Shown here: positions 1-28,957 of the stretch, piece by piece
Layout: every line of letters begins with the position of its first letter
Position numbering within the stretch: the stretch's first letter is position 1
IMG/VR virus record: IMGVR_UViG_3300023106_000024
Span: 1-28,957 of that record
Source: a virus
DNA length: 28,957 bases
Strand: one strand, 5' to 3'
The notes under the pieces: model-generated
Told to the model about the DNA's origin: nothing
Databases searched by the model: none
Seen by the model: only the letters and a program-made list of their open reading frames with translations
Translations under genes and position numbers: made by a program

Positions 1-60
1 AGATTCAATGTGCAGCTTAGAGCCGTCACCTAGTGCTAGTCCGTTTAGTGTAAAACGCAT
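1..60 (-). CDS. Probable distal tail (Dit-like) protein, N-terminal 20 codons only
   Basis: The reading frame opens at an ATG at 60 and runs off the window edge, so only about 20 residues are visible, beginning MRFTLNGLALGDG. The start overlaps the tape-measure stop in a TAATG arrangement, which suggests translational coupling. In siphophages the gene directly after the tape measure usually encodes the distal tail protein, the hub joining the tail tube to the baseplate, and the Phe/Leu-Asn-Gly start fits such proteins. The assignment rests on position; too little sequence is present for a domain call. Confidence 0.55.
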   Translation of the reverse strand, partial: MRFTLNGLALGDGSKLHIES

Positions 61-3000
61 TATAGTTTATTCAACTCCCATGTTAGGTTTCTGTTTACTT
101 GGTCCATATCAAGGTCAGTGTGAACTTCGTTTGTTTGATTAATAGTTACGCCTTGACCAAAGCCATTAGTGCCACTTGTTTCACTTACCATTGCTGGTGC
201 GAATTGTGAGCTTAATGTTCCGCTTGCATCAATGCCTAAGTCTGCATTCATAGCAGTCATAGCAAAGCCGTCAGTAATTGCAGATGCAGCGTCCTTTGCT
301 GCTTGTACTGCGTCAGCTGTTGAGTCTACGATACCGTTTGCGATACCTAGACCAAGCATCTTACCAACTTCATCACGCATTAATCGTGAAGGTGATTTGA
401 TGCCAAAGAAGCCTTTAATGCCGTCCATAATCATGCCACCAAAGCCTTTAATCTTATCCACAACCCATTTAGCTGCGTTGTTAATACCGTTCCAGATACC
501 TTCTACAATGTTTCTACCTAAGTTTGCAACACCGCTAAAGGCGTTTACAATGTTGTTCCAGATTCCGCTGAAGAATCCACCTACAGCATTCCAGATATTC
601 TTGATACCGTCCCATGCCCGTTGGAAGATTCCTACATAGAAACCAACTACAACGTTGAAGATATTTACAATGCCGTTCCAGATACCTTGGAAGAATCCAA
701 CAACTACGTTCCAGATGTTTTTAATTCCCTCCCATGCTCCTCTGAATAAGTCAGTGAAGAATGTTCCTACAACGCTGAAGACAAGCACAATGCCGTCCCA
801 TAATCCTTGGAAGAATGCACCAGCACCATTCCAGATTGCGACAATACCGTTCCAAGCTCCTACAAAGGCGTTTGCAACTGCTTGTACAATACCGATGACA
901 AACTGTAGAACTCCTACAAGAATGTTTACGGCTATAACAAGTACTGTACCGATTACTTGAGCTAAGAATGTGATAACAGGCATTAAGAATTGAATGACAC
1001 TGATTACCGCTGTAATGATAGTCACTAATACTGGTAGTAACGTCATGACAAGTTGTAGTAGTGGCGGTATTAATGGTAGTAGTGCAGCTAGAACTTGACC
1101 AAATACTTCAGCAATCACTGGCATAATAGTTGCGATTGCTCCACCTAGCACTTGAGCTAGTTGTGTGAAGATGTCAAAGACAGGTTGTAGTGCTTTACCA
1201 AATGCTTCAAATGTTGGCTGTAGAGCCTTGAAAGCATCTTGGAAGATAGTTGTTTGTGTTCCTAGATAGATGAATACGCCTACTAGAAGTCCTAGTGCTG
1301 CAAGAAGTGGGTGCTTTGCAAGAACACCGAACACCTTGTTAATAACTCCAGCTTCACCAGAGATGCCCTTCATACCAGCAGCAATTTTACCGCCAGTAAA
1401 TAGGTCTAGAACCTGTACTGCTTCACGCCCAAACTCGCTAACCAGTCGTAATGAGCCAGCCATACCAGAGATGTAAGTAATAATAGGGGTTGCAAGAGCT
1501 GAAAATACTAGTAAATTTGTGACAAATGACTTAAGTGGGCCGTCTAGATTATTGTAAGCTTCAACAATCCCTAGAATACCCTTAACGAATGTACCAACAA
1601 CTCCTAGAAGTGCTCGTAGAATCGTGTCGGTTGCTTCAAATAGGGCTTTCATTCTGTTTTGTCCCTCTTCAGTAGCAATCCAGTCACGTGCTTTGTTAAT
1701 CATTTCGGTGAATGTACCGATTAATGAGATACCAGCATCGTTTGAAACCTTGAATAAGTCCATAAATAGACCGATTGTAGCCCCTAAGAATGAGCCAAGT
1801 TGTTGCATAGCGGTGATACCGAGTTCGATAGCTCCTCTAATCTTGTCTTGACCTTCAGCTGAACCTGTGAATGCTGCTGCAAGTTCAGTTTGCTTAACAA
1901 TCCAGTCAGAGAGCATTAGTACATATGGGTTACCAATGTTCACTAGGTCTGTAAAGACTCGTGCAAGTGGCTCGATAGCTCCCGTAAGTATATTTGTAGC
2001 CGTAGCCGTGTTGTTTAGAGAGTTTTCAACTGCACCTTGGAAGAATGGTTGTTGAATAACGCTTGAAGCTTCTTTTGCCATACCGTTGAACGCTGTAGCG
2101 ATAGCGCCAAGACCACGCTCAAGCATAGGGAATGAAGTTTTAGCAATGTTTCGGATTTCTGTATCTAGTCCAGCAAAGAAGTTGTCTTGAATAGTGTTCT
2201 TAACAGGCTCAAAAGCATTCTTTACGTCAATAAGTGCAAGTACAAATGCTTTTGCGTTCTTAGATAGACCAGCAAATGGGTCTTCACCAGCTGAAGCAGC
2301 AGAAGCTTCATTTAGTTCTGCCATTTGTCGGATTAAATCACGTTGTAGGTCTTCTCGGTCAGCACGAACATCGTCCATTGATTCAGAGATTTTACCTAGT
2401 GACTTAACTAGAGATTCTTCAGTGCTTGAAGCTGCTACTTGAGCTGCGAATGCAATGTCAGGGAATTGTCCCTTAAGAGCATCTAGGTCAGATTGAGCAC
2501 CAGCAAGGTCTGGATTGATTGAAAGTCGTGTGTCTTTGATGTCAATAAGTTCATCAAGTACAGAGATAATGTTTTCAATTTCACCAACATTTTCACCACG
2601 TGATATTTTTTCAAGTCTTAGAGCCTTTAAGTTAAGGCTAGAAGCTTTCATTTCATTTCGGTTAGCTTTTGTAAGTGAGTTTAGATTAGTTGCAAGGTCA
2701 CGTACATTGTCTTTAATGCCTGTGTATGAGTAGTCTAGTTCAGCGTTTGCATCTGCAAGACGTGCTTGTGCCTCATAAAGTTCTTGTGTTGCTTCACGTG
2801 CTTGTACTGAAGAAGCACCGTAAGTTAATAGGGCGCTGTTCAAGTTCATTTGAGCGGTTGCAACATCAGCTGAAATGTCGTCAATGTCTTTTGCAACATC
2901 TAGGAAGCTTCGTGCTGCACTTGTGATGTTAGACCAAGCGGTCACACCCTTCATGATTGTTTCATTTAGAACACGGAGACGTTCTTCAGCAAGTTCTTTG

Positions 3001-3548
3001 ACAGTTTCTGCATATTGGTCAGTAAGGTCTGTTAGACGTTCTGTCAATGCTGCGTCTTGCTTCATGCCGTTTCGCATGATGTCAGCTTGCCGTCTAGCTA
3101 GTGTGCTTGCTGCACTCATGCCACCAGTAGCTTTAGTAGCTGCTTTGAAAGCATCACCAATACCACCTGTAGCAATCTTTAATGTCGCAAATGCACCAGC
3201 AAAAGCTGCAACGCCAGCAGGGACTGTATATAATAGCCCTCCTAACGCCGTGAGAGCACCCACAAGCTCGATAATAGCACCAGTAGCAATAGAAGCCCCA
3301 ATTACCATTGAAGTTAGCTCAAAGCCTCTTAGAGCGATTTGAAAGTCTCTAAATAGTTGTGCTGAACGACCCAAGTTCTTTCTAAAGTCGTCTAGTGAAA
3401 GTTTTGCACCACCAAAGCCTCGTTTGAATTCACGGTCTACATCGTCACCAGTTTGCTTTGCGTTTCGCCGTACTCTTCGAGTAGTAGCATCAAAGTCCGC
3501 ATCGTTCGCTGTGAGGTACCATGTAATTTCTCCTCCTCGTGCGTCCAT
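60..3548 (-). CDS. Tail tape measure protein
   Basis: This 1162-residue protein is the largest in the window and lies between the tail chaperones and the distal tail gene, the standard tape-measure position. Its N-terminal third is rich in Ala, Gln and Glu with coiled-coil character. Several hydrophobic stretches follow (around residues 75-125 and 735-890). Residues about 890-1035 are a Trp/Gly repeat region (units such as GIWNGI and GIKNIWN), followed by the conserved KSPSRLMRDEVGKMLGLGIANG-type ending of tape measures near 1045-1075. Such proteins set tail length and are ejected during infection; at roughly 1.5 A per residue the tail would be near 170 nm, which is an inference. The ATG at 3548 has no good ribosome site. 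A strong GAGGAGG lies just inside the ORF without a usable start after it, so the exact start is uncertain. Confidence 0.95.
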   Translation of the reverse strand: MDARGGEITWYLTANDADFDATTRRVRRNAKQTGDDVDREFKRGFGGAKLSLDDFRKNLGRSAQLFRDFQIALRGFELTSMVIGASIATGAIIELVGALTALGGLLYTVPAGVAAFAGAFATLKIATGGIGDAFKAATKATGGMSAASTLARRQADIMRNGMKQDAALTERLTDLTDQYAETVKELAEERLRVLNETIMKGVTAWSNITSAARSFLDVAKDIDDISADVATAQMNLNSALLTYGASSVQAREATQELYEAQARLADANAELDYSYTGIKDNVRDLATNLNSLTKANRNEMKASSLNLKALRLEKISRGENVGEIENIISVLDELIDIKDTRLSINPDLAGAQSDLDALKGQFPDIAFAAQVAASSTEESLVKSLGKISESMDDVRADREDLQRDLIRQMAELNEASAASAGEDPFAGLSKNAKAFVLALIDVKNAFEPVKNTIQDNFFAGLDTEIRNIAKTSFPMLERGLGAIATAFNGMAKEASSVIQQPFFQGAVENSLNNTATATNILTGAIEPLARVFTDLVNIGNPYVLMLSDWIVKQTELAAAFTGSAEGQDKIRGAIELGITAMQQLGSFLGATIGLFMDLFKVSNDAGISLIGTFTEMINKARDWIATEEGQNRMKALFEATDTILRALLGVVGTFVKGILGIVEAYNNLDGPLKSFVTNLLVFSALATPIITYISGMAGSLRLVSEFGREAVQVLDLFTGGKIAAGMKGISGEAGVINKVFGVLAKHPLLAALGLLVGVFIYLGTQTTIFQDAFKALQPTFEAFGKALQPVFDIFTQLAQVLGGAIATIMPVIAEVFGQVLAALLPLIPPLLQLVMTLLPVLVTIITAVISVIQFLMPVITFLAQVIGTVLVIAVNILVGVLQFVIGIVQAVANAFVGAWNGIVAIWNGAGAFFQGLWDGIVLVFSVVGTFFTDLFRGAWEGIKNIWNVVVGFFQGIWNGIVNIFNVVVGFYVGIFQRAWDGIKNIWNAVGGFFSGIWNNIVNAFSGVANLGRNIVEGIWNGINNAAKWVVDKIKGFGGMIMDGIKGFFGIKSPSRLMRDEVGKMLGLGIANGIVDSTADAVQAAKDAASAITDGFAMTAMNADLGIDASGTLSSQFAPAMVSETSGTNGFGQGVTINQTNEVHTDLDMDQVNRNLTWELNKL

Positions 3549-3572
3549 AAGTATGTCTGTCCGTTTATCTTC

Positions 3573-3881
3573 CTAGCTATTGGCTATATTCTTAAAGTGT
3601 TCTGATAATTTCTTTACACCCTCGCCCTTTTTCGTGTGTGGGGCAGCTGCAATTTGTGTTAAGTTATACAGTTGAATCGCTTGTTGCTTCTTAGCAACTC
3701 TTAGCAATAACTGAACATGCTTATAAGGGAGTTCTTTAGCCTCCCTGAAGGTGTACTGTGGATAGTAGTAACAGAGTTGAGCCAAAAGCTCGTCAACATT
3801 TAGTTTCGGAGCTTTGACAACAACTTTTTTAACACGTATCCTCTTACCTTGAGGTACGGCAGGACGTTTATCTTCGTCCAT
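3573..3881 (-). CDS. Tail assembly chaperone, downstream partner (GT-like)
   Basis: This 102-residue protein has a basic N-terminus (KRIRVKKVVVKAPK) and a helical core (DELLAQLCYYYPQYTF, then QLLLRVAKKQQAIQLYNL). It sits between a first chaperone ORF and the tape measure, the place of the second tail chaperone in siphophages. Those proteins bind the tape measure during tail assembly and are absent from the mature virion. In many phages this segment is made only as a -1 frameshift fusion to the first chaperone. Here its frame has a TAG at 3891-3893, twelve bases or less upstream of its own ATG, so a fusion across that point is not possible. It appears to be independently initiated. Confidence 0.75.
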   Translation of the reverse strand: MDEDKRPAVPQGKRIRVKKVVVKAPKLNVDELLAQLCYYYPQYTFREAKELPYKHVQLLLRVAKKQQAIQLYNLTQIAAAPHTKKGEGVKKLSEHFKNIANS

Positions 3882-3916
3882 AGAATGTGCCTAAATTAAA
3901 TTAGAGCAAATCCCTA

Positions 3917-4249
3917 CTATTGTAGAGACAGCTCCGCTTTAATCATCGTATTGAAGTTACGATATACCTTCACGTTTTCTTTTTCGAGCATGGTACGAAT
4001 GTCGTCCTCATGGTCGATTGGAGTGATTAGACCGTAAAGGAAGTCCTCCAATTCACGTGATTTTGCTTTGTAGGCTACAGGGTCTTCTTTACGAAGTGCT
4101 TCAGCATCGTCGATGCCTTCTGAAAGCTCCTGAATCTGTTCTACTTCGCTAACTACAGGGTAACGCAAGAAGTATTTCTTGCCTCGTAGGTCGAAACCTA
4201 CTCCGTCTGTAGTATTTTCTGTTAGTATGTACTCTTTTTGTTGACTCAT
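3917..4249 (-). CDS. Tail assembly chaperone, upstream partner (G-like)
   Basis: This 110-residue protein begins MSQQKEYILTENTTDGVGFDLRGKKYFLRYP. It has a short beta-rich start, then an acidic helical body (VEQIQELSEGIDDAEAL and SRELEDFLYGLITPI). Size, acidity and position immediately after the major tail protein and before the tape-measure pair match the first tail chaperone of siphophages, equivalent in role to lambda gpG. It ends in a TAG at 3917, 35 bases before the next gene starts. The function is inferred from family pattern and synteny rather than from a catalytic motif. Confidence 0.75.
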   Translation of the reverse strand: MSQQKEYILTENTTDGVGFDLRGKKYFLRYPVVSEVEQIQELSEGIDDAEALRKEDPVAYKAKSRELEDFLYGLITPIDHEDDIRTMLEKENVKVYRNFNTMIKAELSLQ

Positions 4250-4284
4250 CGGTCTATGTCCTTTACTTATGTAGTTTTGTTAGA

Positions 4285-4797
4285 CTAGCTAACTGTTGAG
4301 AGTGCGCCTTCTTTGAAGAACTGGATATTTCCTGAACCTGCTTCTGGCTCACCTACGAATCGTACTGATACTGTTCGTACTGAGTTGTCTGCAAATTCCA
4401 TACTGTCAATAACAGTACGTGCGTTCTTTAGTCGGAATACGTCACCAGGAGTACCACATGAAATGATGTCCAAGTCATTGTACGCTGGAGATGTATCACA
4501 AGAAGCTGCCTTTACGTCAATTGCGCCGTCTGCGTCAGTTACTGTTTCACCGCTTGACATTGTTCCACCGTTTGCAACGTAATATTGTGGAAGAACAACT
4601 GCAAGAGATTCAACGTCACTCTTTAGAAGAGTAAGTGTTACTGATGCACGGATTGCGCCTTCGATACTGTAGGTTTGACCCTGAATAGTTTCGTAGTCGT
4701 TTGAATTTTGTTCGTAGTCCAGAGACACCTCTGAGATGTCTAGAAGTGTGTTTGCACCCCATTGGATTTCGAAGCTACCTTTTACTAGATTTGCCAT
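4285..4797 (-). CDS. Major tail tube protein
   Basis: This 170-residue protein is predominantly beta. It starts MANLVKGSFEIQWGANTLLDISEVSLDYEQNS and ends with a typical tube-protein strand pattern (NSVRTVSVRFVGEPEAGSGNIQFF). The opening, in which an epitope-like segment describes a base value followed by acidic turns, is characteristic of siphophage tail tube subunits. Hexameric rings of this protein would stack around the tape measure. It follows the tail terminator gene by 6 bases and precedes the chaperones, the expected order. Confidence 0.85.
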   Translation of the reverse strand: MANLVKGSFEIQWGANTLLDISEVSLDYEQNSNDYETIQGQTYSIEGAIRASVTLTLLKSDVESLAVVLPQYYVANGGTMSSGETVTDADGAIDVKAASCDTSPAYNDLDIISCGTPGDVFRLKNARTVIDSMEFADNSVRTVSVRFVGEPEAGSGNIQFFKEGALSTVS

Positions 4798-4803
4798 CTG
4801 TTT

Positions 4804-5208
4804 TTAGCACCTTTGCTTATATGTTTTTATATTTACTTGTAGAAGCCCTGTTTCTCGGTCTTCATCGTCAATGTCGCCATCGTCTGGAAAAACGTCAACT
4901 TCTACTTCTAGAACTTGGAATCCCTCTAACTCTATACAACTTTGACAATTCAACAACTCTTCTAAAGCATAAAGCTTTTCTTCAACTTCTTTTGCTTTAA
5001 CAGCTCTGAAGTTAATGATGAAGTTATATTGTTTAATCATCTCACCCGTCTTATTCTTGCCTATACGGAATCCTCCACTAGGGATTATCCAATAAACAGA
5101 ATCTGGTGTATGTTTGGAATCTGGAACTCGGCGTAAATACAAATCCTGTCCAAATGTAGCGACACCTTCAGCTTCAAGCCATTGTATGAATGATTCTGTG
5201 ATTGTCAT
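4804..5208 (-). CDS. Tail terminator / minor capsid-type protein
   Basis: This 134-residue protein (MTITESFIQWLEAEGVATFGQDLYLRRVPDS...) follows the HK97 gp10-like gene and directly precedes the major tail protein. That is the place of the tail terminator, which caps the growing tube and joins it to the head. The N-terminal helix with an ATFGQDLYLRRVP segment and an alternating alpha/beta body fit phage minor capsid/terminator families. The gene overlaps its upstream neighbour by one base at 5208 (TAATG). The assignment is from synteny plus general pattern. Confidence 0.7.
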   Translation of the reverse strand: MTITESFIQWLEAEGVATFGQDLYLRRVPDSKHTPDSVYWIIPSGGFRIGKNKTGEMIKQYNFIINFRAVKAKEVEEKLYALEELLNCQSCIELEGFQVLEVEVDVFPDDGDIDDEDRETGLLQVNIKTYKQRC

Positions 5209-5552
5209 TATACGACCCTTGCCTTTCTAAAGTATCTTTCAGCACGGCGGGCAACTTTCTGTACTGATTTCTCAGCGAAGCCTTTTCCTGTACCAGGAGT
5301 TGTGTAGCGTCTTACTGGCCCAGAGGTATAACCTCTTTCTTGGTAAGCTGCATATTTCTGTCCCCAGTTAATCTTGCCTCTTTTGCCCATTACTGCAATC
5401 TTTACATTCCGTCTCAAGTCACCAGTTAGCATAGGAGTTATTGGTGTTGACTCTTGTTTTATGTCGTTAAGCATAAAGCGAATTGCCAGTGGAACGTTCG
5501 TTTTCATTCTAGTCTGGATAATAACGGTGTTGTCTCGCATAGTGTAAGCCAT
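5208..5552 (-). CDS. HK97 gp10-like head-tail joining protein
   Basis: This 114-residue basic protein contains the recognisable segment STPITPMLTGDLRRNVKI, then KYAAYQERGYTSG and RRYTTPGTGKGFAEKSV. These are hallmark motifs of the HK97 gp10/minor capsid family: TP.LTG.LR, YA.YQE.G, TTPGTGKGFAE. The family sits at the head-tail interface, often between stopper and terminator. The start overlaps the stop of the preceding gene by one base at 5552 and the stop overlaps the next start at 5208, so the head-tail genes are translationally coupled. Confidence 0.85.
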   Translation of the reverse strand: MAYTMRDNTVIIQTRMKTNVPLAIRFMLNDIKQESTPITPMLTGDLRRNVKIAVMGKRGKINWGQKYAAYQERGYTSGPVRRYTTPGTGKGFAEKSVQKVARRAERYFRKARVV

Positions 5553-5923
5553 TAGAGTGCCTCCGATTTCTTCAGGTAGATGTGAACATTGTCAATCTTG
5601 TTTCTACGAAGCTTGTCTTGTCCGATTCGTACAGTCGTAATCTTGTACCAACTCTCTGCTTCTGGGGCATTGAATAGGTTAGCTATGATGTACATTCCTT
5701 CAAGTCTGAAAGCTCTGCTTGTAACTTCTGAATTATTAAAGTCGATGTAAGCGTGTGCATCAGCGTTAACGATGTCAACGTGATTTGAGTGTCCGTGACC
5801 GATTGTTTGGAAAAAGTCACAGGCTAAGTCAGTTAGTACCACAGGTTCTATGTCTCCGTAGCCGTCTGGGACGGTAGTTTCGACAAGTTTTACTGTGTCT
5901 TTGTAACAAAGATACTTGCTCAT
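5552..5923 (-). CDS. Head closure / stopper-type protein
   Basis: This 123-residue protein lies between the connector/adaptor and the gp10-like protein, the normal place for the head closure (stopper) that plugs the portal after packaging. It is mostly beta (TVKLVETTVPDGYGDIEPVVLTDL at the start, VHIYLKKSEAL at the end). The YGD and DFFQTIG segments resemble the gp16/closure group. It overlaps the connector gene by four bases (5920-5923, ATGA). The family call is moderate because I rely on order and fold pattern. Confidence 0.65.
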   Translation of the reverse strand: MSKYLCYKDTVKLVETTVPDGYGDIEPVVLTDLACDFFQTIGHGHSNHVDIVNADAHAYIDFNNSEVTSRAFRLEGMYIIANLFNAPEAESWYKITTVRIGQDKLRRNKIDNVHIYLKKSEAL

Positions 5924-6606
5924 GTTGGCATCACCGCAACAGAACCGTAAGGCCCTGCGTATCGCTTTAATAGCAGTACGTTGTGCGGTAATACTTCAGG
6001 AGAGCGAGTTGCTTCATTTGTCTTAGTCCATGAATGTCCTTCAACTGATTGAGACTTTAGGTCTTTTGAACAATCAAGTTGATATTCAATCATGTCAGCC
6101 CAGAGATACATAATATCGTCAGGGAAGCAGTCAATCCAATCAGCGTCTACCGCTAACTGTACACAGTCTTCACAAGCACATTCACAGAAGCAATCGTGAC
6201 AGTTCTCAATGTACTTACCAATTCCACCTCGCTCAAATTGAGCTTTAGCGTTCTTGATGTCTCGTATAGTGATGAACTCTCCGTCTTTGTGAACGTATAC
6301 AAGTTTCACACTGTGAACCTCTGTAAAGGGGTCTACGTGGAAGTATCGGTCTAGCTTGTTATAGCTAAATAGCTTGTATGTGCCTTCTGCTTCGTCAGCT
6401 GGAAGTAAAGTAGATGTATCTACATTTGGACAGGCACGTTGGTCTTGTGCCTTGCCCAGTTCGTTGTAAAGGTTCTGAGGGCTAAGAGTGAAACCAAGTA
6501 ACGTTTCTAACATTGCCTTAGTGCGACGTATAGTTGCATTAAAGACAGCTTTTTCTGAATCAGATACTGTTTGTCCAGTTAGTTCTGTGTACTTCTTAAT
6601 GTCCAC
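5920..6606 (-). CDS. Head-tail connector (gp6-like adaptor) with a cysteine cluster
   Basis: This 228-residue protein follows the capsid gene and starts with a helical segment typical of adaptor proteins (YTELTGQTVSDSEKAVFNATIRRTKAMLETLLGF). The adaptor ring docks under the portal and binds the stopper. An unusual feature is a dense cysteine run at residues 136-148 (C136, C139, C141, C143, C145, C148) followed by C160 in DWIDCF. The short piece NCHDCFCECACEDC shows the spacing. This could bind zinc or form a loop held by metal, which is inference. A similar VQLAVDADW segment directly after the cysteines suggests an insertion within an otherwise standard adaptor. Confidence 0.75.
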   Translation of the reverse strand: MDIKKYTELTGQTVSDSEKAVFNATIRRTKAMLETLLGFTLSPQNLYNELGKAQDQRACPNVDTSTLLPADEAEGTYKLFSYNKLDRYFHVDPFTEVHSVKLVYVHKDGEFITIRDIKNAKAQFERGGIGKYIENCHDCFCECACEDCVQLAVDADWIDCFPDDIMYLWADMIEYQLDCSKDLKSQSVEGHSWTKTNEATRSPEVLPHNVLLLKRYAGPYGSVAVMPT

Positions 6607-6655
6607 TCTTAAAGCCCTTTTTGTGTTTCTTTTTGTTTTACTTAATCAGTTAAGA

Positions 6656-8950
6656 TTAAGATACTGTGCTTTGGCGAATACCAGCAACACGGCTTCGGTC
6701 TAGGAATGCACCACCTCGGAAGAATGAGCCACGTAGGACTAGTTCGTTTCGTTGGTAAGCAGACTTAACTACACCACCATCTTCGTATGAAGCTTGGCTT
6801 GAGATGTCGTATTGTAGACCACCGCTTGTTCGTCCACGGAACTGTGTAAGGTCAGCGTAGAATACAGCGTGGTTGATTGCAACGTTTGCACCGTCAACTT
6901 GTACAGTAACTGAGTCGTTACCACCTAGTGAAGGCATTAGGTCGTTTGGTACAACAATGAACGGCATACCGAAGATTGTTGGAAGACCACCACCTGTTAG
7001 GATTTCTGCAAGAGGGCCACTAACACCAGCTCGTAGAGCACGTGCCTTTAGTTCAGCGAATGTTCGTGCGTTGAAGATAAGCGTTCCTGAAAGAGTTGTG
7101 TCTGAGATTTCTGTTAGAGCTTCTAGCCATACAGTTAGAGCTGAAGCGTCATCTGCTGGGCTGTAAGCAACTGATGCACCTGTAGCGTCAACAGCTTGTT
7201 CAAGCTTAGCGATAACAAGTTGTGCTCGTTTTCGGTCGTAGTCGTTTCGGTAACCACGTGCAGCGTCTTGTAGAAGGTCAACAGCAGCAAATCGAGTTGC
7301 AGCAGTACATACTACTGAAACAGCAGCAAGTTCTTCTAGGCGTTCAGTGTGTACAACTGTACCGTATTCACTGATTGGCTTAAGGTTTCCGTCTTCGTCG
7401 TCATCACAGAATGCAACGTTTTGCATGTTGATGTCACCAACTCGTTCTGTCCATGCGAAGTCAATTGAGTCAGTTTCTGTCCAGTTAGTTGCACTAAGAA
7501 TTGCTGTGTAGTCGTTACGAGTACCAACGATTTCTGTGTGTAGTTCTGGAGAGATAACGAAGTTACCGATGTCTTCAAGAGTGATAGCGTTACGTACAAC
7601 ACCAGCTTCTTTTAGTGCATCAAGGTTTACTTGGTTGATTTGTCGGAGTTCGTCCCATGCTACGATGCTTTGACCCTTAACGGCGTTCCAAGCAGCAGCA
7701 ACTTGAGCGTTGTATCGCTCGTCAGAACCCATAGCTTTGTATTTGTTTTCTGTTTTGTCCACTTTTTGTGTCTCTTCTTTTTTAAATGTTGGTTCTTTAG
7801 CTGATGTATCAAAAGCGTTCTTTGCTTCTACCTTAGCTGCTTCAAGTTTCTTATCAAAATCTTGTTGCATCTTTACGGCTTCAGCTTGAACTGCGTTCTT
7901 TACTGCTTCAGCAAGAGCGTTTTGGTCAACTTGTGGAGTTTCCTTAGCTGGTTCTTCAACTACTTCTTCCACTTTTTCTTCTTCAGCTACTTCTTCAGTT
8001 TTTACTTCAGTTTCAGCTTCTACTGGTGTTACCACTGTAGGTTCTTCAACTGGTGCAACTACTGGAACTTCAACTGGAGTTTCTTTAGTTTCTTCAGCAG
8101 GTGTTTCAACAACTTTTGGTTGCTCAACAACAGGTGTTTCTACCTTTTTGTCTTCGTCCATTTTGTTTTCCTGTTTATTGTTTGTTTGAGATAATTTCTC
8201 TTTTAGCTCGTCTGTTAGAGCGATAGCATTCTCTATTTCGGAAGTGTCAACTTTTACTTTGTAAGTAACAGTGTTTTCTTCAAGCTTAGGAGTTTCTTCT
8301 TCTGTTTTTGCTTGACTTTTTATGTCGTTTTTTGTTTTGTCGGCTACAGCTTCAGCGTGGTCACCTAAGATTTTATCTTCGATGCCTTCAACGTCTAGGC
8401 CGTTTTCCTTCGAACGTTCAAGCGAATTGTGAACTAACTGGTTAAGGCTAGCATTGTAATTATTCTGGGTAACTACTTGAGACAATCCTACGAGTTCTGC
8501 GTCCCAATAGACACCGTTCTCATCAGGTTGGACACCGATAGTTTCGATTGAAAAGTTTTTGCTGAATCCACCAACGAGTAGGTCATAAGCTAATCTAGCG
8601 TATGGGTTCTCGTTAATAGCATAGCGAATCTTGTCAATTGCAACTCGATAGCCGTCCTTTGAAACACCGATTACTTCTCCGATTAAGCTAGAGAGCTTAT
8701 CTTCGTGGTCGCCTGTTAGTTGACCTCCGTAGCGGTTAACGTCCATTGATTCAATGTCGTACCGTGTTCGGTTTCGTTGTTCCGTATTGTCTGTGATAGT
8801 GAGTCCACCAGGAAATGATACAACGCCGTCACCTTCATCAATGAAAGAGCTTCGTTCGACTTGCACATTTAGTTGGTTAGTGACTTTGTTTTTCACACAA
8901 ACCTCGTTTGTTTTAATGTTCGTTTTGTTTTTGTTGCTGATACTCTGCAA
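6656..8950 (-). CDS. Prohead protease-scaffold-major capsid fusion
   Basis: This 764-residue protein has three parts. Residues about 40-170 look like a herpes-type prohead protease: a histidine in GDHED (H82) and a serine in FSKNFSIET (S134, with S130 nearby) fit its catalytic His and Ser. Residues about 200-400 are a highly charged, Glu/Lys/Pro/Val-rich scaffold-like stretch with predicted coiled coil. From about 405 the sequence is HK97-fold major capsid (WNAVKGQSIVAWDEL, then VISPELHTEIVG, LIFNARTFAELKARALRAG, PFIVVPNDLMP). It would self-assemble, cleave itself and mature the capsid. The first codon at 8950 is TTG with AAGGA only two bases away; a GTG at 8896 behind GAGG is a good alternative. 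Another AGGA-spaced ATG at 8161 may start a scaffold-capsid form. Confidence 0.88.
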   Translation of the reverse strand: MQSISNKNKTNIKTNEVCVKNKVTNQLNVQVERSSFIDEGDGVVSFPGGLTITDNTEQRNRTRYDIESMDVNRYGGQLTGDHEDKLSSLIGEVIGVSKDGYRVAIDKIRYAINENPYARLAYDLLVGGFSKNFSIETIGVQPDENGVYWDAELVGLSQVVTQNNYNASLNQLVHNSLERSKENGLDVEGIEDKILGDHAEAVADKTKNDIKSQAKTEEETPKLEENTVTYKVKVDTSEIENAIALTDELKEKLSQTNNKQENKMDEDKKVETPVVEQPKVVETPAEETKETPVEVPVVAPVEEPTVVTPVEAETEVKTEEVAEEEKVEEVVEEPAKETPQVDQNALAEAVKNAVQAEAVKMQQDFDKKLEAAKVEAKNAFDTSAKEPTFKKEETQKVDKTENKYKAMGSDERYNAQVAAAWNAVKGQSIVAWDELRQINQVNLDALKEAGVVRNAITLEDIGNFVISPELHTEIVGTRNDYTAILSATNWTETDSIDFAWTERVGDINMQNVAFCDDDEDGNLKPISEYGTVVHTERLEELAAVSVVCTAATRFAAVDLLQDAARGYRNDYDRKRAQLVIAKLEQAVDATGASVAYSPADDASALTVWLEALTEISDTTLSGTLIFNARTFAELKARALRAGVSGPLAEILTGGGLPTIFGMPFIVVPNDLMPSLGGNDSVTVQVDGANVAINHAVFYADLTQFRGRTSGGLQYDISSQASYEDGGVVKSAYQRNELVLRGSFFRGGAFLDRSRVAGIRQSTVS
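8161..8176 (-). promoter_or_regulatory. Possible internal ribosome site within the capsid fusion
   Basis: On the minus strand AGGAAAACAAA directly precedes an in-frame ATG at 8161 (Met264 of the fusion, followed by DEDKKVETP), at the junction of the protease and scaffold parts. Spacing from AGGA to ATG is 7 bases. It could yield a protease-free scaffold-capsid product, as nested genes do in lambda. This is inference from the sequence alone. Confidence 0.4.
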
Positions 8951-8979
8951 CGTCCTTAAATAGAATCTTCTTGGTATCT

Positions 8980-9004
8980 ATACCTATTATACCAAAATAG
9001 GTAT
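8980..9004 (-). promoter_or_regulatory. Capsid-gene promoter, extended -10, inside a dyad
   Basis: The minus strand carries TGGTATAAT at 8986-8994, an extended -10 (TGN-TATAAT), about 36 bases before the TTG start at 8950. No good -35 lies at 16-18 bases. The -10 is enclosed by ATACCTAT (8997-9004 in minus order) and ATAGGTAT (8980-8987), an 8-base inverted repeat, and a second dyad GGTAT-CT-ATACC covers 8973-8984. The same TGGTATAAT core occurs before the portal and fibre genes. The dyads could be an operator; that is inference. Confidence 0.6.
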
Positions 9005-9034
9005 TTACAACTTTTATTATTTTTCTAGAGACGC

Positions 9035-9060
9035 AAAAAAAGACCCCCAGATAGGAGGTC
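9035..9060 (-). terminator. Intrinsic terminator of the 400-nt RNA unit
   Basis: The minus strand reads GACCTCC, a TATCT loop, GGGGGTC and then seven T residues. The 7-bp stem contains one T.G pair and is followed at once by the T run at 9035-9041. It lies downstream of the structured region and just upstream of the capsid promoter, so it separates the fibre/RNA transcription from capsid transcription. Confidence 0.85.
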
Positions 9061-9432
9061 TCACTATAAATAGTCAACAATGGTACGCTTAATATTTCAC
9101 TCTACTTGACACACAGATTTTTAAGCTTAACCCACCAGCACAGTAGAAGCCCTGTAAACGTTCGAGACAAGCTTGTTGATTGTTGACTAATTGTAATGTC
9201 TGAGGTCAACAGCTTGAAGACTACTGGCTAGGGAGTACCCTGATAGCAGTTTTATCCTCCTTTTGTTCTTACGAACTCATGGACTGCCAATAGTCAAGTA
9301 AGCTGTTGAATGCGAGGAGCTAGACTGAGTGTCTTGTGGCGTAATGACTTGAGACCATCTTCATCTCGTCAGTCTTTGCTCTTCTTTTTTGCCTCAGCTG
9401 TTATGTACTAAGATTGCTTGGCGCTTTCTTAT
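9035..9432 (-). ncRNA. Candidate structured non-coding RNA, about 400 nt, with own promoter and terminator
   Basis: Between the last fibre gene and the capsid promoter there is no convincing ORF, yet there is a complete transcription unit: TTGACT-N17-TACAAT at 9439-9467 and a hairpin-T7 terminator at 9035-9060. Within it are long perfect pairings: 10 bp between 9300-9309 and 9206-9215, and 11 bp between 9179-9189 and 9071-9081. It also holds a compound hairpin at 9223-9250, a GTTC-GTAA-GAAC hairpin with a GNRA loop at 9265-9276, and GACT/AGTC plus GAGA/TCTC pairing at 9346-9374. A purine run AAAAGGAGGA (9255-9264) lies next to the GNRA hairpin but has no standard start codon after it. It is not recognisable as tmRNA, RNase P RNA or 6S RNA. 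Its role is unknown. Confidence 0.7.
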
Positions 9433-9438
9433 ATTTAA

Positions 9439-9467
9439 ATTGTACATAACAATTATATTTAAGTCAA
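9439..9467 (-). promoter_or_regulatory. Promoter of the 400-nt RNA
   Basis: On the minus strand TTGACT (9462-9467) is separated by exactly 17 bases from TACAAT (9439-9444), giving a start near 9432. A direct repeat TTAAATATAA lies in the spacer and again just after the -10, and AATTGT/ACAATT forms a small dyad over the -10. Four other sites in the window share the TACAAT -10 with 16-17 base spacing. Confidence 0.75.
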
Positions 9468-9472
9468 CACTT

Positions 9473-10231
9473 TTATTGAATTTTAGGCTTTACTTCACGC
9501 CACTCTGTTGAAACACGTGCTTTAGGATTCACATAAATCCACCTGAGACCGTCCCATTGTTTGGTTTTAACACCTGTAATGTCTGGGGCTGGTATTGCTG
9601 TGAACTCAAAAGGAGCTACATCACCACCTGTTCCAGCAGACATATAGAATACTTGAATATTACCCCATTGCATATAACTACCGAGACCGCTATAAGGAGA
9701 AGCGATTGTTGGGCCTGTATAAGCAGCAGAAAATAACCATGTTGCAGGTTCTCTTTCACCGTCTATCCAAATCTTAAAGAACTCTGTATTTCCAACTACC
9801 CTGAACCTAGCCCAGTACATTTGGTTGTTTTGCCATGCAAAGTTTGCAGAGTTTACCGTTCCGTAAGAGTCTTCAAAGATAATAACTGAAGGGACACTTA
9901 ATGCAGGAGTGAATGATGCAGCAAAACCTTTTGTTGTTGCTTCAGTCGTGCCCTCATACCTGTTATATAGAATACCGTAACGTCCAGCAGCAGGGCTTGC
10001 CCCGCCTGTTCTAAATCTAATTAGTTGTTCTACGTCTTGAGCGCCGTCTAGAGGATTCCATGAAACAGCAAATGTACCAGTTGTACCAGCTTTGAATATA
10101 TTTAAGAATCTACCGTAATTAATGTCTTCACTTACTGTAGCCGTATCACCAGCACGTGTGATTCTAATAATAAAGTCACTAGGTTGAACGCCTAGCTTGT
10201 CATTCTGAAATGTTCTTTTAAATTGTGCCAT
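9473..10231 (-). CDS. Tail-fibre associated lectin-like (concanavalin A fold) protein
   Basis: This 252-residue protein is rich in beta strands and aromatic residues. It contains a jelly-roll-like region (FEDSYGTVNSANFAWQNNQ, YWARFRVVGNTEFFKIWIDGE) where a strand with W.R..V is followed by KIWIDGE. That pattern is typical of LamG/concanavalin A-like sugar-binding domains. The C-terminus (KQWDGLRWIYVNPKA, then STEWREVKPKIQ) repeats a pattern found in many phage tail adhesins. As the last gene of the fibre cassette it is a good candidate for a carbohydrate-binding receptor tip. The ligand cannot be inferred. Confidence 0.65.
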   Translation of the reverse strand: MAQFKRTFQNDKLGVQPSDFIIRITRAGDTATVSEDINYGRFLNIFKAGTTGTFAVSWNPLDGAQDVEQLIRFRTGGASPAAGRYGILYNRYEGTTEATTKGFAASFTPALSVPSVIIFEDSYGTVNSANFAWQNNQMYWARFRVVGNTEFFKIWIDGEREPATWLFSAAYTGPTIASPYSGLGSYMQWGNIQVFYMSAGTGGDVAPFEFTAIPAPDITGVKTKQWDGLRWIYVNPKARVSTEWREVKPKIQ

Positions 10232-10237
10232 AAGTGC

Positions 10238-10615
10238 CTACTGTTCTGCAACAAATGTAATGTTAGCAAGTGATACCCATTCACCAGCAGCTAGAGCAAC
10301 GTTTAGAATTAAACCACCGCTAGCCCCTACGTCTACAGTTGATGCTACTGCACCAGCTTGAGATGATATGAAACGTAGTCTGTGAGCTGGTCTATATCCA
10401 GCTGGCAATGTACATATAATACTACCCGCTGCCTTAGTAGCGCCGCTTGTGTTTCGAGCTAATCCCTTCATAACAACTAGCCCGCTAGATAGTTTTGTGT
10501 ATCGTGCACCAAGCCATTCTGTACCGCTGTCATAATCAGCCCAACCAGCAGTGTATGGAGGGGCGGCAAATGCAGGAGCTACTTGAATTTGTTTGTGATT
10601 AATTTTCTGTGCCAT
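10238..10615 (-). CDS. Small tail-fibre tip / receptor-binding beta protein
   Basis: This protein of about 125 residues starts MAQKINHKQIQVAPAF. Its start at 10615 overlaps the stop of the preceding fibre gene as TAATG, so I prefer it to the in-frame ATG at 10633, which lies inside that gene. The body (YTKLSSGLVVMKGLARNTSG, ICTLPAGYRPAHRLRFI) has the strand pattern of fibre head domains, in which a G-L-V-V-M-K-G strand is followed by L-P-A-G-Y-R-P. Such modules end many phage fibres and side-tail adhesins. It ends 7 bases before the lectin-like gene. Confidence 0.6.
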   Translation of the reverse strand: MAQKINHKQIQVAPAFAAPPYTAGWADYDSGTEWLGARYTKLSSGLVVMKGLARNTSGATKAAGSIICTLPAGYRPAHRLRFISSQAGAVASTVDVGASGGLILNVALAAGEWVSLANITFVAEQ

Positions 10616-12045
10616 TATGCTGTTCTTTCCCACATATACTTAACTTTGTAAGGTTGCAAGTTTTGTCCGTCACCACTACCAGCCATTGCCATTGACCCAG
10701 ACCATGCACCGTTACCAATAGGCGTGTTCGTTGCAACAATCGGACCGTTTGAACCAGGGAAGTCGTCAAGGTTTCCAGCGTTGTTATCTAAGTGACCAGC
10801 ATTACCCAAAGGTCTTAAGCTACCCATGCCGTGGTTGTGAGTTTGTAGCAACTTGTGACCGCCAGTTTCATTGATTGTGTCAAATTCTGTTTGGTCTTCG
10901 TCTAAACCGACAATAACACGACCTTTTAGGCGTGCCCACGTACCAACACCAGCTATTAAAGCTGGCATAGTGCTTGAACCTGAAACATATGTTGAGCCAA
11001 CTGGATATAAAGCCTCTAGAAGACCATTTAGAGTCACATTACCTAAAGTTGCTGCATTACCTAGTCCTGTAGAGCGTACTTGGTATTGAACACGTACATT
11101 GTCACCTGTTTCAGGAGCTACGTCAAATTCAAATACACCAGAACCAGGGCCAGTCTCATTAATGAACCCACTTTGAGCAATACCGTTGATAAATCCTTGA
11201 AGTGTGCCTGATACGTATGGTTGAGCTGTTTGAAATGCAAAGTTGATTCCGTTTACAGCACCAGAAGGTGTTTCTTTCCACACTATAGAGTTAGGAGCTA
11301 GATTTTCTGGTAATGTAGAGTTATCAAACCATAAATCACCAGCTGTAGGTGTGCCAGGCTCTGTGTTACTTACCGTTAGCTTATCTGTAGTAGTTGACTT
11401 GACAACACCAGTTCTAGCTTTTGTAATAATATATGCAGATGTAGCTCCTGTAATTGCACGTCCAGTTGTAGCCGTACCTGTATCAATTTCAGCGTTTGTG
11501 ATGTTCGTATAAGTGGTATTGTCGTTCTTTGTAGAACCAAACATCTGGTAATAAGTACCGTCATACCAAAGAGGTATAATTACTGAAGAAGTTGTGCCAA
11601 TAATTGCAGTTGAGACGTTGACGTTACCGATACGAATATTCTTAACACCGCTACCGTCAATATTTAAGGTAGGGGTGTTTACGTTTACGCCACTTGTGAA
11701 TGTGACCATTAATAAATCGCCTAGTGCTGGCGTGTACGTTCCACCGCTTGTAGTACCTACTTTTGCAGCAGTACCAGAAGCCGTAGATGATGTGACGTAC
11801 TTCCAAGTTAAGCCAGTTCCACCAGTGATAGAGTCAACATAAGCTTTTGAGGCTGCATGTTCTGCAAGAGTAGGAAGCCCACTTAAAATTAGTGGGCCTG
11901 TCATTGTATCACCAGATTTGTTTACTTTACCAGTTAAACCAGTATCAACGTATAGCTTATTAACAGCGTCTCCGTTGTCTACAGGAGTCGGTATGTTTAT
12001 GAGCTTGTTGTTATCTTGGTCTGTATTAGATAGACGCTTAACCAT
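10615..12045 (-). CDS. Tail fibre protein with a tail-collar-like C-terminus
   Basis: This 476-residue protein starts with a fibre-type repeat (NKLINIPTPVDNGDAVNKLYVD), followed by TMTGPLILSGLPTLAEHAASKAYVD. That pattern resembles T4 gp37-like and related long-fibre proteins. From about residue 345 it becomes a collar/tip domain: YPVGSTYVSG, GTWARLKGRVIVGLDE, a Q-THNHG segment near 403 with a H-N-H pair, and NLQPYKVKYMWERTA at the end. HxH motifs in fibre tips are known to bind iron in T4 gp37; that fits here but is inference. It likely trimerises and contacts the host surface together with its neighbours. Confidence 0.75.
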   Translation of the reverse strand: MVKRLSNTDQDNNKLINIPTPVDNGDAVNKLYVDTGLTGKVNKSGDTMTGPLILSGLPTLAEHAASKAYVDSITGGTGLTWKYVTSSTASGTAAKVGTTSGGTYTPALGDLLMVTFTSGVNVNTPTLNIDGSGVKNIRIGNVNVSTAIIGTTSSVIIPLWYDGTYYQMFGSTKNDNTTYTNITNAEIDTGTATTGRAITGATSAYIITKARTGVVKSTTTDKLTVSNTEPGTPTAGDLWFDNSTLPENLAPNSIVWKETPSGAVNGINFAFQTAQPYVSGTLQGFINGIAQSGFINETGPGSGVFEFDVAPETGDNVRVQYQVRSTGLGNAATLGNVTLNGLLEALYPVGSTYVSGSSTMPALIAGVGTWARLKGRVIVGLDEDQTEFDTINETGGHKLLQTHNHGMGSLRPLGNAGHLDNNAGNLDDFPGSNGPIVATNTPIGNGAWSGSMAMAGSGDGQNLQPYKVKYMWERTA

Positions 12046-12057
12046 TAAGGCTCCTTA

Positions 12058-13572
12058 TTATCCAGTGATTACTACTCGAATTGCTGAAGCAGCAGGAGCT
12101 ACTGAGAATCCAAATGTCACCTGTGTAGCAGATGTAAGTACGATGTCACATTCTATTAGTTCGTTTGTTGTTGCATCAAATGCTTGAGCTGTAACCCATT
12201 GTGAGCCTAGACCGTGAGTAACTGCGATTGATGTTGAGCCACCAATTAGAGCTGTGTACTTACGTGCAAAGTCTGCGAGTGCAGCAGGAGTAACAGCTTT
12301 AGTCGTAACGGTCTTTGCATTTGCTTCAGCTTGTGTTGCAAGAGTTGTGAAACCAGCAGCAGCAGTTGTAGCTGCCGTGTGGGTGTGGTTACCTAAAGCG
12401 ACAGTTGTTCCTGTTGTACCTGTTGGTACTTGAGCAATAGGGATTTTAGTGCTTGCGTCTAGTGTTGCCACGCCGTTAGCAGCTGCTTTTTGTGTCAAGT
12501 TAATCTTGAGGTCTAGAGCTGCTTGTTGAGCTGTAGATACTGGCTTGTTAGCATCTGATGTGTTGTCAACGTTTCCAAGACCTACATCTGATTTAGTAAG
12601 TGTAACTGCACCAGTTTGACCATTCACTGATAGAACAGCGTCTGTGTAGTCTAGTTTAAGCCAGTTAGCAGCGTAAGTTGAAGTACTTGCATTGTCAGTT
12701 ATGGCAACAATACGGTCACCTACTGAGAATTGAACACCGTTTACTGTTCCAGCGACTGAAATAATGTAGCTGAAGCCAGCTTGTGCTGTGCCACCACCAG
12801 GGAATGTTCCAGCTGAAGCGTCCCATGAGCCTTTTAGTACTACGGCTGCATCTAGGTCGTTTACTCGTGTACGAATATCGTCAAGATTTGTTGCAGCAGT
12901 GACTGTAAGGTAGTCTAGCTTAGTTTCATCAGCAGTTGTAAAGCTTGCTGTTGTATTGTCTAGTATAGTTTTGTTTGCGTGTGTGTGACGTGCTGCCGTG
13001 TTAGCAGCTACGTCTGTATTTGCAGATACCGTTGACTGAAAGTCACTGATTGTTGAAGCAGCCTGTGTGCCTGTGTGGTTAGCACGGTTTCGGTGATATG
13101 CTGAGTTTTGACCTTGTAGTAGTGGTGAGTCAAGAACGTCTGCACTGATTTCTGGTGTTACGTCATCATATTCAAATGAAAGTGTAGGAGAGTCAACTAA
13201 GATATTGCCTACTGCATCTTGAGCGTCTTCATCTGTGTAGCCACCACCAGCGGTGATAGCGTCATCAACGTATTTCTTGTTAGCTACTTGGTAGTCAGTT
13301 GTAGGAGCTGAACTTGGAGTAATAGGGAATGAGCCAAACGTTTTAATCCCGTTGATTGTTTGATTTCCTGTAAGTGCCACATAGTTAGACCCGTCAAAGT
13401 CTCCCATGTATACCCATTGAGTACCGTCATAAACACCAAATTTATCTAAAGTGGTGTCAAAGTAAACTAAACCAGCTTGTGGGCTAGAGGGTGCAGATGC
13501 AAGTGGCTGAATAACCGCATTTTGTAGTTCGTTGCGATTAAGATTGATGCCTATTAGATATTTTCGTGCCAT
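12058..13572 (-). CDS. Tail fibre shaft protein
   Basis: This 504-residue protein carries repeated fibre motifs: DYQVANKKYVDDAI near residue 95, and VNGQTGAVTLTKSDVGLGNV followed by DNTSDANKPVSTAQQAALD around 310-350. The latter is a signature of many siphophage fibre proteins. Low-complexity Ala/Thr and beta-rich segments make up the rest. It is the first long fibre gene after the short collagen-like gene and is preceded by an extended -10 promoter at 13598-13606. It would form an elongated trimeric shaft. The C-terminus (VTAQAFDATTNELIECDIVL) resembles a fibre-end domain. Confidence 0.75.
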   Translation of the reverse strand: MARKYLIGINLNRNELQNAVIQPLASAPSSPQAGLVYFDTTLDKFGVYDGTQWVYMGDFDGSNYVALTGNQTINGIKTFGSFPITPSSAPTTDYQVANKKYVDDAITAGGGYTDEDAQDAVGNILVDSPTLSFEYDDVTPEISADVLDSPLLQGQNSAYHRNRANHTGTQAASTISDFQSTVSANTDVAANTAARHTHANKTILDNTTASFTTADETKLDYLTVTAATNLDDIRTRVNDLDAAVVLKGSWDASAGTFPGGGTAQAGFSYIISVAGTVNGVQFSVGDRIVAITDNASTSTYAANWLKLDYTDAVLSVNGQTGAVTLTKSDVGLGNVDNTSDANKPVSTAQQAALDLKINLTQKAAANGVATLDASTKIPIAQVPTGTTGTTVALGNHTHTAATTAAAGFTTLATQAEANAKTVTTKAVTPAALADFARKYTALIGGSTSIAVTHGLGSQWVTAQAFDATTNELIECDIVLTSATQVTFGFSVAPAASAIRVVITG

Positions 13573-13597
13573 ATTTTTGTTTTAAACCTTTATTATA

Positions 13598-13606
13598 ATT
13601 ATACCA
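13598..13606 (-). promoter_or_regulatory. Extended -10 promoter before the fibre shaft gene
   Basis: The minus strand reads TGGTATAATTATAATAAAG just upstream of the fibre start at 13572 and after the stop of the previous gene. It is the same TGGTATAAT core as at 8986-8994 and 18060-18068. No -35 match is obvious. It would add transcripts for the fibre cassette. Confidence 0.5.
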
Positions 13607-13612
13607 GATTAA

Positions 13613-14152
13613 CTAGTTGCATGTTATTGTTCCTGAGAATGCAGCAGAGAATGTTATTCGTAGTGCGTTGACACTTAGGTGCTCAATGTCTCCTACGACT
13701 TCATCTCCTGCCGAGTCATGTACTGTAACAGCTGGATATTTTAGAAGATTGTGCTCTACTAAAACAATTGATGAGGATAGGAAGTTTTGAATGTAATATT
13801 TGTCAGTCCCCGTAATAGTAGCCCATGCTGTTTCGTAATCATCTATGCCTAGCTTCACAAGTAATTGACCAGGAAGACCACCAGTAGGAACACCAACACC
13901 GTCTTTACCAGCTGGCCCAGGAAGACCACGCTTACCACCAACGTTAATATTTATTGAACGTTTGATAGTGTCAATGATTAGGTTTTGTTTTTTGTTTCTA
14001 ATACTTACCTTTTGTTGGCGAGTATCTATTTTCACAGTCTTTTTTGTTTGTTTAACTGTAAAGTCTTTTGATTTAGCATCAATAGAAATGACCTGTCGTG
14101 TGTAATTGAGGTCTAGTACATTTCTGTTTGCTTTGATGCTAATTTTTTGCAT
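13613..14152 (-). CDS. Short collagen-like tail protein
   Basis: This 179-residue protein has an N-terminal run of alternating basic and hydrophobic strands (VISIDAKSKDFTVKQTKKTV, then KIDTRQQKVSIRNKKQNLI) that looks like a repetitive beta structure. A short Gly-X-Y piece follows (GLPGPAGKDGVG near residues 76-87). The end is a fibre-like domain with VEHNLLKYPAVTVHDSAGDE. The last segment matches the pattern of domains at the ends of phage tail fibres. It overlaps the preceding gene by one base at 14152. The role is probably structural within the tail tip or fibre base. Confidence 0.6.
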   Translation of the reverse strand: MQKISIKANRNVLDLNYTRQVISIDAKSKDFTVKQTKKTVKIDTRQQKVSIRNKKQNLIIDTIKRSININVGGKRGLPGPAGKDGVGVPTGGLPGQLLVKLGIDDYETAWATITGTDKYYIQNFLSSSIVLVEHNLLKYPAVTVHDSAGDEVVGDIEHLSVNALRITFSAAFSGTITCN

Positions 14153-14481
14153 TAGCTAACTCCGTAAAGGAGTGACTCGCAAATGATTAACTTAGGTAGT
14201 TCGCAATCGTCACCGCTGCACTCGTTAGGGTCTGGTAGAATGTCTACTACACCGTCTGAGTAAGTCACCACTAGCTGATAAGGATATTCACCTGTTTCAA
14301 TTAGTGTGTCATCGGTAGAGATTGTTGCAGTCGCTTTATTTTCGCTAACTGTGAACTCTTCAGTAATATCAAGGATAATTACTCCCTCATTAGCTACAAC
14401 AAAACGAACAGTGGCAGCACTAGTATCATTAATAGTGACTGGAATCTGTAGTGTTTCACCTTGTCGTATTGTAATATCCAT
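14152..14481 (-). CDS. Ig-like beta-sandwich virion or baseplate protein
   Basis: This 109-residue protein is almost entirely beta: MDITIRQGETLQIPVTIND, VRFVVANEGVIILDITEEF, KATATISTDDT, YPYQLVVTYSDG. The pattern I-R-Q-G-E-T...P-V matches BppU-type N-terminal and other phage Ig-like domains found near fibres. It ends with a few cysteines (NECSGDDCELP). Position between the Com-like protein and the fibre cassette points to a tail decoration or baseplate adaptor. Moderate confidence. Confidence 0.55.
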   Translation of the reverse strand: MDITIRQGETLQIPVTINDTSAATVRFVVANEGVIILDITEEFTVSENKATATISTDDTLIETGEYPYQLVVTYSDGVVDILPDPNECSGDDCELPKLIICESLLYGVS

Positions 14482-14488
14482 GATTTCT

Positions 14489-14731
14489 CTATTCTTCTGT
14501 TTTTATTTCTTCAGTTTTTTTAACTCTGATGCCTGTAGATAGCTTTGCTTGGTCATCTACTTCAAATTCAAATCGTCTGTGACAACTTCGGCATCTTGCA
14601 CGTCCGCTTGACCCAGCGTGTACTTCTACACAGAGTCGGTTGCAGCGATAAAGCTTACCGTCTTTTTTACTTACTTGTTCGAGAGGGCATCGTACCTCAA
14701 ACAAGAATTCATCATTATTTGTCAGACTCAT
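14489..14731 (-). CDS. Small zinc-ribbon protein, Com-like
   Basis: This 80-residue protein holds cysteines in a two-knuckle arrangement: EVRCPLEQ, LYRCNRLCVE and RCRSCHRRFEF, ending in a charged tail. This resembles the Mu Com family of small phage zinc-finger proteins, of which Mu Com activates translation of a downstream gene by binding mRNA. A similar regulatory role here is inference only; a structural or DNA-binding zinc ribbon is equally possible. It overlaps the upstream gene by 17 bases and ends 8 bases before the next start. Confidence 0.55.
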   Translation of the reverse strand: MSLTNNDEFLFEVRCPLEQVSKKDGKLYRCNRLCVEVHAGSSGRARCRSCHRRFEFEVDDQAKLSTGIRVKKTEEIKTEE

Positions 14732-14951
14732 CTTCGTCTACCTCTTTGAGAGCTGAACTTTTTTCAAGCTTCACAAAGTCTTTCTTAACACGATTCTTAT
14801 TAAGCTTAACTTCAGGAGCTGGCTTTTTAGTTTCAGCTTTCTTTTCAGCTTCAGCTTCTTCACGTAGCATTTCAGCTAGTGCTTCTAACTCATGCTCATT
14901 CATTGAGTAGTGTGGATTGTCTGCTAGTCGTTTTACTGTGTTCTTATTCAT
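14715..14951 (-). CDS. Small charged protein after the portal
   Basis: This 78-residue protein starts MNKNTVKRLADNPHYSMNEHELEALAEMLREEAEAEKK and continues with alternating Lys and Glu, predicted largely helical. No family is recognised with confidence. The KRLADNPHY start followed by an acidic helix is seen in small proteins near phage portal genes. It begins 12 bases after the portal stop and overlaps the next gene, so it is part of the portal operon. A head-assembly accessory role is possible but unproved. Confidence 0.6.
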   Translation of the reverse strand: MNKNTVKRLADNPHYSMNEHELEALAEMLREEAEAEKKAETKKPAPEVKLNKNRVKKDFVKLEKSSALKEVDEDESDK

Positions 14952-14962
14952 AGAATCTCCTT

Positions 14963-17900
14963 TTAGTCTTTTATGATTAACACGTATTCACAGTTACAGT
15001 TCGGGTGAACGTTTCCTGCACTTACTGGTTCCCAGTTGATAGGTAGGCTTTTCACTTTGACCGTACCATCTTCTTTTGTTTCTGTTGCAGATAGGGTTGT
15101 GCCTAAATCAGCAAAGTTCTTCATGAATGGGATAGCTGGCTGCCTAATGAGGTATTCACAGTGTACACATGGTGTTCCTGTTCGACTTCGTAGCTGCTTG
15201 TATGCTCTATCCATGAGACCAGAACTGTTTAAGAACTGCTTATCTGCTTCAAATTGGGACTGATTGAATACTCGTGCCGATTCTGTACGTGCGATAGTTG
15301 TTGCACGGTTCTTTGAGATTTCAGGGTATTTATTGCGTACTGCACGAACAATTTCATCACGTCCTGCACCTTCTTGAGCATATTTCTGTGCCTCACGGTA
15401 AAGGGCTGTATTGTCCATGTCTCCTGATTCGATAACACGAATAACTTGCTCACGAGTTGGATTAGGTGGGAATTTCTTAACGACTGATGCTTTCCCCGCT
15501 GCGATTGCTGCAAGTACGAGCGTTGCTAGTTGAGCTGTTATAACAACCGCTGTTGCGATTGCCATTGCTGCTACTAAGTCTTTAATAACAGTTGCAACGT
15601 GTGATTCTGCTGCTTGTTGAGCCATTTGTTCAATGTACGCTTGAGCTTCAGTGGTCATTTCATATGTAGCTAGTTCACCGTACTCTGAAGCACGTTTAGA
15701 CATAAGTTGACGACCAAAGATAGGATATAGGTTGATGTAGAAGACATTTAGCATAGCTGCAACGTCTTGTTCAAACTTTTTACGGTCTTCTTTAGGGATA
15801 ATATCCTTGTTGTTTGCTACTGCTTCAGCTGCGATTTCTACTATTTGACGCTCAACAGTTGCGAAGCCATTACGCAAACGAACTTCTTGTTGTTGGATAA
15901 TGTCACGAGTATCGCCGTCTAAAGCGTTGTAAGCCACGATGAGACCAGACTTAGACAAAGAGTTGTGTTCTTGTCCAACGCTGCTTAGAGAGGGCTTAGA
16001 CGAGCTAGAAACAGCATTGTCTGCATCATCGTCATCATCTTTGTCTTCATGGTCACCATAATTGATGCCTGAAGCTTTAACAGTCTTACCGTTATATACT
16101 TTGCCTAGTGCTTTAACCCAAGGTTCTGGGTTTGCTTCTAGCTTGACATAAGCAAGCGTCATGTGTGGTAGATATTCAGAGAATGTGTTGATGTGAGGTA
16201 GTAGTGTTAGTCGTTCGTGACCGTCTACTAGTTCATCGGTCTTTTCAAGATGTGCAACAATTGCGTATGAGTCAGGAGTTTCAAAGAATCCAACGTGGTC
16301 AATCTTGACAGATTCTAGTTTCCAGTCTTTAAGTAGTAGGTCTACTTTTTCTTTCCATTTGTTGCCGTTTTCAAGTAGTCCATAAAGAAGTGTTACGTGA
16401 GGTACAGTTTCAGCTGGGATTGCCCCTTGGTCAAACTTAGGATTCTCAAATACTTCATCTTCTAGTCCTTCAACGTGCTTTAGAACCTCCATAGGTTCAA
16501 GATTCAACATAATACAGCCCAAATCGTCTGTGTCAATGTCTATATCATCGTATAGCTCAGGATAATCACGTGATGCGATTTGGTTAAGAACTTTTCCCCG
16601 TAGGTTGTTCTCTTCTAGCTTTCCGCCACCAGAACCACCAGGACTTGCACCGTCTTTAGGTTCGTCTGTGTCTTCATCTTCGTCAGTAATGCCGTCTACT
16701 TCATCATCTTCAGTTTTAGGCTTATCAGCAGGAGTTTCTTCTTCGTCTTCAGCTACTTCAGGTTCACCAAGTTCTTCCCATGAGATTTCACCGTTAGCGT
16801 ACTTAAATGCAGCTTCACGTTCGTAGCCGTCAGCAATAAGCTTTTTAGCTAGTTCGTATGCACTGTCTCGGATTTCAATATCTTTAATTTCTGATTCACG
16901 GTCTGATTCAACAGGTGAGTCAACGACAATTTCAAATTCGTTTTCTTCCCATTCATCATACCAGCGTCTATAGTCAAGGTTAAGAGCGTCACAAATGTCC
17001 TCTACACGAGGGATAATTGCGTCAACTGTAAAGTTTTCGTCTTGTGTTTGTGATGTGTCTCGTGTTGTACCAGATTCTTCAATACCAAGAACAGTCTTAC
17101 CTGTACCAGATACAGCAAATAGAATCTTGCTTTGAATATCGTTGATTTTATCAAGTGCAGCCTTATCAAGGTCAATTTGCATGTCTTGCCATCGGATTGC
17201 ACCAGTACCGTTAGCAAAGATAGGTTCACCCTTTTGTTTGCCACGTACACGCTCTTTGAAGTTTTCAAACTTCTGGTCATCAAGCAATACTTCAGTAGAT
17301 ACAACACCAGGAGATGAAATATTACCGTTAATTGTTTGTCGTGTATAGTCACCAGCTTGCTTAAGAGTAAATTGAGACTCTTTAGCTGCATCGGTCATTG
17401 CAAAAGGCTTATCCTTGTCAAATGGGTTAAGCATCTTGATTTCAATAATCTCTTGAGGTGCCCATTCACGGTAAAAGCCATTGTGAGATTCAACGTAACC
17501 ACCAACTTCACCAGTTGATTCTTTGATTACCTTTCGCATCTCATAAGGGTTGATTAGTACGAACTTTTGTACTGCACCAACAGTTGTTTCACCGTTAGCC
17601 TTAGTACGTGAGTTACGAACTGTACCCAAATAGTAAACACCCTCTAGGTCAAGGTATGTAGAGATTTCGTACCAAAACATTTTCTTCGTAAAGTCTTTGC
17701 TTCGGTTTACTACCTTAAGATAAGGGTGGATTAAGTCTTCTTCACGAGATTGGTATTCTTCTACCGTTTTCGCTGAAGCTTCTGTAAGAATAAAACGACG
17801 ACCTAAAACTGATGTTCTGTTCGCACGTTTAACAATGGCTGCATATGAGTAGCCAGTGTACATGTCTTCATCAGACATTTTAACGTCAGACCAATTCTGA

Positions 17901-18022
17901 ACGAGTGGTTTTTGTCCGCTGCCGTAACGGAGGAATCTATTAGCTTCTGAGGTTCCTAGACTATTTTCTGTCTTACCTGTAAGAGCTTGGGCGGCAATTT
18001 TAACACGTTGTTGAAGGTTCAT
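14963..18022 (-). CDS. Portal-MuF fusion with an inserted 2H phosphoesterase domain
   Basis: This 1019-residue protein has a portal body at residues about 1-420 (portal-like segments include YSYAAIVKRANRTSVLGRRF and SKILFAVSGTGKTVLG). An acidic, low-complexity linker covers about 420-470. Residues about 500-655 are a 2H phosphoesterase-like domain with two H-x-T-L motifs, PHVTLLYG (H542) and PHMTLAYV (H620), about 78 residues apart. Residues about 690-1019 form a MuF head-morphogenesis domain ending with ARTESARVFNQSQFE, a CVHCEYLI piece and VHPNCNCEYVLI. Portal and MuF are often adjacent and sometimes fused; the 2H insertion is unusual. 2H enzymes act on 2',3'-cyclic or 2'-5' linked nucleotides and RNA ends, so a nucleotide-directed role in the virion or early infection is possible (inference). 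The start has no strong ribosome site. Confidence 0.85.
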   Translation of the reverse strand: MNLQQRVKIAAQALTGKTENSLGTSEANRFLRYGSGQKPLVQNWSDVKMSDEDMYTGYSYAAIVKRANRTSVLGRRFILTEASAKTVEEYQSREEDLIHPYLKVVNRSKDFTKKMFWYEISTYLDLEGVYYLGTVRNSRTKANGETTVGAVQKFVLINPYEMRKVIKESTGEVGGYVESHNGFYREWAPQEIIEIKMLNPFDKDKPFAMTDAAKESQFTLKQAGDYTRQTINGNISSPGVVSTEVLLDDQKFENFKERVRGKQKGEPIFANGTGAIRWQDMQIDLDKAALDKINDIQSKILFAVSGTGKTVLGIEESGTTRDTSQTQDENFTVDAIIPRVEDICDALNLDYRRWYDEWEENEFEIVVDSPVESDRESEIKDIEIRDSAYELAKKLIADGYEREAAFKYANGEISWEELGEPEVAEDEEETPADKPKTEDDEVDGITDEDEDTDEPKDGASPGGSGGGKLEENNLRGKVLNQIASRDYPELYDDIDIDTDDLGCIMLNLEPMEVLKHVEGLEDEVFENPKFDQGAIPAETVPHVTLLYGLLENGNKWKEKVDLLLKDWKLESVKIDHVGFFETPDSYAIVAHLEKTDELVDGHERLTLLPHINTFSEYLPHMTLAYVKLEANPEPWVKALGKVYNGKTVKASGINYGDHEDKDDDDDADNAVSSSSKPSLSSVGQEHNSLSKSGLIVAYNALDGDTRDIIQQQEVRLRNGFATVERQIVEIAAEAVANNKDIIPKEDRKKFEQDVAAMLNVFYINLYPIFGRQLMSKRASEYGELATYEMTTEAQAYIEQMAQQAAESHVATVIKDLVAAMAIATAVVITAQLATLVLAAIAAGKASVVKKFPPNPTREQVIRVIESGDMDNTALYREAQKYAQEGAGRDEIVRAVRNKYPEISKNRATTIARTESARVFNQSQFEADKQFLNSSGLMDRAYKQLRSRTGTPCVHCEYLIRQPAIPFMKNFADLGTTLSATETKEDGTVKVKSLPINWEPVSAGNVHPNCNCEYVLIIKD

Positions 18023-18059
18023 TAAATACGCCGTATATTATATTGTTTGTTCTATACTA

Positions 18060-18068
18060 ATTATACCA
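18060..18068 (-). promoter_or_regulatory. Extended -10 promoter for the portal operon
   Basis: The minus strand carries TGGTATAAT about 38 bases before the portal ATG, followed by TAGTATAGAAC. It resembles the capsid promoter (TGGTATAATAGGTATAGA). The upstream -35 zone is occupied by the hairpin at 18069-18097, so recognition would depend on the extended -10 or on a phage factor. Confidence 0.6.
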
Positions 18069-18101
18069 AATAAGCCCTCCGCTTGGGAAGGCTTATTTTT
18101 T
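18069..18101 (-). terminator. Hairpin with A and T tracts, terminator joined to a promoter
   Basis: On the minus strand AAAAAATAAGCCTTCCC pairs with GGAGGGCTTATT around the loop, giving a stem of about 12 bp that includes one G.U pair. On the plus strand that pair would be a C.A mismatch, so the minus-strand RNA is the better hairpin. TTATTT follows. It would end transcripts from the 18116-18349 gene immediately before the portal promoter begins. Confidence 0.55.
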
Positions 18102-18115
18102 ACAATAGAAATTAT

Positions 18116-18349
18116 CTAAAAAAGAGTGTCTTGTGAAGACGAACTATTGATGCGATTTATAGTGTGCAGAACATCTTCAGCTTCATTTAGTTTGTCTAAA
18201 GCATCAAGATAAAGTTGGTCACGTTCTGCTTGACTGAGTGCTAAGATACGAGCTTCAAGTGGTGTCGCAAGCCTCTCTTCTACTTCTAGATTTCGTGGTT
18301 GTGCTTCACCGTCAGCACTAGCTTTTATTTCGGGGTTGAATCCGTTCAT
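18116..18349 (-). CDS. Hypothetical helical protein
   Basis: This 77-residue protein has a long amphipathic helical stretch (EVEERLATPLEARILALSQ, then AERDQLYLDALDKLNEAEDVL) after a polar start. No family recognised. The ATG follows AGGAG at a good distance. It is the last gene before the hairpin and portal promoter, with an extended -10 element (TGCTATAAT, 18383-18391) upstream. The function is unknown. Confidence 0.7.
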   Translation of the reverse strand: MNGFNPEIKASADGEAQPRNLEVEERLATPLEARILALSQAERDQLYLDALDKLNEAEDVLHTINRINSSSSQDTLF

Positions 18350-18382
18350 CAGTTCTCCTAGTTGTGTTTGTATTATCTTCTA

Positions 18383-18391
18383 ATTATAGCA
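18383..18391 (-). promoter_or_regulatory. Possible extended -10 promoter
   Basis: The minus strand shows TTGCTATAATTAGAAG, an extended -10 (TGC-TATAAT) about 34 bases before the ATG at 18349. A TTGCAA lies 15 bases before the hexamer, shorter than usual. Support is modest. Confidence 0.4.
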
Positions 18392-18393
18392 AC

Positions 18394-18612
18394 TTAGTCT
18401 TTGTTGCAATCGGTCTTTTCGCCAAGTACGGTTGTACAATATTGCTCTGGTGTCCCTTGATTGTGCACCACTGTAGTCACTGAACAAATAGCTAGGAATA
18501 TAACAAATACAGCTAGAACAATCGCTAGTGAATTTGTAACAGCCTCGCTTCTACCGCCCCATTTTCTAATTAGATATACAGATGTTCGTTCTACAAAATA
18601 TGGCAAAATCAT
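18394..18612 (-). CDS. Single-pass membrane protein
   Basis: This 72-residue protein has a basic N-terminus, one hydrophobic segment (SLAIVLAVFVIFLAICSV, about residues 28-45) and a polar tail with two cysteines (EQYCTTVLGEKTDC). It overlaps the preceding gene by four bases. Its place among other membrane proteins suggests a lysis accessory such as a spanin or holin partner, but no lysin is seen, so this remains a guess. Confidence 0.65.
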   Translation of the reverse strand: MILPYFVERTSVYLIRKWGGRSEAVTNSLAIVLAVFVIFLAICSVTTVVHNQGTPEQYCTTVLGEKTDCNKD

Positions 18613-18950
18613 TTAACTTGTACTCCGTGTTGACATAAATAATATTCTGAGCCGTCAAGTGTTTCAACCTGATACATTCTTGCACAAACTTCCTTGTGAT
18701 ACTGCATGTTTCTTTGAATCATAGGACGGTCAAAACTATGCCACTCTGGATATTGCGTGTGTATTGTTTTTATATAGCCTGGTCTGAAGTTAGGGCTTCT
18801 ATAAGCAGTCTGTATACCCCTATTTGCTTGTCGTGTTGCAAACTCTGAGTATTCACTTTGTTTTTTACTTGGACTGTCTATATCTAGAAAGCTGAAGCTA
18901 ATCTTAGGCGTGTATTCCCATATCTTCGTAATAAAGAAAGGAACAATCAT
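18609..18950 (-). CDS. Hypothetical protein
   Basis: This 113-residue protein starts MIVPFFITKIWEYTPKISF and contains many aromatic and basic residues (YRSPNFRPGYIKTIHTQY, PEWHSFDRPMIQRNMQYH), ending with YYLCQHGVQVK. No convincing membrane segment or catalytic motif is visible and no family is recognised. It overlaps the downstream membrane gene and starts 4 bases after its upstream neighbour, so it is clearly one of that operon's genes. Confidence 0.6.
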   Translation of the reverse strand: MIVPFFITKIWEYTPKISFSFLDIDSPSKKQSEYSEFATRQANRGIQTAYRSPNFRPGYIKTIHTQYPEWHSFDRPMIQRNMQYHKEVCARMYQVETLDGSEYYLCQHGVQVK

Positions 18951-18953
18951 CTT

Positions 18954-19337
18954 CTAGAACCTATAGCTTTTGCTAGATGTCTTGTCTTCTTTAAACTCTT
19001 TAATCTTTTTCACGATGTCTTCAAGTGCGTAGTACTTTGGGTTTCCTAAGTATGCAATAGCACCATAGACAAAGCCAATACCAATAGCAACAGGGATTAA
19101 AGCCCAAAACTGTACGAACTGCCAAAGAATGAAGCCAGCTACAAACAGAATAAGTGCAGTGAATAGCTCATTCGCACCACGGACAATGTATTGTCGTACA
19201 AAGATAGTCCATAGCTCTGAAGCTGCAACGCCAAGACCCTTAGCTAGTGAATCAATCACTTGCTTCGCTTGAGCACCTAATACAGCAACTGCATCTGTCT
19301 CAATTTGCTTTTCTGCTTGTGTTTTCTTAGCAGCCAT
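18954..19337 (-). CDS. Membrane protein, possibly holin-like
   Basis: This 127-residue protein has an Ala-rich helical N-terminus (about residues 1-55). Two adjacent hydrophobic stretches follow (ELFTALILFVAGFILWQFV and ALIPVAIGIGFVYGAIAYLG, about 57-95), then a Lys-rich tail (VKKIKEFKEDKTSSKSYRF). Two transmembrane helices and a basic end resemble class II holin-like topology, but the long N-terminal helix is atypical. It follows the Gly-rich small protein at 19339-19527 with one base between. Confidence 0.55.
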   Translation of the reverse strand: MAAKKTQAEKQIETDAVAVLGAQAKQVIDSLAKGLGVAASELWTIFVRQYIVRGANELFTALILFVAGFILWQFVQFWALIPVAIGIGFVYGAIAYLGNPKYYALEDIVKKIKEFKEDKTSSKSYRF

Positions 19338-19338
19338 A

Positions 19339-19527
19339 TTATTCTTCGTCTTTCTTTTTGTCTAGAGTTACTGCACCAGCAACTAGACCAAGTAGAACGC
19401 TTTTAGCTTTCTCATTATCACTGATGAAATAACCAACTAATGCACCAAGTAGTGCACCTTTATTTTGCTTGACGATTTCAGGAGCTTTTTCCTCAAAGCC
19501 GTCTTGTACTTTTTCTATTAAATTCAT
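19339..19527 (-). CDS. Small glycine-rich membrane-associated protein
   Basis: This 62-residue protein carries a Gly/Ala/Leu segment (KGALLGALVGYFISDNEKAK, then SVLLGLVAGAVTL), flanked by acidic and basic ends. It may form one or two short hydrophobic helices. The start follows GAGAGGGTAAA, a strong ribosome site. It is the first gene after the large non-coding region and would be translated from whatever transcript reads through it. Confidence 0.6.
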   Translation of the reverse strand: MNLIEKVQDGFEEKAPEIVKQNKGALLGALVGYFISDNEKAKSVLLGLVAGAVTLDKKKDEE

Positions 19528-19555
19528 TTTACCCTCTCTTACTTTAAATGTACCG

Positions 19556-20402
19556 TGCTAGTAGCAATCTCAAGCACTTTAATCTAAAATGCTTAGAATC
19601 TCTATCGTCATAGAGTTTGCTTGAGTCAGGCGGGACTGCATACACTCTTGTTCTATCTGCCAACTTCGATGTCGTTGAATACACAGATGAGCTTTAGCAT
19701 GACCAGTGAACCCTTTACGTCCTTTGTATTGCTACAGCTACTCAAGAGGCTAGGTGAGCTAGGCACTTTAGGTCTAGGTTCTAGTATTGAGACTGCTATT
19801 ACTACCAGTACGTTACATTTAATTGATGTGAAGTTATGGACTAGAGCTGTTGTCTCATGGGGTCTCATGTCTCTGAAATTCTCCAGATGCCACGTTCCTA
19901 CTCTAATTCATAATCGTGTAAATACTTAGCCCGTATACGGTGATGAATTGTCTGCAACTAGTTATATTAGACTTTGCATGTTCTATAGGTATTTCTACCG
20001 CAAACTTCAGGGGTTCACTTGCCCCTCTCTTGTTGTTGCCGTTTCCTAGATTTATTTCAATACACAATGAGCGTGAGGTAGGGATTCCCGCTTTTGCCAC
20101 CCTACATGACGGAGCTATCTCAACGCTTCCCGTCAACTACTGTTGAGACCCACCATAGGTGCTGTACCAAAAAGTATGTTTACTAATTAACGTCTATTAC
20201 ATCACTCACACTCGTAACAATCAACGCCCACAAGGGAGCGTCTCAAGAAGTTATCCCACACATGGTAGGTAACTATTGACAATACAAGGCTCAACCTATC
20301 AAGCAGTACTACCTATAATAGGGCTTTACGCTTTTCAGCCAGTCCCTAAGAACCAACGACCTTATATTGCCATAACTTCACACCAAGTTGTTAATGTTCT
20401 AC
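19556..20402 (-). ncRNA. Candidate large structured non-coding RNA, roughly 850 nt
   Basis: Positions 19528-20441 hold no ribosome-site-supported ORF on either strand, but show nested pairing on the minus strand. A 16-bp helix pairs 20370-20385 with 19824-19839 and encloses about 560 nt. Inside are an 8-bp helix (20144-20151 with 19860-19867) and hairpins at 20249-20274, 20224-20241, 20118-20148, 20078-20105 and 20009-20026. A GGTA-GAAA-TACC hairpin at 19988-19999 has a GNRA loop. A second domain is closed by 19728-19738 with 19557-19568 (11 bp, one bulge) and contains 19618-19625 with 19569-19576 and a hairpin at 19600-19615. Several helices include G.U pairs valid only on the minus strand. 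The promoter at 20408-20436 would start it near 20402; the 3' end is not defined by a terminator. Length and phage context recall the GOLLD and ROOL classes, but I cannot show homology. Confidence 0.7.
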
Positions 20403-20446
20403 TTATCATTGTAAATCAAAATGGTGTGAAATTCAATAGGGTTATG
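20371..20446 (-). repeat. Inverted repeat across the large-RNA promoter
   Basis: TTCACACCA (minus, 20422-20430) and TGGTGTGAA (minus, 20377-20385) are perfect 9-base arms. CATAAC (20441-20446) and GTTATG (20371-20376) add a further 6 bp. The first arm lies in the spacer of the promoter, so it is probably upstream of the transcript start. The second arm is also the 5' strand of the 16-bp closing helix. The DNA dyad could be an operator. Confidence 0.55.
20408..20436 (-). promoter_or_regulatory. Promoter for the large structured RNA
   Basis: On the minus strand TTGAAT (20431-20436) and TACAAT (20408-20413) are separated by exactly 17 bases, a good sigma70-type promoter. It sits directly after the stop of the helix-turn-helix gene at 20442, so the RNA need not depend on that gene's transcript. 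Confidence 0.6.
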
Positions 20447-20672
20447 CTTCTATTTTTCGCATAATAAGAGCATTGAGGTCTTCAACACTATCATTATTGC
20501 GTACACGTGGCATTGAAGGTAATTCTACGCCCTTAGTTCGTAAGTTGTTCGCTTTAGCTGAAGCAGATTCAATAGTCATGTCCATTTTTTCTGCTACGTA
20601 TTTAACACCAGCAGCTTTGTTTACTGCATCACACCATGTATTGACAAATTTGATATTGCTAATTTGACTCAC
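20442..20672 (-). CDS. Helix-turn-helix DNA-binding protein
   Basis: This 76-residue protein starts at a GTG (20672) behind AAAGGAT. Its core reads AVNKAAGVKYVAEKMDMTIE followed by SASAKANNLRTKGVELPSM. This matches a widespread phage HTH family in which a short helix, a turn and a recognition helix rich in Ala/Ser precede L-R-x-K-G-V-x-L. Such small proteins are often transcription factors. It is placed between its own promoter (20713-20741) and the large RNA, so it is a candidate regulator of early or RNA transcription. Target unknown. Confidence 0.7.
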   Translation of the reverse strand: MSQISNIKFVNTWCDAVNKAAGVKYVAEKMDMTIESASAKANNLRTKGVELPSMPRVRNNDSVEDLNALIMRKIEA

Positions 20673-20712
20673 GATAATATAATCCTTTCGTGATTACTAA
20701 TATTACAATTGT

Positions 20713-20741
20713 ATTGTAAATTATTAGTTGCAAAAAGGCAA
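20713..20741 (-). promoter_or_regulatory. Promoter of the HTH gene, with dyad
   Basis: TTGCCT (20736-20741), 17 bases, TACAAT (20713-20718) on the minus strand. A TACAATTGTA palindrome and ATTAGTAATC follow directly, the latter resembling ATTAGTAAAG after the promoters at 24206 and 24922. A TCACGA/TCGTGA pairing surrounds the ribosome site and could modulate initiation or bind the HTH protein. Confidence 0.65.
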
Positions 20742-20746
20742 GTATA

Positions 20747-20884
20747 TTATCTATTATGCTTAAGCTTGTTTCGGATAGTCCAATATGGCTTGTGATACCA
20801 AGAGTGGTGATAGTCAAGCCATAAGTTTCTTTCATCACCGTAAGGAGCTAAGTCTAAGCAATAATGGCAGAATGGACGAGGCAT
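20747..20884 (-). CDS. Small Cys/His protein, 45 residues
   Basis: This short ORF begins MPRPFCHYCLDLAPYGDE and continues to HHSWYHKPYWTIRNK. Its ATG at 20884 directly abuts the TAA of the preceding gene at 20885. It has a single C-x-x-C and several His/Trp residues, so a small metal-binding fold is possible but incomplete. It was judged real from its tight spacing and amino-acid usage. It ends a few bases before the promoter of the HTH gene. Confidence 0.6.
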   Translation of the reverse strand: MPRPFCHYCLDLAPYGDERNLWLDYHHSWYHKPYWTIRNKLKHNR

Positions 20885-21082
20885 TTATTTAACAGCTTCT
20901 TTTAGTCTAGCTAGAGCTGTCTTGTGCCAATCCCAGTTTGCATTTTGCTCAAGAGCTTCTGCTGCAAGTTCACTGATAACATGACTCACGCCAATAGCTA
21001 TATCAAACTTGTCTTGTGGATTCTTAATAATTGCTTTCTCTGATGCTTGCAATAGTTTCTCAACGTAATCTTTATAGTCCAT
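20885..21082 (-). CDS. Small helical hypothetical protein
   Basis: This 65-residue protein (MDYKDYVEKLLQASEKAIIK, then GVSHVISELAAEALEQNANW) is predicted mostly helical and ends in KEAVK. It follows its upstream neighbour by one base and is followed without gap by the Cys/His microprotein. No family recognised. Confidence 0.65.
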   Translation of the reverse strand: MDYKDYVEKLLQASEKAIIKNPQDKFDIAIGVSHVISELAAEALEQNANWDWHKTALARLKEAVK

Positions 21083-21083
21083 A

Positions 21084-21431
21084 TTATCCTTTCGTTTGTC
21101 TGTCTTTATTTAAGCTGGTTATGCTAGGTAAGTCAAGCTTATTTACGTCTATTCTTTCGTAATTTTCACCCTTTAACCATTCTTGATAGATAATTATAGC
21201 GTTACCCATATAAGCATGAATGCCTTCGCTATTTCGTGGGTCTTGCCAAGCTAAGTCATTCGCTATGCTATATATAGCACTTAGAGCATCAGAAACACGT
21301 TGGTCTCCGTACTGTTCTACCCATTTCTCTGCTTGAGGTGAATATTTTTCGTACAGGTCAGGTCGGTCAAAACCTAGTTGAAAAGTATAATCACCGATAA
21401 TTCTATTAGGTGTTATCTTTTTTTTACTCAT
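21084..21431 (-). CDS. Hypothetical protein
   Basis: This protein of about 115 residues starts MSKKKITPNRIIGDYTFQLG, then RPDLYEKYSPQAEKWVEQYG. I use the ATG at 21431 rather than the TTG at 21440, because the ATG overlaps the upstream stop (ATGAGTAA). The body is helical with a conserved-looking HAYMGNAIIIYQEWLKG segment. No family recognised. The overlap shows operon coupling. Confidence 0.6.
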   Translation of the reverse strand: MSKKKITPNRIIGDYTFQLGFDRPDLYEKYSPQAEKWVEQYGDQRVSDALSAIYSIANDLAWQDPRNSEGIHAYMGNAIIIYQEWLKGENYERIDVNKLDLPSITSLNKDRQTKG

Positions 21432-21789
21432 TGCCTTCAACCTGTTCTATAGAACGTATCTCATAGCGTAGAGTAAAGTCACTTCTACCGTCTGTTGGTG
21501 GTAGTATGCTTGATAGTAGCTTAAGAGCTGCTACTTTGTCTTCAGCAACAATTGAAATTGGTGTGCGAGTGCCAGTGTCGAAGTAATAGCCTGTTTTATC
21601 TTTATAGTAGTAGTTCATCTTAAAGCGAAACTTTGGCTTCAGCTTATTCTCTACAAACTTTGTAAGTGGGTTAAGAATCTTCTCAGTAGACTTGACGAAC
21701 TTACCAGCTTCACCTAAATCAAGCTCTTCTGTGTCTTTGCCGAACATTGCACGGCTCAGTACTTGTTCTATCTCTCTATTTAAAGTCAT
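21424..21789 (-). CDS. Hypothetical protein, alpha/beta
   Basis: This 121-residue protein begins MTLNREIEQVLSRAMFGKDT with a helical start. A basic strand-rich middle follows (KPKFRFKMNYYYKDKTGYYF), then SIVAEDKVAALKLLSSILPP. No clear family. It overlaps both neighbours by 8 to 14 bases. Confidence 0.6.
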   Translation of the reverse strand: MTLNREIEQVLSRAMFGKDTEELDLGEAGKFVKSTEKILNPLTKFVENKLKPKFRFKMNYYYKDKTGYYFDTGTRTPISIVAEDKVAALKLLSSILPPTDGRSDFTLRYEIRSIEQVEGNE

Positions 21790-22168
21790 TTTTAATCCTT
21801 ATACTGAGTCTTTTAATATCATCTGCACCGATTAAGATAGGAGTTGATACTGCATCACTTTGGATAAAGCCAAACAGACCACCCATGAAAGCGTGAAAGC
21901 CTTCTTGGTGCTTTTTGTCTGCTAACTCTTTCTTAGATAAGCTTTTACCTGAGATGCACCAGCTAGAAGGTACGTTGCCGCCATTTTTCTTGTCTCTGCT
22001 GAAGATTTGACCGTCAAAGGTAAAGTGTGAACTGCCCATTGTGCCAGTCGGTGTCTTTTCTTCATGTGTGTAGTACTGAGGTGCTAGCTCTGGTTGCATT
22101 ATGTGCATTCCAGTTATATACCGCTTGTTCTTTCTAAATGTTGCATTGTCCACCCTACGCTGGCTCAT
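21776..22168 (-). CDS. Hypothetical protein
   Basis: This protein of about 130 residues starts MSQRRVDNATFRKNKRYITG. The start at 22168 is preferred over an ATG at 22186 because a GAGGGGGAG site lies 7 bases before it. It contains GTMGSSHFTFDGQIFSRDKK and GFHAFMGGLFGFIQSDAVST. No known family. It overlaps the upstream gene's end by 14 bases. Confidence 0.6.
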   Translation of the reverse strand: MSQRRVDNATFRKNKRYITGMHIMQPELAPQYYTHEEKTPTGTMGSSHFTFDGQIFSRDKKNGGNVPSSWCISGKSLSKKELADKKHQEGFHAFMGGLFGFIQSDAVSTPILIGADDIKRLSIRIKNDFK

Positions 22169-22442
22169 TGTTGTTCTCCCCCTCAAATGAATGTCTGTTT
22201 AATTTAACGTCTAGTCGGTATTCGTTATGTCCTTGAGCACCAATAGCAGTAAGTGGGCTAGTAAATAGAAAGTCTTTATAGTGCTCTTTGCACAGGTCGA
22301 GTTCGCACATGTCAATATAAGGCTCTGAAGATTTACCCTCTGTCTGCTCAGTAGTGAACACGACTGGTAGTCTTAAATCATCTTTATATGACACATTAGG
22401 ACAATCTTTAATGTCACAATATGTTTCGCTAACTTTCACCAT
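22155..22442 (-). CDS. Small Cys-containing protein, possible zinc binder
   Basis: This 95-residue protein has CDIKDC near the start and CELDLCKEHY in the middle, a C-x4-C and C-x4-C-x2-H arrangement that could hold one zinc. The rest is beta-rich (RLPVVFTTEQTEG, NEYRLDVKLNRHSF). It overlaps both neighbours. Function unknown. Confidence 0.6.
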   Translation of the reverse strand: MVKVSETYCDIKDCPNVSYKDDLRLPVVFTTEQTEGKSSEPYIDMCELDLCKEHYKDFLFTSPLTAIGAQGHNEYRLDVKLNRHSFEGENNNEPA

Positions 22443-22812
22443 TTAAAAGCTCCTTAATTTCAGCTGCAACATGATAATAGGCTTTGTCAACACAACATGC
22501 ACTGCCTTGGGTGCGTTCAATATACTTTGTTGTTTGTCGGATTAGGAATGGTAGAGCCATGAGAATCCAGAATATCTCATCTTTCTTTTCTCGTGATAAT
22601 TCATTATAACCGTATTTCTCACCGAGTATCTTCGTAGCGTTTAGAACGTGGTCGGTCATTTTAAAGTCTAAGCTTCTAAGAAGAGACTCCATGTCGTTGC
22701 TGCCCTTGAATAGGTCTTTATATGAATCTGATTCTTTGCGTTCTTTATCAGCAAGAGCAACGATGCCACCCAGCAAGTCACCCAATACTTTTTCGTCAAT
22801 CTTTGTGCTCAT
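22429..22812 (-). CDS. Helical hypothetical protein
   Basis: This 127-residue protein (MSTKIDEKVLGDLLGGIVALADKERK...) is mainly helical. A KTTKYIERTQGSACCVDKAYYH-like segment with adjacent cysteines occurs near the end. It starts after AAAGGGAG. No family recognised. Confidence 0.6.
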   Translation of the reverse strand: MSTKIDEKVLGDLLGGIVALADKERKESDSYKDLFKGSNDMESLLRSLDFKMTDHVLNATKILGEKYGYNELSREKKDEIFWILMALPFLIRQTTKYIERTQGSACCVDKAYYHVAAEIKELLNGES

Positions 22813-22819
22813 GCTTTTA

Positions 22820-23056
22820 TTATACTCCCTTTTTATCTTTTATTAAAGCTCTTAATGCTTCTACCATTTCTTCAGGATTATCAGGGTCAACGAACTTGTA
22901 AGGCGTTTCACTGGTCGTGTAAATTGGGCCACGGTACGTCCAAGTAAAGACATTACGTCTATAGTACGACTTCAACCATATCCATTTACCAGTCTCTTGT
23001 ATCTTAGTAGGGAATAAAGCAAAACGCTTTTTCCATGCCCAAAAACCTTTACTCAT
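22820..23056 (-). CDS. Small basic aromatic-rich hypothetical protein
   Basis: This 78-residue protein starts MSKGFWAWKKRFALFPTKIQ and carries many Trp, Tyr and Arg residues (KWIWLKSYYRRNVFTWTYRG). An acidic helical end follows (NPEEMVEALRALIKDKKGV). The aromatic-basic mix suits RNA, membrane or protein binding; no family. Its start overlaps the upstream stop by one base (TAATG). Confidence 0.6.
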   Translation of the reverse strand: MSKGFWAWKKRFALFPTKIQETGKWIWLKSYYRRNVFTWTYRGPIYTTSETPYKFVDPDNPEEMVEALRALIKDKKGV

Positions 23057-23391
23057 TATATGTCCATTAGATGTTCATGTTCACAGGCATCACACACTGT
23101 TTCCATATGGTCATCTATACCATTTACATCATCTTGATAGCCACAAGCACGTTCGTATACCGTATGGTCTACTTTACCGCATTCGTCACATCTAGCAGTA
23201 GGTAAATCACCGTACTTTTCTTTGAGCTGTGAATAGTTAGACATGATAATACCAATATCAGAACTAGTGAGGACAACTCCATACTCTAGGAGTGCTTCAC
23301 TCCCCACACGTTGAGCATCGTACATATTCGTCACACCGCTATACTGTACTTGTAAGTAAGCGTGAAACTCTTCTTTGGTAATATCGTTCAT
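23056..23391 (-). CDS. Phage protein of the SG-TNM-D type with C-terminal zinc site
   Basis: This 111-residue protein begins with EEFHAYLQVQYSGVTNMYDA and then GIIMSNYSQLKEKYGDL, a pattern seen in a widespread small phage family (F..V..SG.TNM.D, later I..NY..L...Y). A zinc-ribbon-like tail follows: CDECGK, ACGYQDD, VCDACEHEH. The family is common in phages but of unknown role. The extra zinc module may be an addition. It overlaps the upstream gene by four bases. Confidence 0.65.
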   Translation of the reverse strand: MNDITKEEFHAYLQVQYSGVTNMYDAQRVGSEALLEYGVVLTSSDIGIIMSNYSQLKEKYGDLPTARCDECGKVDHTVYERACGYQDDVNGIDDHMETVCDACEHEHLMDI

Positions 23392-23573
23392 ATGTCTTCT
23401 CCTGCCATTTCTACACCAACTTGAAAGCTTGCGTACTCTTCAATTGCTTGAGCCAAGTCTTTAAATTGGTGTTCTTTAATAGTAATTTCATTAGGTCGGT
23501 AGTATTCTTTACGAGCAAAGAACTGAATTATCGTCTCTGGTGTAGTGCCAAAGTCTATCTCTAATTTACTCAT
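23388..23573 (-). CDS. Small hypothetical protein
   Basis: This 61-residue acidic protein (MSKLEIDFGTTPETIIQFFA...) has an alpha/beta pattern. Its start follows AAGGAATCCAGC, close to the leader ending seen before other early genes. It overlaps neighbours by four bases on each side. No family recognised. Confidence 0.6.
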   Translation of the reverse strand: MSKLEIDFGTTPETIIQFFARKEYYRPNEITIKEHQFKDLAQAIEEYASFQVGVEMAGEDI

Positions 23574-23941
23574 GCTGGATTCCTTACGACTTCACAATCG
23601 TGATTAATTATTACACAACCAGGCTCTTTCTGATTCAATACAGCGTCTTCTCGCTCTTCACAGAAGTTCGTCCAGTTGATACACGCTTGACAAGGTGGAG
23701 CAATATGACAAGAGCAATCAGGAGCACCAAAGCCACCCCAGCCAGAGTTAGCACGAGCGTCATAGTTATCTTTTGCAGCCTGTATAAACATCTGATGTTT
23801 ACCAAACTTCTTATCTATGTATTGAAGACGGTCTAGCTGTTCTCGTGTGTGCTCATTCTTATTAAGCAAAGACTTGAACTCCTCTAGACACCGTTGACCT
23901 TCTAGCTTCCATTCAGCAATAGTTTGAACAGCTTCTACCAT
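23570..23941 (-). CDS. Cys-rich hypothetical protein
   Basis: This 123-residue protein has a helical N-terminus (EGQRCLEEFKSLLNKNEHTR) and a cluster CSCHIAPPCQACINWTNFC in the second half, suggesting one metal site. No known family. It overlaps both neighbours. Confidence 0.6.
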   Translation of the reverse strand: MVEAVQTIAEWKLEGQRCLEEFKSLLNKNEHTREQLDRLQYIDKKFGKHQMFIQAAKDNYDARANSGWGGFGAPDCSCHIAPPCQACINWTNFCEEREDAVLNQKEPGCVIINHDCEVVRNPA

Positions 23942-24168
23942 AGTAGCTCTGGACTTCTTAACAATGAGGCAAATCGTACATCTCGGTGACGTGGCTTCAT
24001 GTTATATTTCTTAGCAATCTCTGAGGCTTTAGCTTTGTTAAGCTTGTTCCAATTGTCAATCGGTGTTGCTGCTTCTTTAGCTGCTTCATCGTATGTGATT
24101 TCACCGCTATTTAGTCGGGCAAAGATTGCTTTGATTTCTTCTCGGTATTGTGTTGCTTGTTCGTTCAT
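23935..24168 (-). CDS. Small helical hypothetical protein
   Basis: This 77-residue protein begins MNEQATQYREEIKAIFARLN. It is the first gene after the promoter at 24206-24234, with the leader sequence AGGAATCACCAGCA before its ATG. It is helical and basic at the end (KYNMKPRHRDVRFASLLRSP). Function unknown. Confidence 0.65.
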   Translation of the reverse strand: MNEQATQYREEIKAIFARLNSGEITYDEAAKEAATPIDNWNKLNKAKASEIAKKYNMKPRHRDVRFASLLRSPELLW

Positions 24169-24205
24169 TGCTGGTGATTCCTGTTTAATGTCTTTACTAA
24201 TTTCT

Positions 24206-24234
24206 ATTGTAAAGAAAAACTATTTAAAAGTCAA
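24206..24234 (-). promoter_or_regulatory. Early promoter, TACAAT class
   Basis: TTGACT (24229-24234), 17 bases, TACAAT (24206-24211) on the minus strand, followed by AGAAATTAGTAAAGA and then the AGGAATCACCAGCA leader. It drives the 24168 gene and its downstream partners. Confidence 0.75.
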
Positions 24235-24242
24235 CGATTTTC

Positions 24243-24641
24243 TTACTTAATTTTCCAGATTATATATCCAGCTCTGTCACTACTATCCCAAGTGTCACGG
24301 AGTTTGCCGTCTCGTACAGTCGCTAGGTGATGAGCTGTTCGTATAACGTGTACAGAGTCATGTTCGTCTGTTGCTTGCTGCTGTAGACGTGCTAGATTGT
24401 TTGCAGTGACACGCTTCTTCTTGACGATAGCTGGGACTTTCTCTGCTATGTTCTCCATGTAGGCTGTAATAGTCTTCATATCGGTCATTGGCGCTAGCTG
24501 TTCCCTGCCGAGTGCAGCAAGTTCGTCATAGACTGTAAGCCAATCTTTACCAGTCGCAATACAGAGGGCACGGATTGTGCAGTCCCCCACCTTTTTTGAA
24601 TCTTCAGGGTGAGGGTTCGTGTATTCGTAGTACTTAGCCAT
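24243..24641 (-). CDS. Papain-like cysteine peptidase candidate
   Basis: This 132-residue protein contains GDCTIRALCIATGKDWLTVY (C21) and then HHLATVRDGKLRDTWDSS (H105, D119). The order Cys, His, Asp and the G-D-C-x-x-R-A-L pattern match small phage papain-like peptidases of the C39/transglutaminase-type fold. Substrate unknown; candidates are host or phage proteins, or peptide release. The start follows the upstream stop directly (TAAATG). If active, a C21 change should abolish activity. Confidence 0.65.
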   Translation of the reverse strand: MAKYYEYTNPHPEDSKKVGDCTIRALCIATGKDWLTVYDELAALGREQLAPMTDMKTITAYMENIAEKVPAIVKKKRVTANNLARLQQQATDEHDSVHVIRTAHHLATVRDGKLRDTWDSSDRAGYIIWKIK

Positions 24642-24881
24642 TTAGAGTTCACTCCAAGTGTTGAATAGGTAGTCAATGTCTTCTTCAGCTAAGGTAATTT
24701 TATCTACGCTGTAAGTATCTGTAACGTCATTTTCTGTAAACAGGATAGAAACGTGAGTGTCATTCTCTGTAACATAAGCGTTGCCGTCTACGTTGTAATC
24801 TATCTTAGCGTTCTCGTACCAAGTGTTTACTCGGTCTTGTGTGTACTTTACTACTTCTGAAATGGTTGTGATTGTTGTCAT
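24642..24881 (-). CDS. Small acidic hypothetical protein
   Basis: I place the start at 24881 (MTTITTISEVVKYTQD...), behind AAAGGAAATCACCAGC. An upstream ATG at 24923 lies within the -10 of the promoter at 24922-24949 and so cannot be transcribed normally. The protein is about 79 residues, acidic and beta-rich (DTHVSILFTENDVTDTYSV). No family recognised. Confidence 0.65.
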   Translation of the reverse strand: MTTITTISEVVKYTQDRVNTWYENAKIDYNVDGNAYVTENDTHVSILFTENDVTDTYSVDKITLAEEDIDYLFNTWSEL

Positions 24882-24921
24882 GCTGGTGATTTCCTTTCGG
24901 TTAACTTCTTTACTAATATCC

Positions 24922-24949
24922 ATTGTAAAGGGAAACTACCAAAAGTCAA
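24922..24949 (-). promoter_or_regulatory. Early promoter, TACAAT class
   Basis: TTGACT (24944-24949), 16 bases, TACAAT (24922-24927), then GGATATTAGTAAAGAAG and the AGGAAATCACCAGC leader. It matches the promoter at 24206-24234 in both hexamers and in the downstream ATTAGTAAAG. Confidence 0.75.
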
Positions 24950-24975
24950 TAGTTTTGACGAATAATCTTTTACAA

Positions 24976-25278
24976 TTAAAAAGCTCTGATGCCGTCTAGG
25001 TCGGTGGTAAAGAAAACGTCATTAGGTTTCTCTTTAGTATTCCAGAAGTATTGCTTTGAACCATTGTCGTGTAGCTTGTGCCCTCTAGAGACAAGGCGTA
25101 TATTGATTCCCTCAAGAGTTATGAGGTATTCTTTGCCCTTAACTACGTAAGATAGCTTTGGTGGCTCGTGTCGCTTCATGTGGTCTTCGTAGTTTGACTT
25201 GTACTTCTTATCTAGTGGGAAGCTACATCGTCTCACGCCTCGGGCTTCACATACGGTGCATATTTTAGAGGTTATCAT
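24976..25278 (-). CDS. Small zinc-finger-like hypothetical protein
   Basis: This 100-residue protein opens with KICTVCEARGVRRCSFPLDK and then NYEDHMKRHE, so Cys/His residues could form one zinc finger. A beta-rich part follows (LSYVVKGKEYLITLEGINIR). The start overlaps the upstream stop as ATGA. No specific family. Confidence 0.6.
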   Translation of the reverse strand: MITSKICTVCEARGVRRCSFPLDKKYKSNYEDHMKRHEPPKLSYVVKGKEYLITLEGINIRLVSRGHKLHDNGSKQYFWNTKEKPNDVFFTTDLDGIRAF

Positions 25279-25415
25279 TGACTTAGTAATCCTTCTTCGC
25301 TAACTATTTGAAACATTTCAGGTAAGTTTACAATTATGATGACTGTGAACACAATCGCTAGGGCAATCCCTACTCCCCAAGCGAGAGTAGAGAGGTTATA
25401 ATCTTGGTCGTTCAT
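25275..25415 (-). CDS. 46-residue single-pass membrane protein
   Basis: The reading frame gives MNDQDYNLSTLAWGVGIALA and then IVFTVIIIVNLP, one clear transmembrane segment at about residues 12-32. The ATG (25413-25415) overlaps the upstream TAA by one base and its TGA overlaps the next ATG, so spacing supports a real gene. Function unknown. Confidence 0.65.
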   Translation of the reverse strand: MNDQDYNLSTLAWGVGIALAIVFTVIIIVNLPEMFQIVSEEGLLSQ

Positions 25416-25684
25416 TATGCTGCTACCCCGTAAGTTGCAACAATGCCCTGAGCAAGATGCTTGAAGTAGTGAGTAACATCACCGTTCATGAAGTCAATCT
25501 GTACAAATGTACCACGAATTTTTGACTGCATCTGCTTATTGTCTTTTGTCATCTCTACAATGTCTTCAATTAGTTGTTGGTATGTGTAGATGTGAGATGA
25601 ACGCATATCAGGAGCGTCAATGACTAGAGTTTCTTCTAAATCAATGTTTTTCTCTGTTAGTAGTGTCTCTAGATAGTTTTTCAT
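25415..25684 (-). CDS. Hypothetical protein
   Basis: This 89-residue protein begins MKNYLETLLTEKNIDLEETL. It is preceded by GATTCACCAGC, the recurrent leader, and by the promoter at 25721-25749. It contains YTYQQLIEDIVEMTKDNKQM and ends VATYGVAA. An unassigned small alpha/beta fold. Confidence 0.65.
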   Translation of the reverse strand: MKNYLETLLTEKNIDLEETLVIDAPDMRSSHIYTYQQLIEDIVEMTKDNKQMQSKIRGTFVQIDFMNGDVTHYFKHLAQGIVATYGVAA

Positions 25685-25720
25685 GCTGGTGAATCTTTCT
25701 TGTTACTTGCTTATGGACTA

Positions 25721-25749
25721 ATAATACACCACATAATAAAGTTTTACAA
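25721..25749 (-). promoter_or_regulatory. Early promoter, weaker -35
   Basis: TTGTAA (25744-25749), 17 bases, TATTAT (25721-25726), followed by TAGTCCATAAG and the leader ending ATTCACCAGC. It starts a short operon of the 25684 gene and those downstream. Confidence 0.5.
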
Positions 25750-25768
25750 TAGAAATTACAAAGATTTT

Positions 25769-25939
25769 TTACTTTTCTTTGTCCAACAGAGATTTCAAGT
25801 GGTTTTCTTCAGATTGAAGCAGTAGTTTTTCCATAGCTATTTCAGCGAGTCTACGTCTAACATTAAGAGGTACTGGCTTAGTTCCACGCTCTAGCCAGTC
25901 CTCTATGTAGATTACGTTGTCTGGGATTTCAGAGGTCAT
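25769..25939 (-). CDS. 56-residue hypothetical protein
   Basis: This ORF begins MTSEIPDNVIYIEDWLERGT and then forms a basic-acidic helix (NVRRRLAEIAMEKLLLQSEE). A moderate ribosome site (AAAGG) lies about 10 bases before the ATG. No family. It fills most of the gap between 25684 and 26071 and its stop precedes the promoter at 25721-25749 by about 20 bases. Confidence 0.6.
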   Translation of the reverse strand: MTSEIPDNVIYIEDWLERGTKPVPLNVRRRLAEIAMEKLLLQSEENHLKSLLDKEK

Positions 25940-26054
25940 AGAAATGATACCTTTTACAGTTACATTTGTTATAGAAACCGTGCATAGACGGTGAGCAAAG
26001 ATAGCCAGCGTAGACTAGAACCTTATAAAAGAAGTTATTATCCAGCCTACGCAT
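25929..26054 (-). CDS. Possible 41-residue ORF after the Thg1 gene
   Basis: The frame opens at 26054 behind GGAAAGAT and gives MRRLDNNFFYKVLVYAGYLC then SPSMHGFYNKCNCKRYHFYD. It overlaps the start of the 25939 gene by 11 bases. Support is only the ribosome site and spacing; a 12-bp hairpin at 26008-26052 also fills its beginning, so this may be a structured leader instead. Confidence 0.35.
   Translation of the reverse strand: MRRLDNNFFYKVLVYAGYLCSPSMHGFYNKCNCKRYHFYDL
26008..26052 (-). repeat. 12-bp hairpin after the Thg1 gene
   Basis: The minus strand reads GCGTAGGCTGGA and, 21 bases later, TCTAGTCTACGC, pairing as 12 continuous base pairs with two G.U pairs. On the plus strand those two would be A.C mismatches. 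No T tract follows, so it is not an obvious terminator. Confidence 0.5.
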
Positions 26055-26070
26055 ATCTTTCCACTTGAGC

Positions 26071-26790
26071 CTAGCCGTCACTACGTCCCTCTGGATAATA
26101 GTCAACCATTTCTAGTACTTTGTCATAATCAGCTTTGCCAAAGTAAGCGTGACCGTCTGTCTTAATGAATGTGCCCCATTTGTACGGTAAGTCCAGTGAT
26201 TCCCAGTCTTTACCCTTTGCACGAATCAACTCTTGAAGTTCGGTAACATTTTTACCGTTCAATTGATTCTGGCTATATAAGCTACGAGCTAACATCTGGA
26301 TAGAGTTACGTTCCCAGTCTCGTTGTCGCCAGATAAACACATTAGGGTAATCATCATGGGGGACATTGAATGCACGAGCGTCAAAGAATGCCAGACCCTG
26401 TAGAGTCTTCGTACTATTGTGATTCTTATTTAGCCACTCGTTAAAGTAAGCCGTGAACATAGAAGCGGTGATTGATACGATTTTATTTACTTCGTTATCA
26501 AACCATGCCCCAGTTTCTAGCGTGTCGTAATCACTTAATAAGAAAGTTGCTTCGTCTGATTGCACATAAGCTAATTTGAAGCCCTGCATGTTTTCAGCAG
26601 TCTTTGCGGTTGCGTATGCCATAGCTTTTACAAGTTGCTTATCAAAAGGCTTCTCACAGCCTCGTGTGAACGTATGGAAGGCTTTACCGTCTACTCTTAC
26701 TATAACTGGCGTTCTACGGCTCAGGAGGGGCTTAGAAACAGCCTCATAGCGTTTTACACGGTCTCCTAGTGTGTCCCGATTAGTCTTCAT
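26071..26790 (-). CDS. Thg1-like tRNA-His guanylyltransferase (3'-5' polymerase)
   Basis: This 239-residue protein matches the Thg1 family: PVIVRVDGKAFHTFTRG (metal Asp, D34) and AYVQSDEATFLL (D79, E80) give the three carboxylates of the palm-like active site. NVFIWRQRDWERNSI follows the family pattern around residue 150. Thg1 adds G at the 5' end of tRNA-His in reverse polymerisation; Thg1-like proteins more broadly repair tRNA 5' ends with a template. In phages the likely use is repair or maturation of host or phage tRNAs, possibly against tRNA damage. No tRNA gene is in the window. Length is close to typical. Its C-terminus is followed by the hairpin at 26008-26052. Confidence 0.88.
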   Translation of the reverse strand: MKTNRDTLGDRVKRYEAVSKPLLSRRTPVIVRVDGKAFHTFTRGCEKPFDKQLVKAMAYATAKTAENMQGFKLAYVQSDEATFLLSDYDTLETGAWFDNEVNKIVSITASMFTAYFNEWLNKNHNSTKTLQGLAFFDARAFNVPHDDYPNVFIWRQRDWERNSIQMLARSLYSQNQLNGKNVTELQELIRAKGKDWESLDLPYKWGTFIKTDGHAYFGKADYDKVLEMVDYYPEGRSDG

Positions 26791-26838
26791 GTCTCACTGT
26801 TCCCTCACTGTTTTTAATTTAATTCTAAATTTATATTA

Positions 26839-27075
26839 TCAGGCTTTGTCTTTTGGGTCAAGAAAGTGAGACGAGTCAGCAGTCTTTACTTTCTGAAACA
26901 AAGGAGATAGTTGGTTATATAGATACTCTGCTTGGTCTTTGCTTAGTGTGATTTGATTATGAAAGGTACTGTCTGCTTGTGTGTTAGTCACTTGGACAGT
27001 CTTAATAATCCTTGTAGGCCAGTAAGTAGCTACTACAATTTCAAGAGGAGCATCTGTGTTGGCTTTACTCTTCAC
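26839..27075 (-). CDS. Small hypothetical protein
   Basis: This 78-residue protein starts MKSKANTDAPLEIVVATYWP, then RIIKTVQVTNTQADSTFHNQ. A beta-rich first half leads to a helical DQAEYLYNQLSPLFQKV. Its start overlaps the upstream stop by one base. No family recognised. Confidence 0.6.
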   Translation of the reverse strand: MKSKANTDAPLEIVVATYWPTRIIKTVQVTNTQADSTFHNQITLSKDQAEYLYNQLSPLFQKVKTADSSHFLDPKDKA

Positions 27076-27419
27076 TACAATACCTGACTATTACCCTTGA
27101 GGTCATATCTTGTTTTGCTACCGTCTTTACTGAAGACTGAGAATCTTCGTTTGTTTTGCCAGAGTGGTCGCCCTGATTGTTCACTTACATCTTCCCATTC
27201 ATCTGCTTCATATGTGAGAGGTGATAGAGGTTCATAACGTAGGAGCTTTTCTACTAACTGAGTTACTACTTCAGCTGAATTGCCTGAGTGTCCTTGTTTG
27301 CTGAATACTTCTACAATTTCTAGTGCAGATTTACCAAGCATTCCGTTATAGTCACTGTCTTCTGATAATAGCCCTGCTCGCTCTAGCTCTTGCTTTGCGT
27401 ATTCTGTTAGATTAGTCAT
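27075..27419 (-). CDS. Conserved phage protein of unknown function
   Basis: This 114-residue protein begins MTNLTEYAKQELERAGLLSE and carries VFSKQGHSGNSAEVVTQLVE and YEPLSPLTYEADEWEDVSEQ, ending WQNKRRFSVFSKDG. The pattern G-H-S-G-x-S-A, L-x-P-L-T-x-E-x-D-E-W and Q-N-K-R is found in a widespread small phage family without a proven role. It overlaps its upstream neighbour by 8 bases. Confidence 0.7.
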   Translation of the reverse strand: MTNLTEYAKQELERAGLLSEDSDYNGMLGKSALEIVEVFSKQGHSGNSAEVVTQLVEKLLRYEPLSPLTYEADEWEDVSEQSGRPLWQNKRRFSVFSKDGSKTRYDLKGNSQVL

Positions 27420-27738
27420 TGAGTGTTTCCCCTTTTATTCGTTCAATTAATTGTGTCTCTTCTTTTTCGTGACGTTCTTCCATTTGTTTTCGTGCTGGTT
27501 CAAACTTCTTGAAACAATCATCACAATATGTTGAGGCGTAATCTTCACTATAATGATAGTCACGTACCGTATGGTCTCTGCATAGTTCACGAGAACATAT
27601 TTCACACCTATAGTAACGTGCGACACCTTTGTAGCCAATTGACTTTCCGTCTACGTCACATAGAATCTCTTCAAGCTCTTTTTTGTATGCTGGTTTAGCC
27701 TCACGTGGTGGTATATTCTTTAATACAGTCCTACGCAT
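27412..27738 (-). CDS. Zinc-finger-like hypothetical protein
   Basis: This 108-residue protein has a basic start and YYRCEICSRELCRDHTVRDY followed by YCDDCFKKFE, fitting a cross-brace zinc site (CxxC, C..H, CxxC). The remainder is an acidic-basic helix. Such modules bind nucleic acid or protein. It overlaps both neighbours by 8 bases. Confidence 0.6.
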   Translation of the reverse strand: MRRTVLKNIPPREAKPAYKKELEEILCDVDGKSIGYKGVARYYRCEICSRELCRDHTVRDYHYSEDYASTYCDDCFKKFEPARKQMEERHEKEETQLIERIKGETLND

Positions 27739-27928
27739 GTCTTCCTACTTCTATATCAATCTTTAAATCTCTTAGTAAACTATTGACTAACATGATTTGA
27801 ATTTCTCGTGGTAGTTTCTTACCTGTTGTCTCTACAGACATTCCACGTGTGTTCTTTGTCTTGAGCCACTTCACTTGTAGGTTGGTCTCTTTGTCAAAGT
27901 CTAGTGGGTGAGTTAGTCCTTTACCCAT
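27731..27928 (-). CDS. Small hypothetical protein
   Basis: The likely start at 27928 gives MGKGLTHPLDFDKETNLQVK, about 65 residues. A GGAGGG site precedes it and the ATG overlaps the upstream stop (ATGGGTAA). The earlier ATG at 27988 would add a hydrophobic stretch encoded by the overlapping gene's repeats and is less likely. No family recognised. Confidence 0.55.
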   Translation of the reverse strand: MGKGLTHPLDFDKETNLQVKWLKTKNTRGMSVETTGKKLPREIQIMLVNSLLRDLKIDIEVGRHA

Positions 27929-28283
27929 GACGGACACTCCCTCCTGCATCAACATCACCAGCAACATTGCCACAATTGACAGAACCACCAGCGTCTACAT
28001 CTCCGCCAACATTACCACAGTTCACACTTCCACCAGCATCAACGTCTCCCTCTACATTGTCACAAGAGACTGAACCGCCAGCATCTACTGTACCCTTTAC
28101 TAATTGAGCAACTACATCACCGTCAGTTTTCAGCTGGTCAAGAACTCCTTCAACTTTGATTGTGAGTCGGTTGTTTTGAATTGCATCTTTATCATTCACT
28201 TCTACACCGTCAATGATGATACGATTATTAATAACTGTTACGTTATTCCCTTTGTATGTTTTGCCGTTTATTGTTACGCTCAT
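27921..28283 (-). CDS. Repeat protein with VDAGGSVNC units
   Basis: This 120-residue protein has an N-terminal part (MSVTINGKTYKGNNVTVINN...) followed by 14-residue repeats from about residue 67: VDAGGSVSCDNVEGD, VDAGGSVNCGNVGGD, VDAGGSVNCGNVAGD and a partial VDAGGSVRHG. Regular Val, Gly and Cys positions suggest a beta-solenoid with cysteine stacks. Similar repeat proteins occur in bacteria and phages and are of unknown role; polymer formation is one hypothesis. The gene ends inside the start of the next. Confidence 0.65.
   Translation of the reverse strand: MSVTINGKTYKGNNVTVINNRIIIDGVEVNDKDAIQNNRLTIKVEGVLDQLKTDGDVVAQLVKGTVDAGGSVSCDNVEGDVDAGGSVNCGNVGGDVDAGGSVNCGNVAGDVDAGGSVRHG
27924..28085 (-). 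repeat. 42-base tandem repeats encoding the VDAGGSVNC units
   Basis: Three full 42-base units and one partial unit encode the 14-residue repeats. The units differ at many third positions, so they are older than a recent amplification or have been diversified. Confidence 0.65.
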
Positions 28284-28286
28284 GAT

Positions 28287-28490
28287 TTACCCCATTGAGA
28301 TTGATATATTATCTGGTAGACGAGTTATAGCGTCTAATGCTTCTAGTTGATGTTCAGTGATAAGAAAATACTGGTCGTTTAATTGAAGCTCATAATATTT
28401 CTCGCCACCAGTTTCACCGTATGTCTTCATATGCAGATTGTTTACCTTGTAGACTGGTTTGTCGAATTGATTTGTATATTCTGGCTTCAT
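28287..28490 (-). CDS. Small hypothetical protein
   Basis: This 67-residue protein begins MKPEYTNQFDKPVYKVNNLH, with strand-like segments (KYYELQLNDQYFLITEHQLE) and a short helical end. No family recognised. The start overlaps the upstream stop by four bases (ATGA). Confidence 0.6.
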   Translation of the reverse strand: MKPEYTNQFDKPVYKVNNLHMKTYGETGGEKYYELQLNDQYFLITEHQLEALDAITRLPDNISISMG

Positions 28491-28651
28491 TTCATCTTCC
28501 TTTTGATTGCTCTATAGATTAGTCCTGCTGGTAATAATATAGGTATAAGAATGATTGCAGCAATAACATCTAGAGCGTCTGGCAGTTCACGCCAAGCAGA
28601 TTTATAATGATACCACATCTCTTTTAGGTCTTTTTTCACGCTACTTTTCAT
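28487..28651 (-). CDS. 54-residue membrane protein
   Basis: The ATG at 28651 follows AGTAGG at a 7-base spacing and gives MKSSVKKDLKEMWYHYKSAW. One hydrophobic helix follows (DVIAAIILIPILLPAGLIY), with a basic end. Its frame overlaps the upstream gene's end and the downstream start by a few bases. Probably a small membrane protein; function unknown. Confidence 0.6.
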   Translation of the reverse strand: MKSSVKKDLKEMWYHYKSAWRELPDALDVIAAIILIPILLPAGLIYRAIKRKMK

Positions 28652-28901
28652 TTGCATACCTACTATTACTTATTCGCCAAAATATATATTCAAGATTTAA
28701 TGACGCTTCTCTAGAGCCTCTACGACTTATTGTGTGATTGGAAAAAATTCTATCTCTTTCGTCTATTATCTTACCAATGAACTCTCTAGGGTCGCCGTCA
28801 TCACCTGTTTCTTTTTTAGTCAAATCAAATCTCTGTCTGTTTCTCTTTGAAAGTGGTTCATGACGTACCTCTATAAATTTGTCCCCGAGAAGAATGTTCA
28901 T
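28641..28901 (-). CDS. Hypothetical basic protein
   Basis: This 86-residue protein starts MNILLGDKFIEVRHEPLSKR, then DDGDPREFIGKIIDERDRIF, and contains many basic residues. No family. Its ATG overlaps the upstream TGA, another sign of operon coupling. Confidence 0.6.
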   Translation of the reverse strand: MNILLGDKFIEVRHEPLSKRNRQRFDLTKKETGDDGDPREFIGKIIDERDRIFSNHTISRRGSREASLNLEYIFWRISNSRYANEK

Positions 28902-28957
28902 TTTTTAGCCCCTATCATCTCCCATGCTTTTTCTCTTTCAACAAAGTTGACTCGTAG
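28898..28957 (-). CDS. C-terminal end of a gene cut by the window edge
   Basis: The frame reads from the window edge and ends NFVEREKAWEMIGAKK then TGA, about 19 residues, with the stop overlapping the next ATG (ATGA). Identity cannot be judged. Confidence 0.45.
   Translation of the reverse strand, partial: LRVNFVEREKAWEMIGAKK

Follow-up and report, generated by a model that had tools for sequence, protein, structure and literature searches.

Sequence comparison revealed a conserved structured RNA, RNA1, in three phages. In the window, the 28,957-nt virus record analysed here, RNA1 is a large structured non-coding RNA of ~564 nt on the minus strand (19823-20386), identified by its homologues, by fold z-scores and by a leave-one-out family model. 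The two other forms are found in IMGVR_UViG_3300013102_000006 (L006) and IMGVR_UViG_3300028920_000115 (L016), and together the three look like a new, uncatalogued RNA family. Searches of an open-access library revealed no paper on this family, which may have been described elsewhere. To our knowledge, very few families of giant phage RNAs are known, and the best studied of them form RNA-only cages of unknown function. If confirmed, RNA1 would represent a further, unrelated family with a natural minimal form of 245 nt, which would be a small object for structure determination and, consisting of the core only, would reveal which part of the RNA matters.

Homologues of RNA1 and family model

A search with the Thg1-like protein of the window (26071-26790) as query revealed nine loci. 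One of them, L006, is syntenic with the window and carries the same genes for a 62-aa and a 127-aa protein as well as the portal gene. Its RNA1 homologue (17133-17575, plus strand) is a 442-nt form upstream of the 62-aa gene, with the same ends as in the window (GGUGUGAAGUUAUGG and CCAUAACUUCACAUC) and a common hairpin. A scan of the viral collection with this common hairpin detected one more phage, L016, with a compact RNA of ~245 nt (7514-7757, plus strand). This phage has only one 46-aa tail-protein stretch in common with the window and is otherwise unrelated.

A leave-one-out model built from L006 and L016 only detected the window RNA at 20110-20069 (50.5 bits, E=3e-12); the second-best match scored 8.6 bits (E 2.9). 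Among 15 phage records, a model of the P5-P3 region found only the window, L006 and L016. Blast of the RNA1 region against phages revealed no match, searches with the short hairpin in phages and plasmids gave none or chance matches, and relatives of the portal protein showed no comparable gap beside the portal gene. Other pattern matches in viral and bacterial/genome collections were taken as chance; supporting context was absent, and most of those checked lay within long open frames. One of the pattern matches, an 18-nt match to P1 in L102, came with no other common feature.

Core architecture and compensatory changes

Comparison of the three forms showed a conserved core, a multi-way junction closed by helix P2, in which hairpin H1 and the near-invariant hairpin P3 lie on opposite sides. 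Window, L006 and L016 share the order of P2, a hairpin with an AAUAG loop, and the P3 hairpin GUAGGG-UGG(N2-4)AGCGGGAAU-CCCUAC. The junction layout is also the same in all three: H1 follows straight after P2, P5 and then P3 lie ahead of the 3' strand of P2, and P3 abuts P2.

P2 pairs 20205-20213 with 20069-20077 on the minus strand and varies among the members with two-sided changes, of which there are four among nine positions between the window and L016 and three between L006 and L016, leaving out one extra G in the L016 5' strand. Directly after it, H1 (20189-20203) has its conserved AAUAG loop within a stretch, RYGDAAUAGMCGU, that is similar in all three phages, and four to five of its five pairs form in each of them. 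The P5 hairpin just 5' of P3 (20108-20134, GACG..CGUC) has four closing pairs in all three RNAs, with two-sided changes, and its inner part differs among them. P3 (20078-20105, GUAGGG-UGGCAAAAGCGGGAAU-CCCUAC) is the most conserved element, with an invariant helix and a nearly invariant loop; since it shows no variation, it speaks neither for nor against pairing.

Outside P2, the strands of helix P1.1 (CAAUAUAAGGU at 20359-20369 and GCCUUGUAUUG at 20280-20290) form 11 pairs in the window, and the comparison with L006 revealed two-sided compensatory changes at three of these 11 positions and no broken pair. Between P1.1 and P2, the predicted minus-strand fold contains the hairpin GUUACCUACC..GGGAUAAC (20249-20274), as the first-pass annotation had described; the matching stretch of L006 also forms a branched stem, with a different sequence. 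In L016, P1 runs almost directly into P2 and the core makes up the whole RNA, with a different 9-bp helix (UAUAGUUUG/CAAACUAUA) at the position of P1, whereas the P1 of the window and of L006 has further domains inside it as well.

The P1.1 and P2 pairings were aligned by hand, and three sequences are too few for a formal covariation test to have power. A MAFFT-based RNAalifold analysis of the two close members was unreliable in the variable parts and was left out. The first-pass annotation had named helices that do not covary, or a conserved protein, as outcomes that would refute its RNA; neither arose, as P2 and P1.1 covary and no protein is conserved. P1, invariant between the window and L006, speaks neither for nor against its own pairing.

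Extent, fold energy and strand of RNA1

RNA1 is closed by P1, which pairs 20370-20386 with 19823-19839 on the minus strand and comprises 17 pairs in the window and 16 in L006. Sixteen of the 17 window pairs are Watson-Crick and one is a G.U pair on the minus strand. The closing helix had earlier been described with 16 bp; it is present as 17 pairs (20386-20370 with 19839-19823) and is rare in shuffled sequence. When the 901-nt stretch was shuffled with its dinucleotides preserved, two of 1000 sequences contained a long-range helix of at least the strength of P1, and a 17-pair run including G.U appeared in two of 300.

Fold z-scores against shuffles were -2.2 for the 566-nt RNA1 domain of the window and -2.8 for the L006 form, and the compact L016 RNA scored far stronger (-6.5). 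Because the value for the window copy is only moderate, energy alone is no proof of RNA1. The whole 901 nt scored -1.9 on the minus strand and -2.7 on the plus strand, and as the plus strand is thus slightly better, the strand cannot be chosen on fold energy alone. The minus strand is supported by the G.U pairs, by the promoter-like site and by the orientation of the homologues relative to the genes. The earlier proposal of a large structured non-coding RNA on the minus strand is therefore backed by the homologues, by compensatory changes and by a conserved promoter-like site.

A 60-nt inverted repeat lies at 20374-20433, through which GGUGUGAAGUU, the 5' strand of P1, has a second possible partner, UUCACACC in the promoter region. 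In the window, this pairing could form in place of P1; L006 has no such upstream copy.

Promoter-like motif

A promoter-like site, TTGAAT-N17-TACAAT (20408-20436, minus strand), was recognised purely by consensus matching, with nine of 12 positions matching. It ends ~7 nt before the expected transcript start (~20401), and RNA1 (20386) begins ~20 nt downstream of the site. In L006, TTGACT-N17-TACAAT (17081-17109) occupies the same position upstream of the RNA, although the upstream gene differs; a promoter of this type was not recognised in L016.

A search with at most one mismatch revealed five matches to the motif in the window, four of them intergenic on the coding strand, where chance would give a mean of 1.15 over both strands. 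On the window minus strand, three sites match exactly and a fourth has a mismatch. A regular-expression scan yielded four window sites and, across the fetched parts of the relative G005, six more, including those of both RNAs. The motif thus stands upstream of RNA1, of the second RNA described below and of several genes. The minus-strand sites of the form TTGACT-N16/17-TTTACAAT are located at 9439-9467, 20408-20436, 20713-20741, 24206-24234 and ~24922-24949, and the site at 20741 departs from this form in its first hexamer.

Neighbouring genes

Downstream of RNA1, the window encodes on its minus strand a 62-aa glycine-rich protein (19339-19527) and a 127-aa membrane protein (18954-19337; phrog_1486 membrane protein, 2.5e-9), both identified as ORFs. 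The two genes are kept next to the RNA in L006 and are likely co-transcribed with RNA1. The genes beside the L016 RNA are very short ORFs that differ from those of the window, which favours a role that is independent of any single downstream gene while leaving room for action in cis. Short hydrophobic proteins are encoded beside the RNA in all three phages, in L016 at 7400-7492 and 8116-8247.

RNA1 itself had been annotated as non-coding at first pass, and no protein is conserved there: the ORF stretches of the window matched the homologues only at conserved nucleotide blocks and in several frames at once, and the longest open stretch on the coding strand of the L016 RNA has 26 codons.

Small ORFs beginning with MxxPYF or MxxPFF are found at 18394-18950 (minus strand) and at 18754-20001 of L006, several of them consecutive in this relative, and are perhaps a family of small membrane proteins. 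The 1019-aa portal ORF (14963-18022, minus strand) contains an inserted domain at residues ~482-656 that resembles 2'-5' RNA ligases and 2H phosphoesterases; the anti-CBASS protein Acb1 also matched it weakly, short of the Acb1 cut-off. In L003 and L005, the portal homologues have ~700 aa, and their alignments skip the inserted domain. The Thg1-like protein (minus strand) is a homologue of tRNA-His guanylyltransferase; the nearest named phages for it infect Mycobacterium (53% identity), and the G+C content of the window is only 41%.

A second domain present only in the window

Between RNA1 and the 62-aa gene, the window contains a second folded domain (19544-19821, minus strand) with a fold z-score of -2.8. 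Its minimum-energy fold has a longer, interrupted closing helix between the two ends of the domain. Such a domain had been noticed at first pass, and the fold is real; the pairing of 19728-19738 with 19557-19568 that was proposed to close it is only an alternative to the minimum-energy fold. The domain is absent from L006 and L016 and has no match in the fetched loci. In L006, the 62-aa gene has its ribosome site directly after P1 with no second domain between. The domain represents either inserted sequence or an additional RNA domain of the window phage, and as a part of RNA1 it is a candidate with a predicted fold. Imperfect inverted ends and a TTAA at both edges of 19544-19821 are features that an inserted element might have.

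A second RNA candidate

A further RNA candidate, RNA2 (~9433-9040, minus strand), lies in a stretch with no assigned gene downstream of a promoter of the same type (9467-9439) and has a fold z-score of -4.2. A terminator-like hairpin followed by seven T is located near 9060-9033. The homologue in a relative (L068, ~9435-8371, minus strand) comprises ~950-1,070 nt with blocks at 70-80% identity, and comparison of this stretch with Rfam at E<=5 gave nothing beyond chance.

The RNA2 of the relative holds a module with the P1/P1.1 layout of RNA1, in which a common UAUGGCAAUAUAA is followed by UUGUC. As the 13-mer common to RNA1 and this module has, taken alone, a blast E-value of 0.36-0.67, homology of the helix modules of RNA1 and RNA2 is only a suggestion. 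We tentatively raise the possibility that RNA1 and RNA2 are two modular giant RNAs with a partly common helix module and the same promoter class, which might form a new RNA-only or RNA-membrane assembly used during infection and unrelated in sequence to ROOL or GOLLD. Two giant RNAs with their own promoters in one phage would make the use of giant RNAs by phages directly testable.

Searches against known RNA families

At the gathering score, Rfam 15 gave no match in the whole window, L006, L007, L003, L005 and L002, and permissive Rfam scans (E<=10) of the three RNAs gave only matches far below the cut-off. A match to mir-2513, also far below its cut-off, corresponds to the 60-nt inverted repeat at the 5' end. 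A group I or II intron, RNase P and tmRNA were rejected, with no Rfam or ARAGORN match, and neither the window nor the searched regions of the relatives yielded a tRNA gene.

The ROOL model (RF03087, cut-off 99.1 bits) gave no match at E<=10 in G000, G005 and G014 and detected the ROOL of pMP118, used as positive control, at 130.4 bits. The GOLLD model (RF02032, cut-off 150 bits) likewise gave no match at E<=10 in the window phage or its homologues, a negative result that is less firm than that for ROOL because no control genome passed the GOLLD cut-off.

Proposed role of RNA1

RNA1, a structured RNA of a new family, is probably transcribed from a promoter of its own and probably acts in trans as a scaffold. 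With a promoter of the phage's own class, the transcript would start at ~20401 and continue into the downstream membrane-protein genes. RNA1 could be released by processing near P1 or fold as a stable part of the operon transcript. It would then serve as a scaffold in trans that a protein partner or other copies of RNA1 would contact at the near-invariant P3 loop (UGG..AGCGGGAAU) and at the AAUAG loop, as for ROOL and GOLLD.

The main rival explanation is a long cis-acting 5' leader that regulates the membrane-protein operon (19527-18116), for instance by ligand sensing through the P3 loop or through an RNA polymerase modified to read through terminators. The promoter-like site upstream of RNA1, the same two genes downstream in both close relatives, and in L006 the missing terminator between RNA and genes and a ribosome site straight after P1 would all fit a leader. 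However, the L016 core adjoins different, very short ORFs, the window has a 278-nt extra domain between RNA1 and the genes, and 440-560 nt would be very long for a leader, so that we regard this explanation as possible but clearly less probable than a scaffold.

RNA1 might instead bind one of the adjacent small membrane proteins in a membrane-anchored RNA-protein complex resembling that of OLE RNA and its partner OapA, which is a membrane protein (PMC12286853). Short hydrophobic proteins adjoining the RNA in all three phages are consistent with this idea; yet phages commonly carry small hydrophobic ORFs, the L016 ones need not be homologous to those of the window, and the Rfam scan was without an OLE match, which makes such a complex unlikely. 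It is very improbable that RNA1 is a true GOLLD or ROOL whose divergence puts it beyond the reach of the models: its size of ~560 nt and the phage context are similar, but neither model matched at E<=10 while the pMP118 ROOL was recovered at 130 bits, a compact member of 245 nt falls far below the length of either family, and no tRNA genes were found nearby. That there is no functional RNA, and decaying sequence or DNA inverted repeats fold by chance, would suit the modest z-scores of the window copy but is hardly credible given the near-invariant core in distant phages, the compensatory changes and the z-score of -6.5 of the compact form, and for the core it is contradicted by the existence of homologues.

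Comparison with known structured RNAs

The phi29 packaging RNA (pRNA) has ~174 nt. Like the scaffold proposed for RNA1, it is a structured RNA encoded by a phage and acting in trans within an assembly; it differs in that RNA1 has no such Rfam match and the L016 RNA lies ~4.6 kb from the terminase. OLE RNA is, as far as we know, bacterial rather than from phages. As a large RNA that works with a membrane protein it recalls RNA1, which adjoins membrane-protein genes, but the window has no Rfam match to it.

The lncRNAs of phage K (Kayvirus) have been compared with GOLLD and ROOL by their authors (PMC9241854), a comparison that rests on their position near tRNA genes and their abundance (PMC9241854). 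Searches with the RNA1 sequence in the phage collection gave no match.

ROOL forms an octameric RNA cage. RNA1 resembles it as a large structured phage RNA with no known protein partner, whose window form is close in length to the ROOL model (574 positions). The L. salivarius RNA, our ROOL control, has 520 nt and is very abundant (PMC5643018). Both ROOL and GOLLD are RNAs of phages and prophages, with unknown function and cage-like oligomers, that are often found near tRNA islands (PMC12286853); in contrast to ROOL, no tRNA genes were found around RNA1, and the RNA1 family includes a compact form of 245 nt. GOLLD, many members of which exceed 800 nt (PMC12286853), is likewise a giant phage RNA with one conserved and one variable part. 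Its conserved region is at the 3' end (PMC12286853) and its 5' part is variable, whereas the core of RNA1 is internal and both flanks vary. The RNA1 family is similar in kind to these large phage RNAs but not supported as a member of GOLLD or ROOL. The first-pass annotation had offered membership or analogy: membership finds no backing in the models, and analogue is a fair description by size and phage context.
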